A stretch of DNA of 55,516 bases from an uncultured Spirochaetia bacterium (lineage in GTDB: Bacteria; Spirochaetota; Spirochaetia; JABEVK01): NCBI GenBank assembly GCA_937960645.1, contig CALGPJ010000008.1, positions 1-55,516 of the forward strand, written 5' to 3'. Positions 1 to 55,516 of this stretch are shown one piece after another. The position numbers and the translations under genes are program-made. Under the pieces are notes generated by a model, which saw nothing but the letters and a program-made list of their open reading frames with translations, was not told where the DNA came from and made no database searches. The first letter of the stretch is position 1. Every line of letters begins with the position of its first letter.

Positions 1-63
1 TTTTGACGCAACATGAACGTGTCGTGGTGTGGTTGGGGGTCCCCCGCCATGATCGGGGTAAAG

Positions 64-140
64 TTTTCTCGCTATGCTCGAAATGACAGGATGCTCGAAA
101 TGACAGGATGCTCGAAATGACAGGGCGCTCGAAATGACAG
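64..140. repeat. REP-like palindrome fragment with four 17-bp tandem copies
   Basis: Positions 64-90 read as a half of the scattered intergenic element whose core is TTTCTCGC-TTCG-CTCGAAATGACA. The terminal unit ATGCTCGAAATGACAGG is then tandemly copied at 74-90, 91-107 and 108-124, with a fourth, slightly diverged copy (GCGCTCGAAATGACAG) at 125-140. The array sits just upstream of the first gene and its -10 box. The resemblance to a dispersed REP-type element is from general knowledge of many genomes; the tandem expansion is read directly. Confidence 0.7.
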
Positions 141-145
141 AAAGT

Positions 146-151
146 TATAAT
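146..151 (+). promoter_or_regulatory. -10 box upstream of the HisN-like gene
   Basis: An exact TATAAT lies 47 bases before the ATG at 199. No convincing -35 is found at 16-18 bp; that place is occupied by the tandem repeat array, so the repeats would be next to or inside the promoter. A strong ribosome-binding site GAGGAGG (184-190) precedes the start, so this gene should have a normal leader. Confidence 0.45.
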
Positions 152-198
152 AGTGTTGTTAAAATAATGGGGCATGCAAATCCGAGGAGGCTCTAATC

Positions 199-960
199 AT
201 GCCGGAACAGGATGAGTTTTTAAGGTTCGCGCTCGATCTGGCGGTGGCTGGAGGAGAAATAACCCTCCGGTATTTTCATAAGGATCTCGAAATCGAAGTC
301 AAATCGGATGCGAGTCCCGTCACGGTCGCCGATCGGGAAACAGAGGCCGTGATTTTTGAGATGATTCGGGGTCGTTATCCGTCGCATGGTATTATCGGGG
401 AGGAGCAGGGCAGTTTTGGAGATGATCGTGATTTTTGTTGGGTTGTGGATCCGATCGATGGCACCAAGTCCTTCGTGGCCGGGGTGCCTCTTTATACCGT
501 TCTGATCGCTCTTCTTTTCAAAGGGGAGCCGATTTTGGGGGTGATTCACCAACCCGTCATGCGCGAGACCGTCTGGGCCGCGGTCGGTCAGGGATGTTTT
601 TTCAACGGCAAAAAAACCCAGCTTCGACCTTGCGCGCAACTATCCGAGGCTTGGCTGTTGACCACAGATCCCACCGACTTGTTGAACAGATGGAAGGGTT
701 CTGCCGAGCTGCTTCAAGCGGCCCGCTACACCCGAACCTGGGGCGATGGTTACGGTTACCTCATGCTGGCAAGCGGAAGGGCCGATCTCATGATCGATGC
801 GAAAATGAATCTATGGGATGTGGCTTGTTTGCAGCCCATCGTAACGGAAGCCGGGGGGTATCTTTGCGATTTGACCGGAAAAACCGGACTGGGTGACTCG
901 AGCATCGCAGGTCGAGAGGATTTGGTGGTTGAGGCATTGAGGTTCCTGAATGATCGGTGA
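199..960 (+). CDS. Inositol-monophosphatase-family phosphatase, HisN-like
   Basis: A 253-residue Mg2+-dependent sugar-phosphate phosphatase. The metal-site motifs are visible: GEE at 67-69, DPIDGT at 84-89 and WD at 206-207. The segment TWGDGYGY followed by ASGRADLMID is typical of the HisN subgroup, which removes phosphate from L-histidinol phosphate in histidine synthesis; inositol phosphate or another sugar phosphate remains possible because no other his gene is nearby. The start has a GAGGAGG site eight bases upstream. The stop overlaps the next gene by 11 bases, so the two are probably co-translated. A second family member lies at 44980-45804. Confidence 0.8.
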   Translation: MPEQDEFLRFALDLAVAGGEITLRYFHKDLEIEVKSDASPVTVADRETEAVIFEMIRGRYPSHGIIGEEQGSFGDDRDFCWVVDPIDGTKSFVAGVPLYTVLIALLFKGEPILGVIHQPVMRETVWAAVGQGCFFNGKKTQLRPCAQLSEAWLLTTDPTDLLNRWKGSAELLQAARYTRTWGDGYGYLMLASGRADLMIDAKMNLWDVACLQPIVTEAGGYLCDLTGKTGLGDSSIAGREDLVVEALRFLNDR

Positions 961-1798
961 GTTTTTTTCAGTCAATGGCCAGTTGCGGCCTGCAAGTGAA
1001 GCCAAAATTTCCCTCGATGACATTCATGTCGTCTATGGCTTTGGTGTGTACGAAACCCTAAAAGTCAGAAAGGGGGTTCTCTATTTTGCTGACAGGCATG
1101 CGGAGAGGCTGTTGAACAGCGCCCGTGAAGTCGGAATCGAGCATCCGTGGTCCGAGGAAGCCATCGTCGATTGGCTGAACAACCTCGTGTGTTCCAACCG
1201 TCTTGCCGATGCCAATATCAAAGTTCTCCTTTATGGCGGCCGAACCCGTGAGGATGCGCGTCTTTACATCGTTCAAATCGCTCCCCTTTTTCCCGATCGG
1301 AAACTTTACAAGAAGGGGGCGAAGGCCATCCTTTTCGAGGGGGAGAGGTGGAAGCCCCAGGCCAAGAGTCTCAACATGCTGATGAGCGCTCTGGCCTTTC
1401 AACAGGCCCAGAACCAGGGCGCCTATGATGCCCTGTTGGTGAACCGGGAGGGTTGTGTCACGGAGGGGACGAGAACCAACCTGTGGTACACGGACGGAAT
1501 CCGGCTCTTCACCCCGCCGGCGTATCAGGTATTGGAGGGGGTGACGCAACAAACTTTAATCGAATGTGTTCGGGAAAATGGATTGGAGGTGGTCCGTCGC
1601 GAAATCAAGGTAGGAGAATTGAGCGATTGGAAGGGCTTTTTTCTCACGAGTACCAGCACGAAGGTGATGCCCCTCCAGGCCATCGACCGGTTCACCTTCG
1701 ACATCCCCGATCTGATACTGCGGCTGGAGTCATTGTACGACAACTGGCTGGAAGGTTGGAGAAACAAAAACAGTAATCAAAAAAACATCGAAACTTAA
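950..1798 (+). CDS. Class IV PLP aminotransferase (IlvE/PabC/Dat family)
   Basis: A 282-residue fold-type IV PLP enzyme. The PLP lysine is most likely K139 in AKSLN, and the conserved VTEGTRTNLW segment (170-179) carries the glutamate that contacts the PLP nitrogen; FLTSTSTKVMPL near residue 230 is the C-terminal phosphate-binding strand. The family includes branched-chain aminotransferase, D-amino-acid aminotransferase and aminodeoxychorismate lyase, and the sequence does not decide among them. It overlaps the HisN-like gene by 11 bases, consistent with translational coupling in a two-gene unit. Confidence 0.8.
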   Translation: MIGEFFSVNGQLRPASEAKISLDDIHVVYGFGVYETLKVRKGVLYFADRHAERLLNSAREVGIEHPWSEEAIVDWLNNLVCSNRLADANIKVLLYGGRTREDARLYIVQIAPLFPDRKLYKKGAKAILFEGERWKPQAKSLNMLMSALAFQQAQNQGAYDALLVNREGCVTEGTRTNLWYTDGIRLFTPPAYQVLEGVTQQTLIECVRENGLEVVRREIKVGELSDWKGFFLTSTSTKVMPLQAIDRFTFDIPDLILRLESLYDNWLEGWRNKNSNQKNIET

Positions 1799-1845
1799 CG
1801 CACTTTTAGTAATTCCGGGATACTTTAAGGGACAAGGAGGTGCGT

Positions 1846-2067
1846 ATGGCTCGTGTCATCGTCAAATCGAAAGAGGATTCTTACCCTGGTAAAGCGATGT
1901 CCCTGACCAAGGACGGGGCCATTCTCCATCTGGAGGAACTCTCCCCGAAATTGATCCCTGGGGAAATGACCCTGGTTGTCGCAGAGGAGGCAACCTACCA
2001 GGGAAAGATCATCTTTCGTGAGGTGCACGCCGATTCGTGTCGGTTGCACGTTCGTTTTCTAAACTAA
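1846..2067 (+). CDS. Small conserved-looking protein, possibly PilZ-like
   Basis: A 73-residue acidic-basic mixed protein without membrane segments. The ATG at 1846 is chosen because AAGGAGG (1834-1840) sits five bases upstream; an in-frame GTG at 1840 lies inside that site. The stretch SLTKDGAIL followed by a predicted all-beta tail resembles the N-x-S-x-x-G-A strand of PilZ domains, but the RxxxR half of the c-di-GMP site is missing, so this is only a resemblance. Its stop codon overlaps the recG stop as CTAA. Confidence 0.6.
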   Translation: MARVIVKSKEDSYPGKAMSLTKDGAILHLEELSPKLIPGEMTLVVAEEATYQGKIIFREVHADSCRLHVRFLN

Positions 2068-4118
2068 AAGGAATCCTCCGCGGAGGATTTGAACAATGAA
2101 CCGTTCCGCAGGTGGCCAATCCACGGCCCCTGTGGATCATTTTTCAAAAGATCGAGGATTTCATCCCGGATGGTGAGCATGAGGTCGGCGTCTTTGTGCC
2201 AATTGGCCATCCGGAGACGCGCATAACCGGATTGGCGCATGCCGAGGAACTCTCCGGGACCGCGAAGATCGAGGTCGGCCTCGGCCAACTCGAAGCCGTT
2301 TGACGTTTCTCTGATCATTTTTAATCTTTGTTTGGCTTCTTCGGTTAGGTCGGGGGCAAATACCAGGAAACAAAATCCCGGAAGGCTTCCTCGGCCAACG
2401 CGGCCGCGGAGCTGATGCAGGGTGGAGAGGCCGTAAAGCTCGGCGTGGTAAATGACCATGCAGGTTGCATTGGGAACATCAACACCGACCTCGACGACAC
2501 TGGTAGCACAAAGGATTTTGGTTGATCCTGATTTGAAGGCGTCCATCGCTGCCGTTTTATCCTGATCCTTCATTCGACCGTGCACTATTCCGACCTCGAA
2601 ATTTGGAAAAGCGGATTTCAGCGTTTCGAAAACGGAATAAAGGTCGATGATGCTGCGTTTTTCGGATTCCTCGATCAGGGGTACGACGACATAGGCCTGC
2701 TGTCCGGATTTGAGCTTCTCCGCCAAATAGTCCCATACCCTTTTGATGTTTCCCAGGCTGACCAGGTAGGTGGTGATGGGATGGCGTCCCGAGGGGAGCT
2801 CGGGTAAGGTGGTCACATCGAGATCGCCAAAGACGGTCAGAGCCAAACTTCTCGGTATGGGTGTGGCACTCATCATCAGCAGGTGCTTGGCGGAACCGGA
2901 TTTGAGGAGAGCCTCTCGTTGGCGTACCCCAAAACGATGCTGTTCATCCACGATAACATATGACAGGTTTCGCCAAATGATTTCTTTGGAAAGCAGGGAA
3001 TGGGTGCCAACGACGAGATTTAGCTCCCCGGAAGCGATTTGTTTCAAAATCGATACCCGAGCATCGGCAGGGGTGGAGGAGGTCAGGAGGGCTGTTTTGA
3101 GTTGCAAGGGTTCCAGGATTTTTGCAAGATTTTTGAAATGCTGTTGCGCCAGAAGCTCGGTCGGAGCCATGAAGGCCACCTGCTCTCCCGCTTCCAGGAC
3201 GGGTATGGCCGAGAGCACCGCAACCAGGGTTTTTCCGGCACCCACGTCGCCTTGCAGCAGTCGCGCCATGCAACGTCCCGAGTCCAAATCCTCGAGGATT
3301 TCCTGTATGGCGTTTTTCTGTCCCTGGGTCAGTTGAAAGGGGATCGAATGCACGGCTTTTTCCAACAGTGTTCTGGGATAGGCTGGGTGTTTGACCTCGA
3401 TGTTTAGCCTTAGGTGCCGTTCCAGCTGAATGTTTCCTATTAAAAACCAGAGCTCACGAAAAGCCAGGCTGCGCCGGACTTTTTCAATTTCCTCCAGGTT
3501 CCTGGGCGTATGGATTTTTTGAAGAGAATCGAGCCAGGAAGCCAGGCCATATTTGTTTCTCACGTTGTCGGGTATTTCTTCGGTTACATCTTGAAGGTGT
3601 TGCAAAGCCTGGGCCATGGCTTTTCGAATTGTTGACTGTTTAAGACCTGCAGTCGCGGGATAGATGGGGAGAATGCTACCAAAACCCGGTGGTCCTGGCT
3701 GTCTTTCATATACCGGTGTGATTTCGAATTGAGAGATCTGAATTTCCTGGTATTGCAACTGAGGCGTGCCAAAGAGGTGAAACCTGGATCCCGGGGGGTA
3801 CTTGTCTTTCAGGTAGTCTCTGTTGAAACAGAGCAAGCCGCCTTCCTGGCCTAGGTGGTCACTAAAGCGAATTTTCAGAACAGCTCGGCGACTGCCAAAA
3901 TAACCGTGAGAGATAACCCGCCCTGTCGTATACACGGGTTTTTTCTCTCGCAGAGCTTCCTCCAGGCCAACAAGCCTGGTACGATCTTCGTAGGCTCTGG
4001 GCAGCAGGAGCAGAAGATCGAGGCAGGAAAAGACGTCAATTTTTGAAAAAAGTACGCCGATACCAGGCCCGACTCCCTTCAGACGTTGAACCGATAACGA
4101 GTAGTCGGCGAGATACAT
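2064..4118 (-). CDS. recG: ATP-dependent DNA helicase RecG
   Basis: A 684-residue protein of normal RecG length. It has the N-terminal wedge/OB region (about 1-250), then Walker A GDVGAGKT (290-297), DEQH (391-394) with the RecG-type continuation RFGVRQREAL, SATPIPR (417-423), and a C-terminal helicase domain ending in the family tail. RecG reverses and remodels stalled replication forks and branched DNA. The ATG at 4118 matches the usual N-terminus; an upstream in-frame ATG at 4142 would overlap yggT. It is the last gene of the long minus-strand operon and follows yggT with only two bases between stop and start. Confidence 0.95.
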   Translation of the reverse strand: MYLADYSLSVQRLKGVGPGIGVLFSKIDVFSCLDLLLLLPRAYEDRTRLVGLEEALREKKPVYTTGRVISHGYFGSRRAVLKIRFSDHLGQEGGLLCFNRDYLKDKYPPGSRFHLFGTPQLQYQEIQISQFEITPVYERQPGPPGFGSILPIYPATAGLKQSTIRKAMAQALQHLQDVTEEIPDNVRNKYGLASWLDSLQKIHTPRNLEEIEKVRRSLAFRELWFLIGNIQLERHLRLNIEVKHPAYPRTLLEKAVHSIPFQLTQGQKNAIQEILEDLDSGRCMARLLQGDVGAGKTLVAVLSAIPVLEAGEQVAFMAPTELLAQQHFKNLAKILEPLQLKTALLTSSTPADARVSILKQIASGELNLVVGTHSLLSKEIIWRNLSYVIVDEQHRFGVRQREALLKSGSAKHLLMMSATPIPRSLALTVFGDLDVTTLPELPSGRHPITTYLVSLGNIKRVWDYLAEKLKSGQQAYVVVPLIEESEKRSIIDLYSVFETLKSAFPNFEVGIVHGRMKDQDKTAAMDAFKSGSTKILCATSVVEVGVDVPNATCMVIYHAELYGLSTLHQLRGRVGRGSLPGFCFLVFAPDLTEEAKQRLKMIRETSNGFELAEADLDLRGPGEFLGMRQSGYARLRMANWHKDADLMLTIRDEILDLLKNDPQGPWIGHLRNGSLFKSSAEDSF

Positions 4119-4120
4119 TG

Positions 4121-4687
4121 TCAGAGACTCACGATCAACCATCGCAGGAGCCATTCCCCTGCGATGTAAATCAGAAGCAGTAAAAAAATGAATAAGATCA
4201 GTCCGGTTCGGTAGGTCAAAAAACCTCTTCGAAGGATGGCCCCCAGTTTTGTGACCGGCGGCATCAAAATGAGGTCGAGCGCATGCCAAATTGGAAAACG
4301 TGCCAGGGCGGCAAAGTAAAACCCTAACAGTCTTACCATACTCAAGATGATGAACAGTCCCAGGAGAAAGCTGATAAAGCTCCAAATAAGGGAAACCAAA
4401 AAGACCACAAGCTCGATGGGCCCGGGAAATCCCGAGCGATAACTCAAATGGAATAAAACGAAATTGGCGATTTGGAGGACGGCGACCGCGGCGATAGGCG
4501 TCAGGTCCAGGTGTTGGGTGCGTAGAAACTTCCAACCGCGAAACAGCGAGAGGTAGGGGTCCACGACTTTGCTCAAAAAGGCGATGCCAGGATGAAGAAT
4601 CCCTGACCATCCGAGAATGATGCGGATAGCGATCAACAGCATGTACATCTGAATCAACGCGGACAAAAAGGTAAAAACAAAATTCAC
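4121..4687 (-). CDS. YggT-family membrane protein
   Basis: A 188-residue integral membrane protein with two copies of the YGGT unit, each made of a hydrophobic helix pair: the first has IRIILGW and VVDPYLSLFR, the second LILMPPVTKLGAILRR. The start is GTG at 4687, supported by AGGAGG seven bases upstream. YggT proteins are linked to cell division, osmotic tolerance and membrane-protein assembly in other bacteria, but the biochemical role is not settled. It lies between dnaE and recG, in the same operon. Confidence 0.85.
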   Translation of the reverse strand: MNFVFTFLSALIQMYMLLIAIRIILGWSGILHPGIAFLSKVVDPYLSLFRGWKFLRTQHLDLTPIAAVAVLQIANFVLFHLSYRSGFPGPIELVVFLVSLIWSFISFLLGLFIILSMVRLLGFYFAALARFPIWHALDLILMPPVTKLGAILRRGFLTYRTGLILFIFLLLLIYIAGEWLLRWLIVSL

Positions 4688-4705
4688 TTTGAACCTCCTG
4701 AAACC

Positions 4706-7700
4706 TCAGTGGAGTGTAGGATTGAATTTCCAAAATCCATGGAACCAACTTTGATCTTTCAGTTTGTCTTTGAATTTTGGGTCCAAGGTAACGAAAAGAG
4801 ATGTTTTGAAAAACCATGGTTTATGGCTCGTGGCCATCGGTAGAATGCGCAGATACAGGGGCGTCTTGCCTCGATGATTTTGGAAGAAGTCATAGATGGA
4901 GGCAATCTCACTTTTGAGATAATCCTTGGGTTTGATTTCGATACACAGTGCCATATGTGTTTCGGTTAACTCCTGGGAATTTGCCAGTGGCTCCTGCACT
5001 TCCAATTCGTCCACGGTAAACTGGGCCTGGTCGTCGTAAAAATCCACACGGCCGCGCAAACCGACGACCTTGCCCTCGATAAAGTTCTCCCGGATGGCTT
5101 CATAGACCCGGGGAAAGACACGCAGGTCGATACTTCCCAAAAAATCTTTTAGCACACCGACCGCCATCCGTTCGCCACTTTTGGTGTTGAATATCCGAAT
5201 ATTCGAGAGTTCTCCCAGGATTTGATAGGTGGTTTTGGGTTTGGCGTGTTTGACCTTACCGAGGTTGAGGTTGGAGTATTGTTCCCATCGCTCGCGATAA
5301 TCGTCTAGAGGATGGCCCGAAAAGTAAAAGCCAAGGAGTTTTTCTTCCAGATCGAGTTTCGTTTTTGTGTCGATTTCCGGTAGCTCCGTCCAGGGTACGG
5401 GTGGAAGGTCGGAGCCGGGTTCCCCGAAGAGCGTTGTTTGCTTCGATTCGATTTCTTCCTTGATTTTGTTGACTCGGATTAAAACCTGAGGGAGAAAATG
5501 TTTGAGGGTGGCGCGGTTGTGGCCCAAGCCGTCGAGAGCGCCGGCATCGATCAGTGTTGCAATTTGTTTTTCAGCCAGCAGTCTGGAATTGGTTCGTAAA
5601 AGCAGATCTTCCAGGTCTTTGAACGGGCCGCCCATAGTTCGTGCTCGCAGGATTTCGTCTACGGGTCCATCACCCAGGTTCTTGATGGCGAGAAGGCCGT
5701 AGATGATTTTTCCGTCTTTGACCGAAAAATATTTTTCAGAATGATTGACGTTCGGTGGTACGATGTCAATGTTCATTTTCCGAGCTTCGGCGATGTATTC
5801 GGCGAGCTTTTCCGGTTTGTCGATTTCGTTGGTGAGGTTGGCGGCTAAAAACTCTGCCGGATAATTCGCTTTCAAATAAGCGGTTTTATAAGCCAAAAAG
5901 GCATAGGCTGCGGCGTGGGATTTGTTGAATCCGTATAAAGCAAACTTTTTCAGGAGATCGAAGACCTCGCTGGCCTTTTCGGAAGACACCCCATGTTGTT
6001 TTTTGAATCCTTCGATAAACATGGGACGTTGTTTGTCCATGACCTCTATCTCTTTTTTTCCCATGGCCCGGCGCAACAGATCGGCAGCTCCCAGGGAATA
6101 ACCGGCCAAAATCTGGGCGGCCTGCATCACTTGTTCCTGATACACGATAATGCCATAAGTCTCTTTTAAAATGGGCTGAAGGCTCGGATGCGGATATTCG
6201 ATTCTGCCGCTCATCTTGCGTTCGATAAACGTAGGAATGTTGTCCATGGGTCCCGGGCGGTAAAGCGCATTGAGCGCGGTGAGGTCTTCCAAACTTTGCG
6301 GTTTGGCCTTTTTGAGAACTTTTCTCATCCCGGCGCTCTCGAATTGAAAGATCATGGAACTTTTTGCCTCGCCCAGCATCTTGTAGGTGGTTGCATCGTC
6401 GAAGGGGATTTCTTCCTCGGATAGTTGAATCCCGCGTTTTCTGAGTAAATGGAGGGTGTTCTTGATCAAGGTGAGTGTCTTCAAACCCAAAAAATCCATC
6501 TTGACGAGGCCGCAGTCCTCCAAATACTTCATGGAATATTGCGTCAGCGTGGTGTTGGTCTTGGGATCTCGATAGAGCGGGACATAGTCGATAATTTGTG
6601 TTTTTCCGATCACGAGTCCCGCGGCGTGGGTGCTGGCGTGTCGCGGCAAACCCTCCAGGAACGCGGCTGTATCAAAGAGCTCCTTGTATATACCTCCCTT
6701 TTCGTAGTATTGCTTCAACTCCGGGACTATTTGCACCATCTTTTTCAGGGAGGCGATTTCCTTGGGATTGTCCGGATCGGGTAGGCGGTTATCGATGAAT
6801 TTTGTGATTTGATTTCTTTCGTTGAAACTCAACCCCAACACTCTCCCCACATCTTTAACCACTGCTTTGGGCTGTAGGGTACCAAAGGAAATGATCTGGG
6901 CCACGTTGTCCTGACCGTACTTTCGGGTGACGTAATCGATAACCTCCTGCCGCCGTTCGAAGCAAAAATCCACGTCAAAGTCCGGCATGCTGACACGCTC
7001 GGGATTGAGAAAGCGTTCGAAGAGCAGTTTATATCGTATGGGATCGATATCGGTGATTCGAAGCGAGTAAGCCACGAGACTACCAGCACCCGAACCGCGG
7101 CCGGGTCCTACAGGGATGTCGTGATCTTTTGCCCAGTTGATGAAGTCGGCGACAATCAGAAAGTAACCCACGAAGTCCATCAAAATGATCACGGTAAGCT
7201 CATAATCCAGCCGATCCTGAAGTTCACGGGTTACCGTCGTGTACCTTTTCGTTAAACCCATGTGGCTGAGGTATACGAAATACTGGGTGACGAGGTTATC
7301 GAGTCTCTGAAAGAAAAAGCTTCTGACGTTTTCGGCTACCTCATGCGGGTCCTTGTTTTTCGTATCCTTGCTGAGCTTAGCCAGGGCCTCGTCGGTAAAT
7401 CGAGTCTCCAGAACACTGACCAGTCCTTTGATTTTTTCCCTGGCTTGTTCCTGTTGTTCGAGATCGAAGTTCTGGGGTACCTGGAACTCGGGTAAGAGCG
7501 GACCAGGGAACCGGAGATCGACCTGGCAGGCCTCGGCGATTTTTAAGGTATTCTCTACAGCCTCGGGAATATCGGCGAATAGAGATGACATCTCCTCGGC
7601 CGAGCGAAAATAAAATTCGCCGAACCCCTGTGGCGCTCTATCGAGATCGTTCTTTGTTTTTCTTTCGGCAATACACCGCATGGTGTCGTGGTATTCTGCA

Positions 7701-8308
7701 TGCTCAGGCAGCGCATAATAGATTCTGTTGGTTGCCACGAGCGGTAAATTCAGTTTCCGACTAAGGTCGAGTAATTTCGGCCGATTGTTTTGTTCCTCGG
7801 ATATTCCGTGGTCGGTAATTTCGAGGTAGAGGTTTTTACCGAAAACATCGTAGAGCCGAACCAGAAGGTCCTCGGCCGACTTGTCCCGGTTATTGCTGAG
7901 AAGGTGATGGATTTCGGTATCCAGTCCGCCTGTGATTAGAAAAAGTCCTTCGTGATGCCTGAGAAGAAAATCGAGGGTAACATGAGGAGAAAGGCCGTCC
8001 TCGTGAAAAAAGGACTGGGAACTGAGACGCTTGAGGTTTTCCCACCCTTGATTGTTTTGGGCGATGACGATCAGCGGACGCGGTATTTCGTAGATTTTTA
8101 CCGAGAGTGTCAGCCCAAGAAGGGGCTTGATTCCCGCCTTTTTTGCGTCTTTGTAAAAGTTCACGGCGGCAAAAAGGCCGTTGGTATCGGTCAGGGCCAC
8201 TGCAGGCATGTTGTTTTTCCTGGCAGCCTGGATCAACTGCGAAATGGAAAGGCAGGATTCGAGGAGAGAATAAACGGAATGGCAACAGAGATGGACAAAC
8301 GACGACAT
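4706..8308 (-). CDS. dnaE: DNA polymerase III alpha subunit DnaE
   Basis: A 1200-residue replicative polymerase. The order is PHP domain (starting HLCCHS at 6-11), then palm with GPGRGSGAGS (401-410) and the catalytic PDFDVDF (442-448), fingers, tandem HhH, beta-clamp-binding region and an OB fold near residues 1020-1100. The PHP metal ligands look partly replaced, as in E. coli, suggesting no proofreading there. The ATG at 8308 is preferred over 8326 because a GGGAGG lies just upstream and the N-terminus then matches the family. A roughly 55-residue charged insertion lies near 285-345. It follows the xdh-like gene by 11 bases. Confidence 0.96.
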   Translation of the reverse strand: MSSFVHLCCHSVYSLLESCLSISQLIQAARKNNMPAVALTDTNGLFAAVNFYKDAKKAGIKPLLGLTLSVKIYEIPRPLIVIAQNNQGWENLKRLSSQSFFHEDGLSPHVTLDFLLRHHEGLFLITGGLDTEIHHLLSNNRDKSAEDLLVRLYDVFGKNLYLEITDHGISEEQNNRPKLLDLSRKLNLPLVATNRIYYALPEHAEYHDTMRCIAERKTKNDLDRAPQGFGEFYFRSAEEMSSLFADIPEAVENTLKIAEACQVDLRFPGPLLPEFQVPQNFDLEQQEQAREKIKGLVSVLETRFTDEALAKLSKDTKNKDPHEVAENVRSFFFQRLDNLVTQYFVYLSHMGLTKRYTTVTRELQDRLDYELTVIILMDFVGYFLIVADFINWAKDHDIPVGPGRGSGAGSLVAYSLRITDIDPIRYKLLFERFLNPERVSMPDFDVDFCFERRQEVIDYVTRKYGQDNVAQIISFGTLQPKAVVKDVGRVLGLSFNERNQITKFIDNRLPDPDNPKEIASLKKMVQIVPELKQYYEKGGIYKELFDTAAFLEGLPRHASTHAAGLVIGKTQIIDYVPLYRDPKTNTTLTQYSMKYLEDCGLVKMDFLGLKTLTLIKNTLHLLRKRGIQLSEEEIPFDDATTYKMLGEAKSSMIFQFESAGMRKVLKKAKPQSLEDLTALNALYRPGPMDNIPTFIERKMSGRIEYPHPSLQPILKETYGIIVYQEQVMQAAQILAGYSLGAADLLRRAMGKKEIEVMDKQRPMFIEGFKKQHGVSSEKASEVFDLLKKFALYGFNKSHAAAYAFLAYKTAYLKANYPAEFLAANLTNEIDKPEKLAEYIAEARKMNIDIVPPNVNHSEKYFSVKDGKIIYGLLAIKNLGDGPVDEILRARTMGGPFKDLEDLLLRTNSRLLAEKQIATLIDAGALDGLGHNRATLKHFLPQVLIRVNKIKEEIESKQTTLFGEPGSDLPPVPWTELPEIDTKTKLDLEEKLLGFYFSGHPLDDYRERWEQYSNLNLGKVKHAKPKTTYQILGELSNIRIFNTKSGERMAVGVLKDFLGSIDLRVFPRVYEAIRENFIEGKVVGLRGRVDFYDDQAQFTVDELEVQEPLANSQELTETHMALCIEIKPKDYLKSEIASIYDFFQNHRGKTPLYLRILPMATSHKPWFFKTSLFVTLDPKFKDKLKDQSWFHGFWKFNPTLH

Positions 8309-8319
8309 CACCACCCTCC

Positions 8320-9195
8320 CTACCAAGGATTATAATCAGTCATGTTGATCCTTCTAAAATAGTCTAGGAGGATCAAAAGAATCTTAGCGACCTGGCCAGA
8401 GGCTTGTTCGGAATACGCACTGTAACGTGATTTGATATTACTCAAGACCGATGAGATATCCCGTTTGGAAAAAGGCAGGCGTTTGCCGAGGAGATTTTCC
8501 TCGATCGATCGGTGGGTCACTGTCGGTAAACCGGGCAGCTGGATGGCGAGGCGTAGGTCCTCGAGAATGTTTTGGCTGACTCTCGCTGTTAAAACGAGCC
8601 GAGAGGGGTTTTGAGGATACTGGGCATGGAAATCGGAATAGAAAAAGGCCTCATTGAAGGAAGTTTCCGGTAATTTAACACGCGTCAGCACTTCATTGGG
8701 GTTGATCGGTAGGGCGTAGGAATCGAGAAGTCGTGCCGAATCGAGCCAACGGGTGCCGGATGGGGATTTTAATTCATATTGGGCTCCCAGAACGCCCAGT
8801 ACCATCGACAAGTCTCCTGCCCAGGGCTTCAAGCATAGGTTCCCTCCGATTGTCGCCTGAAAGAAAATAGGGTATTGGAGCAGCTTTTTAAGAGCGACAT
8901 TCAAAAGCAAGGGCAAGCGTTTGGGAGAGATCTGGCTGATCTGGGCCAGAGAGACGACCGAGCCGATGTCCAGGCCGTAATCTGTGGCACGCACTTTTTT
9001 GAGTTCGGGGATATCGAGCAGGTTGATAATGTCTTCGTTATCGATTTCGAGTTTATTCAAGCAATTTGATGATGGGTAACCATGAAAAGAGGTGCCGCCT
9101 GCCACCAGGATGGCTCGGGATCTAAAGCGTAGCGCATTGAAGACTTGATGAAGTTCTTTGGGGAAGAAGATATTATGCGGACTGTTTTTAGCCAT
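8320..9195 (-). CDS. FAD-binding subunit, molybdenum-hydroxylase type (XdhB/CoxM-like)
   Basis: A 291-residue protein with the FAD-binding fold of xanthine dehydrogenase and CO dehydrogenase medium subunits. The FAD loops AGGTS (32-36) and ATIGGN (114-119) are kept, as is INLLDIPELKKVRATDYGLD, the linker strand typical of the family; the C-terminal CO-dehydrogenase flavoprotein domain is recognisable but diverged. So the flavin site looks intact while its two partner subunits are degenerate. It overlaps the upstream small-subunit gene by eight bases and precedes dnaE by 11 bases. A role in electron transfer is inference; no substrate can be named. Confidence 0.75.
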   Translation of the reverse strand: MAKNSPHNIFFPKELHQVFNALRFRSRAILVAGGTSFHGYPSSNCLNKLEIDNEDIINLLDIPELKKVRATDYGLDIGSVVSLAQISQISPKRLPLLLNVALKKLLQYPIFFQATIGGNLCLKPWAGDLSMVLGVLGAQYELKSPSGTRWLDSARLLDSYALPINPNEVLTRVKLPETSFNEAFFYSDFHAQYPQNPSRLVLTARVSQNILEDLRLAIQLPGLPTVTHRSIEENLLGKRLPFSKRDISSVLSNIKSRYSAYSEQASGQVAKILLILLDYFRRINMTDYNPW

Positions 9196-9634
9196 GCCTT
9201 TTGTCCTGATGGTTCGAGATAAAAAATTCGTAGATTTCTTTATCTTGTTGACAAAAACAGGGAATCCATTTCAGGACTTGCCTGATCCTCAACTCTCTTG
9301 AATTTTGAAATATTTCCGATGCATGATAGGCGAGGAAAAAACGTTGTTCGAAACAAAGGGGACACACTCGTTGGTGGTGTGACAAAAAGGAATGAATAAT
9401 TTCTTGATAGTTGGGTGATTTGAAAAAGCCTCTGGAAGTTTCGACTTTTTTTCCTTGTAGCCGATATATGGGCAGATAGTCGGCGGCGTAAAGGTTATTG
9501 TCCAAAAAAATAAATTCCTTCATGTTCGAGAAATAAACCCTGGGATGTGCCAGGCGCAAATAATGGGAAAACTTCATCAGAGGATCGGACTCGATTCGGG
9601 TCTCCACATTGTCCAGGTAAAACTTAAAGTTCAT
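9188..9634 (-). CDS. Degenerate [2Fe-2S] small subunit (XdhC/CoxS-like), plant-type cluster lost
   Basis: A 148-residue protein that aligns in layout with small subunits of molybdenum hydroxylases: N-terminal ferredoxin-like strands, the YRLQGKKVET strand pair, then a helical domain. The helical domain keeps C91-x2-C94 and C126-x-C128, the pattern that holds the cluster nearest the molybdenum site. Residues 1-90 contain no cysteine at all, so the four ligands of the plant-ferredoxin-type cluster are gone. A clear AGGAGG six bases before the ATG and the tight overlap with both neighbours suggest it is still translated. The family call is from pattern reading and needs a profile search. Confidence 0.6.
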   Translation of the reverse strand: MNFKFYLDNVETRIESDPLMKFSHYLRLAHPRVYFSNMKEFIFLDNNLYAADYLPIYRLQGKKVETSRGFFKSPNYQEIIHSFLSHHQRVCPLCFEQRFFLAYHASEIFQNSRELRIRQVLKWIPCFCQQDKEIYEFFISNHQDKRHG

Positions 9635-11525
9635 GTCCGTCCTCCTGGATTAAACCCGCCTGCCATTTGGGGTTGGCCATTTTGCAGGCTTGAATGAGAG
9701 CGGCGGGTAAGGCAGTCCAAAGCAGGCTCTGTACGCTCTTTTTTTCTTTCTTGTGGAGGTTTTCCGGCAACAATCGGATAACAACATTTTCTAAATCCAA
9801 ATCCAAGGATAACCATGTCAGAATATGCCAAAGATTCCGATGGAGGATTTTCAAGACCTCCGACGGGCTTTCAAAAAGGACTCCCTCCGTCGCAACACAA
9901 AGCTGTAAAAGAGAAAATTTTTGAAAAGCGGTATCCCATTCGACTCGAACGAAAATCAAATAAGGAAAAGAAGAAAGGTAGGGCTGTCCTTGTAATTTGA
10001 CACTATCCCACAGTTTGGATTTGGGGCGTCGGAAGATGGCATTTTGAAATATGCGTCCTCGTGATGTCCTCTTTTTTTTGAGAACGCTTTTGTAAGCGTG
10101 TTGAATCAGTCTCGGCAAAATTTCGAACGATCTCCCTATCAAACAAGGGCCGGGGTTGGAAGCGCTGAAATCGAACCATTGCTCGGTTTGTAAACGAACC
10201 TCCCCCAACGCAGGCGCTGATTGTTTGATGGTATCCAGGATTTCGGCGCTCAAGGGCAGGGGGATGTCAATTTTTAAGGTTTTATCTCTGGGAAGCAGGG
10301 CCACGCGGATCGAACAGGAAGTGAGGGCGGTTTCTACAAATCCGGAATTATGATAGCCCGCCGCCATACCCGAACCATAATTATTCCTCAGGGTCGATTT
10401 AGTCGCGATTTTGTCGTTGGCCCACCACCGCCGCCAGTAAATTTCCGAATTGATTCGTTCTGCCAGGGCAGCAAAAGTATTTGGCAGTGTGAGCGACGGG
10501 TCGTAGTCAGCAGGTGCAATTTTTTTTGCAATTGCCAGTCGGATTCGATTGACGATGAGGGTTGCAGCCGATTCGGCCCAGGCAAAGGGTGGCAGTCGGG
10601 GTACCGAGTGAGTTTCCAAACACCATGCCTCCAACCAAAAGTCGCTGTCCGGCAGCATCTGGACAAAGGTATATAAAAACCGGGCTGTCAATTCCGACAC
10701 GAAGGGCCCCTTGAATCCGTTGTCCATTCTGGCATGCATATTGAAGGTCTTGATTTCACCCCGGGGATTGTGCTCCAACGATATGTCAACTTGAAGGCTG
10801 GGGGCGCGGCAAGGCCAGGCCTGGAGAAAATCTCGATCAACCAAAAAACGGACAGGTGCTCGTGTGTGCAAGGCCAATATGCCTGCATAAAGACTTCCCA
10901 CAATCAAAAATGGGGACATGAGGGTGGAAGGCGCCTGATTCTCCGGAACTTGAAAAAAGATGTTTTCATCGGGGATACCCAAAACTCGGGATGCGTTCTC
11001 GGCAAACAGGTATGGCCAGGGACCATAAACCTGGACATAGAGTTTGTCCTGGTGATACCAGGCCCAGATTTCGTTGGGATACAGGTTAAGAATGTCCCGG
11101 CCTTCCAAAGAAACCGAATAGGTCATGTTGAGTAAGTCTTCCGTGGCGGTGGTTTGAGATTTTTTCGAGTAGGTTTGGCGGTACAACACCTCGGAGCTTT
11201 GATTCCATTGTTTCACAGGATAAGGAGCGATAACGGGAGAAACCGATTCTTGTGTATGACACAGCTCCTCGGGATCATAGGAATAGGCGAGAGCGATACC
11301 CTGGTTGGGCCATTGCAAAAGTTGATCTGCCAATACGGGTAAGCGTGATTGGTAGATTTGAAGCCAACGGTTGGCCGGCAAATCCTCGGGAAAAAGGATC
11401 TCGATGTCACGATTGTTCTGATTGATTCTGTAACCACGGATGACACCGGCTTGCTGAGGAGCGATGAGCAATTTGCCCCAGATGACTTTGTTTTCCGTAG
11501 AAAGGACGGATGACCAGTCAACCAT
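9624..11525 (-). CDS. Degenerate molybdopterin-subunit-like protein (XdhA/CoxL-like)
   Basis: A 633-residue protein, shorter than the usual 750-800. The N-terminal hammerhead region is recognisable (LPVLADQLLQWPNQGIALAY), followed by a stretch like the first molybdopterin-binding domain (IWAWYHQDKLYVQVYGPWPY, then ASRVLGIPDENIFFQVP). Where the family has the glycine-rich GGGFGGK loop this protein has NQAPSTLMSPF; the GQG loop is not seen, and the C-terminal GxGEP with the catalytic glutamate is replaced by SLLWTALPAALIQAC. A normal molybdenum active site therefore looks impossible. It overlaps degT by eight bases and the small subunit by 11. No premature stop is present, arguing against a pseudogene. 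Confidence 0.6.
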   Translation of the reverse strand: MVDWSSVLSTENKVIWGKLLIAPQQAGVIRGYRINQNNRDIEILFPEDLPANRWLQIYQSRLPVLADQLLQWPNQGIALAYSYDPEELCHTQESVSPVIAPYPVKQWNQSSEVLYRQTYSKKSQTTATEDLLNMTYSVSLEGRDILNLYPNEIWAWYHQDKLYVQVYGPWPYLFAENASRVLGIPDENIFFQVPENQAPSTLMSPFLIVGSLYAGILALHTRAPVRFLVDRDFLQAWPCRAPSLQVDISLEHNPRGEIKTFNMHARMDNGFKGPFVSELTARFLYTFVQMLPDSDFWLEAWCLETHSVPRLPPFAWAESAATLIVNRIRLAIAKKIAPADYDPSLTLPNTFAALAERINSEIYWRRWWANDKIATKSTLRNNYGSGMAAGYHNSGFVETALTSCSIRVALLPRDKTLKIDIPLPLSAEILDTIKQSAPALGEVRLQTEQWFDFSASNPGPCLIGRSFEILPRLIQHAYKSVLKKKRTSRGRIFQNAIFRRPKSKLWDSVKLQGQPYLSSFPYLIFVRVEWDTAFQKFSLLQLCVATEGVLFESPSEVLKILHRNLWHILTWLSLDLDLENVVIRLLPENLHKKEKKSVQSLLWTALPAALIQACKMANPKWQAGLIQEDGHEL

Positions 11526-12678
11526 AGATTTCTCTATGAACTTTATGTAGCCGGTCCACGACTTTTTCCGCTTCCGGCAAACCGATCCCAGGACCTATGG
11601 GCAAGGATAATTCACGCTGCCAGAGCGATTCCGCTACGGGAAATTGTTCGGGTTTCAAATTATAGCGAGTGCGCCAAAAAGTGTGGCGATGAAGGGGAAT
11701 ATAGTGAACCGAGGTGCCCACACCCAAATCGTACAGTTTTTGAATGATTCGGTCACGATCCTCGGCTCTGGGACAGAGGGCGGGAAAAAGATGCCAGGAG
11801 CAATCACCCGCATGATCGGGGAAGATCCATCCTGGAAAAGATTCGCGATGGCTTTGGTAAAACCGAGCGACTTCCTGACGCTGTTGTTTCAGGGTATGAG
11901 CCTTGCGTAGCTGTGCCCTGCCGATGGCCGCCTGAATGTCCGTCAAATTGTACTTGTAGCCAGCATCGACGATGTCGTAAAACCAGGCGGGTTGGGTGCT
12001 TTGGAATCTTTGAAAGGCATCACGGTCAATGCCATGAAGCCTCAACGTTTTTATCCGCTGAGCCACCTGGGGATTGCGCGTTACGACCATACCGCCCTCA
12101 CCGGTGGTGATGGTTTTATTAGCGTAGAAGCTGTATACCCCTATGTCGCCGAGGTCTCCGAGGTAACCATGATCGGTTGTCACCGGAAAAGCGTGGGCAC
12201 AGTCCTCGATGACTTTGACACCGCGGTCTCTGGCAGAACTCCAGAAGTCCGGATAACATGCTTGTCCACCGAAATGGACGGGAATGATGGCCCGAAGGAA
12301 GTTTGGCTTGTGAAGGATTAAATCGTCGAGGATTGAGACATCCATCATAAAGGTGTCAGGGGCGCAATCGATCAAAACCGGTTCGGCTCCCAGGTAGAGA
12401 ATGACCTCGGCAGTGGCGGTAAACGTATAGGTGGGCACGGCGACACGATCACCTTTTTGAATGTTCATTCCGAGTAAGGCTAGATGCAGACCGGCCGTAG
12501 CGCTGCTGACGGTAATCGCATAAGGCATTTGAACGAAGGCGGCAAATTCGTCTTCGAAGGCTCGGCACTCCGATCCGGTGGTAAGCCAACCGTTACGCAG
12601 AACTCGCAGGACGGCCTCCTCCTCTTCGGGCCCAAATCTGGGACGTGCATACGGGATGAAATCAGTATTCTGGCTCAT
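11518..12678 (-). CDS. DegT/DnrJ/EryC1/StrS-family sugar aminotransferase
   Basis: A 386-residue PLP enzyme that transfers an amino group to a 4-keto (or 3-keto) nucleotide sugar. The PLP lysine is K188 in YANKTITTGEGG and D159 in VIEDCAHA holds the pyridine nitrogen. The gene overlaps the capD-like dehydratase by 17 bases, so the pair probably acts in sequence: UDP-sugar 4,6-dehydration, then amination, as PglF and PglE do in UDP-bacillosamine synthesis. The acetyltransferase and glycosyltransferases that would complete such a pathway are not in the window. Confidence 0.85.
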   Translation of the reverse strand: MSQNTDFIPYARPRFGPEEEEAVLRVLRNGWLTTGSECRAFEDEFAAFVQMPYAITVSSATAGLHLALLGMNIQKGDRVAVPTYTFTATAEVILYLGAEPVLIDCAPDTFMMDVSILDDLILHKPNFLRAIIPVHFGGQACYPDFWSSARDRGVKVIEDCAHAFPVTTDHGYLGDLGDIGVYSFYANKTITTGEGGMVVTRNPQVAQRIKTLRLHGIDRDAFQRFQSTQPAWFYDIVDAGYKYNLTDIQAAIGRAQLRKAHTLKQQRQEVARFYQSHRESFPGWIFPDHAGDCSWHLFPALCPRAEDRDRIIQKLYDLGVGTSVHYIPLHRHTFWRTRYNLKPEQFPVAESLWQRELSLPIGPGIGLPEAEKVVDRLHKVHREIYG

Positions 12679-14122
12679 TTTTGTTCTCGACTGTAGGTAT
12701 ATAGAGCCTCAATGCCTGCCGCAAAATGGCGCGGTTTCGGTACATCTTTGCGTTGAACGAGTCGTAAAAACAAATAGCCCTCACCGTTTCGAGGAACTCT
12801 TCAAGGCCAACGGGGGTTCTCCGGCGTACCACACGGTTGATTCGCGGGAATTCGGTAGGGACAACGTCCTCCCAATCCTCCCATAGCTTTTCATGAAGCT
12901 TTTCTCCATCGCGAAGGCCGATGTATTCGATGGGAATGTCGCGTTCTGGGGTCTTGTTGTAAAATTGGATCATCTGTTTTGCCAATTCAAGGATCGAAAT
13001 CGGTTCTCCCATGTCCAGGAGGTAGAGCTGACCGTCTTGTCCCATCCCACCTGTTTGCAGAACCAGGCTTGCCGCTTCGGGTATAGTCATGAAAAACCGT
13101 TTGGCATCGGGATGAGTAATGGTGATGGGACCGCCCGACAGAATTTGCTGTTTGAAGAGTGGCATAATGGAGCCGCGGCTCCCGAGCACGTTGCCAAATC
13201 GAACGACCATGAAAAGAGTTTCCGATTCATGGCGATTCGCGCTCAGTACCAATTCCTCCGCGATTTTTTTTGTAGCGCCATAAACCGAGGTCGGGGAAAC
13301 CGCCTTGTCGGTGGATATCAGCACGAACCGCTGGACCTTGTTTTTTTGAGCGGCCTCGACGAGGTGGGCGGTCGTCCATACGTTGTTGATGACGCATTCG
13401 ACAGGATTCTGCTCCATGAGGGGGACGTGTTTGTGTGCGGCAGTGTGAAAAACAACATGGGCCTTGAGCCTTTGCATCAGGAAAAAAATCCAGTCCCGAT
13501 CGCGAAGATCTCCGATGATAGGAACGATCATCGCTTTCTCTCCGACGCCCTCCTTTTGTAACAGGCGCAGTTCTTTATCAATGTTGTAGATGCTGTTTTC
13601 ACCGTGCCCCAGGAGGTAGAGCCTTTCCGCTCCCCCCGAGAGCAGTTGCCGAGCGAGCTCGCTTCCGATGGAACCGCCGGCACCCGTAATCAAAACGCGC
13701 TTGCCCCGGAGATATGCGAGGCTTTGCTTCAGATTGATACGAACGGGGTTTCTTCCCAAAAGGTCTTGTGGGTCCAGTTCACGGGTTAAAACGAGGTGCG
13801 CCTCGCCATCGATGATCTGATTTAGGCTGGGAAGGATTCGAATGGTAAGTCCCGGGTTTTGTTTGAGAGCCTGGACGATATCCTGGAGTTGCCCCTTGGT
13901 TGCCGAAGGAATGGCAATGACCGCAAGATCGGCCTCTACCCAATGAGCTGTAGAATCGATGGGTCCCAGAACATCGATGCCTTCCGCTAGTGTGCCAATT
14001 TTTCGGGGATCGTCGTCCAGAAAGGCAACCACCCTCCCCTTATTCGGTTTTTGTGCATATTCTCTGGCGAGGGCTCGGCCGGCCATACCGGCGCCGACGA
14101 TGATGACGCGGGGCACCTTCAT
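12662..14122 (-). CDS. CapD/FlaA1-type nucleotide-sugar 4,6-dehydratase, no membrane domain
   Basis: A 486-residue protein. Residues 1-130 form a Rossmann domain (VIIVGAGMAGRALA), followed by a second, catalytic Rossmann domain with the ITGAGGSIGSELARQL dinucleotide loop and an SDR-type active site, STDKAV then SVYGATKK. Long relatives such as PglF and WbpM carry four N-terminal transmembrane helices; here the protein begins directly at the cytoplasmic Rossmann domain, so it should be soluble. The likely reaction is UDP-GlcNAc to UDP-4-keto-6-deoxy-GlcNAc. Its ATG overlaps the stop of the NusG paralogue (ATGA). Confidence 0.85.
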   Translation of the reverse strand: MKVPRVIIVGAGMAGRALAREYAQKPNKGRVVAFLDDDPRKIGTLAEGIDVLGPIDSTAHWVEADLAVIAIPSATKGQLQDIVQALKQNPGLTIRILPSLNQIIDGEAHLVLTRELDPQDLLGRNPVRINLKQSLAYLRGKRVLITGAGGSIGSELARQLLSGGAERLYLLGHGENSIYNIDKELRLLQKEGVGEKAMIVPIIGDLRDRDWIFFLMQRLKAHVVFHTAAHKHVPLMEQNPVECVINNVWTTAHLVEAAQKNKVQRFVLISTDKAVSPTSVYGATKKIAEELVLSANRHESETLFMVVRFGNVLGSRGSIMPLFKQQILSGGPITITHPDAKRFFMTIPEAASLVLQTGGMGQDGQLYLLDMGEPISILELAKQMIQFYNKTPERDIPIEYIGLRDGEKLHEKLWEDWEDVVPTEFPRINRVVRRRTPVGLEEFLETVRAICFYDSFNAKMYRNRAILRQALRLYIPTVENKNEPEY

Positions 14123-14640
14123 GATCGTAGACTCTCTATCAATTCAAAAGCTAGATCGATTTGGAAATCGTTCCCGTTGAATTCGATACAGATGCGCGCC
14201 CTTTGTTTGCGCCGATCGACCTTGATGATTTTTCCTTCCAAACCCATGAGGGGGCCGTCGACTACCTTTATTTTCTGAGATTCTTCGAAGGTGACAAGGC
14301 TGGGACGGATAACCTCTCCGAATTGCAAGAACCTCCTTAGCGTTTCGACATCACGGGGACTCAGGGGGACAGGGAAATCTTGCATTTTGATAAACCATAT
14401 CGTTGGGTAAAAACTTTTAATCTCCTTGTAAAGTGTGGGGCTGAGATCCGTAGTTTCGAGAAAAATGTAGCCGGGGAACAGGGGACAGAGTTCACGAACA
14501 ACCTTGCCGCTTTTCCTGATGAATAATTCCCTGCGGGGAAGAAAAAGTCTCGCTTCGAATCTTTCGAGTTTAGGTCCGATGGTCACAAGGGCCTTTTCCT
14601 CGTTTCGGGGCCTGGACCCGAGGGCAAAATAATTCTGCAT
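14119..14640 (-). CDS. NusG paralogue (RfaH/LoaP/UpxY-type antiterminator)
   Basis: A 173-residue protein with an NGN domain starting MQNYFALGSRP and a C-terminal KOW domain (VKVVDGPLMGLEGKIIKVD). Specialised NusG paralogues bind RNA polymerase and keep it elongating through long surface-polysaccharide or secondary-metabolite operons. Its place as first gene before capD- and degT-like genes fits that use better than housekeeping NusG, which normally sits with secE and rplK. If so, its target may be its own 12-kb operon, including dnaE and recG. The promoter prediction puts transcription start almost at the ATG. Confidence 0.75.
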   Translation of the reverse strand: MQNYFALGSRPRNEEKALVTIGPKLERFEARLFLPRRELFIRKSGKVVRELCPLFPGYIFLETTDLSPTLYKEIKSFYPTIWFIKMQDFPVPLSPRDVETLRRFLQFGEVIRPSLVTFEESQKIKVVDGPLMGLEGKIIKVDRRKQRARICIEFNGNDFQIDLAFELIESLRS

Positions 14641-14648
14641 TTTGTGTC

Positions 14649-14677
14649 ATCCTAGAATGCATCTCTTGGCACGTCAA
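14649..14677 (-). promoter_or_regulatory. Promoter of the nusG-like operon, near-leaderless
   Basis: On the minus strand, TTGACG (14672-14677) and TAGGAT (14649-14654) are separated by exactly 17 bp. The -10 ends eight bases before the ATG at 14640, so transcription would start at or within about two bases of the start codon. AGGA inside the -10 could also be read as a weak ribosome-binding site if transcription starts further up. Confidence 0.5.
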
Positions 14678-14694
14678 GGATATTTGCCGATAAA
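14666..14694 (+). promoter_or_regulatory. Divergent promoter of the secreted-protein gene, near-leaderless
   Basis: TTGGCA (14666-14671) and GATAAA (14689-14694) are 17 bp apart, and the -10 ends five bases before the ATG at 14700. No Shine-Dalgarno sequence lies close to the start. The -35 abuts the minus-strand -35 at 14672-14677, so the two divergent promoters are back to back in a 59-bp gap. Confidence 0.5.
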
Positions 14695-14699
14695 ACAGT

Positions 14700-15191
14700 A
14701 TGAGAAGAATACTCCTGATATCGGTATTTTGGGGCTCGATGGCAGCGAGTCTCCATGCGGGAACTTTCATGATCGTTGTGGCAGAACAACGCCCGGAAAG
14801 TCAGACCAAACAAGCCGTCGACCTGTTGCGGCAAGTCATCATCGACCGAATTTTCGATACCCTTTTCGAGAATGGTCACATCGCCTTCGATATGCCTCCA
14901 GCTTCCATCAATGGCTGGACCGCCGAGTGGCGCTTATCGCACGTTCAGGAGGCCCGGCGCTATGGGGCCAACCGAATCGTGGTGATACGGATCGAGTGGG
15001 AGGAGAAGCGCAGGGATGCCTGGGATATCAAATCCCTTCATTGGGCCATCCTGGATGCTCGTAACCGTATCGAGCTGGCCTCCGGTACTCTGAATATCAC
15101 TTTTCTCAAGGAAAACGAAACTGAGTTGACAGCAAGTCAGCGTATTGCCGAGGAGTTACTCAAGGGATTCGGTGTGGGGCTTAGTCAGTGA
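14700..15191 (+). CDS. Secreted protein of unknown function
   Basis: A 163-residue protein with a signal peptide (MRRILLISVFWGSMAASLHA, cleavage before GTF), so it is exported to the periplasm or beyond; no lipobox cysteine is seen. The mature part alternates helices and strands, including YGANRIVVIRIEWEEKRRD and IELASGTLNITFL, reminiscent of small periplasmic proteins that bind peptidoglycan-associated partners, but no family is recognised. Its 3' end overlaps the K+ channel gene by 36 bases on the opposite strand. Confidence 0.65.
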   Translation: MRRILLISVFWGSMAASLHAGTFMIVVAEQRPESQTKQAVDLLRQVIIDRIFDTLFENGHIAFDMPPASINGWTAEWRLSHVQEARRYGANRIVVIRIEWEEKRRDAWDIKSLHWAILDARNRIELASGTLNITFLKENETELTASQRIAEELLKGFGVGLSQ

Positions 15192-15911
15192 ACGGCTCCT
15201 TTTTCGCTTTTTGCGCGACCACTCCACAGCGATGATGCTGGATGGCACGGCGATGAGGCCATAACCTAACACCATGAGTACCCCCGTGATGAACTTTCCC
15301 AGGGGTGTTTGCGGGGTAATATCGCCGTAACCGACTGTGGTGAGCGTGACAATGGCCCAGTAGATGCCGGTCGGAATGTCATGAAAACCATTTGATGGCC
15401 CCTCGATCACGAAGAGCAAGGTCCCTGTAATGACGCAAACGATGAACAGGGCAAGAACGAAGATGACTATCCGCGGCAGGCTTTTTTTCAAAATGCGGTA
15501 GATTTTTCGGGACTCCCCCATAAAACGGGTTATTTTGAATACTTGAAACACCCGCAAAAGGCGAATCAGACGTACAATACTCAAATAGGACAAATCTATG
15601 AAAAACAGACTGGTATAAGTCGGGATGATGGACAGAACGTCGATAAGACCTAAAAAACTTGAAATATAGCGCAGGGGTTTTGTGCTGCTCCAAATGCGTA
15701 AAATGTATTCGACGGTAAAAATGATCGTGATGGTCCAATCAATGATCCGAAATCCCAAAGCAAAGTTTTTTTGAATGTCTTTGACCGATTCCAAAATAAA
15801 TCCCATCATACTGACGACTACGGTCAAAAGGATGAATGCTTCGAACAGCTTGTTGCCCGGGTGTTTCTTGTTCCAGATGAGTTGTTGAAGATTTTCGCGA
15901 AAAGTCGCCAC
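15156..15911 (-). CDS. Voltage-gated potassium channel, six-helix type
   Basis: A 251-residue inner-membrane channel subunit. It has S1-S4 as a voltage sensor, with S4 at 113-129 carrying arginines at three-residue spacing (R114, R117, R120), then S5, a pore loop with the K+ selectivity filter TTVGYGD (191-197) and S6. The short basic tail RKKRKRSRS ends the protein; there is no RCK or cyclic-nucleotide domain. The start is GTG at 15911, with AGGA eight bases upstream. Likely forms tetramers that set membrane potential. It is a single-gene unit. Confidence 0.9.
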   Translation of the reverse strand: MATFRENLQQLIWNKKHPGNKLFEAFILLTVVVSMMGFILESVKDIQKNFALGFRIIDWTITIIFTVEYILRIWSSTKPLRYISSFLGLIDVLSIIPTYTSLFFIDLSYLSIVRLIRLLRVFQVFKITRFMGESRKIYRILKKSLPRIVIFVLALFIVCVITGTLLFVIEGPSNGFHDIPTGIYWAIVTLTTVGYGDITPQTPLGKFITGVLMVLGYGLIAVPSSIIAVEWSRKKRKRSRSLTKPHTESLE

Positions 15912-15932
15912 TCCCTGTATCCTGCTCTATTA

Positions 15933-15959
15933 AAAATTAAATTGTTCGATTTTAATTTT
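15933..15959. repeat. AT-rich inverted repeat in the 286-bp gap between K+ channel and glycosyltransferase
   Basis: AAAATTAAA (15933-15941) and TTTAATTTT (15951-15959) are perfect complements around a nine-base loop. It lies 22 bases upstream of the K+ channel start codon, where it could act as promoter UP-like DNA or an operator. The rest of 15912-16197 shows only the -10 box of the next gene. Confidence 0.4.
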
Positions 15960-16171
15960 AGTGTAAAAATTACTCGAAAGCAAAGACGGGTGATGACTAT
16001 CGCCCTGCCGAAGCCTCCATGATCACTTCTGCGGGTCGATATAACGCTCTTGCGTCCTTTTTTAAGTTCTCGATGGTACCCGCGCCTATTCTTTTACCTA
16101 CCAGCGGAAGAAAAAATCTCTGATAATGGCCAAGAAAATGTGCTACTAACACAACACTCATAAATGGTTAT

Positions 16172-16177
16172 TATAAT
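16172..16177 (+). promoter_or_regulatory. -10 box of the glycosyltransferase gene
   Basis: Exact TATAAT, 20 bases before the ATG at 16198. Here an ordinary AGGAAGG site (16184-16190) lies between, so this gene has a short conventional leader rather than a leaderless start. No clear -35 is visible. Confidence 0.5.
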
Positions 16178-16197
16178 GATTGTAGGAAGGGCAAATA

Positions 16198-17244
16198 ATG
16201 AGAATAGGAATGTCTTGTTGCGGAGAAGGCTGGGGGCATGTGGCGCGAATGGTGGCATTCGCCCAAACGCTCAGGAAGCGTCATACCCTATTTTTATTCG
16301 CTCCGGTGGAAGTGCATTCCTTTATAAAAAAACATGTTCCCGATCTCCCTCTCTTTACTGTTCCCAGTTTGGTTTTGGAAAAGAAAGAAGACAAGATTTT
16401 ATGGTGGCCTGCCATAAAGCTCGCCATCAAAAACATGTTGAACCATCCAACGGAAAACAAACGGCTCAAGCGCTTGGCCTCCATGTTGGAGATCGAGGCG
16501 GTGATCAGCGATTATGAACCGTATCTGCCCCATGCGGCACGCGATCTGGACATTCCCATTTTGCAAATCAACCATCCGGGGATCGTTGTCAACTATTTTA
16601 ATCTCAGTTTTGACGCCATTGCGGCAAACCTCGTTGCCCCACAGATGATGGGCCCCTTCGATGAAAGAATCTTTATCAGTTTTTTCGGAGGTCATTGTGG
16701 TCCCATCATCAGAAAAGAGCTTTTGAATTATCCCATCAAACGCGGGAAAAAACTGATCCTCTCTCTGAAGAGCAGTTACCGAGAACCGGTGCTTCAAGTG
16801 TTGAAAAAATTAGGTGTCGATGATTTTGAACTCTATCCGGACCCCTCCAAAAACTATGCAAAAGATCTGGCCGAAAGCGCCGCCGTGATCACGAGCGCCG
16901 GGCATCAATCCATCTCCGAATGCATTGTTCTGGGCAAACCGATTTTTGTCATTCCCCAGCGCGGCCAATACGAACAACGATTGAATGCGCTCATGCTGCG
17001 GCTATCGGGCCGCGGTGACTTTTCGACTTTGAACGAGTTGGAAAAGGAGCTTCCACGATTCCTAAATACATTGGACTCGTATCCCAAGAAACCTTTGACC
17101 GACAATGTTGTATTCCGCACGGAGGATAGTACCGACACTGCGATAAATTACATCGAAAAATTCTTGAGCAACATTGCCGTTCGATCCTGGCGGTCTTTTT
17201 TGGGCCCGCTCGATCACTCGTTTCCCAAGGCTCAGGGCTTCTAG
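16198..17244 (+). CDS. GT-B glycosyltransferase, MurG-related
   Basis: A 348-residue two-domain glycosyltransferase. The N-terminal GEGWGHVARMVAFAQTL is the acceptor-side glycine loop, like GGTGGH in MurG, and the C-terminal ITSAGHQSISECIVLGKP and PQRGQYEQRLNALML form the nucleotide-sugar site. This matches the uncharacterised glycosyltransferase family typified by archaeal MJ1255 rather than MurG itself. Donor and acceptor are unknown. No signal peptide or membrane helix, so it acts at the cytoplasmic face. AGGAAGG is seven bases from the ATG. Confidence 0.8.
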   Translation: MRIGMSCCGEGWGHVARMVAFAQTLRKRHTLFLFAPVEVHSFIKKHVPDLPLFTVPSLVLEKKEDKILWWPAIKLAIKNMLNHPTENKRLKRLASMLEIEAVISDYEPYLPHAARDLDIPILQINHPGIVVNYFNLSFDAIAANLVAPQMMGPFDERIFISFFGGHCGPIIRKELLNYPIKRGKKLILSLKSSYREPVLQVLKKLGVDDFELYPDPSKNYAKDLAESAAVITSAGHQSISECIVLGKPIFVIPQRGQYEQRLNALMLRLSGRGDFSTLNELEKELPRFLNTLDSYPKKPLTDNVVFRTEDSTDTAINYIEKFLSNIAVRSWRSFLGPLDHSFPKAQGF

Positions 17245-17288
17245 AAAGCCAAAGTATCGCTGACTAGCACGGTGGGCTGGTCATGATT

Positions 17289-17294
17289 TATAAT
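17289..17294 (+). promoter_or_regulatory. -10 box giving a leaderless GTG start
   Basis: Exact TATAAT followed by seven bases and then the GTG at 17302. There is no Shine-Dalgarno sequence between them. No good -35 is seen at 16-18 bp. Confidence 0.5.
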
Positions 17295-17301
17295 TTGCCA
17301 G

Positions 17302-18762
17302 GTGAATCAATTTCGAAACCTGTCACAAGCGGAGATCCAATCCCTTGAAAGTCAGGGCAATAAATGCCCGTCCGGTTGGGATAAGGTCTATGTCGGGGAA
17401 AGCTTCAACGCAAAAGTTTTCCACTTTTGTGTATTCCTCGATCGTTGTTACCTGGATACCGACGGTGAAACTCTGGTCCAATCGTCCTGGCTCGATGGGG
17501 TCTACCTGGAAAAATGCCAGATCTGGCATTCTCGGGTAGAAGATTGCAAGGTACACAACGGTTGCCGGATTATTGATACCGCCATTCACAAGGGCCGGGG
17601 GCAGTTCGGCTTCGATGCCTGCCTCCTACCTGGAAATGAAACTGGCCCATCTTACAAACCTTTTCCGGATTTCGAATGGGATAAAGTCTCCAGAGGCGAG
17701 TGGCTCGGTTCCGATACGGAAGGGTTTCCAACGGAATCGTATACCAATCAACTGGGTCCGGACAGTCATTTTGAAAGAACTGCATATATCCGCAATTTGT
17801 ACGCGGATGCTGGAACATTCGTTCAAGCGGCTCAGCGCCTTGAAGAGGTGTCGTTGATCGGTCGAGGCCGCCCTTGTCGGGTTGTCCATGGCGCCTCGAT
17901 TTTTCGATCGGTCATCCAGAGCACAGAAGTGGAAGGCCCGGTAATGGTCAAGGATTCCTGGATCTTCGGTAATTCTCGATTGAGCGAGGGTCTGCTGGTG
18001 CGTCACTCCATCCTCGGACCGGAAACCGAGGCCGCCAATGCCGAGATCACCGCTTGCCTTCTCGGGGGGGGGATAGGTCTCCACCATCGCAGCCTTTTGA
18101 TCGCCGTGTGCTGGCCCGATGGCCTGGGAAATGTGGCCAGCGGAGCTCAGGTAGGCAGTAATCACACGGGACGCGCCGCAAACGCCAGCGCAGTTGTCTC
18201 GGCGGGGTGGTTTTTTGGTTTGAACTCCACGGTCCAGTTCCCCCTGGACCTCAGCCAGGCGCCCTTTGGGTTCCTGGGCGCGGGACAACGACTGCCGGCA
18301 GGAAAATACCGATTTCCTTTCAGTCTCTATGGGAGTCAGATGAACACCCCTATCGTCAGACCGGGATGGAACCTTCGAAAAAATCTGCTCGCCGTTTTTC
18401 GTAACGAAATGAAATGGCGTCGGCGTCTGTCCAGTCGTCAAGACTTTCGTGTTTTTACACCTGATATAGCCCAAAAACTCGTTGAGGCCTTGAACCTCCT
18501 TCAGAATTTACCTGACGAGGAGCTGTTTCTCCCCGAGAAGTATCCCATCATCGGCCCGTGTCCCCTGCGTAAAAAAGATCGAGAGTTGGGGATGGAAATC
18601 TACGAAGAGTTTTTAGAAAACCTGGGCGGTGGTTACCTGGCAAAAAACTCCCGATTTGCTCACCGGATTTGGGAAAAGCTCAAGACGGAAGCCCGCAACG
18701 ACGGCCATCCCGAGCACTTCGCCGAGGTTCTGGAATATTTTCAAAACGAGTACCTTACCTAG
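17302..18762 (+). CDS. DUF4954-like left-handed beta-helix protein
   Basis: A 486-residue protein with a long series of short beta turns (residues about 40-300), like the hexapeptide-repeat helix of sugar-nucleotide acyl/uridyl transferases. AQVGSNHTGRAANA is the type of signature seen in DUF4954 proteins of Bacteroidetes and spirochaetes; the C-terminal 130 residues are helical. No catalytic role is established for that family, though a sugar-related function is plausible beside a glycosyltransferase. The GTG at 17302 is chosen from reading frame and the -10 spacing; no ribosome-binding site supports another start. Confidence 0.65.
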   Translation: MNQFRNLSQAEIQSLESQGNKCPSGWDKVYVGESFNAKVFHFCVFLDRCYLDTDGETLVQSSWLDGVYLEKCQIWHSRVEDCKVHNGCRIIDTAIHKGRGQFGFDACLLPGNETGPSYKPFPDFEWDKVSRGEWLGSDTEGFPTESYTNQLGPDSHFERTAYIRNLYADAGTFVQAAQRLEEVSLIGRGRPCRVVHGASIFRSVIQSTEVEGPVMVKDSWIFGNSRLSEGLLVRHSILGPETEAANAEITACLLGGGIGLHHRSLLIAVCWPDGLGNVASGAQVGSNHTGRAANASAVVSAGWFFGLNSTVQFPLDLSQAPFGFLGAGQRLPAGKYRFPFSLYGSQMNTPIVRPGWNLRKNLLAVFRNEMKWRRRLSSRQDFRVFTPDIAQKLVEALNLLQNLPDEELFLPEKYPIIGPCPLRKKDRELGMEIYEEFLENLGGGYLAKNSRFAHRIWEKLKTEARNDGHPEHFAEVLEYFQNEYLT

Positions 18763-18820
18763 GTTTTGTAACATTGACGGGCTCATCTCGTCTTCCACCC
18801 AGTTCCTGGTGAAATTGTGT

Positions 18821-18826
18821 TATAAT
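18821..18826 (+). promoter_or_regulatory. -10 box giving a leaderless ATG start
   Basis: Exact TATAAT followed by eight bases and the ATG at 18835. The intervening bases are AATCTTAA, with no ribosome-binding site. No strong -35 is seen. Confidence 0.5.
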
Positions 18827-18834
18827 AATCTTAA

Positions 18835-19728
18835 ATGAGCGGGGCTGAGCACGTTGTCATCATCGACAGTAGTCCAATAAACAGACGGCTTCTTCAGGTG
18901 ATTTTGCAAAAGGAGGGATTTGAAACCACCGCTACAAATCATGCCATGGAGGCTTTTCCCCTGGTAGTCGAAAGGCAGCCCTCACTTGTCGTGATGGACC
19001 TGGCTTTGCCGGGAATCGATGGCCTCGAGCTGTGCCATATGCTCAAGACGAACAATATCACCCAGCACATACCCATCATCGTCATTTCTTCCAGAACTCG
19101 AGGAGCGGATGTCATGAACGCCCTGGAGGCCGGGGCCTTCGATTTTATCAAGAAGCCCATCGATCAGATGGAGGTCTTGGCCCGAGTTCGAAGCGCCCTG
19201 CGCCAGCGAAGCTACGAAAAACAACTTCTGGATATGGCAGTTCGCGATAGCCTGACCAATCTTTACAATCACGGCCTCATCATGGAATTGCTTGGAAAGG
19301 AGCTCTACAACTCATTCCGCCGGCAACGCCCCCTGGTTTTTGTGATGATCGATGTCGACCACTTCAAGTCCATCAACGACAATTTCGGACACCAAGCAGG
19401 TGACAGCGTTCTGAAAGGACTTGCCAAGTTATTGGAAGAGACCTTACGTCGAGGGGATTACCTGGGGCGGTATGGCGGGGAAGAGTTTGCGATGGTTTTT
19501 CCAGGTCTGGACCGTGAGAACGGCGCACTTCTATGTGAGAGATTACGTAAAAAAGTAGAGGAATTCTGTTTTATCCATGACGACACCACGATTCCTGTCA
19601 CCATCAGTATGGGGGCTTTTGTAGCGGGTTTCGAGAGAGAATGGAATGCGAAGGAAGTGGTCCTCCTGGCGGACAAAGCGCTCTACACAGCCAAGGAGTC
19701 CGGTAGAAATCGGGTGGAGTGGTCTTAG
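18835..19728 (+). CDS. Response regulator with GGDEF domain (diguanylate cyclase)
   Basis: A 297-residue two-domain protein. The receiver has D11, the phospho-acceptor D55 in VVMDLALPG and K106 in FIKKP. The cyclase has the active-site GGEEF (214-218) and an RxxD inhibitory site (R205-D208) five residues before it, so it should make c-di-GMP and be shut down by product. The partner kinase is not adjacent. Its stop overlaps the stop of the convergent gene by TTAG. Confidence 0.9.
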   Translation: MSGAEHVVIIDSSPINRRLLQVILQKEGFETTATNHAMEAFPLVVERQPSLVVMDLALPGIDGLELCHMLKTNNITQHIPIIVISSRTRGADVMNALEAGAFDFIKKPIDQMEVLARVRSALRQRSYEKQLLDMAVRDSLTNLYNHGLIMELLGKELYNSFRRQRPLVFVMIDVDHFKSINDNFGHQAGDSVLKGLAKLLEETLRRGDYLGRYGGEEFAMVFPGLDRENGALLCERLRKKVEEFCFIHDDTTIPVTISMGAFVAGFEREWNAKEVVLLADKALYTAKESGRNRVEWS

Positions 19729-20462
19729 TAGGATAGGGGAATCGGTGATAGTTTTTGAATTTGTAATTCTCTGAAAGCGTTCAAGAACCATTGTCGAATG
19801 ATAAAATCCAGTCTTCGAGTTTCTTTTAAAATCCTGAGGCCAGTATCGAGAGTTTTCCGAAAAGAATCCAGACGCAGGGGGGATACTCTTGTGCCACTGG
19901 TGTACAGCGACAAATCGGTATTGGCCCTCAATAATATTTTCAGAGGCTGCAGGGGCAGGGTGGAATTTTCTCCCTCCAAAGATATTTGCCAGACGGGGAC
20001 GGGGCGATACAAGCCTCTTCGGATAAGATTGGGCGTAGTGTTGTCGATACGAAAAGGGAGACCCGACTTTTGCCAATGAGGTAACCAGGGATCTTTCGAT
20101 TGAACGAGGGCCTGGAGGGGAAGGCTTTTCAAGCTCCCCAGATTTTTAACCGTGAGGATCGAGTTCAAATCCTCCTCCGTCGCTTGCAGGGTCACGAGAC
20201 CGCCAAAACCTCCGAGCAGCTGGGGGCTGACGAGCCGCCAATCGCCCTCTATGGTTTCCGGGTAAGACCACGTCAATTCGATCGCTATAGGATCGTTGTC
20301 GAAGATGTAGTTGACACTGCTTCCCGCAGCCATGCAGGATTCTTCGATGATTCGGAGCACCAGCTGATCCAATTTGTTTTGCGGAACGGCGACGACGAAT
20401 TCAAAATCAGCCGCGTAAACTTGAAAACTCAGGATCAGGCAGAGTGCAAGGTGTTTTGGCAT
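19725..20462 (-). CDS. Secreted protein of unknown function downstream of phosphohexomutase
   Basis: A 245-residue protein with a signal peptide (MPKHLALCLILSFQVYA before ADF) and no further membrane helix. The mature part is a mix of strands and helices, with a basic C-terminal helix run (RRLDFIIRQWFLNAFRELQIQ broken by loops). No family is recognised. The ATG at 20462 has AGGA overlapping the pgm stop (TAGGA) six bases upstream; a GTG at 20468 is an alternative. It is the last gene of the outer-membrane-protein operon. Confidence 0.65.
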   Translation of the reverse strand: MPKHLALCLILSFQVYAADFEFVVAVPQNKLDQLVLRIIEESCMAAGSSVNYIFDNDPIAIELTWSYPETIEGDWRLVSPQLLGGFGGLVTLQATEEDLNSILTVKNLGSLKSLPLQALVQSKDPWLPHWQKSGLPFRIDNTTPNLIRRGLYRPVPVWQISLEGENSTLPLQPLKILLRANTDLSLYTSGTRVSPLRLDSFRKTLDTGLRILKETRRLDFIIRQWFLNAFRELQIQKLSPIPLSY

Positions 20463-20471
20463 CGTCACATC

Positions 20472-21818
20472 CTAACTTAAAAACGGTTGAATTTTTTCGA
20501 TCATTTGTGCTTTTTTTTCGTTCAAAAGATCCTCCGATTTGGCTTCCATGACCAGGCGCAAATAGGGCTCGGTTTGGCTCGTTCGTATATTGAACCACCA
20601 ATCCTGGAAATTCATCCGGATACCGTCGAAGTCCCATACAGACTCGGGTCTTTCTATTTGGTTCCAATAGTTCTGGATGTTTGAAATTGCCTCGGACTTG
20701 TTTTCGACTTTGAAATTGATTTCCCCGGAATTGGCATAGGAGCGCAGGGGCTTCAATAAATCGGAGAACTTTTGTCCGTTTTTTTTGGCGATGATTAGCG
20801 CTTTGATGGCCTCGAGGGCGGCAAATATTCCGCTATCGCACCAATAAAAATCTCGGAAATAATAATGACCCGCCAGTTCGCCTCCCACTGGGGCGTTGAG
20901 TTCACGGAGCTTCAATTTTGCGAATGCATGGCCCACCTTCCAGTAGTGAATCGACCCCCCTCTGGCCAATACATCGTCCTCGACCGCACGGCTGGTTCTG
21001 ATATCGACAAGGACCGGAACACTTTCTCGTTCAAGCCAGGGTCTGGCAAAGATAGCAGTCATGAGATCGGGGGAGACAAAATCCCCATTTTCATCGACGA
21101 ACATGACACGATCGGCATCTCCATCGAAAATGATGCCCGCATCATAGTTGGACGATTTTACATGCTGAACCAGCTGGCGGCGGTTGTGTTCTTCCAGGGG
21201 ATTGGGTTCATGCCCGGGGAAGCCGCCATCCATTTGTTGGTTCAAAAAGGTCGCCTTCGGTAAAAGTTCTGGAATGAAGAGGCCGGACATACCATTGGAA
21301 AGGTCTACGCAGAGTTTCAAATCGTTGAGATCGTTGGAGGGGGGGAGGCGTGACTGCAGGAACTCATAATAAGGGTTTTTTCCATCTATCTGTTTTATCG
21401 TACCCTTGTTTTTAACGGCCGGGCCCGGGTCTTTTGCCGAGAGCGCCTCGAGCTCTTTCAAGCCGCTATTGCCACCCACAGGCAAGGCCTGCTCCCGGCT
21501 GATTTTCAGGCCATTGTAATCGGGGGGATTGTGGCTTGCGGTAATCTGGACAGAGGCTTTATATCCAAACCTCGCGGTATACCAATAAACCATGGGAGTT
21601 GTCGCCAGGCCCAGGTCGTGGACATCACAACCGGCATCGACAATCCCGGATGTCAGCGCCTGAAAAAGATCGTCACTGCTTAGCCGCACGTCGCGCCCGA
21701 CCAGAACGATGTCCGCTTTCAGAAGCCCCGGTAGATTTCTGCCGATTTTGTACGCTAAATCGGGGCCCCATTCCTGATTCCAAATGCCGCGAATGTCGTA
21801 TGCCTTGAAAACTCCCAT
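20472..21818 (-). CDS. Phosphomannomutase/phosphoglucomutase (AlgC/ManB family)
   Basis: A 448-residue alpha-D-phosphohexomutase. The phosphoserine is S95 in TASHNPPDYNG, the Mg2+ loop is DGDADR (232-237), the sugar-selecting loop is GGELAGHYYF and the phosphate-binding loop is RTSQTEPYLR near the C-terminus. It interconverts hexose 6- and 1-phosphates to feed nucleotide-sugar synthesis. The ATG at 21818 is chosen over an upstream in-frame ATG because AAAGGAG precedes it and the protein then begins at the family N-terminus. It follows the BamA-like gene by 16 bases. Confidence 0.92.
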   Translation of the reverse strand: MGVFKAYDIRGIWNQEWGPDLAYKIGRNLPGLLKADIVLVGRDVRLSSDDLFQALTSGIVDAGCDVHDLGLATTPMVYWYTARFGYKASVQITASHNPPDYNGLKISREQALPVGGNSGLKELEALSAKDPGPAVKNKGTIKQIDGKNPYYEFLQSRLPPSNDLNDLKLCVDLSNGMSGLFIPELLPKATFLNQQMDGGFPGHEPNPLEEHNRRQLVQHVKSSNYDAGIIFDGDADRVMFVDENGDFVSPDLMTAIFARPWLERESVPVLVDIRTSRAVEDDVLARGGSIHYWKVGHAFAKLKLRELNAPVGGELAGHYYFRDFYWCDSGIFAALEAIKALIIAKKNGQKFSDLLKPLRSYANSGEINFKVENKSEAISNIQNYWNQIERPESVWDFDGIRMNFQDWWFNIRTSQTEPYLRLVMEAKSEDLLNEKKAQMIEKIQPFLS

Positions 21819-21834
21819 TCCAACTCCTTTACAC

Positions 21835-23412
21835 TCAGTAATGATGCCCCAATCCAATGAACAACTCGCGGACATTGCCGCTCAAGATATTGTAATCATT
21901 TTCCTGCAGTTTTCTAAGATTGACACCGTAACTCAAACGCATGAAATAACTACGGGCGGCGAGCGGAAAACCGATGAGCTCGGCACCGGCTGTCCAAACC
22001 CATCTTTCCTCATTCCATTCAAAAGATGATACAGGAAAAATGTATCCCAAATCGGTGAACAGGTTCAGGTGGAGTTCGAAATTGAAGAAGCGCATCCAGC
22101 TCCAGCCCCACCATTCCTGGAAGTTATTCACTTTGAGGATTTTCAAAGTAAGATCGGCGTTGAAAAATGTCCCAAAATGGCCTTGAATGCTGGTGTCCAG
22201 GACTCCTCGCACGGCTTCCATCTTGGCCGCATCCGAGGCTTGTTGATTGAAGGTACCACTGAGCCTCGCGGTTAACATCAAGAAGTCCCAAACGACCTGA
22301 TAAACGGACAATGATGTGCCGACTCGGTTGTCATGGCGTTCCTGGCCAAAATTGTATTCATACGTGTAATTGATGTTGAACGTTTGTCCCTGCCGCAAAT
22401 TATCGATCCAATCCCAGCGACCAGCACCCAGGTTTTGCACGGCACCGACATAGAGTCCGGAGCGTGAGAAACTTATGGGCTTTTCAAAAAGGTATTGTTG
22501 GAAGGCAAAGAGGCCGGTACTGAAAGACACATTCCATTCCCGGGGGAGATTGCGAAGCGGTACGGAGAGATTGACGTCCAAACGAGAGGTAGTGTAATAA
22601 CCGTCGGGATCGGAATAATCGGTGAGTACCTTCATCGATTGCGAGGGGGTAATCGTGAGACGATGTTCGGAAAAGGTAATTGTGTTCGATAAATAAGTGT
22701 AGAAAGTCAGTTCCGTTTTTTTACTGTCAGTGACACTGACTTTTTGGCCCAAACCGTATTGGTAGGATTGCGCATTGATCATAAAGGGGTAGGAGAAATT
22801 CCAACCTGCGCTTAAATCGATGAGGTTGCCGGTTTTATAAAATCCCGAGGCCTCGAGACCCAAAAACCAGTTGTCCCCGCCGACATCCAATGGGAAGCGC
22901 ACATCCATGGTGCCTCCCAGGGAGTTGTCACCACCAGTAGATCGGCGGAATTCCAGGTTGATTCGGAGTTGTTCCATGGTACCAAGAAAATTGTTGTCAC
23001 GGATGCGAAGACTCAGATTGAGTCCTTCATTGTCAGTATACTTGGGAATTGGCAAGGCCAGGATGTTCCAGGTATCCCTGGCCTGAACCGCAATGACGAC
23101 GAAACCCCCGCCATCTTCCTCGACTATCCAGGAATAGGTTAGAGAGGTTTCCTGAAAAATCCTGTTGTTTGCCAGGAGGCGTTTTTTATCTTCGATGTAC
23201 GCATCTAAATCGGCCTGTGTATTGAATAACCTCTCATAATCCCAGTCCAAATAACGTTCCAAAGCTTTGGGGTCGGTCCAGCCGTTGATTTCGTATTTTA
23301 CGGAGTCGATCTTGAAGAAAACAGGTTTGTTGTTGGGTATGGAGGTGCCGGGAACCATGTCCTGGGCGTAGGCCGGCGCCACAAGCAGAAGGAATACGAG
23401 GTAAAACCTCAT
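21835..23412 (-). CDS. BamA/Omp85-like outer-membrane barrel protein
   Basis: A 525-residue exported protein. A signal peptide (MRFYLVFLLLVAPAYA, then QDM) is followed by a short POTRA-like segment (about 35-115, ending VIAVQARDTWNILALP) and then a long run of alternating amphipathic strands with the family-like turn LSLRIRDNNFLGTMEQL and a C-terminal aromatic (LGHHY). It is much shorter than BamA, which has five POTRA domains, and is closer in design to single-POTRA Omp85 relatives. The ATG overlaps the preceding gene's stop (ATGA). Confidence 0.75.
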   Translation of the reverse strand: MRFYLVFLLLVAPAYAQDMVPGTSIPNNKPVFFKIDSVKYEINGWTDPKALERYLDWDYERLFNTQADLDAYIEDKKRLLANNRIFQETSLTYSWIVEEDGGGFVVIAVQARDTWNILALPIPKYTDNEGLNLSLRIRDNNFLGTMEQLRINLEFRRSTGGDNSLGGTMDVRFPLDVGGDNWFLGLEASGFYKTGNLIDLSAGWNFSYPFMINAQSYQYGLGQKVSVTDSKKTELTFYTYLSNTITFSEHRLTITPSQSMKVLTDYSDPDGYYTTSRLDVNLSVPLRNLPREWNVSFSTGLFAFQQYLFEKPISFSRSGLYVGAVQNLGAGRWDWIDNLRQGQTFNINYTYEYNFGQERHDNRVGTSLSVYQVVWDFLMLTARLSGTFNQQASDAAKMEAVRGVLDTSIQGHFGTFFNADLTLKILKVNNFQEWWGWSWMRFFNFELHLNLFTDLGYIFPVSSFEWNEERWVWTAGAELIGFPLAARSYFMRLSYGVNLRKLQENDYNILSGNVRELFIGLGHHY

Positions 23413-25106
23413 AATTCAAAACCCACCCGCAGAGACACATAATGACGAACGCCGTTGTTATCGGCCAGGGGCACCCCCCGGTTTTGGAATGAGGCGCTTC
23501 CCAAAGTTCCCGAAAAAGGGTCTCCCCGACGGTTCAATCCATATTCGAACATGTACCCACCAGCGAAAGTTACGAAACCCAGCGGCGAGGCCAGCAGGAG
23601 TTGATAATCGAAACCGATCTGCCAAAGTGTTTCGATGACGCTTTGGGTCAGGAATCGGTTGGAGTTGAATTTGTGATTTCCTCCGGGCGCAACATAGCCA
23701 TTGTCGTTGAAGCTACCGTCGGTTGTGCCGATGAACTCGTCCGACGAAGCTAAATAACCGTCATCGGAGGCGTTTCCGTGGCGCAGGTATCGCCCCGTGA
23801 TGCTAAAGTTGAGCAGTTGATTAGGTACAATCCGGAATCGCAGCTCCCATCGATCGCTGTTGGGCTCGAGGTTGACCAGTCCCTGCCCGGAGTGGGTGTA
23901 ATTCTTATAGTTGATCAGCAATTGGTTTGAGGGACCTCCGGTCACGAATTCCCGGACATGGGTAAACGTATAAGGGGTCACGAGCCCGTAGCGGAGTTCC
24001 AATCCCTGAAAGGCCCCCCATTCGGGATACCATGCGATACCTGCCTGCGCTGCAATTTTGGTCTTCCCGTCGAATTTCAACGAGAAGATTCTCAGGAAAC
24101 TGAGATCATCGGCGTGAAATTCCCCCATGAAGTTGAAGCCTAAAGGCAACCTCAATTGGAAATTGGCTCCTACGAGGATGTTGTCGACCATGCCGTTGTA
24201 AATACTCCCATAAAGCAAGGACATGACGGGAACGAGGTAGGCAGGTTCTAAGCGCTGTCCGAAGACGATGTTCTCATAGAGTCCAATTTCGAGGTGTTGA
24301 TCAAAGAAAAAAAATTGAAAACTTTGACCGGCAAGGTATTTGTTTGGAAAAAACTCCTGACCATTCGTGATCACGGTACTTTTGGTGTCCTTGGTAGCAT
24401 TGAGGATGAGAAGGTACTTGGTGTAGTTCAGTCCCTCGGTGCGCCAGGTGAAGGAAAAGGAGGGGGCAGCTGGGGCTTGGGGAGAAAAGACCATACCTTC
24501 GATGAAGGGGCCGAAGCCGTGCCTTGTGACACCGACCTGAGCGTAAAGATTTTCATCCCCAAAAGAAACATTTCCTCTCATGCTCAAAGAAAGAAGGTAG
24601 GTTCTTCCAAAAACTTCGATGGAGCTGTCATCGAGAAGGAAATCGTAAAGCCGCCGCTGACCAAGCGGAAAGGTAGTGTTGGCGGCCCAATCGACGGCCA
24701 CTGCTCCGGCATGTCCATTGACACCGACCCCGGGAGCGATCAGTTGGTTTAAGGTAAGATAACCGGAACTGGTTCCGTCGTAATCATGGTTGGGGAAACC
24801 TACCGCAAAAAGGCTCGAGTGGGTGATGGTGAAACCGGGAGCGAGAGGGGCCGCAGTGTCCCCGATAGTCATCAAGTACATTTGTGCCCTTTGAACATCC
24901 CTGGACGAACCTTTTTGTATCACTTCTTCCAGGTATTTTTTGACGAGGATGAGCGGGTAGGGGCGCAGGGCTGGCAGGGGGGCTAAAATACCGCGAAGGG
25001 ACCAATTTCTCAAATCGCTGTATACAGGATCGAGTGGCTGCGAGAGATCCATGCCCCAAGCAAGCCCGGCCGTGACAAGAAAGAGGAAAATTGAATTTCG
25101 ATGCAT
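23409..25106 (-). CDS. Outer-membrane beta-barrel protein, possibly Wzi-like
   Basis: A 565-residue exported protein with signal peptide (MHRNSIFLFLVTAGLAWG, then MDL). After a helical stretch of about 80 residues it becomes continuous beta strands typical of an 18-strand outer-membrane barrel, ending in SLRVGFEL. The helical start and the RHGFGPFIEGMVFSPQAP segment recall capsule-assembly protein Wzi, which would fit the phosphohexomutase in the same operon, but that match is weak. It is the promoter-proximal gene of a four-gene unit. Confidence 0.6.
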   Translation of the reverse strand: MHRNSIFLFLVTAGLAWGMDLSQPLDPVYSDLRNWSLRGILAPLPALRPYPLILVKKYLEEVIQKGSSRDVQRAQMYLMTIGDTAAPLAPGFTITHSSLFAVGFPNHDYDGTSSGYLTLNQLIAPGVGVNGHAGAVAVDWAANTTFPLGQRRLYDFLLDDSSIEVFGRTYLLSLSMRGNVSFGDENLYAQVGVTRHGFGPFIEGMVFSPQAPAAPSFSFTWRTEGLNYTKYLLILNATKDTKSTVITNGQEFFPNKYLAGQSFQFFFFDQHLEIGLYENIVFGQRLEPAYLVPVMSLLYGSIYNGMVDNILVGANFQLRLPLGFNFMGEFHADDLSFLRIFSLKFDGKTKIAAQAGIAWYPEWGAFQGLELRYGLVTPYTFTHVREFVTGGPSNQLLINYKNYTHSGQGLVNLEPNSDRWELRFRIVPNQLLNFSITGRYLRHGNASDDGYLASSDEFIGTTDGSFNDNGYVAPGGNHKFNSNRFLTQSVIETLWQIGFDYQLLLASPLGFVTFAGGYMFEYGLNRRGDPFSGTLGSASFQNRGVPLADNNGVRHYVSLRVGFEL

Positions 25107-25113
25107 CTGTTAA

Positions 25114-25142
25114 ACACTAAACACAAATTTGTAGAAAATCAA
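25114..25142 (-). promoter_or_regulatory. Possible leaderless promoter of the outer-membrane-protein operon
   Basis: On the minus strand TTGATT (25137-25142) and TAGTGT (25114-25119) are 17 bp apart, and the -10 ends seven bases before the ATG at 25106. Both boxes are weak matches. There is no ribosome-binding site before the ATG, which makes a short leader more credible; read-through from the tRNA gene just upstream is the alternative. Confidence 0.3.
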
Positions 25143-25172
25143 CCTTTTGAAGATTAAGACTCGGTTAAATGA

Positions 25173-25243
25173 AGCGGCCGATGGGAGTCGAACCCACGTC
25201 TCCAGCTTGGGAAGCTGGGGTAATGCCGTTATACGACGGCCGC
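25173..25243 (-). tRNA. tRNA-Gly, anticodon CCC
   Basis: A 71-base cloverleaf on the minus strand. The acceptor stem pairs GCGGCCG with CGGCCGC, the anticodon stem is CCAGC/GCTGG around loop TTCCCAA, giving anticodon CCC for glycine codon GGG, and the T arm carries GGTTCGACTCC. The CCA end is not encoded; the template continues TTCA. It lies 34 bases downstream of the NtrC-like gene, on the same strand, and has its own candidate promoter. Confidence 0.95.
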
Positions 25244-25251
25244 ATAAGCCT

Positions 25252-25281
25252 AGAATAACAAAGCGTTTTCCCCTTCGTCAA
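25252..25281 (-). promoter_or_regulatory. tRNA-Gly promoter, start close to the mature 5' end
   Basis: TTGACG (25276-25281) and TATTCT (25252-25257) are 18 bp apart on the minus strand. Only eight bases separate the -10 from the first tRNA base at 25243, so the primary transcript may begin at, or a base or two before, the mature 5' end. The -35 overlaps the NtrC-like stop codon. Confidence 0.5.
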
Positions 25282-26666
25282 GGTGTACCCGACTCACCGG
25301 GGCCGAATTCGGCGGTCAGGCCGTACTCGTCCAATTTCCGGTGCAAGGTTTTTCTGCCGATGCCCAGGATTTCGGCAGCGCGGCTTTTGTTGTTTTTGGT
25401 AAAATACAGGGTTTGCCGGATAATTTCTTTTTCAGCTTCGGCCATGGTGATTCCCAAGTCCAATCGTATGAAACCGTGTTCGTCTTCTCGGCGAAGGATG
25501 GGAGGAAGATCGTCCAGGGTGATGATGTCTCCCTTGGCCAGAACCACGGCGCTTTCGAGGGTGTTGCGCAATTCCCTGATATTTCCGGGCCAACGGTAAT
25601 TGTAAAGAGCGCTCCTGGCTTTGGGATCGATTCCCTTGATGGTTTTGTTGTTTTCTCGGCTGAACTCCGAGAGAAAACCCGCGATGAGCAGCGGAATATC
25701 CTCTTTTCTTTCTCGCAGCGGGGGAATGGCGATGTTCACGATGTTCAGGCGATAAAAAAGGTCTTCGCGAAACCGACCAGCTTCGATTTCGGCGCGCAGG
25801 TCTCGGTTGGTCGCGCTGATCACTCGGACGTCAACCTCGATGCTTTTTTCCCCGCCCACGCGCTCGAAAGTTTTCTCCTGCAATACCCGCAGCAATTTAA
25901 CCTGAACCGTGTGACTGATTTCCCCAATTTCGTCGAGAAAGATCGTTCCCCCATCCGCCAGTTCAAAACGTCCCTTTTTCTGGCTGACCGCTCCGGTGAA
26001 CGATCCCCTTTCATGGCCAAAGAGTTCGCTTTCGAGAAGGTTTTCACTGAGGGCCGCACAGTGAACCTTGATGAAGGGGCCGTTCTTACGGTCTGATAGA
26101 TGATGAATGGAATCCGCCACCAGTTCTTTGCCTACCCCGCTTTCCCCGGTGATGAGCACGCTGGCCCTGGTAGGGGCGACCTGGTTGATCAGATCGAACA
26201 CTTTTTGCATCGCTGTGCTTTTGCCAATGATTTGGGAATAGCGGCGTTTGTTTTCCAGTCGTTCCACTTCTTCCTTGAGCGCCTGGTGCTCGAGGGCCAG
26301 CATGCGGTTGCCCAGCGCCCGCTTCACGAGCATGCTGAGATGATCCAGGTTGACCGGCTTGGTGATGAAATCGTAAGCACCCATTCTCATGGCGTTGACG
26401 GCATTCTCGATGGTACCGTGACCCGTCAAAACGATGACCGGAATGTTGGGATATCTGGCGGCCACTGTTTTGAGTAACTCTTCGCCGCTCATTCTCGGCA
26501 TTTTAAGGTCGGTGATCACGAGATCGATGGTTCCCTTTTGAATGTTTTGCAAGGCATCTTCCCCGTCCGCTGCCAGAGACACATCGTAGCCGTCCAGCTC
26601 GAGGGCCCTTCCCAGGCCCTCACGAATGTTTTTCTCGTCATCGACAACCAAGACACCAAGTTTCAT
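25278..26666 (-). CDS. NtrC-family sigma-54-dependent response regulator
   Basis: A 462-residue activator in three parts. The receiver (1-120) has D9-D10 and phospho-acceptor D53. The AAA+ domain has Walker A GESGVGKE, the sigma-54-contacting loop GSFTGAV (a common variant of GAFTGA) and Walker [12 protein letters not shown]. The C-terminal Fis-type helix-turn-helix is [20 protein letters not shown]. It activates sigma-54 promoters after phosphorylation by the kinase encoded just upstream, whose stop overlaps its ATG (ATGA). Target genes cannot be named; no clear -24/-12 promoter was seen in the window. Confidence 0.93.
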
Positions 26667-27832
26667 GAGTTCACTCCATCACTGAGAAGTCGGTGAGCCG
26701 GTTTGGAGATTGGCGGGAAATACAAGACGATCGATGTCCCCTGACCCATTCTACTGAGCACCTCGATATCAGCCCCGTGTTCTTTGATGATTTTATACAC
26801 CAACGTCAAGCCCAAACCAGTACCTTCCTGTTTGGTCGTAAAGTAGGGTTCGAAGATTTTTTCGATGTTCTCTTCAGGTATCCCGATTCCGGTATCGCTG
26901 ATGATGAGGCGCAAACCTTCGGAAGTTCGCAAAGTCGCGATTTTGATCTTCCCACCCTCGGGCATGGCCTGAATGCTGTTTTTGAGAATGTTGAGGAGCG
27001 CCTGTTTGAGGAACCGCTCATCCATTAAAACTCTGTCATCGCTTTTTTCCAATTCCAGGTTCAATTCGATCCTGGCTTCTTCCAATTCAAACTTCAAAAA
27101 CTGCACGAGTTCGAGAATCAATTTATTGATGGAGCCCGCGGCAAGTTGAATGTCCATAGGACGTACCGCAAAAAGAAAGTCTACTACGATGCTATTCAAT
27201 CTATCCAATTCCTCGTTGATGACATCGAGATATTTCAGGATGGTTTGAGGTCGAATGACGCCCGCCTGTTTGATCGCCTTTTGGATGAGTTGAATGTGAA
27301 TGCCCATCGAACCCAGCGGATTCTTGATTTCGTGCGCCACACCAGCCGCCAGGGTCGTCAGACTGGCCAAACTCTCGGCACGCCGCAGTCGAACCTCCTT
27401 GTTGCGCTTTTCGGTGATGTCATCGATCAGGAGTACGTTCCCCTGAATCGTTCCCTTTTTTACCAGAGGGAAAATCGACAACTGATAAAAAACGAGCGAG
27501 GATTCCTTACCCCGTACGATTTCCTGATCGAGAATGGTCGTCTCTTTCAGTAGGCATTCTTTCAAAAATAGGGCGAATTCCCTATCGCGGAGTTTTTCCC
27601 AAACAGGTTCCTGATCGACATCGGTGTTTTCCCAGTCCAGCAGGCGCTCTATCGCCCTGTTCAGAAAAAGCAAATTGTGTTCCGGACCGGTTACTGCCAG
27701 GCCGTTCGGGATAGATTGCAGGGAGGCCTCCAGAAGCTCATGCTCGGAGGCAAGATGGCTGAGTATCTGTTTTATCTGGATGTCCGGAAGTTTTTCGAGT
27801 TTTTCGATTGCCTTCTGGAAAAATCGGCTCAC
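26663..27832 (-). CDS. Cytoplasmic NtrB-type sensor histidine kinase
   Basis: A 389-residue kinase with no membrane helix. A PAS-like domain (about 35-145) precedes the H box AAGVAHEIKNPLGSMG with H167, the N box LLNILKNSIQAMPEGG, the G1 box DTGIGIP and the G2 box GTGLGL. The PAS domain should sense an internal signal or a bound protein. Start is GTG at 27832, overlapping the delta-prime stop (GTGA), so the polymerase-clamp-loader gene, kinase and regulator are coupled. Confidence 0.9.
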   Translation of the reverse strand: MSRFFQKAIEKLEKLPDIQIKQILSHLASEHELLEASLQSIPNGLAVTGPEHNLLFLNRAIERLLDWENTDVDQEPVWEKLRDREFALFLKECLLKETTILDQEIVRGKESSLVFYQLSIFPLVKKGTIQGNVLLIDDITEKRNKEVRLRRAESLASLTTLAAGVAHEIKNPLGSMGIHIQLIQKAIKQAGVIRPQTILKYLDVINEELDRLNSIVVDFLFAVRPMDIQLAAGSINKLILELVQFLKFELEEARIELNLELEKSDDRVLMDERFLKQALLNILKNSIQAMPEGGKIKIATLRTSEGLRLIISDTGIGIPEENIEKIFEPYFTTKQEGTGLGLTLVYKIIKEHGADIEVLSRMGQGTSIVLYFPPISKPAHRLLSDGVNS

Positions 27833-28986
27833 AGTGCCTCGCGAAGACTGAGATATAATCGATCCAGAACAGTTACCTGTTCCTGGTGAAAAACATCTCG
27901 AGCGTAAACCACGTGGTTGACAGAGTCCAAAACGGCACGAAGTTTAGACCACTTTTCCATTCCCGATTCCCGCATTTCGGCGGTTATTTTGCTTGTCAGC
28001 TGATCCAAAAACGCATGGAGATCCACTTCCTTGATTTCCCATCCAAGCGGCAAGGCTTGATGCGACTTCGCCGAAGACCAGAAATGATCTGTGAATTGTG
28101 TGAGCTGTTCCAATTCTCCGGAGCCCTGGAGGGAAATGTGTAAGGGAACGGTGACCTTTTCCATGAGAAATATTTTTCGGGATATTTCAGCCATTTGTTC
28201 CTCGGTTCTTTGAATGAGTTCCAGGGCCCTCAATCTGCTCGAAATGGTCGCGATGATCGAGGAACGGTGGCGGGTTGTCAAAATGAACACGACCTGCTCG
28301 GGTGGCTCCTCGAGAATCTTCAGTAAGGCGTTTCGGGAAGCCGGTAGCAGTCGATCCGAGTGCTCGATGATGACAACCCGATATCCCAAAGCCCTGGTTG
28401 AGCGAACCCAATCGGTAATCTTGCGGATTCCCTCCACATTGACCCCTTGTTCGGGAAGCAGGGAGACAATTTTTTCGGCAAGCTTCAGTATTTTAGGAAG
28501 ATTTTTTAAACTGTAGCTTTCCTCTGGAAGATTTGGGTGAATTTCCGCAATCAACTCGGCAAGTTCTTCGCCAGGTCCCGACAGGGATCGATATTTCAAA
28601 TCCGAAGTATCCCAAAACTCGGCATCGAGGCGTTTGAGAAGTTTTTTGAGCGCCCGATAAAAATGAAACTTTTGAGGCTTACTCTGAGGAGTTTTCGAAA
28701 GCGCGGCTGCCGAGAGGTTGATTTCCCCTTGAAAGTCTTTGTAACCGGTAAGAATGACATTGGGGCTGTCTAAAAAGTAATGAAACCGACAGCTTTCGCA
28801 TTGACATCCCCAGACCCCTTTTTGAGGGGCCTTGCACGTCAATACCCGAGCTAATTCCAGAGCGAGCGTCAGTTTTCCGCTGGCGGCCGGACCATGAAAG
28901 AGCAGGGCCGGAGCCAGGCTGTTTTGCCGCAAGGCGTCCTTGAGTTGGTAAACGGCCCGATCCTGAAACAGAAGATTTTCGAACAT
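27829..28986 (-). CDS. holB: DNA polymerase III delta prime / clamp-loader AAA+ subunit
   Basis: A 385-residue AAA+ protein of the delta-prime/DnaX type. It has the degenerate P-loop FHGPAASGKLTLA, a zinc-module-like cysteine set (C51, then CQCESC), and the sensor-1 region HSDRLLPASRNALLKILEEPP with ILTTRHRSSIIATISSRLR, where the arginine-rich SRC-like motif reads SSRLR. The LEEPP motif is hallmark for clamp loaders. An insertion of roughly 90 residues (about 85-175) separates the zinc module from the sensor region. It helps load the sliding clamp. No ribosome-binding site precedes the ATG. Confidence 0.8.
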   Translation of the reverse strand: MFENLLFQDRAVYQLKDALRQNSLAPALLFHGPAASGKLTLALELARVLTCKAPQKGVWGCQCESCRFHYFLDSPNVILTGYKDFQGEINLSAAALSKTPQSKPQKFHFYRALKKLLKRLDAEFWDTSDLKYRSLSGPGEELAELIAEIHPNLPEESYSLKNLPKILKLAEKIVSLLPEQGVNVEGIRKITDWVRSTRALGYRVVIIEHSDRLLPASRNALLKILEEPPEQVVFILTTRHRSSIIATISSRLRALELIQRTEEQMAEISRKIFLMEKVTVPLHISLQGSGELEQLTQFTDHFWSSAKSHQALPLGWEIKEVDLHAFLDQLTSKITAEMRESGMEKWSKLRAVLDSVNHVVYARDVFHQEQVTVLDRLYLSLREAL

Positions 28987-28994
28987 ATCGTTTT

Positions 28995-29000
28995 ATTATG
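28995..29000 (-). promoter_or_regulatory. -10 box giving a leaderless start for the delta-prime gene
   Basis: CATAAT on the minus strand, eight bases before the ATG at 28986, with no Shine-Dalgarno sequence between. A -35 is not evident, and read-through from murG, which ends 47 bases upstream, is an alternative. Confidence 0.35.
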
Positions 29001-29033
29001 AAGCCTAAATTAAAAATAGGATGAAACCTTGTA

Positions 29034-30131
29034 CTAATCAAGGTTTAGAAGCAGGGCGCGCATTTCGCGGGAAATCCTTTCGGCGGCGTCTTCCGTTGGA
29101 ATTTTTTGGAAAGCTTGTTTCATTTTGTTGAGTTCGTTCGGATGATCGAGGAGATACGTCACCGTTTGTGACAGTTCTCGGCTATTCGGATCGTGTAACA
29201 CCACGGCACATCCCAATCTTTCCCAGTGCCGGGCGTTGACGACCTGATCCCCTCGAGAGCCGGCAGTGAGTGGGATGAGCACCATGGGAAGTCTGTAGTA
29301 TGCTGCCTCCCACAGACTGCCGGCCCCAGCGCGACTGATCAGCAAATCAGCACGAGCGAGAGCATCTGCCAGCTCGTGACCGATATAGGGTACTCCCTGG
29401 TAGTTGGGTAACCGGGGTATCTCCCAGCGCTGACCGCATTGATGCAGCACAAAGGCCTGTCCCCCCAGGGCCTCGACCAGACCGGGGATGAGCTTGTTGA
29501 TCTGAAGCGCTCCCGAGCTTCCACCCAGCACCAGGATGAGGGGCTTGTTATCCGGGACATGCCAATGCATTCGGGCACGATCGGCGCTGCCATTTTTGAT
29601 CTGGGACCTGACAGGATTGCCCGTTACCAGGGCTTTGGAGCGATACCTGGCGGAGAGATGTTTTGCCACCGTTTTGTCGGATAAGAATAACCTGACACTC
29701 ATCGGTAGGTTGAGGCGGGTAGCGAGCCCCGGGACCAGGTCGCTCTCGTGGGAAAAAACCGGGATGCCCATCAACCTGGCCGCCCAGACAACCGGAACCG
29801 AGACAAATCCTCCCTTGCTAAAAACGAAGGCCGCTTTTTTCCGTTTGAAAAAAAGAATCATGATGAAAAAACCGGCGAGAATCCTGAATAAATCGGTGAC
29901 GTTTCTAAACGAGTAGTATCGACGTAACTTACCGGCGGGAATACCTTTGTAAGGAAGGCCAAGATCCCCGAGAATTGTTTTTTCCATGCCGTCCGTCGAG
30001 CCCACCCAAAGCAAGGGGCCCGTCCACCAGGTCCTGATCTTCTCCCAAACGGCCAGGCCAGGATAAACGTGTCCGCCGGTTCCGCCTCCTGTAAAGACGC
30101 CTATTTGGGGTTCAAGTTGATTTTTGGCCAT
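29034..30131 (-). CDS. murG: MurG, lipid II-forming GlcNAc transferase
   Basis: A 365-residue GT-B enzyme that adds GlcNAc from UDP-GlcNAc to lipid I at the inner face of the cytoplasmic membrane. Motifs are GGGTGGHVYPGLA (15-27), LGGSSGALQIN, and the donor site SRAGAGSLWEAAYYRLPMVL with GDQVVNA. The usual dcw cluster neighbours (ftsW, murC) are absent; it is followed instead by clamp-loader and two-component genes. Only 23 bases separate its ATG from the divergent gene at 30155, so its promoter must lie inside that gene's coding region. Confidence 0.95.
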   Translation of the reverse strand: MAKNQLEPQIGVFTGGGTGGHVYPGLAVWEKIRTWWTGPLLWVGSTDGMEKTILGDLGLPYKGIPAGKLRRYYSFRNVTDLFRILAGFFIMILFFKRKKAAFVFSKGGFVSVPVVWAARLMGIPVFSHESDLVPGLATRLNLPMSVRLFLSDKTVAKHLSARYRSKALVTGNPVRSQIKNGSADRARMHWHVPDNKPLILVLGGSSGALQINKLIPGLVEALGGQAFVLHQCGQRWEIPRLPNYQGVPYIGHELADALARADLLISRAGAGSLWEAAYYRLPMVLIPLTAGSRGDQVVNARHWERLGCAVVLHDPNSRELSQTVTYLLDHPNELNKMKQAFQKIPTEDAAERISREMRALLLNLD

Positions 30132-30145
30132 ACGAAGGGTAGATT
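30117..30145 (+). promoter_or_regulatory. Possible promoter of the secreted-protein gene at 30155
   Basis: TTGATT (30117-30122) and TAGATT (30140-30145) are 17 bp apart; the -10 ends nine bases before the ATG. The -35 lies within the murG coding region. No ribosome-binding site is present. Confidence 0.35.
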
Positions 30146-30154
30146 GAAGCTATC

Positions 30155-30925
30155 ATGCGCCTTTTCCCTTGTCTAGTCGTTTTTATGCTCCCCTCGCTAT
30201 CGCTTTTTGGTCAAATCCCGGACGATCTGAGCTGGATCAGCCGACAGGAACGTCAAACACTGCAACGAGATGGTTTTTTTCAATACACGGCGGGCAGCAT
30301 CGAGCAACTCCCCCTTCTCAAAAAACATCCTGCGAAGGCGTCGATCGTGTCGCTGGCAACGGGGCAAGGACAGCGGCAATTCAACATCCTCGTCGAGGGG
30401 CTGTTTTGGCTTCCGACTCGAGATCTTTCCGCCCAGCAGTCCCTGGAAAAGTTTTTTCGATTGAGCCAGTCGTTTTCGAAAATGAAGGGGATGAGTTATT
30501 TCAGTCAAAGTCGAAATCGACAGGAAACCTTGATCCTCGACATTTTCCGTGTGCCAGGTCCTTCCCGTAAGGAACCACTCAACGACAGAGAATGGTCCAA
30601 CGTACCAGCCCGTGCTTTTGAGTTTTTCTATCAAAAAGATAATACTTTCGGCGATGGCATCTACAGCATGCGTGTCATCAATTCTTTTCCGCAAACCACC
30701 ATTGTGATCAGCAACGAGGAGCGGATTTTTTGGGGGATCATGCCCTTGGTCGATCCTAACGACTTATATTTCATTTTTCACGCCCAATTCTTTGACTCGG
30801 GTATTCTTGTCTATGGTTTCAGCGCAGCTCAGACCTTCAGCCTTTTCGGTTTGGAACGCAGCAGGGAATCCAGCTTTTTCAATCGACTTCGCGCCCTGGC
30901 CGATTGGTTTCGGCAACAGTTTTAA
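30155..30925 (+). CDS. Secreted protein, possibly DUF6675-like
   Basis: A 256-residue exported protein with signal peptide MRLFPCLVVFMLPSLSLFGQ. The mature region shows repeated beta strands interrupted by loops (for example ASIVSLATGQGQRQFNILVEGLFWLP) and a C-terminal helix with RNA-binding-like basic residues unlikely to matter outside the cell. The overall look resembles a family of uncharacterised exported spirochaete proteins; I am not sure of that assignment. Followed at 70 bases by the Pho cluster. Confidence 0.55.
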   Translation: MRLFPCLVVFMLPSLSLFGQIPDDLSWISRQERQTLQRDGFFQYTAGSIEQLPLLKKHPAKASIVSLATGQGQRQFNILVEGLFWLPTRDLSAQQSLEKFFRLSQSFSKMKGMSYFSQSRNRQETLILDIFRVPGPSRKEPLNDREWSNVPARAFEFFYQKDNTFGDGIYSMRVINSFPQTTIVISNEERIFWGIMPLVDPNDLYFIFHAQFFDSGILVYGFSAAQTFSLFGLERSRESSFFNRLRALADWFRQQF

Positions 30926-30930
30926 TTATC

Positions 30931-30962
30931 CTAACAAAAATTTCACATTTACACGTTAAAAT
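30931..30962 (+). promoter_or_regulatory. Candidate Pho box and -10 upstream of the pst-pho cluster
   Basis: Two half-sites, CTAACAA (30931-30937) and TTCACAT (30942-30948), repeat with an 11-bp period and AT-rich spacers, the layout of PhoB boxes (consensus CTGTCAT-N4). TAAAAT (30957-30962) follows as a -10, with the box in the -35 position. PhoB is encoded in the same cluster, so autoregulation by phosphate starvation is likely. The half-sites match the consensus only in part. Confidence 0.4.
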
Positions 30963-30995
30963 TTCTCTGAGAAAAGTATCTAAGAGAGTGGGAAG

Positions 30996-31778
30996 ATGCC
31001 ATCGATGACCTCCGAACAAAACCTCGAGTCTATGACGATTCTCAGGATAAAAAACCTCAACCTTAGCTTTGGCGACACCCCATTCTTGCAAAACATCGAT
31101 ATGTCGGTTTTTTCCAGGTCGATTACCGCGATCATGGGCCCTCCGGGCAGCGGAAAAACCACTCTGATCCGTTGCCTGAACCGAACGAGTGAATTGCTTC
31201 CCAGGGCAAAAATCACCGGTGAAATCTTTTTTGAAGGTCAAAACATCATCGACAGCGAAATCGATCCCAATACAGTCCGGCGCAAGATTGGGATGGTTTT
31301 TGAATCGCCTAATCTGTTTCCCAAGAGTATTTACGATAATGTGGCCTGGGCTGCCAAAATCCACAGACCCACCGAAAAAAGCGATCTTATCGTTGAATCC
31401 GCTCTCAGGGACGTCTATCTCTGGGATGAATTAAAGGATAAGCTCGCTTACAAGCCCAATTTTCTGTCTCGGGGGCAGCAACAGCGCCTTTGTATTGCCC
31501 GTGCTCTGGCCTTAAAACCCAAGATTTTAGTTCTTGATGAACCTACCTTGGAACTCGATCCCTTCTCCACATCGAGGATCGAGGACCTCCTGGATGATTT
31601 GAAATCAAGGGTCACGATCATTCTTTCTACCAGAAATTCCGCTCAGGCAGGCCGCATCTCCGATTATTCCGTTATGTTGATGAATGGCATGATTGCCGAG
31701 CAAGGCTCGACGGACCAAATGTTTTATGCGCCCCAGAGCGAAATCACGGAATCCTTCATATCAGGGAAGTTGTACTGA
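30996..31778 (+). CDS. PstB-like ABC ATPase with altered catalytic motifs
   Basis: A 260-residue ATPase aligned closely to PstB in order and spacing. Walker A is GPPGSGKTT, Walker B with its glutamate is ILVLDEPT. The Q-loop, MVFQ in PstB, reads MVFE; the signature LSGGQQQR reads LSRGQQQR; the D-loop SALD reads LELD; and the H-loop VTHN reads STRN, so the catalytic histidine is arginine. It should bind ATP but hydrolyse poorly. No pstS, pstC or pstA lies nearby, suggesting a sensory or PhoU-linked role. Start chosen at 30996; ATG 31005, with GGGAAG nine bases before it, is equally plausible. Confidence 0.75.
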   Translation: MPSMTSEQNLESMTILRIKNLNLSFGDTPFLQNIDMSVFSRSITAIMGPPGSGKTTLIRCLNRTSELLPRAKITGEIFFEGQNIIDSEIDPNTVRRKIGMVFESPNLFPKSIYDNVAWAAKIHRPTEKSDLIVESALRDVYLWDELKDKLAYKPNFLSRGQQQRLCIARALALKPKILVLDEPTLELDPFSTSRIEDLLDDLKSRVTIILSTRNSAQAGRISDYSVMLMNGMIAEQGSTDQMFYAPQSEITESFISGKLY

Positions 31779-31779
31779 T

Positions 31780-32430
31780 ATGCGTAACCACCTCAGCCGC
31801 GATCTGGAAACTTTGAATCACGAAATCCTGAAGATGGCCGTAGTCACGGAGGAAAACATTCGGTTAGCTTTCGATGCCTTCCTGAACAGAGATAGCCTTC
31901 GGGCGAAAGAAGCCCTAAATCGGTATTATCAAAGCAAGATTTTCGAAGGAAATATCGATGACAAATGTGCCATTCTTCTCGCCAGGCAGCACCCGGTTGC
32001 CAGAGATTTGCGCCAACTGATCGCAACCATCAAAATATCGTCTGACCTGGAACGCATCGGCGATTTGACCTCCCACCTCGCTCGAAACACGTTGGAAAAC
32101 CACTACCCGATACCCATCGAATGCCTCGAGAACATCCTGCAAATGATCGATGTCCTGCTCCATATGCTTAGGGGGGCTATCGATGCCTTCATCAACGAAG
32201 ATGAAATCAAAGCGAAAATCATCGCGGAAATGGACCTCCAAATCGATGAACTCAGGAACACTGTTTATCAAAAAGTTGTTGCGGAAATGGAGGAAAAAAG
32301 GGAGCAGATCAGGCCGTTGACCCGACTCCTGTTTCTATCTCGATTGATAGAGCGAATGGGGGATCATACTGTTTCGATATGCGGATGGACACTTTACATT
32401 AGCACAGGTAAAAGGGAAATAGCGACATGA
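31780..32430 (+). CDS. phoU: Phosphate signalling protein PhoU
   Basis: A 216-residue all-helical protein with two PhoU repeats of three helices (ARQHPVARDLRQLIATIKISSDLERIGD in the first, shortened here; LLFLSRLIERMGDHTVSI in the second). The E/D-x-x-x-D metal-binding motifs ERIGD and ERMGD are present. PhoU links phosphate transporter state to the PhoR kinase. The ATG at 31780 follows the pstB-like stop by one base and has AGGGA upstream. The next start overlaps its stop (ATGA). Confidence 0.92.
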   Translation: MRNHLSRDLETLNHEILKMAVVTEENIRLAFDAFLNRDSLRAKEALNRYYQSKIFEGNIDDKCAILLARQHPVARDLRQLIATIKISSDLERIGDLTSHLARNTLENHYPIPIECLENILQMIDVLLHMLRGAIDAFINEDEIKAKIIAEMDLQIDELRNTVYQKVVAEMEEKREQIRPLTRLLFLSRLIERMGDHTVSICGWTLYISTGKREIAT

Positions 32431-33131
32431 GCAAAGCCAAGATACTGGTCATCGAAGACGAGGCCGATATTCTTGAATTGATCTGCTACAATTTGGAGAA
32501 GGCCAATTACACAGTGTTCCGGGCCAAGACCGGCGAAAACGGGATAGCCCTCGCGCGCACACAAATTCCTGACCTCACCATCCTCGATTTGATGCTTCCC
32601 GGCATCGACGGAATCGAGGTTTGTAAAAAACTCAAAAACGACACGCTCACCGCGCAGATTCCTATCATCATGTTGACGGCAAAAATCGAAGACAACGACA
32701 TCGTCTCGGGCCTGGAGGCTGGAGCCGACGACTACATTCCCAAACCCTTCAGCCCCAAGATTTTACTGGTTCGGATTAAGGCGGTGCTTCGACGGGTCAA
32801 AAATCAGGGTAAGGAAACTGTACCGGAAATAATTACGGTTCACGGTATCACCGTCGATACCGTGCGGCACATCGTCAAGTGTGACGATGAAGAAGTCAAT
32901 CTGAGCGCTACCGAATACGCCATTTTGAAACACCTGGCGCAAAATCCCGGATGGGTCTTCAGTAGAAATCAAATCATCGATGCCGTCAGGGGCGGGAATT
33001 ATCCCGTGACGGACAGGTCGGTGGATGTACAAATTCTTGGATTGAGAAAGAAACTCGGGAAAAAAGGAGATCTGATCGAAACCGTTCGTGGATTCGGCTA
33101 CCGACTTCGCAGCAGGGATAAGAAGGATTGA
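32427..33131 (+). CDS. phoB: PhoB-type OmpR-family response regulator
   Basis: A 234-residue regulator. The receiver has E10-D11-E12, phospho-acceptor D54 in ILDLMLPG and the K-P motif in DDYIPKPFSP. The C-terminal winged helix carries VNLSATEYAILKHLAQNPGWVFSR and the wing RSVDVQILGLRKKLG, which is the DNA-recognition helix region of PhoB. Context with phoU and phoR supports phosphate starvation control. It probably binds the candidate Pho box at 30931-30948. It is translationally coupled to phoR through a TTGA overlap. Confidence 0.92.
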   Translation: MSKAKILVIEDEADILELICYNLEKANYTVFRAKTGENGIALARTQIPDLTILDLMLPGIDGIEVCKKLKNDTLTAQIPIIMLTAKIEDNDIVSGLEAGADDYIPKPFSPKILLVRIKAVLRRVKNQGKETVPEIITVHGITVDTVRHIVKCDDEEVNLSATEYAILKHLAQNPGWVFSRNQIIDAVRGGNYPVTDRSVDVQILGLRKKLGKKGDLIETVRGFGYRLRSRDKKD

Positions 33132-34834
33132 TCCGCAAACTCGTTTTGTCCCTGGTGTTCATTACCATCATTTTTTTTGTTGCAGGCTCCCTGACTTTTT
33201 GGAACCGCTCCCGCATCCTGGCGCCCACATTGGAGTACCTGCTTTCCCGCAGTGCCATGACGATCGTTTCGAATCTCGCCGAGAAAAATGTCTCTTCCGA
33301 TGACGACACGTTTCCTCGTGTTAAGCTCCCCGCAAACGATCAGATGATCCTTCTCCTGTTGGATGCGGAGGGGCGGTTGTTGGCGCAGAACCAATCGATC
33401 TATCCCGAACAATCGGCATTTAAGGGCGCAACCGATGTCGAGCAAGCAAGGCAAAAAGGGACCGGACTCGTCATTGGCGACGTCGTTTGGTTCAGCTATT
33501 CGTTTATCGAAGGTAACCGTAACTACATTCTCCGAATGGGATTTACAAACATACCCTGGTCCAACATCGATCGCGACAGCTACATCCATCTCGTCTTATT
33601 TTTTCTGATGTTGCTTTTTGGTTTTTTGATTTTGTCCTACATTTTCATTTTTCCTTATTTTCGCGATATCAAGAAATTTGGGACCATGCTTTCCTCGTTA
33701 AATTCAGACAATCCGAAGCTCATGGCTCACGAGTATCTTACGAATGAAATCAACGAGTTTTCCAAAAAATTGTATTTGTTGGCCGAGTCCTTCAAGGACA
33801 AAATCGCAGAACTCAGACGCAAGAATATGGAGGTGGAAACCCTTCTTAGCGGTATGACGGAGGGGGTTATCGTGATCGACGAGCGGTTATTTATCCAGCG
33901 AATCAACCCGGCAGCAAAAGATCTTTTCCAAATTAAGGAGCTACCCAGTCCCCAGCCCTATCTTCTTGAGGTAACGCACTCATCGGCCCTTCTTTCTGTC
34001 GCCGAAAACATACTGTGGAACCGTGTTGTCCTCGAAACTGAGATTATTACTAACGAGGGGAAAAAAATCCATGTCCGCGGGAACATCGTCGAAGGCAGCC
34101 ACCATAAGCAGTTGGTCCTGCTCGTTCTCGACGATATTACGGAACTTCAGCGGCTGGAGGAAATTCGCAAAGATTTCGTCGCCAATGTAAGCCATGAGCT
34201 AAAGACCCCTGTCACGGTAATCAAAGGGTACATCGAAACAATTCTGGGCGGGAAAAATAAAAAGGAAGATCGCCGGCGCTTTCTTAAAATCATTCGGGAT
34301 AATGCCGACCGGATGGCGAACATCATCGAGGACCTGTTGACATTGAGTCGGCTGGAGAAAGACCACTCGGCAGATGGGGCCGAAGAATTCGACCTCATCG
34401 CAACTATTACCGAAGCGATTCACCTCTATGAGCATGAAGCGAACAAGAAAAAAATCGCGATCGATTTCGAGAATCCTCAATTGGGAGCATTCGCCAGGGG
34501 GCATCAACGACTCGCTCTTCAGGCTCTGGGAAATATCATCAGCAACGCCATCAAATACAGTGGGGAAAACACCCGCATTCAAGTAAATTACCTGCAGCGG
34601 GATCACTATCATGTCATCGAGGTTGTCGACCAGGGCATCGGTATCCCTCACAAGGACCTGGACCGTATCTTCGAGCGTTTTTACCGCGTAGACAAGAGCC
34701 GGAGTCGCGACATGGGCGGGACAGGTCTGGGCTTGAGCATCGTCAAGCACATCATGGCACTTCATGGGGGTAAGGTCGAAGTGTTGTCAACCCTCGGCTC
34801 GGGGAGTAAATTTATACTTTACTTCCCGAGGTAA
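33128..34834 (+). CDS. phoR: PhoR-type membrane sensor histidine kinase
   Basis: A 568-residue kinase. TM1 is at about 4-24 and TM2 at about 152-177, bracketing a periplasmic region of roughly 125 residues, longer than the near-absent loop of E. coli PhoR and like the Gram-positive form. A PAS domain (about 235-340) precedes the H box FVANVSHELKTPVTVIKG with H356, the N box ALGNIISNAIKYSG, G1 DQGIGIP, F box IFERFYRVD and G2 GGTGLGL. The start codon is TTG at 33128, overlapping the phoB stop. Confidence 0.9.
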   Translation: MIRKLVLSLVFITIIFFVAGSLTFWNRSRILAPTLEYLLSRSAMTIVSNLAEKNVSSDDDTFPRVKLPANDQMILLLLDAEGRLLAQNQSIYPEQSAFKGATDVEQARQKGTGLVIGDVVWFSYSFIEGNRNYILRMGFTNIPWSNIDRDSYIHLVLFFLMLLFGFLILSYIFIFPYFRDIKKFGTMLSSLNSDNPKLMAHEYLTNEINEFSKKLYLLAESFKDKIAELRRKNMEVETLLSGMTEGVIVIDERLFIQRINPAAKDLFQIKELPSPQPYLLEVTHSSALLSVAENILWNRVVLETEIITNEGKKIHVRGNIVEGSHHKQLVLLVLDDITELQRLEEIRKDFVANVSHELKTPVTVIKGYIETILGGKNKKEDRRRFLKIIRDNADRMANIIEDLLTLSRLEKDHSADGAEEFDLIATITEAIHLYEHEANKKKIAIDFENPQLGAFARGHQRLALQALGNIISNAIKYSGENTRIQVNYLQRDHYHVIEVVDQGIGIPHKDLDRIFERFYRVDKSRSRDMGGTGLGLSIVKHIMALHGGKVEVLSTLGSGSKFILYFPR

Positions 34835-34840
34835 GTCGCT

Positions 34841-36580
34841 TTGAATCAAAGTTTTTTTTCAGCCTACAAACGTCTTTTTCAGCGGATCAAAAAGTACGTT
34901 CCGGTTTATCTAGCAGGTGTGTTTTTTCTTGTACTGACCAACAGCGGGCAGCTTCTCATTCCTCAAGCCATTCGATTCGGTCTTGACAATTTGGAGCAAC
35001 GTTTTTGGGCAATAGTCGCTATTGGAATCCTGGCGATCGTCGTTGCCGTAGGAAGAATCGGGTGGCGGTTTTTCATCGTCGGGGCCGCTCGACGAGCCGA
35101 GCGCGACCTTCGCCAGGATGTTTTTTACCACCTGACGACTCTCGAACCCCAGTACTTTCACACCATGCCTGTTGGAGACCTCATGTCTCGTTTGACTAAC
35201 GACTTGCAAAACGTTCGAATGAGTCTGGGTATGTCGGTCATCACCTTCGTCGACGGTACCTTCATGGGGCTGAGTATCATCGCCATTTTGATATCGACAA
35301 ATTTGCTGCTCGGTCTCGTGTCCATCCTGCCTTTTTTGTTTCTGGTCGTCATTTTTTTGATTTTTGGGAAAAAGATCGGGAGACTTTTTTCGGATTCGAT
35401 GAAGGCTTTTGCCAAAATCAGCGATGAAGCTCAGGAATCCCTGACGGGCATTCGAGTCATTCAATCCTTCCATCGTGAAAGGTTTTTTTTCGATCGGCTC
35501 GACCGTGCCGGGCGAAACTATTTCGGCATCGCCATCCAGCTCGTACGGATCTGGGGACTATTCTTTCCCCTGGTCAGCTTCATCACGGGGATGACGGTTT
35601 GGACCCTGGTGGTTTTTGGGGGCAACTTACTCCTTCAGGGAGCGATCACTCCCGGAACATTTGTGGCTTTTCTGAGCTACCTGGGCATGCTGGCCTGGCC
35701 CATGATCAGCGTGGCTTTTACCATCGATATGCTTCAACGCGGCGCATCCAGCCTGAACAGGCTTTACGAAATCCTTGATGCGCGGCCTCGGATTACCAGC
35801 GCGGCTTCGGCCAGGCCGCCCGAAAAATCTTTTCCTTTGGCGGTGCGGAACCTTTCTTTCAGCTACCATCCCGACCTGCCTCGGGTCCTCGAAGGTGTCG
35901 AGTTCACCATCGATCAAAACGAGATCGTCGGCATCCTCGGTACCATCGGTTCGGGAAAGTCGACGCTGGCGTGGTTGCTCTGCCGTCTCCTCGATCCTCC
36001 CCCGGGATCGATTTTTCTCGGCGGCAAAGACATTCGGGAGTGGCCTCTGGCGGATTTGCGCGGCCACTTCAGCATGGTTCCCCAAAATCCCTACCTGTTC
36101 AGTGACACCGTAGCGGGAAACATTCTCTTCGGAAATCCGGGGGCGACACTGGCCGATGTCGAAAAGGTGGTGGAAATCTCCGGTCTTTCCCGGGATATCG
36201 CGATATTTCCCGAGGGATTGAACACCCTTGTTGGGGAAAGGGGAATTACCCTCTCCGGGGGGCAGAAACAACGCGTCGCCCTGGCGCGTGCCCTGATCGC
36301 TTCCCGGGATATTCTGATTCTGGACGACGCGCTCTCTGCCGTCGATGCGGAAACCGAAGAGCACATCATCGATTTTCTTTTTCGACATACCAATACCCGC
36401 AACATCATTCTGATCAGCCACAGAATCAGCACCCTGATGAATTGTGACAAGGTCCTGGTTTTGGATGAGGGGCGTCTGGTTCAATCGGGCCCGCCGATCG
36501 ATTTGTTGAAAACCGAGGGAGTTTTCGCAGAAATAGCGGCGATCCAGCGGTTCTCATCGGAGGTGGCGCCACATGTCTGA
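34841..36580 (+). CDS. ABC half-exporter A, degenerate nucleotide site
   Basis: A 579-residue type IV exporter half with six transmembrane helices (about 1-310) and an ATPase domain. Walker A is GTIGSGKST, the signature LSGGQKQR and the H-loop LISHRIST. Walker B is ILILDDALSAVD, so the catalytic glutamate is aspartate. That is typical of the degenerate-site subunit of heterodimers such as TM287/288. Start is TTG at 34841, right after phoR. Co-transcription with the phosphate regulator genes suggests Pho control. Substrate unknown; lipids, drugs or peptides are the usual cargo. Confidence 0.88.
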   Translation: MNQSFFSAYKRLFQRIKKYVPVYLAGVFFLVLTNSGQLLIPQAIRFGLDNLEQRFWAIVAIGILAIVVAVGRIGWRFFIVGAARRAERDLRQDVFYHLTTLEPQYFHTMPVGDLMSRLTNDLQNVRMSLGMSVITFVDGTFMGLSIIAILISTNLLLGLVSILPFLFLVVIFLIFGKKIGRLFSDSMKAFAKISDEAQESLTGIRVIQSFHRERFFFDRLDRAGRNYFGIAIQLVRIWGLFFPLVSFITGMTVWTLVVFGGNLLLQGAITPGTFVAFLSYLGMLAWPMISVAFTIDMLQRGASSLNRLYEILDARPRITSAASARPPEKSFPLAVRNLSFSYHPDLPRVLEGVEFTIDQNEIVGILGTIGSGKSTLAWLLCRLLDPPPGSIFLGGKDIREWPLADLRGHFSMVPQNPYLFSDTVAGNILFGNPGATLADVEKVVEISGLSRDIAIFPEGLNTLVGERGITLSGGQKQRVALARALIASRDILILDDALSAVDAETEEHIIDFLFRHTNTRNIILISHRISTLMNCDKVLVLDEGRLVQSGPPIDLLKTEGVFAEIAAIQRFSSEVAPHV

Positions 36581-38378
36581 GAGCGTTCAGGAAAAGACCT
36601 TCGATCTGGCCATCGTCGGAAAGTTGTTGGGCATGGTCAAAGAGTTTTACCCCAACCTGGTCTTAGCGATTTTCTTCATGATACTTTCGGCCTTAGGCGA
36701 ATTGTTTTTACCCATTTTGATCAAAAACATCATCGATCAGGTGAGCAAGCTGGCTCTGGAAGGTCGGCTAGACCAGTTTCCGATCAGCGATGCTATCCTT
36801 TACCTGGGAATACTGGTTTCCACCATGGGCGCCAACTTTCTGCAAATTTTTCTATTGTCGCTTCTTTCCCAAAACCTCATCCTCAAAATGCGAAACAGGC
36901 TTTACATCCATTTGTTGGGGCAATCGATGTCATGGCACCAAAATCAGCGAGTCGGGAAACTCGTCAGCGCTCTGACCTCCGATCTGGACACCCTGTCGGA
37001 CTTCATCAACAATCTGATTTCCGGCTTTTTGCGGGACATCCTTCTGATGGTTGGGGTGGTGGCTGTTTTGTTTTCTGTCAATACGTCTTTGGGACTAATC
37101 ACGGTCATTGCCTTCCCCTTTGTCGTATTTTTGATCGTATTTTTCCGAAAACAGAGCAGGTCCGCTTTTCGGCGGGTGCGTAAGGCCGTCTCCAGCCTGA
37201 ACACTTTTGTCAACGAACACCTCTCCGGAATCAGCATCATTCAGTTGTTTACACAGGAAGAGGCCACAAAGAGTAGATTCGATACCGAAAACCGGGAGGC
37301 TTTGAATGCCTCGTTGGGTGAAATGTATGTGAACGCGACTTTCCGCCCCTTGATCGACGTCATCCTCTCGCTGAGTCTTGGCTTGATCATCTGGTTTGGC
37401 GGCGGAATGGTTTTGGACGGATGGATTACCCTGGGCACTCTGGTGGCCTACATCGAGCTGGTGCGTCTTTTCTTTCGACCCGTCGGAGAGTTCGCCGAAT
37501 ACTTTAGCATCATTCAAAGTGCCATGGCGGGAAGCGAAAGAGTATTCGGCCTTCTCGAGCAGCATTCCGAGATACCCGACACAGGCCAGTACGAATTCCC
37601 CAGGGATCAAGTTGGCCTGGAGTTTCAAAACGTGACCTTCGGCTACGTCCCCGGAGAGACGGTGCTGTCCGATCTCAGTTTCCAGATTCCGCCTGAAAGC
37701 ACGGTGGCCATCGTGGGATACACTGGGGCCGGAAAGACCACGATCACCAACCTGGTGGCCAGGTTTTGGGATCCCTGGTCGGGACGTATTCTGGCGAATG
37801 GTCGGGACCTGCGCGATTATCGCTTGCAATCACTGCGCCATCATGTGCAGGGTGTGCTGCAGGATGTCCAGCTCTTTCATGGAACCATCCGCGAAAACGT
37901 GACTCTGGGGCGTGACATCGACGACTTTGAATTGAGGGAAGCAGCTCGTCGAAGCCGACTGGATAAAATCCTCGAACGGCTCGATAAGGGGTGGGACACC
38001 GAATTGTCGAATAATGGAACAAATCTCAGCTCGGGTGAGCGGCAGCTCGTGAGTTTCGCTCGGGTTTTATGCCAGAACCCTGCAATCCTCATCCTCGATG
38101 AGGCCACGTCCAACATCGATTCCGAAACCGAACAACTCATTCAGGAAGGATTGACCGAGGTGCTCAGAGGTCGCACATCCATCGTCATTGCACACCGGCT
38201 CAGCACCATACGCAATGCCGACAGAATCCTCGTCCTCGATCGGGGAAGGTTGATCGAAGCTGGAACACACCAGGAGTTGCTGGATCGAAAGGGATTGTTT
38301 TATAACCTATATTTACTGCAATTCCAACGTTCCGATTCACCGACCGACTTCAAGTCGGGCCGCCAGGGCTTCCGGTAG
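36573..38378 (+). CDS. ABC half-exporter B, complete nucleotide site
   Basis: A 601-residue partner of half-exporter A: six transmembrane helices, then Walker A GYTGAGKTT, signature LSSGERQ, Walker B ILILDEATSNID with the catalytic glutamate, and H-loop VIAHRLST. In the heterodimer its Walker A and B pair with the partner's signature (LSGGQ) to give the one active site, while LSSGE serves the degenerate site. Its start overlaps the partner gene by eight bases with GGAGG upstream. The end overlaps the convergent phosphoesterase by 42 bases. Confidence 0.88.
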   Translation: MSESVQEKTFDLAIVGKLLGMVKEFYPNLVLAIFFMILSALGELFLPILIKNIIDQVSKLALEGRLDQFPISDAILYLGILVSTMGANFLQIFLLSLLSQNLILKMRNRLYIHLLGQSMSWHQNQRVGKLVSALTSDLDTLSDFINNLISGFLRDILLMVGVVAVLFSVNTSLGLITVIAFPFVVFLIVFFRKQSRSAFRRVRKAVSSLNTFVNEHLSGISIIQLFTQEEATKSRFDTENREALNASLGEMYVNATFRPLIDVILSLSLGLIIWFGGGMVLDGWITLGTLVAYIELVRLFFRPVGEFAEYFSIIQSAMAGSERVFGLLEQHSEIPDTGQYEFPRDQVGLEFQNVTFGYVPGETVLSDLSFQIPPESTVAIVGYTGAGKTTITNLVARFWDPWSGRILANGRDLRDYRLQSLRHHVQGVLQDVQLFHGTIRENVTLGRDIDDFELREAARRSRLDKILERLDKGWDTELSNNGTNLSSGERQLVSFARVLCQNPAILILDEATSNIDSETEQLIQEGLTEVLRGRTSIVIAHRLSTIRNADRILVLDRGRLIEAGTHQELLDRKGLFYNLYLLQFQRSDSPTDFKSGRQGFR

Positions 38379-39074
38379 TCCGGCCTCACGAATTTTTCGC
38401 TGGGTTTCCCGGAAATCGTAGGTCACTCGGAGAAACACAATCGTTTTGGCCTGGCTATTCCAGATACAGGCAAACGAACGCGGATCGTGATTGCGCGGCT
38501 GGCCCACACTCCCGGGATTGACAAGGTATTTGACCCCAGGACGAAGGGTCAATTCTTCCAAATGATTTGGTTCCCACTCGGTCAGGGTTCCCCGCTTTTC
38601 CTCCCGGGAATACACGATGCCGATATGGGTATGTCCAAAAAACACCAGCTGGTATCGACTTTCTTTCAAATTGGCCTCGGCCGCATGAGAGGTTAAAATG
38701 TAGCCGTTGAGATAATCGAAAATGTTGGCATGAACCAGTAGGGCACCGTCCACCTCCAGGTTTGTCGGCAGGCTTTGTAAAAAGGATTGGGATTCCGGGC
38801 TCAATCGATTCATGGTCCAGCGTGCCACCGGTTGCCATTCTTCACGGAATGTTCGGATGTCGTGTTCTCCAACGACAACCGCATCGTGGTTACCCCGAAT
38901 GCACTGAGCGCCAAGTTTTCGGATGAGTGCAATAACCTCGTTGGGATTGGGGCCATAATCCACGAGATCGCCCAACACGAGGATGCGGTCGTAGCGGCCC
39001 TCCGCCCACTCGAGGACAGCGTTCAACGCTTCTATATTGGCGTGGATGTCGGAAAGGACCAGATACCTGCCCAT
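38337..39074 (-). CDS. Calcineurin-like metallophosphoesterase
   Basis: A 245-residue soluble phosphoesterase. The dinuclear metal ligands are in DIHAN (9-13), GDLVDYGP (35-42), GNHD (61-64), LVHAN and GHTH. The arrangement matches the YfcE/PrpE-related subgroup that acts on phosphodiesters, phosphoproteins or dinucleoside polyphosphates; the substrate is not predicted. The ATG at 39074 is chosen because the protein begins there with the family's MGRYLVLSDIHAN and because TATAAT lies six bases upstream, whereas an upstream in-frame ATG would fall before that -10. Confidence 0.85.
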   Translation of the reverse strand: MGRYLVLSDIHANIEALNAVLEWAEGRYDRILVLGDLVDYGPNPNEVIALIRKLGAQCIRGNHDAVVVGEHDIRTFREEWQPVARWTMNRLSPESQSFLQSLPTNLEVDGALLVHANIFDYLNGYILTSHAAEANLKESRYQLVFFGHTHIGIVYSREEKRGTLTEWEPNHLEELTLRPGVKYLVNPGSVGQPRNHDPRSFACIWNSQAKTIVFLRVTYDFRETQRKIREAGLPEALAARLEVGR

Positions 39075-39080
39075 GGCGGC

Positions 39081-39109
39081 ATTATAGCCACCCATGGGTC
39101 AGGGGACAA
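39081..39109 (-). promoter_or_regulatory. Leaderless promoter of the phosphoesterase gene
   Basis: On the minus strand TTGTCC (39104-39109) and TATAAT (39081-39086) are 17 bp apart. Six bases separate TATAAT from the ATG at 39074, and there is no ribosome-binding site. Confidence 0.6.
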
Positions 39110-39111
39110 CA

Positions 39112-39339
39112 TTATCGCTTCCAGGCCTTGATGATGTCATCCGGCCGAAATCCTACGAGGATGCGGCCCCGAACATCGAGGACGGGGACGCCCATTTGCC
39201 CGGATTTTCGATACATTTCATCGGCTTTTTGTGGGTTTTTCGAAACGTCGTACTCCTCGAAAGGAATTCCGTTTTCTCTCAAGTAGCGCTTGGCCTGGAC
39301 ACAGTACGGACAATGGGGCGTACTATAGAGTCTAACCAT
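39112..39339 (-). CDS. Glutaredoxin-like thiol-disulfide protein
   Basis: A 75-residue thioredoxin-fold protein with the dithiol motif CPYC (C10, C13), a conserved proline in GVPVLDVRG (the cis-proline strand) and GFRPDDIIKAW at the end, as in NrdH/glutaredoxin-type proteins. It reduces disulfides or ribonucleotide reductase. A radical SAM activase elsewhere in the window (52003) may hint at ribonucleotide reductase work, but no nrd gene is seen. AGGAGG lies seven bases before the ATG. Confidence 0.88.
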   Translation of the reverse strand: MVRLYSTPHCPYCVQAKRYLRENGIPFEEYDVSKNPQKADEMYRKSGQMGVPVLDVRGRILVGFRPDDIIKAWKR

Positions 39340-39348
39340 ACCAAACCT

Positions 39349-39386
39349 CCTATATATAGGATAAAATATATATAGGAATACGTCAA
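39349..39386 (-). promoter_or_regulatory. Glutaredoxin promoter with paired CCTATATATAGG-like palindromes
   Basis: TTGACG (39381-39386) and TATCCT (39358-39363) are 17 bp apart on the minus strand. The palindrome CCTATATATAGG (39349-39360) and a partial copy ending at 39376 lie with 16-bp spacing over the -10 and spacer. Transcription would begin at about 39351, so the leader would be about 11 bases and open with the ribosome-binding site. The palindromes are possible operator sites. Confidence 0.5.
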
Positions 39387-39398
39387 TACCTTTGCTGG

Positions 39399-40091
39399 CT
39401 ACAGTTTTGCCAGGATTTCCTGCATCTCGTTGACAGTCTTGTTGTCGGCATACGGATTTTCGGCGTCGGCGGGCAATTGCAAGCCTTTTTGCAGAAGGGC
39501 TTTAGCTTCTGCCTTGTTCCCCTTATCGATCAAAAGCTCGGCGAGGAACTTGTAAACCGTCCGATTTCGATCGCCCCCCAGGGTCAGGGCACGTCGGAGA
39601 TCTGCCTCGGCCTGATCTCGATTGCCGACGCTCACCGGCCAGCCCGGCGCCTTATGCAGGACTCGAGCCTTGAGGGCGAGGGGGGCGGCATTCAGATATC
39701 TCGGGTTGAGCCTTGCGGCCTGTTCCGCTGCCGACAGCAGGTCGCCTGCAGCAAAAAGGCTGGCCATGATCCCGTTTGTCTCGGCCCAGCTGCCAAGATT
39801 GACGCCAAACCAATAATGCCCCTCGACACCCGAGGGGTTCATCTTTCGGGCACGGTCGGCAGCATCCTTGCCCTCTTGATAAATGGCTTTGCGCTCCTCG
39901 GTGCGGTTGGCCGCCACACCGTGGGTGGCGAATTCATAGGCCGCTTTTGCCATTTTCCAGAAGTTTTCGTAAGTGGCGCTTTCCTGGAGGGCTTGTTTCG
40001 CGGACTGGTAAGCGTTACGAAAATCTGCAGGATTACTCAGGACCTGTGCCGATAGGGGAAATAGGAGAAATAAAAAAGTGATGTTTTTCAT
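39399..40091 (-). CDS. Exported TPR protein, TatT-like
   Basis: A 230-residue protein with signal peptide (MKNITFLFLLFPLSAQVLS) and helical TPR-type repeats. VEGHYWFGVNLGSWAETNGIMASL and LNPRYLNAAPLALKARVLHKAPGW, read here as fragments, resemble TatT, the periplasmic TPR component seen with TRAP transporters in Treponema. TRAP permease genes are absent here, so the partner is unknown. No ribosome-binding site is evident; TTTAAT (40100-40105) lies eight bases before the ATG as a possible leaderless -10. Confidence 0.65.
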   Translation of the reverse strand: MKNITFLFLLFPLSAQVLSNPADFRNAYQSAKQALQESATYENFWKMAKAAYEFATHGVAANRTEERKAIYQEGKDAADRARKMNPSGVEGHYWFGVNLGSWAETNGIMASLFAAGDLLSAAEQAARLNPRYLNAAPLALKARVLHKAPGWPVSVGNRDQAEADLRRALTLGGDRNRTVYKFLAELLIDKGNKAEAKALLQKGLQLPADAENPYADNKTVNEMQEILAKL

Positions 40092-40419
40092 GGTTTTATA
40101 TTAAATCATTTCTTCGTAAAAAGCGACTTTTCCCTTACCGAGTTAAACCTTTCGTAGTGCCTCAGCAATTGTCCCCCAGAATTGACGACTTTTGGGCCAT
40201 AAATTAGTAAAACTGTTCGCAAAAGCCACGATCCTCGAACACATTCGTTAAATAATGGAAACAAATATCGCCTGCAAAACACCCGGATTTTCCCAACTAG
40301 GCGAAAACCACAAGCCACATGGGCCCATTTTGGAGCTGACAGGCAAAACTTGAGCACAATCAACGCGGCACTGGGTAAACCTTTTTCATAAAAACAGTTT
40401 AATAGGGGCCCGTTTTTTC
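40092..40419. other. 328-bp gap with no supported gene
   Basis: I find no protein-like reading frame or recognisable RNA in this stretch. A 128-codon frame on the minus strand (40106-40492) runs through it but overlaps the RbgA gene out of frame, has no ribosome-binding site and a cysteine-rich random composition. The only signal is the -10-like ATTAAA on the TatT side. It is the largest unexplained gap in the window, and a small RNA or long RbgA 3' region remains possible. Confidence 0.5.
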
Positions 40420-41244
40420 TCAATCCAAAAAGACCGGACCCAGCAGTCCCTCCTGAAACTCTTTGAGAAGCAAATATCCGGCGGCATTCCAATCGGCCTC
40501 TCCCCCCGGAAGCAGGGGGACGCGACGGTGAGCGATCTCATGCAGTATTTCATTGAGGTTTTGGGCGAGTGCGGGCAATTTGTAACGTGTTACGATAGCC
40601 GCCCCGTGCCACTGCAGAAGGCCCTCCTGGTATTGCCGCAAAAGCTCCAGCGGGTCTAGAATCTCCGAGCGGATCGATCCCAAAAGTGCCAGTCGGACAC
40701 CCACCTGGGGGTCATCAAACTTTGGCCAGAGGATTCCCGGAGAGTCCCAGACCATCAGGCCCTTGCCCGCTGAGATCATTTGGATACCGCGTGTGTGCCC
40801 CGGTTTGTTGGCCACTGCGGCCTTCCGATGACCGGCCAAGTTATTGATGAGAGCACTTTTTCCGACGTTGGGAATGCCAACCACCAGAGCCCGGGCATCC
40901 CGCAATCCGAACCATTTAAACGACTGACACTTATGCTGAATTTTTTTTCGCAACTCGGCGACACCTTTGCCGGTTTTACAGCTGATCGGCAAGGGAGGCT
41001 CGGTGAACTCCTCGGGCTTTTGCTGTAGCCAGTGTTTTAGGCGCTCGTTATCCGCCTGATCGCATCGGTTGAGTGCCGAAATCAGCGGCTTATCGGCAAC
41101 AAGCTCCCGCAATAAAGGGTTTCGCGAACTGCCAGGGGCGCGGGCATCACAGACCTCGATGACGACATCCGTTTTGGAAAGGGCTGCAGCGATTTGTTTT
41201 CGGGCACGCTCCATGTGCCCGGGATACCATTGAATCGGCATCAA
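40420..41244 (-). CDS. rbgA: RbgA/YlqF-type ribosome biogenesis GTPase
   Basis: A 274-residue circularly permuted GTPase. The order is N-terminal WYPGHM, G4 NRCD (59-62), G5 SCKTG, G1 GIPNVGKS (123-130), G2 region PGHTRG and G3 DSPG (167-170), then a C-terminal helical domain that binds the 50S subunit. It acts in late large-subunit assembly. G4 is NRCD rather than NKxD. Its ATG overlaps the chemoreceptor stop (ATGATG), an odd pairing. Confidence 0.92.
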   Translation of the reverse strand: MMPIQWYPGHMERARKQIAAALSKTDVVIEVCDARAPGSSRNPLLRELVADKPLISALNRCDQADNERLKHWLQQKPEEFTEPPLPISCKTGKGVAELRKKIQHKCQSFKWFGLRDARALVVGIPNVGKSALINNLAGHRKAAVANKPGHTRGIQMISAGKGLMVWDSPGILWPKFDDPQVGVRLALLGSIRSEILDPLELLRQYQEGLLQWHGAAIVTRYKLPALAQNLNEILHEIAHRRVPLLPGGEADWNAAGYLLLKEFQEGLLGPVFLD

Positions 41245-42680
41245 TCGGTTTTAAACATACTGGCAATGTTTTCCAGGGATTTGATGTTCCGGGTGTTTTT
41301 CTCGCTCAACTCCGAAAGGTGACCGGCAGCCTTCCTGACTTCCCGAACACCGATGAGGATTTCCGATATGCCGTTGTTTGCCTCTTCCGTCAGCTGGGTT
41401 ACCTGGTCAGAGGCGCTGGCAGATAGGATGGTCTTCTGGTAAACGTTTTGGCTGAACGATCGGACCTCGCCGGAGATTCGGTTCAGGTTGATATATGTTT
41501 CAACAATTTGTTTGGATCCCTCGTTGATTTCCTGCAGCCCTGTAAGGGTCTCCCGCATCGAGCTGCTCACTTCCTGAATGCCTTCAAAAATTGCGGTGAT
41601 GCGTTCGGCGGTCTTTTGGGTGATTTTGGAGGTGTCGTTGATCTGGTTCATGATGGACTTCAGGCTTTGGGAGATGTTTTTGGCATTGGAACCCGTCGTG
41701 ACGGCAAGTTTGCGGATCTCATCGGCCACCACCGCGAAGCCCTTACCCGCTTCTCCGGCATGTGCGGCCTCGATAGCGGCGTTCATGGCCAACAGGTTTG
41801 TCTGGGCGGCCACCTGATTGATGATTTTGATGAGATCGAAGATGACGCCTGCCGCCTTGCTGATGCCCTGCATGCTTTCCAAAGTGTTCTTCAGGTCTTT
41901 CTCCCCTTCCTTGGCAACCTCGGCCAGTTGATCGGACAGTCCGCGCTTGTCCTTGGTGACGTTGGTGATGCTGGCGATGTTTGCCGCCATTTCCTCCACG
42001 CTGGCGCTCGATTGCTCCACCAGCGCCGCCTGTTCCTCGATGGCTCGGTTTGTTTTCTGGGTCTCGTCCTTGATTTCATCGACCGAGGCCCGGGCCCGTT
42101 TTTGGACATCGTCCAGTTTGCCAATGCCGATCTTCAAGCTTTCCAGGGTGCGTTCCATTTCGATCAGGGTGGCGTTCATCTCCTCGGAACTTGTGGAGAG
42201 GTCGTTACCGAGGTCTTTTGTGGAATAGATGGTAGAGCGAAGAGATGACACCAAATTGGACATTTCATCGATGAAAGAATTGAGGTTCTGGGACACCTCT
42301 CCGCATTCGTCGTTGCTATGAATTTCAATTTTTTTCGTGGTACTGATTTCCCCTCTAATCAGTGACCTTGAAGCGTTGACCAATTGATCCAGGTTTTTGG
42401 TGATATATCGGCGGATCAGCATGAGTAATGGAAGGAGGTAAAGCAAGTAGCCGAAAATCACCATCAGAACGACCATGAACCAAAAGGGCATTCCGGAAAA
42501 GCCTGCCATAAAAGAGCCGAAACCCACAGATACCAGGGGAATAAGATAAATGAGGTTAATCCGCGCAATGATCGGATTCTTCCTCAGGGCGGTCATCAGG
42601 AAAAAATTGATGGTCAAAAGCCAGAACACGAACAAAATGCTGTAGGTTAAATAGTTGCTCGGTTGAAACAAAAATTCCAT
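41241..42680 (-). CDS. Methyl-accepting chemotaxis protein without periplasmic sensor
   Basis: A 479-residue receptor. Three N-terminal hydrophobic segments (about 12-33, 42-62, 64-90) lead directly to a HAMP-like region and the coiled-coil signalling domain, whose hairpin tip is the conserved [20 protein letters not shown] stretch. With no periplasmic domain it must sense a membrane or cytoplasmic cue. It should form trimers of dimers with CheA and CheW, which are not in the window. GGAG lies 11 bases before the ATG, with TATTCT further upstream at 42711-42716. Confidence 0.9.
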
Positions 42681-42755
42681 GACAAAACAGCTCCTGCAGT
42701 GGGCTAAGCTAGAATATCAAAAAAATCGAGTATGGTAAAGCAAAATTGTTTCAGC

Positions 42756-42761
42756 TAGAAT
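42756..42761 (+). promoter_or_regulatory. -10 box giving a leaderless start for the permease
   Basis: TAGAAT followed by seven bases and the ATG at 42769; no ribosome-binding site. The -35 is weak (TGGTAA at 17 bp). Confidence 0.45.
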
Positions 42762-42768
42762 AACAGGC

Positions 42769-44994
42769 ATGAGTCAAAAAACGTTCGGCACGTTCAAGGG
42801 AGTTTTTATCCCGAGCTTCGAGGCTCTTTTGGGTGCCGTCGTTTTTCTGCTGTTGCCCAATCTGACATCGACCTTCGGACTCCTTCCCATGCTGGGCATC
42901 ATCATTCTGGCCCATCTGGTGAGTTTTTCTACGGCTTTCTCCATCAACGATTGTGCCGCCAGCGTTGGCCGTGTCGGACAAGGGGGCATGTACTCGCTCA
43001 CCAAGACATCCCTCAATTCCGCTTTTGGTGGCAGCATCGGCATTCAACTCTACCTCGGTCAGGCAGTCAGCATCGGGTTTTACTCGATGGGATTTGCCCT
43101 CTCCATCCTTTCCGTTTTGAGAAACTTCGATGGGTACCAGTCCTTTGCGGCGGGTTACGGCTGGGATCTGGTGACACAGCAACAGATCATCGCCAGTGGG
43201 ATCATCCTGATTTCCTTTTTGCTTGCCATAGTCGGCGCCGATTTTACCAACAAGGTCCAAATCGGGATCTTTATCATCATGATCCTGACAATTTTGGGCG
43301 TAGCACTTTCCTATTTCTTTCAGCCGACCTACCAGGATAGGGCAATTTACACTCAGTCGCCTTTCCTGTTCAATCCGAATTCCCCGCTCAGTTTTTGGAC
43401 GGGTTTGACCATTTTTTTCCCGGCAGTGACCGGTTTCGATGCCGGTGTGGGAATGAGCGGTCTCCTCAAAAATCCCCGTCGTTCTCTCAGCGTCGGAACC
43501 TTTTCTTCGATTTTGGTGACTTTTCTTATTTACCTGGCGGTAGCCGTTGTCTATTCCTTCCTGCGGGCCGAATTCCTTTCTTTCGATGCCCAGGCCTACA
43601 ATCCGTTGAATCTGATGGATCTTTTCAATTCCAATCTATTGCTCTACATCATTCTTTTGGGCGGGGTCCTTGCTGCGACATCCTCCAGTGCCATCGCTTT
43701 TTTCATCTCCGCCCCACAGACCCTTCAGGCAATTGTCAAAGACGGGGTCGTGCCGAAATTTCTCGATTTTCTGGGTAAAGATTTTTCCAAAAACGGTAAG
43801 GAGCCGCGCTTCGCCGTGCTGGCTACTTTTGCCATCAGCCTCGCAACGGTTTGGAGCGGAAATCTCGCGTTCATCTCCCGCCTGGTCGGTATCGCTTATT
43901 TAATGATTTACGGCTGGATCAATTTTGCCGCGTTCATGGAGAGGATCAGCGGCAACCCCAGTTTTCGTCCCAACCGTTTGGGCCATTGGACCATCAATTT
44001 GGCCGGCTTCATTCTCTCCCTGGTGTTGATTTCGTTGGACAACCTCCCGATGGGGATCGGTCTTCTAGCTTTCCAGATGATCCTGCTCTGGGCCCTGTCT
44101 CGAAAAACCGCCGCCAACACCTTCGAGGGAGTCTGGTGGGGCTTCGTGTTTCGTATCCTGAGCTGGGCACTCCAAAGAATTCAAAATATTTCCCAGGGGA
44201 CCAAGAATTGGCGGCCTGTTCTCGGCGTTTTTACCCTGGAAGACCCTTTACCTGATACGCAGGCAACGGTCGCAATGGGAAAACTTATCGGGGAAAAAGT
44301 TGGAGTCGTCAATTATTTTCTTCTGAGATCGAGGGAGGGGGACTCGTCCGTCCCTTTTCCCGAAGCTTTTCAAATCCCTACATCGCTGAAACTTTCCGGT
44401 GTGATCAATGTATTGGCCCGGACCGGTCTCGCCAGCCATTTGGAGTACAACACGATCCTTCTGCCCTTTGACAGCAGGTTCGATATGATCGAGCTGTTCG
44501 AGGAGCTCATGGTCAAAAACAAAAATGTCCTAATCCTTAAAAACTCCCCGTTGACCACGAACCATCTTCACCCGCGTATCGATATTTGGTGGCGAGGTTT
44601 TAAAAATGGTAGCCTGATGGCCATTTTGGCCCACATGATGACTCGAAGTCCCAAGTCTCCGTACCAGCAAATCCGGGTTCTTCGCACGTTGACAACGGGA
44701 GAGAGCGATCAACAGGCCCGGCGGGAGCTCGAGGAGCTTCTCGACATGGCGCGTATCGAGGGTGAAATATGCGTTATCGAAACAAAAGGCGCCACGTTTC
44801 AGGAAACCCTCCGTCAGCACAGCACCAACTCGGGGCTGATCATTCTAGGTATGCCGGGACATTACACCAATCCGCTGAGTCGTTTCACCAAATGGGATAA
44901 ACACAAATTCGAAAAGGACATCAGGGCTTACGAAGGGCTGCCGCCCATCCTTTTCGTGAAGTCTGCCGGAAAATACTCGCTATTGGATGACTGA
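42769..44994 (+). CDS. APC-superfamily permease, SLC12 cation-chloride-cotransporter type
   Basis: A 741-residue transporter. The membrane half (about 1-450, 11-12 helices) opens with the SLC12-type TFGTFKGVFIPSFEALLGAV and has the conserved GTMYSLTK-like GGMYSLTKTSLNSAFGGSIG and FFPAVTGFDAGVGMSG. The C-terminal 290 residues form a soluble alpha/beta domain like that of cation-chloride cotransporters (IDIWWRGFKNGSLMAILAHM). Bacterial members move K+, Na+ or amines with Cl-. It runs into the convergent phosphatase by 15 bases. Confidence 0.8.
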   Translation: MSQKTFGTFKGVFIPSFEALLGAVVFLLLPNLTSTFGLLPMLGIIILAHLVSFSTAFSINDCAASVGRVGQGGMYSLTKTSLNSAFGGSIGIQLYLGQAVSIGFYSMGFALSILSVLRNFDGYQSFAAGYGWDLVTQQQIIASGIILISFLLAIVGADFTNKVQIGIFIIMILTILGVALSYFFQPTYQDRAIYTQSPFLFNPNSPLSFWTGLTIFFPAVTGFDAGVGMSGLLKNPRRSLSVGTFSSILVTFLIYLAVAVVYSFLRAEFLSFDAQAYNPLNLMDLFNSNLLLYIILLGGVLAATSSSAIAFFISAPQTLQAIVKDGVVPKFLDFLGKDFSKNGKEPRFAVLATFAISLATVWSGNLAFISRLVGIAYLMIYGWINFAAFMERISGNPSFRPNRLGHWTINLAGFILSLVLISLDNLPMGIGLLAFQMILLWALSRKTAANTFEGVWWGFVFRILSWALQRIQNISQGTKNWRPVLGVFTLEDPLPDTQATVAMGKLIGEKVGVVNYFLLRSREGDSSVPFPEAFQIPTSLKLSGVINVLARTGLASHLEYNTILLPFDSRFDMIELFEELMVKNKNVLILKNSPLTTNHLHPRIDIWWRGFKNGSLMAILAHMMTRSPKSPYQQIRVLRTLTTGESDQQARRELEELLDMARIEGEICVIETKGATFQETLRQHSTNSGLIILGMPGHYTNPLSRFTKWDKHKFEKDIRAYEGLPPILFVKSAGKYSLLDD

Positions 44995-45804
44995 GGCTTC
45001 CTCGATTTCCAGCACGATGTCTCGATTTACACCAAGGATGATGGTCTTACGTGCTACGAGGTGATGGTCCTGGGTGAAGATGCTCCAGATGTCTCGAAGA
45101 TCGAGCCAATCGCCCCGATAAAACTTTCCGGCGAAGTTCAACCGATCGAGTAGGGGCAAAGCGCCGGCAAAATCCCAAACACAACCGGAACTGATATAGC
45201 CTACACACCGGCCCAGCATCAGTTGAGCCAGGGAAAATACCGAGGATGCTGTTGCCAGGACGTAGCGTCCGCTTTTGAACTGACCATATTTGCTCAAAAC
45301 CTGGCTGACTGCGATCATGCCATGTTCCGTAGGGGACTTGGGCGTTTCGATTTTTTCCGAACGCGCTCGCAAGATCCTGGGATCGATTTCTTTCCATTCG
45401 CCTTCATAGTGACGGACACTGTCGGCATCGGACCAGAGCAAGGTCTGCGTTTCCGGCAAAAACAGCACCCCATCCCAAAATCGGGATTTTCGGGCAAGCC
45501 CGAGAGACATTCCCCAGGTCGGAAGACCGTTCGTATACGGTGCGGTCCCATCGATAGGATCGACGATGAGCATGTCCTGATCCCACAAGCGCGTGGACAA
45601 AAAATCTGCAACAAGCTCTTCTCCCAGGTACCCGAGCCCCACTTTTTTTGCCCACTCTTGCCATACCTTGTCCGTGTGGGTATCGGCCTCCGTGACCCAG
45701 GAGCCGTCGTTTTTCCGCCTGGGGTGCCGCCTGTCGGGGTGGGCGATCAGCGCTTCCCCCAATGGCAAAAGAACAGGCAGCCAGTCTTCAGGTAATAATT
45801 TCAT
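44980..45804 (-). CDS. Inositol-monophosphatase-family phosphatase, second copy
   Basis: A 274-residue member of the same family as 199-960 but diverged. Metal motifs are GEE (61-63), DPIDGT (82-87) and WD (210-211). HisN-like features are weaker, so the substrate could be inositol phosphate or 3'-phosphoadenosine 5'-phosphate. The ATG at 45804 has GAGGTGG three to four bases upstream and follows the ChrA half by eight bases. Confidence 0.8.
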   Translation of the reverse strand: MKLLPEDWLPVLLPLGEALIAHPDRRHPRRKNDGSWVTEADTHTDKVWQEWAKKVGLGYLGEELVADFLSTRLWDQDMLIVDPIDGTAPYTNGLPTWGMSLGLARKSRFWDGVLFLPETQTLLWSDADSVRHYEGEWKEIDPRILRARSEKIETPKSPTEHGMIAVSQVLSKYGQFKSGRYVLATASSVFSLAQLMLGRCVGYISSGCVWDFAGALPLLDRLNFAGKFYRGDWLDLRDIWSIFTQDHHLVARKTIILGVNRDIVLEIEEASVIQ

Positions 45805-45812
45805 AAGCCACC

Positions 45813-46355
45813 TCAAAATTGGACACCAATAACATAAAGGCAGGCTCCCAAAAAGCCTGCCCCCAGGACCACGAGGGCCGGATGAACTCTGAGCCAATGA
45901 TAAGTGAGAATGCTTGCCAGGAGCAAGGCAATCGGTAACACGTTGAAATCATCGAGCGGCCAATCGTTCAAGAAAATTTTGACGGCGGCGGTCACGATCA
46001 AGGCGGCCAGGGTCGGCCGGAGTCCCACGAGGCCTTTTTTCCACCAATCGAAGGCGGGTAAGTTCATCAGCCAAAACATCAGAATACAGGCGACAAGACC
46101 GGGCAAACTGACGGAAACGCTTGCGAGAATGCCCCCCAGAATCCCCGCAGATTTCATCCCCACATAGCTTGCCGTATTGAGTGCCAGAGGCCCCGGGGTC
46201 ATTTCGGCAAGGGCTAGAAGGTTGGCGAACTCACTGGAAGACAGGTAGCCCTGTTGAACGGCCTCCTCCTGGATGAGTGGTAGAAAGGCGTAGCCGCCGC
46301 CGAATCCTAGAAAACCGATCTTCAAAAAACTGAAAAACAGTCTGAGATAAATCAT
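45813..46355 (-). CDS. Chromate-transporter-family protein, short half 2
   Basis: A 180-residue CHR domain, opening with FLKIGFLGFGGGYAFLPLIQ and ALAEMTPGPLALNTASYVG, the conserved FGGG and PGP motifs. Five to six helices follow. Single-domain CHR proteins occur as adjacent pairs that together equal the two-domain ChrA and are thought to work as heterodimers in opposite topology. Real substrate may be chromate, sulfate or other anions. Its ATG overlaps the partner's stop (ATGA). Confidence 0.88.
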   Translation of the reverse strand: MIYLRLFFSFLKIGFLGFGGGYAFLPLIQEEAVQQGYLSSSEFANLLALAEMTPGPLALNTASYVGMKSAGILGGILASVSVSLPGLVACILMFWLMNLPAFDWWKKGLVGLRPTLAALIVTAAVKIFLNDWPLDDFNVLPIALLLASILTYHWLRVHPALVVLGAGFLGACLYVIGVQF

Positions 46356-46897
46356 TCGCGCTTTGCCAGGACGGCCAGGAAAAAGAGACCCAATGAGAAG
46401 CCCAGGATGATCGTGAAAACCGCATTGAGTCCCGTAAAGATGAGAAGGCCGAGCATGACCGAAAAGACGACAATCTCCCAAACTCGCACTTGGTTTTTGG
46501 CAAACATTTCCATGCCTGCAGAAAGAATCACCCCGGCAACCGCGATACGAACGGCCACCATGATTTGCCGGACGACTTCCCACTCCATGAGCGTGTCCAA
46601 CCAACTGACCAGGACGAAGATCACTGCAAGCGGGGCAAAAGTGATCGCCAAAAAGCCAACGATGGCTCCGGCAATTCCTCGGAGCTTCCGGCCCACAAGA
46701 ATGGGCAAATTGATGCCCACAGGTCCCGGAGCCAGCTGAGACATGCTGAAAAGTTGTTGAAACTCCTCGTGGGTCATCCACCGATTTTTTTCCACCAGAC
46801 GTAAGACCTGGGGGACGATGGCATAACCGCCGCCCAGGGTGGTCAGGCCGATGAAAAAGAAATCGAGGAACAAGCGCACCAGGCCGACTTTAGGCAC
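46352..46897 (-). CDS. Chromate-transporter-family protein, short half 1
   Basis: A 181-residue CHR domain paired with the next gene: FFFIGLTTLGGGYAIVPQV and MSQLAPGPVGINLPILVG carry the GGG and PGP motifs. The start is GTG at 46897; TAAAAT lies five bases upstream and no ribosome-binding site is seen. The two halves are probably co-translated and form one membrane carrier. Confidence 0.88.
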   Translation of the reverse strand: MPKVGLVRLFLDFFFIGLTTLGGGYAIVPQVLRLVEKNRWMTHEEFQQLFSMSQLAPGPVGINLPILVGRKLRGIAGAIVGFLAITFAPLAVIFVLVSWLDTLMEWEVVRQIMVAVRIAVAGVILSAGMEMFAKNQVRVWEIVVFSVMLGLLIFTGLNAVFTIILGFSLGLFFLAVLAKRE

Positions 46898-46902
46898 GCC
46901 AC

Positions 46903-46931
46903 ATTTTAGGAGATAAAACGTTCAAGGGCAA
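46903..46931 (-). promoter_or_regulatory. Possible leaderless promoter of the chrA pair
   Basis: TTGCCC (46926-46931) and TAAAAT (46903-46908) are 17 bp apart on the minus strand; five bases separate the -10 from the GTG at 46897. The TrmH gene ends at 46922, inside the promoter. Read-through from TrmH is an alternative. Confidence 0.4.
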
Positions 46932-47728
46932 CCATTCGGCGTGTCCTTTGGATCTCGGAAGTCATGGTTCAGGAACTCCGTGAAGCGGTAGAGAATGATT
47001 CCGGCGCTCACCGCCACGTTCAATGAATCCACCCCAAAGCTCATGGGGATCCCTACAAACACATCGCAGATATTTTGCAAATCATCAGGGATTCCCAGGG
47101 TCTCGTGTCCCAAAACAAGCACCTGGCGATCCTGAGGTCGGTATCGATTTAACGGAATCATCCCGGGACAAAGCGAGGCCCCGACGATTGTGTATCCATC
47201 CATTTTCAGGGTGTTGTACTCCCGGATCGTTGATTCCACCAAGATCAAACCCAGTGAGGCTCCCATCGAGGTCCGTAGCGTTTTGCGGGAAAACGGATCG
47301 GCACTTCCCGGCCCCAATAGGACAGTTTTGATTCCCAGAGCCAGGCAGCTCCGAAGAATCGCTCCCAGGTTTGCCTCATCGGTGATCCTGGGACAGCCAA
47401 CGATCAACCGCTGGTGGGGATTCGATTTTCGAGCCTTTTCCAAATCCCAAAACTCGGGCCGGGGGGCCAGGGCCAACACTCCCCGGTGAAAGGGAAACCC
47501 CAACAGCATGGCTATCTCGGGTTCCGAGAGTGCAACGACTTCGAAACGATCCCGCCCCAGGATCTGGAACTCTTCCAAAGCTGAGGGCACACAAATCAGC
47601 CCCAGAGGTTTCCCGCCGAGTCCGAGGTAACGGAGGACCAGGTGGCGACCTTCCAGCACCATCAGTTTTTCGTTTTGCAAGTGCTCTGCCGATGAGATCA
47701 AACCCCTCAGCTGCTGCAGAATGTTCAT
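46922..47728 (-). CDS. TrmH/SpoU-family RNA 2'-O-methyltransferase
   Basis: A 268-residue SPOUT methyltransferase. The three knot motifs are ITDEANLGAILRSCLALG, VLGHETLGIPDDL (usually GSEGxG) and DSLNVAVSAGIILY; an N-terminal L30e-like substrate domain covers about 1-100. It methylates a ribose in rRNA or tRNA; the target is not predicted. Its ATG overlaps the rmuC stop. Confidence 0.88.
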   Translation of the reverse strand: MNILQQLRGLISSAEHLQNEKLMVLEGRHLVLRYLGLGGKPLGLICVPSALEEFQILGRDRFEVVALSEPEIAMLLGFPFHRGVLALAPRPEFWDLEKARKSNPHQRLIVGCPRITDEANLGAILRSCLALGIKTVLLGPGSADPFSRKTLRTSMGASLGLILVESTIREYNTLKMDGYTIVGASLCPGMIPLNRYRPQDRQVLVLGHETLGIPDDLQNICDVFVGIPMSFGVDSLNVAVSAGIILYRFTEFLNHDFRDPKDTPNGCP

Positions 47729-48843
47729 TGTTCTTGTAAGGATTTCACTTCGTTCGGAGAATCGCTTTTGACCAGACCTGACAATTGGTTTTGAATTCCC
47801 TCCGCCTTTTTGAACGATTCATCGAATTTCGATCGGGCGTTGTTGAGATGGTTGCCCAGGATCCTATAGTCCCCGATGAATGAAAGGAAATTCCTCTCCA
47901 GTTGACTGAGATGTTCGAGGATCTCCATGGCGCGTTTTTCCACCTTGAGGCCCCGTAATCCCAGCACGATGGCCATGAGGTAGGCGTAGAATGTTCCCGG
48001 AGAGACGGGGATGACGTGTTTCCTGATTGCATAGTTGAAAATGCTTTCCGGGTCCCCGGCGATTTGAAGCGATATCAGCTCGTAAAACACCTTCTCTGCG
48101 GGAATGTACATCAACGCGAAATCAAAAGTCCCTTCATCACTCCGAATGTACTTCTCGGCAATGTCGTCGATCTTGGTTTTCAACGATCGAAAGAATTCAC
48201 GCTTGGCTTTGTCGTGTTCTTCCTGGGGGGCGGATTGTGTTTGGATCATTCGATGAAAGCTTTCCATGGGAAATTTGGAGTCGATGGGCACCAATTTTTC
48301 CCCAAGATAAATGACCGCATCCACCGTGGCCCTGTTGGAAAACTGGTGCTGCAGTTTCCACTGATTTTCGGGTAGCACATCCCGCAAGAGCTGTTCCAGC
48401 AGAAACTCCCCTATGTTTCCGCGAATTTTCGGAGCACGCAAAAGATCTTGAAGGCTTGCAATGTCCTTGCTGATTTCCTGGATATTTTTGGTCGTTGCCT
48501 CGAGACTACCGAGTTTTTGCTGGATTTGCCCGATGACTTGGTTGGATTCCTGAAGCCTCATGTTGAGTTGGCCCTGAGTCGATTGCAAATTGGTTTGAAC
48601 AGTTTTTTGAACGAGATCCAGCTGCTCGCGTAATTCCTTTTGAGTCTGAAGCAGGACGTTTTGCTGCTGCGTCAGCCATTGTTGTTGGTGTTGCAGCTGC
48701 TGGGTTTTTATGTCTTCGATCTTGTCCTGAAGATTGAGCAAGTTGGGCGTAGGGTCGGGAGGGTTGCGCCGGACAGTCAAAAAGAATTGGAAAAGAACCA
48801 GCAAAATCATAAAAGAAACCAGGGCGATCAAGACCTCGATCAT
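47725..48843 (-). CDS. rmuC: RmuC-family protein
   Basis: A 372-residue protein with an N-terminal membrane helix (about 3-24), a glutamine-rich coiled coil (about 40-130) and the RmuC nuclease-like core, with RGNIGEFLLEQLLRDVLP, ATVDAVIYLGEKLVPIDSKFP and FALMYIPAEKVFYELI. RmuC proteins limit inversions at short inverted repeats and are linked to recombination and phage defence; activity is not shown in general. It overlaps the EamA gene by four bases (ATGA). Confidence 0.9.
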   Translation of the reverse strand: MIEVLIALVSFMILLVLFQFFLTVRRNPPDPTPNLLNLQDKIEDIKTQQLQHQQQWLTQQQNVLLQTQKELREQLDLVQKTVQTNLQSTQGQLNMRLQESNQVIGQIQQKLGSLEATTKNIQEISKDIASLQDLLRAPKIRGNIGEFLLEQLLRDVLPENQWKLQHQFSNRATVDAVIYLGEKLVPIDSKFPMESFHRMIQTQSAPQEEHDKAKREFFRSLKTKIDDIAEKYIRSDEGTFDFALMYIPAEKVFYELISLQIAGDPESIFNYAIRKHVIPVSPGTFYAYLMAIVLGLRGLKVEKRAMEILEHLSQLERNFLSFIGDYRILGNHLNNARSKFDESFKKAEGIQNQLSGLVKSDSPNEVKSLQEQ

Positions 48844-49760
48844 CGTTTACCTCCTGCATCTACATTATCCGTTGAATAACCATTTTGGGGATCGTGCTGG
48901 ATCATGGCGACGGCGATCAGGCTGAGGGCCCCACCGACCAGGCTCGTGACCTGGGGCTGCTCACCCAGGATCAGATACGACAATACCACCACCGTGACGG
49001 GAATGGTAAAGGTGAAGCTCGATGCGCGGGCCGCGCCGATCTCCCGCGTGGCATAAAAGTACATGGTGGTGGCGAAGGTGCCAACAAAGAGGGCGATGAA
49101 CAGGATGTTCCACCAAAAGTCCCTCCCCCATCGAGTCAGCAGCAACGCGCCATCCCCTGCCGAAAGCGGCAGGATCAACAGGGTGGCCATTCCATAGAGG
49201 ATGACGGAGAACAAAAAAAGGTGAACGGTCCGTTGGGCCAGCTGTCCGAATACAGTCAACAGGGCATAAACTGCCGCACTCAGGACGAAGTACAAACCGG
49301 TTGGATCGAGAAAGGCGGACAGGCTCAGAGAATCGCCGAGCAACTGGATGATGCCGCCCAGAAATCCGATGCCCAGTCCCGACCAGGCCAACCAATCGCC
49401 GTGGCGCATCCGAAACACAGCGGCCCAGACGAAGGTGAAAAGGGGATTGAGGGTCGTGGTCAGCACACCGTGCTTGCCGGCATAACCGGCCTTCAATCCC
49501 CAGAAGAACAGGATGTTGTAAAAAACCAGGGCCAGGGCCGCGAGGAGGGTGTAAACCAGGCCGGCCCTTTGAAAGTGGCGGGGAATCTTGCCTGCAATCA
49601 AAAGAGGCAGGAAGGAAATGAACATCAGGAAAAACCGCCAAAAGGCCGAAACCGTGGCGGGAACCTCGGCTATCGATTTGGCACTGATCCAGCTGGCTCC
49701 CCAAAAAAACATACTGACGATCATTAAAAAGTAGAAGACAGTCTTGTTGCGGTGATTCAT
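48840..49760 (-). CDS. EamA-type DMT-superfamily transporter
   Basis: A 306-residue protein of ten hydrophobic helices in two EamA repeats (opening FLMIVSMFFWGASWISAKSI). It exports or takes up small metabolites such as amino acids or nucleosides. The ATG at 49760 is preferred as the N-terminus of the first helix; an upstream in-frame ATG at 49769 is possible. Both fall over the start region of the divergent glycosylase, so at least one of the two genes begins further in. Confidence 0.85.
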   Translation of the reverse strand: MNHRNKTVFYFLMIVSMFFWGASWISAKSIAEVPATVSAFWRFFLMFISFLPLLIAGKIPRHFQRAGLVYTLLAALALVFYNILFFWGLKAGYAGKHGVLTTTLNPLFTFVWAAVFRMRHGDWLAWSGLGIGFLGGIIQLLGDSLSLSAFLDPTGLYFVLSAAVYALLTVFGQLAQRTVHLFLFSVILYGMATLLILPLSAGDGALLLTRWGRDFWWNILFIALFVGTFATTMYFYATREIGAARASSFTFTIPVTVVVLSYLILGEQPQVTSLVGGALSLIAVAMIQHDPQNGYSTDNVDAGGKR

Positions 49761-49809
49761 GAGCGTCATAATTGTCGCCAAGGTAACTTGTTTGGTAAAG
49801 GGGCGATCA

Positions 49810-50499
49810 TTGCGGGGAACTCTGGCAGAACGTCTCATCGATTTTTATCTCGATCTCCAGTTTCCCTATGAATTACCGCCGGGCTTCCGAGTGATGAATC
49901 CCTTTCGCGAGCCCAGGGTCCAAACGACAATTCAAAAGTTTTATCTCAGGTTTCTGGACGACTATCGGCCGCGGCGCGTGTTGATGGGCATCAATCCGGG
50001 GCGTCACGGCGGAGGGGTAACGGGGATTCCGTTTACGGACACCAAAAGGCTGGTCGGGGTGTGCGGCCTGGAATGGGACGGGCCATCCAGTCACGAGCCC
50101 TCCAGCGAATTTTTTTACGCCATGGCCTGTTACCGGGGAGACGTTTCCTCGTTTTACGGGAAATTTTTCAGCTTTCCGGTCAGCCCCCTCGGTTTCCTTC
50201 AGGAAAAGGAAAAAGGGAAGTGGCTCAACGCCAACTACTACGACTCCCCCCAGCTATTGGAAACGGTGCGCCCGTTCATTGTTGCCAGCCTCGACCGGCT
50301 AGCTTCCTGGAACATCGACCGAACGGTGGGCTTTTGCCTGGGGCAGGGGCCGAATCTGCGCGTTTTGGAAGAGCTCAATCACCGGTACCGATGGTTCGCC
50401 CGGATTGTTGCCCTGCCGCACCCGCGTTTTATCATTCAGTACAAGCGCAGGGAGATGACGTCGTATTTGGAACTCTACTGGCGGGAACTTTTAGCCTGA
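49810..50499 (+). CDS. SMUG2-like uracil-DNA glycosylase (DUF4918 type)
   Basis: A 229-residue DNA repair enzyme of the uracil-DNA glycosylase superfamily. GINPGRHGGGVTGIPFTDTKRL matches the SMUG2 motif-1 region, PHPRFIIQYK near the end matches the motif that opens the DNA helix. It removes uracil or related damaged bases. A TTG at 49810 with AAAGGGG six bases upstream is chosen as start because the alternative ATG at 49759 shares bases with the divergent EamA start; that longer version would add 17 residues unlike the family. Confidence 0.7.
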   Translation: MRGTLAERLIDFYLDLQFPYELPPGFRVMNPFREPRVQTTIQKFYLRFLDDYRPRRVLMGINPGRHGGGVTGIPFTDTKRLVGVCGLEWDGPSSHEPSSEFFYAMACYRGDVSSFYGKFFSFPVSPLGFLQEKEKGKWLNANYYDSPQLLETVRPFIVASLDRLASWNIDRTVGFCLGQGPNLRVLEELNHRYRWFARIVALPHPRFIIQYKRREMTSYLELYWRELLA

Positions 50500-50511
50500 A
50501 AGATTGTAGGG

Positions 50512-50517
50512 TATAAT
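50512..50517 (+). promoter_or_regulatory. -10 box giving a leaderless start for the SDR gene
   Basis: Exact TATAAT followed by six bases and the ATG at 50524. The preceding glycosylase stop is at 50499, and no ribosome-binding site lies between. A weak -35 (TTTTAG, 17 bp) is possible. Confidence 0.55.
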
Positions 50518-50523
50518 CGTCTC

Positions 50524-51234
50524 ATGAAGTGCAGCATCGTGATCGGAGGTTCGCGGGGCCTGGGAAAGGCGCTTGTCGATGTCTTTTCCCGAGGCGGTTG
50601 GACCGTGCACGAATTTTCCCGGACCGGAAATCCGCCGTATAACCGCCCGCTCGATCTCACCCAACCCTCCGAGTCGCTGAAAGTTTTTTCCGGATTCCTG
50701 TCGACTATCCACCATGATCAGATCGATAAAATGGTCATGATCCTGAACTCTGCCGTTATCCTGCCCATCCGAAAGGCGGCCCATCTCACGCCCGAGGAAA
50801 TGCACGGCAGCTTAAATGTCAACGTGGTCGGTTCCCTTTTCATCTGTCAGGCCTATCTCAGACAATTTCGGCACCTGGCTTGCCCCAAGTACCTGGTCAA
50901 TATCGGTTCCGGGGCGGCACATCGAGGTTTTCCCGGTTGGTCACTCTACTGCGCCGGCAAGGCTGCCACGGAGAGCTTCATTCGGGCAGTCTACGAGGAG
51001 GAAAAAACCGAGCCCCATCCTTTCCATGTCTTCAATTACGACCCCCACGTCATGGACACGCGGATGCAGGAGGAAATCCGTTCCTCGGCGGAGTCGGACT
51101 TTCCCCTGGTGGAGCGGTTCCGGGCATTTCACGCCGAAGGGCAACTGGCACCGCCGGAGCGTGTGGCCCACCATCTTTACGACTTGATCGATGCGCGCGA
51201 GGGCTTCCATTTCAGACACGAGTTCGGTTCTTAG
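50524..51234 (+). CDS. Short-chain dehydrogenase, sepiapterin-reductase-like
   Basis: A 236-residue SDR. The nucleotide loop is GGSRGLG (8-14), the active-site serine is S129 in NIGSG and the Y-x3-K pair is Y142/K146 in YCAGK. The C-terminal DPHVMDTRMQEEI recalls the PGxxxTxM region of sepiapterin reductases and YwnB-like SDRs. It is probably a NADP-dependent reductase; the substrate is unknown. It ends only six bases from the convergent small gene. Confidence 0.88.
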   Translation: MKCSIVIGGSRGLGKALVDVFSRGGWTVHEFSRTGNPPYNRPLDLTQPSESLKVFSGFLSTIHHDQIDKMVMILNSAVILPIRKAAHLTPEEMHGSLNVNVVGSLFICQAYLRQFRHLACPKYLVNIGSGAAHRGFPGWSLYCAGKAATESFIRAVYEEEKTEPHPFHVFNYDPHVMDTRMQEEIRSSAESDFPLVERFRAFHAEGQLAPPERVAHHLYDLIDAREGFHFRHEFGS

Positions 51235-51240
51235 CCTCAG

Positions 51241-51486
51241 TCACCCTTTCGCATCGTTCAAATAAATCTTTTTTGCCTCCGCGAACGTCAGCTGGCTATG
51301 GGCTTTAAAAAATTCAGCGTGTTCCTCACAAAACCACTGCAACCACGGCGGGTGTCCCACGAATCCCGGCTCCGACTCGGCACGCCTTTTCCAGGCACGA
51401 TCCTCGGAGGTCATTTTGAAAGCGACAAGCGCCCCCCTTTCGGGATCGAACCTTTTGCCGCAGATATCACAGATGGGAGGTCTCAT
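51241..51486 (-). CDS. Small zinc-ribbon-like protein
   Basis: An 81-residue protein with CDICGKRFDP (CxxC) and CEEH further on, a possible C2HC or C3H zinc site. Its ATG at 51486 overlaps the DinB stop (ATGA), so the pair is co-translated. No known family is assigned. The composition is not extreme, and the spacing argues for a real gene. Confidence 0.6.
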   Translation of the reverse strand: MRPPICDICGKRFDPERGALVAFKMTSEDRAWKRRAESEPGFVGHPPWLQWFCEEHAEFFKAHSQLTFAEAKKIYLNDAKG

Positions 51487-51980
51487 GGGTGATCCTTCTT
51501 CCATGCGGCCAGGTTCCGTTCCAGGTACTCCAAGTGAAAATCGACGTGGCCGGCGTAGATTTGGAAAAGGTCGATGAACGACAGATGTCCACGCTTCGGA
51601 TGCTCGACCCAGGCCTGCTGAAGTGTCTGCCGTTCGACAGATTGTAGAAACTTTCCGAATACACGGCGCGTTCGTTCAAAGAGATCCAGATAATCTTGCA
51701 AATCCTCCTCGTATCGGTAAACCTCCTTTGCCCAGGCTTCTTCGTCCAGGAGCATGACGCGCGCGCCCGGCTCGGCGATGCTCATTTTGGCCCGCAGCAC
51801 GAAGTTGAAATCATTGTCGACGAGGTGGCGCACATGCTCCGATACCGTCCAGGCTCCGGGGATAGCCGGCCGGAAATCCAGGACCGGGGCAGGCAGAGCA
51901 CTCAAGGCCTGTTTCAATCGGGCAGGCCCGGAAACATATTGATCCAGCAGTTTTTCAAATGCTGTATTGAAGTCACTCAT
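51483..51980 (-). CDS. DinB-family protein
   Basis: A 165-residue four-helix DinB/YfiT-type protein. The metal ligands are expected from H49 (SEHVRHL) and the H-x3-H of AGHVDFHLEYLE near the C-terminus. These proteins bind a metal and often act as thiol-dependent S-transferases or detoxifying enzymes. The ATG at 51980 is six bases after an exact TATAAT. It shares its promoter region with the radical SAM gene going the other way. Confidence 0.8.
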   Translation of the reverse strand: MSDFNTAFEKLLDQYVSGPARLKQALSALPAPVLDFRPAIPGAWTVSEHVRHLVDNDFNFVLRAKMSIAEPGARVMLLDEEAWAKEVYRYEEDLQDYLDLFERTRRVFGKFLQSVERQTLQQAWVEHPKRGHLSFIDLFQIYAGHVDFHLEYLERNLAAWKKDHP

Positions 51981-51996
51981 GGAACTATTATATACT
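51967..51996 (+). promoter_or_regulatory. Leaderless promoter of the radical SAM gene
   Basis: TTGAAG (51967-51972) and TATACT (51991-51996) are 18 bp apart, and the -10 ends six bases before the GTG at 52003. The -35 lies inside the DinB coding region. No ribosome-binding site is present. Confidence 0.55.
51987..51992 (-). promoter_or_regulatory. -10 box of the DinB gene, overlapping the divergent -10
   Basis: TATAAT on the minus strand ends six bases before the ATG at 51980. It overlaps the plus-strand -10 (51991-51996) by two bases, so one polymerase would block the other. No strong -35 is found. Confidence 0.55.
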
Positions 51997-52002
51997 TTCT
52001 TC

Positions 52003-52683
52003 GTGCCACTCGAGTACCTGGGCATCCAAAAAACCAGTCTCATCGATTTTCCCGGACTTGTTTCAACGGTTCTCTTCACGCAGGGGTGTAACATGGCCTG
52101 CGGGTATTGCCACAACGGGATACTGGTCCGAGGTCCGAGGCCCGAGGATTTCATCACGAAAAGGGAGGCGCTGAACATTCTTCGGGAACGCCGTCATCTC
52201 GTTCGGGGGGTGGTCATCACCGGAGGGGAACCTCTATTACACGAAGATCTGCCCGACCTGATCGGTGAAATCCAGGGTATGGGGTTTCTGGTAAAACTGG
52301 ACACCAACGGAAGTTTTCCGGAGAGATTGACTCGTATTAACCCGAATTATATTGCGATGGATTATAAACTGCCTCACCATCGATATCACATTTACGGTCT
52401 TGAAAAGACGGAAACGATCCTCAAATCGATACATACGATCCGTAACAGCAATATCGCCCATGAGTTCCGCCTGGTCTGGGTCCCTCAAATCAACTCCCTG
52501 AACGACATTCCACAAATGGCCGAGGAACTGGGCACCGGCGCTCTGCTCTACGTGACGGCTTTTCGTCCGGGCAACTCGCTCGATCCCAGATACGATCTTT
52601 ATGCTCGACCAAAACCGGAAGAGCTTCAGGGTGTGGTCAATCTCTTTCGTTCATACGGGGTCGACGCCCATCTGCGCGTCTAG
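52003..52683 (+). CDS. Radical SAM enzyme, NrdG-like activase family
   Basis: A 226-residue radical SAM protein. The cluster motif is C29-x3-C33-x2-C36 in QGCNMACGYCHN, with GGEPLL and the SAM-binding region beyond. The N-terminus GIQKTSLIDFPG is typical of anaerobic ribonucleotide reductase activating proteins, here of the kind often found without nrdD. It would make a glycyl or other protein radical under anoxic conditions. The GTG at 52003 is chosen over an in-frame ATG at 51979 because it fits the -10 spacing and starts at the conserved N-terminus. Confidence 0.8.
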   Translation: MPLEYLGIQKTSLIDFPGLVSTVLFTQGCNMACGYCHNGILVRGPRPEDFITKREALNILRERRHLVRGVVITGGEPLLHEDLPDLIGEIQGMGFLVKLDTNGSFPERLTRINPNYIAMDYKLPHHRYHIYGLEKTETILKSIHTIRNSNIAHEFRLVWVPQINSLNDIPQMAEELGTGALLYVTAFRPGNSLDPRYDLYARPKPEELQGVVNLFRSYGVDAHLRV

Positions 52684-53150
52684 AAATAAAAGCGAATTCC
52701 GAGTCCGCCCGTTCCCAGGAAATTGACCGCAGGGAAGAGGTAGACGCCCGGCCCCAATTCGAGAAACAGCTCCCACCGCGGCACGAAAACCCAGGAAGCT
52801 CCCACGATGACATGGGCACCCAACCAGAGATTACTCTTGTCCGCTCTGCCTTTGGGTGGGGCATCGGCACCGGTGAAAAAAACCTCGAGGGCCATACCGG
52901 GGCCCAGGTACCAGTTCAGGTTTTTCACCTCGCCGGTGATGGCCTGGTTGAGGACCTTGTAATCTCCCACAACCAGCAGGGAGCCGCTGTCAAGAAAACT
53001 ATAGGCAACCGTCAACTGCACATTTCCCAGTGCAAAGGAAAGCCCGGTTGGCGCACCCAACACAAATCCCGCACCAAAATTGCCGGCTCCCTGAGCGGAA
53101 GCTGTTCCACTCAATAGAATCATGACGACGAAAGGACAAAACCTTTTGAT
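52680..53150 (-). CDS. Small outer-membrane beta-barrel protein, AUC start
   Basis: A 156-residue exported barrel of about eight strands, rich in glycine and aromatic residues and ending FYF. The first ATG in frame (53123) leaves only a stump of a signal peptide. Reading nine codons further up to an ATC (AUC) at 53150 gives (I)KRFCPFVVMILLSGTASA, a complete signal peptide, with GGAGG six bases upstream and no ATG, GTG or TTG between. The AUC start is an inference; a sequence error is possible. The stop overlaps the radical SAM stop (CTAG). Confidence 0.6.
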   Translation of the reverse strand: MKRFCPFVVMILLSGTASAQGAGNFGAGFVLGAPTGLSFALGNVQLTVAYSFLDSGSLLVVGDYKVLNQAITGEVKNLNWYLGPGMALEVFFTGADAPPKGRADKSNLWLGAHVIVGASWVFVPRWELFLELGPGVYLFPAVNFLGTGGLGIRFYF

Positions 53151-53153
53151 ACG

Positions 53154-54143
53154 CTACCTCCTGCGTTTTCTCCCGTTTTCCATCGGGGGATATTCATTAT
53201 CGTTACTGGGGGTATCGATGATAGGTTCTTGCGGTGATGGTTCATTCCGTCGAGGCGGCTCGACCTGGGGCTCCCGATCTGCCGCCGACTGTTCCCAGCT
53301 GGCCATCAATTCTGAGACTGTCCTGAAGTGATACCGCACCCCCACCATCACTCCTGCGGATTGCCACAACGATTTCATCAGCTTGAGATCCAGGAACAGG
53401 GACAAGTCCCTCGTTACATTGACGTCGAGTTCCCAATCGAGGCCCAGTTCTGCAGTAGGCACGAAGGGCAAAAAAGCGTTCAACTCAAAATACAAACGTG
53501 TTGAAAGACGCCACGCATCTTTGGGCCCAAAACTACTGATGAACTGAAACCCGGAACCGGCCAGGACGTACCCCAGACCATAATGCAGGACGGAGCTTTC
53601 CGGAACACCATAAAAGTGATTCGTGAAGAATTTTTCAATCAGCGTGGTGTCTTCTGCCCCGATGATGCCCACATGGGCGTAGGCTCCCCAACTCGAAGAA
53701 AAAAACGAGTCAGCGTCGTCAATCTTGTCCACTCCTGTTTTTCCGTAAAGGTAAAAGATGCGTTGGTTCTGAGAAAAAAAAGGATTGGTTACCGCTTGGA
53801 CATAACTCAATCTATCGTCCTGCCGATATTTGACTTTGAGATTCAAAGCAGGAAAATTCATTTCGTTGGGATCGGCATTCAGAAAATTGAAAAAGTAAGT
53901 GCCCATACTGGCCCAGGCTTTGTCCTGAGAGTAGAAAAAGGGTAAGTCTTTATAGGGGCTGGTGTCGTCAAAATAATCGGTGATGACTCGCCAATTGATT
54001 TGAATGAGAGGAATCTGAGTGACGCGTGCATAGGCAACGTCTATTTCCAATCCGGACAGAAAATTTCTGATGTCCGTCCATTGGGCATTTAGCGGGAAAT
54101 TTGCCGACATCACCAACACAAGCAAGATAGCCTTTTTCATCAT
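53154..54143 (-). CDS. Outer-membrane beta-barrel protein
   Basis: A 329-residue protein with signal peptide (MMKKAILLVLVMSANFPLNA) and many amphipathic strands of the barrel type. The last 50 residues are low-complexity, proline-rich and charged (EPQVEPPRRNEPSPQEP, ending in KRRR), extending past the barrel and possibly exposed. Its ATG overlaps the stop of the preceding gene (ATGA). No family is assigned. Confidence 0.65.
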   Translation of the reverse strand: MMKKAILLVLVMSANFPLNAQWTDIRNFLSGLEIDVAYARVTQIPLIQINWRVITDYFDDTSPYKDLPFFYSQDKAWASMGTYFFNFLNADPNEMNFPALNLKVKYRQDDRLSYVQAVTNPFFSQNQRIFYLYGKTGVDKIDDADSFFSSSWGAYAHVGIIGAEDTTLIEKFFTNHFYGVPESSVLHYGLGYVLAGSGFQFISSFGPKDAWRLSTRLYFELNAFLPFVPTAELGLDWELDVNVTRDLSLFLDLKLMKSLWQSAGVMVGVRYHFRTVSELMASWEQSAADREPQVEPPRRNEPSPQEPIIDTPSNDNEYPPMENGRKRRR

Positions 54144-55426
54144 TCGCCTACTTTGTAACCCATCAAATCTTTTGCACGCAATCGGAAGCGCCCATCGAAG
54201 TTATTGTCCATCCCGATTTCCAAACGGACATGGTAGACATAAACGTCTTCCGCCATGGGAAGCCGTTTGATGGTATCACCAGCGTTGAGACTCGCTCCGG
54301 CCACCAATCGGGCGGATGCCGGGAAATAAAAACCGAACTCGGCAAAAAAACCGTGTTTTTGCTCGTCGCCCCGCAGATAGGTGATGTAGTCCCCCCGAAG
54401 CCCCAGGCCGACGACCTTCTCTCTGTTTGCCAGCATCAGTGTCAGACCGGCGCGAAAATCACTGAGAGGTTTCCATTCGTTGAGAGGGAGGTACCATTTC
54501 CAGTGAAGGTAGAGCCAATCTGTAACTTTAATATCTCCCAGTGTGTCCAAAGAGTACTTTGACAGGGCTTGGATGTAATTGAAATAGATATCAGGCCGAA
54601 GAATATCGAAAAAGTTTAGATAAAGCCCCAATCCCAAAAACTTGATCAAGGCCTCGGTTCCCCAATCCACCAAAGCCGAGACGCTGAGCAAGTCTGCGTA
54701 ATTGTTGTAGAAAAACAGTTCCCCGGTGCTGAAATGATCGTTGGAGTATACGAATACTTGTTTAGAGGACGAGGAGCCGATTTCGTTCACGTAGGCCCCC
54801 CAACCCTCGAGATAGGGCATATCGACAAAGGAATAACCGGCGAAGAAATAATTTGTGTCCAGGATTTTGAACGCCAAGCCTGCATAACTTCTGCTCAGCG
54901 TGGTATTGCTATCCAACCAGAGCTCGTCGGCATTGACCTGGGCAAGGCCCAGAACATCGGCCACATAGACTACGTTGAGTTTGATCAGATCCGCAAAAGT
55001 GTTCTCCTGATTGGCCTTTGAGGTGACGAAAACAGTCGACCAAACAGCTGCGGTCGTTAAGTATTCCCAGGAGGAGTCACTCATTGCCATGATCGTGTCT
55101 GCCAGGAGGGCAGGAGGAGTCCACACAAGGGCCGAAAAAACCGGGGCCCAGAAGATGCCCTGAAAGGTGAAATGGTACAAGGTCGTTTCCCGGGGCGTCT
55201 GATTTTGAAGCTTGATCCAACGCGGAGAGGTGGACCATTTGAGCTGGCTTCGGGTTCCGAGCATGTCGGTCCGGAGAGTCTGCTCCAGCAGCTGGAGGCT
55301 GGGCCGGACATCGTTGATCCAGTAACGGATATCTTCAAACTTGATGGGGGAGGAGGCGGATTGGCCGACCTGCGCCGCGAGGGGAACACTCAGAAACGCC
55401 ATCAAAACGAGGAGGTTTTTGTTCAT
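54140..55426 (-). CDS. Outer-membrane beta-barrel protein, first of a three-gene set
   Basis: A 428-residue exported protein with signal peptide (MNKNLLVLMAFLSVPLAA) and long runs of alternating strands. The ATG at 55426 is chosen over one at 55462 because TTGAAA-N17-TATAAT ends seven bases upstream and the signal peptide begins there. The three barrels (this, 53154 and 52680) are co-transcribed with overlapping or near-adjacent starts and may assemble together or be a duplicated surface set. Confidence 0.7.
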   Translation of the reverse strand: MNKNLLVLMAFLSVPLAAQVGQSASSPIKFEDIRYWINDVRPSLQLLEQTLRTDMLGTRSQLKWSTSPRWIKLQNQTPRETTLYHFTFQGIFWAPVFSALVWTPPALLADTIMAMSDSSWEYLTTAAVWSTVFVTSKANQENTFADLIKLNVVYVADVLGLAQVNADELWLDSNTTLSRSYAGLAFKILDTNYFFAGYSFVDMPYLEGWGAYVNEIGSSSSKQVFVYSNDHFSTGELFFYNNYADLLSVSALVDWGTEALIKFLGLGLYLNFFDILRPDIYFNYIQALSKYSLDTLGDIKVTDWLYLHWKWYLPLNEWKPLSDFRAGLTLMLANREKVVGLGLRGDYITYLRGDEQKHGFFAEFGFYFPASARLVAGASLNAGDTIKRLPMAEDVYVYHVRLEIGMDNNFDGRFRLRAKDLMGYKVGE

Positions 55427-55433
55427 CGCTAAA

Positions 55434-55462
55434 ATTATAGATATTTTTTTGGAATTTTTCAA
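55434..55462 (-). promoter_or_regulatory. Near-consensus leaderless promoter of the outer-membrane barrel operon
   Basis: On the minus strand TTGAAA (55457-55462) and TATAAT (55434-55439) are exactly 17 bp apart, with 11 of 12 consensus bases. Seven bases separate TATAAT from the ATG at 55426, so the transcript should start at the start codon or within a base or two of it. Confidence 0.7.
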
Positions 55463-55516
55463 AATGCCTCTTTGTGGGCCCTTCTCGAGTTTTCATCCTT
55501 GAGATAAGCTGATAAC

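Follow-up and report, generated by a model that had tools for sequence, protein, structure and literature searches.

A class-wide trimer of molybdenum-hydroxylase architecture lacking molybdenum-cofactor loops in the Spirochaetia

The heterotrimeric enzymes of the xanthine oxidase family include xanthine dehydrogenase (XDH), CO dehydrogenase (CODH), quinoline 2-oxidoreductase, nicotinate dehydrogenase and glyceraldehyde oxidoreductase. In xanthine oxidase, the plant-type [2Fe-2S] cluster sits between the other [2Fe-2S] cluster and FAD. Three genes of the same three-subunit architecture, with products homologous to those of the family over most of each chain, are present in the DNA analysed here, a stretch of 55,516 nucleotides from an uncultured Spirochaetia bacterium (hereafter the window). 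The window trimer resembles the family in the predicted fold of the large and small subunits and in the retained FAD loops. It differs from the family in that the loops for the molybdenum cofactor (Moco), the catalytic GxGE and the plant-type cluster are missing, the host has no Moco biosynthesis and the gene context is another one.

The locus and its homology

The three genes lie on the minus strand between the DegT gene and DnaE. The homologue of the large (Moco-type) subunit is encoded at 9624-11525 (633 aa), that of the small (two-[2Fe-2S]-type) subunit at 9188-9634 (148 aa), and that of the FAD-binding subunit (PF00941) at 8320-9195 (291 aa). The three intact, overlapping frames of the preliminary description are borne out by the ORF coordinates (8320-11525). 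Ribosome-binding signals had been assigned to all three genes, but a strong Shine-Dalgarno sequence (AGGAGG) precedes the small gene only, and the signals of the large and FAD genes are weak. All the neighbouring genes are also on the minus strand. Upstream are a DegT/DnrJ/EryC1/StrS sugar aminotransferase (11518-12678) and a CapD-type nucleotide-sugar 4,6-dehydratase (Polysacc_synt_2; 12662-14122), both conserved neighbours. The operon is headed by a LoaP-type NusG-paralogue antiterminator (14119-14640) in a conserved position, which matches NF033641 with 127.8 bits (cut-off 125). The conserved downstream neighbours are DNA polymerase III alpha (DnaE; 4706-8326) and the RecG helicase (2064-4817). 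The RecG ORF is 917 aa as listed and its Pfam wedge domain starts from residue 246; the start is probably over-extended upstream, so that it overlaps a YGGT gene. This gene encodes a YGGT-family membrane protein (about 190 codons, 4121-4687, minus strand) and is kept between dnaE and recG in relatives. Elsewhere in the window, two adjacent ORFs of 525 and 565 aa (21835-23412 and 23409-25106, minus strand) have no Pfam match at 1e-8. They are flanked by a phosphomannomutase-like gene and a sigma-54 response regulator.

As single queries, the large and small subunits of the window are almost invisible to sequence searches. The FAD subunit alone matches PF00941 with an E value of 7e-24, and the large subunit alone reaches MoCoBD_1 at 0.0013, under the curated cut-off. 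When genome contigs were scanned with single large subunits as the query, no match was found. Single-sequence searches with the large and small subunits could thus have been taken to show no relation, a point settled by the profiles of relatives. The large-subunit profile, composed of the window protein and 18 relatives, detected mouse AOX3 at 2e-63, D. gigas MOP at 3e-62 and XDH also at about 1e-62. The small-subunit profile detected the FeS subunit of nicotinate dehydrogenase (4e-37), and the FAD-subunit profile detected 4zoh_B, from glyceraldehyde oxidoreductase (2.5e-31). Relatives taken singly match MoCoBD_1 in 17 of 19 large subunits and Fer2_2 in 16 of 20 small subunits. On this sequence evidence, the homology of the three proteins to the large, small and FAD subunits of molybdenum hydroxylases is beyond chance. 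The preliminary description had recognized the subunit layout of xanthine dehydrogenase and CO dehydrogenase and had proposed profile searches; these found molybdenum hydroxylases for all three proteins, and the absence of any relation is contradicted.

The fold of the large and small subunits is predicted to be intact. The AlphaFold2 models have pTM values of 0.86 (large) and 0.80 (small). The predicted large subunit is similar to xanthine dehydrogenase/oxidase and MOP in the PDB with TMq of 0.75-0.81, and the predicted small subunit to the small subunits of CODH and glyceraldehyde oxidoreductase with TMq of 0.67-0.80.

Cofactor sites of the trimer

According to the motif and alignment check, GGGFGGK (more generally GGxFGGK), FRGFG, GQG and GxGEP were not found in the window large subunit, and EKKSVQSL is located at the GxGE(P/L) position of the catalytic Glu. 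The reported absence of GGGFGGK, GQG and the catalytic GxGEP is thereby confirmed. The protein had also been called about 130 residues short. It is indeed shortened, but by about 75-120 aa, as the canonical paralogues of the same class have 707-755 aa. None of the 39 operon-type large subunits has GGxFGGK or FRGFG, 38 of the 39 also lack GQG, and an alignment-free pattern search agrees with these losses. The canonical paralogues, encoded in the same class in other gene contexts, keep GGxFGGK, FRGFG and GQG in 22 of 22 cases. In a quick maximum-likelihood tree, the operon-type and canonical sets are split by one branch with a support of 100; the long branches leave the internal order unsure. 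The motif counts and the two-sided tree indicate that the loss of the Moco loops is common to the whole family and not peculiar to the window genome. An apparent intermediate was observed at L091:6402-8732 (plus strand, genome G058), where GQG and GKGIGEL are kept, and GGxFGGK and FRGFG are gone. L091 and L085 are the nearest to the canonical enzymes in the tree, and MoaC and MoeA are absent from G058.

The FAD loops were correctly described as remaining. In the window FAD subunit, AGGT is located at residue 32 and ATIGGN at residue 114. The small subunit had been described as having lost its plant-type cluster cysteines, which is correct, but the ligands of the second [2Fe-2S] cluster were overlooked: all four of them are intact, as Cys91, Cys94, Cys126 and Cys128. 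All eight cluster cysteines are found in 33 of 44 small subunits. The 33 include the small subunit of L126, which was detected in a shifted frame. Loss of the plant-type cluster was observed in the window, its congener, L032, L081 (a genome of 1.14 Mb), L082 and L090, which represent at least five taxonomic families. L081 retains the second-cluster cysteines as the window does; in L082 and L090, the second cluster is lost as well. Most members of the family retain the FAD loops. The first loop is erased in L086 (L086:5675-6502, minus strand, genome G042) and L087 (L087:5038-5916, minus strand, genome G074), where the eight cysteines are present, the reverse of the situation in the window. As judged from these ligands, no redox cofactor site is universal, whereas the three proteins are always present.

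The best explanation, which we regard as probable on balance, is that the genes encode a heterotrimer built like a molybdenum hydroxylase, whose molybdenum cofactor is gone for good and which has acquired a new function. The three proteins would assemble as a heterotrimer. The ancestral molybdenum-free form would have been a module of FAD and two [2Fe-2S] clusters, as most present members appear to be, and the large subunit would have turned into a structural or binding partner. Window-like lineages would later have lost the cluster beside FAD. This plant-type cluster is the FAD-proximal one, and without it electrons should no longer be able to pass between FAD and the large subunit. The window trimer would most likely be a scaffold that binds flavin, has no more than one [2Fe-2S] site left and acts via assembly or ligand binding. 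Its role would be structural, regulatory or redox-sensing, and not hydroxylation. For the window species, we rank the scaffold (or flavin-binding) reading above the redox one, because the FAD-proximal cluster is lost here and in several other genomes. Against this explanation, most relatives have retained the FAD loops together with the two Fe-S sites, which argues for redox as the main role of the family and for a pure scaffold as a derived exception.

A redox role is taken further if the trimer is a molybdenum-free flavo-iron-sulfur oxidoreductase. In such an enzyme, FAD would exchange electrons with NAD(P)H, and one or two [2Fe-2S] clusters would link it to a new substrate or partner, located within the large subunit or at its surface. 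This agrees with the frequency of eight-cysteine small subunits and of FAD subunits with both loops, and with purifying selection on all three genes. However, the chain should be broken in the window, the congener and the 1.14 Mb genome, where the FAD-proximal cluster is gone. The lack of both clusters in L082 and L090, and of the first FAD loop in L086 and L087, leaves no cofactor site universal. We retain this oxidoreductase as a tentative alternative of rather low probability.

Gene order, selection and molybdenum cofactor genes

The typical gene order, LoaP-CapD-DegT-large-small-FAD-DnaE-RecG, recurs across the class of the host, often with the YGGT-family gene between DnaE and RecG. The three trimer genes are together in the same order at 19 of the first 20 loci and at nearly all further loci of the same class. 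Of 148 sampled genomes, 81 have CapD at a distance of no more than about 5 kb from the large gene. The trimer and the CapD-DegT order are also present in the single-contig genome of 1,139,633 bases (L081, the 1.14 Mb genome mentioned above). No relative was found in the taxonomic family f19, which has genomes of 1.0-1.8 Mb. Outside the class, five loci with hits in the phylum were checked; all encode canonical enzymes, and such hits were rejected as members. Gene order in related genomes had been proposed as a check of the locus, and the same order is found across the class. The operon context with nucleotide-sugar and DNA replication genes, reported earlier as unfamiliar, is present as described, but it is conserved class-wide and not unique to the window genome. 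The LoaP-type antiterminator holds the operon-head position throughout the class, and the gene string often runs on into dnaE and recG. Processive antitermination may reach these essential replication genes.

The conserved order invites a reading in which the trimer performs a step of amino-sugar (nucleotide-sugar) synthesis with CapD and DegT, for example the oxidation or reduction of a keto-sugar, or serves as a scaffold for both enzymes. The overlapping genes in one operon, and the order CapD-DegT-large-small-FAD that is found class-wide including the 1.14 Mb genome, are in line with this. The trimer is nevertheless separable from these neighbours. In the genomes G014, G057 and G067, it is located away from CapD/DegT, and only distant CapD homologues are present; G042 has the trimer and no CapD match at 1e-60. 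A link to the CapD/DegT pathway is plausible and would not be obligatory, and we consider a dedicated amino-sugar step to be unlikely.

The dN/dS values of the large, small and FAD genes are 0.06, 0.06 and 0.07 for the pair G049-G029, 0.21, 0.15 and 0.16 for G013-G038, and 0.06, 0.03 and 0.06 for G036-G011. In these three close pairs, the range of 0.03-0.21 is similar to that of the neighbouring DegT where measured. The values apply to the pairs of relatives, as the window has a single congener and the comparison with it is saturated. Between these two genomes, the trimer proteins are 27-30% identical, in comparison with 76% for CapD and 57% for DnaE. Because of this difference, the constraint on the trimer is weak and comparatively loose in the genus of the window, and slow decay is possible there, which speaks against the best explanation. 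Residues specific to the family were also identified. Glu141 and Pro241 of the FAD subunit are present in 42 of 42 sequences and Trp170 of the large subunit in 36 of 39, and the canonical paralogues are without them. The statement that selection maintains the set agrees with the unbroken frames of the relatives and their low dN/dS; frameshifts and relaxed selection were not found in these relatives. The description of a catalytically blank but maintained trimer, acting as a flavin/[2Fe-2S] module, a scaffold or a sensor, is supported by the homology, the motif loss and the dN/dS values.

These data bear on whether the trimer is a decaying relic, a former molybdenum hydroxylase heading for loss and held transiently by its operon with the essential dnaE. 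The trimer diverges very fast in the genus of the window, and cofactor ligands have been lost step by step in several lineages, as would be expected of a relic. Yet the genes are intact in dozens of genomes across class-wide divergence, and they persist in genomes without an adjacent dnaE as well as in the reduced 1.14 Mb genome. Low dN/dS in the close pairs and the gain of family-specific residues also make decay disfavoured, and we judge it very improbable.

In the window genome (99.3% complete), no MoaC, MoeA, MoaE or MoaA C-terminal domain was detected in searches with working positive controls, which were matched in 11 of 14 genomes. The sole match of the large-subunit profile in this genome is the gene at 9624-11525. 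Among the 43 trimer genomes, MoaC and MoeA are both missing in 27, of which 26 are at least 95% complete, and both are present in 16. The Moco loops are gone irrespective of whether the host genome makes Moco. An ordinary molybdenum hydroxylase is excluded in the window species. A molybdenum enzyme that still works through unusual Moco-binding residues would draw on the 16 genomes with MoaC and MoeA and on the GxGEL retained near the C-terminus in several relatives, but it is hardly credible in a genome without MoaA, MoaC, MoaE and MoeA and in a family whose loops are lost even where Moco is made. Low dN/dS, new invariant residues, the predicted intact fold and the absence of Moco genes instead point to an ancient, functional, molybdenum-free hydroxylase-like complex.

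Comparison with known systems

Matches of the three proteins to library families are only to those of the xanthine dehydrogenase type, and all are far under the curated cut-offs. Naming the proteins after these families would thus be misleading, as a molybdenum metabolism would then be attributed wrongly to such spirochaetes. The chances seem about even that the trimer defines a class-wide family of molybdenum-free pseudo-hydroxylases with a new and probably important function, which survives even the loss of FAD or Fe-S ligands and extends to the 1.14 Mb genome. The family amounts to a natural experiment: a multi-cofactor enzyme appears to have lost its active site and then its wires, and is still kept. 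Lineages differ in the subset of cofactor sites that survives. Most genes retained in a genome of 1.14 Mb are likely to matter, so that the function of the trimer becomes a well-defined question, testable in cultivable relatives.

No description of a molybdenum-free trimer was found in a search of literature mostly from non-subscription journals, and as far as found, no role of the xanthine oxidase fold outside molybdenum chemistry has been described earlier. NuoG of respiratory complex I is a subunit of a molybdoenzyme family that has lost Moco and survives in a redox complex. It belongs to the DMSO-reductase/formate dehydrogenase family and not to the xanthine oxidase family, and its fold and role are different. 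The CODH of Hydrogenophaga pseudoflava without the Mo-pyranopterin moiety (PDB 1ffu, according to the entry title) indicates that the assembly of such a trimer does not require the complete molybdenum cofactor. That structure is a biochemical apo-form of an active enzyme, whereas the loss in the spirochaete trimer is evolved and inherited. The architecture is known; its inherited loss of molybdenum with the whole trimer retained has, as far as found, no earlier description.
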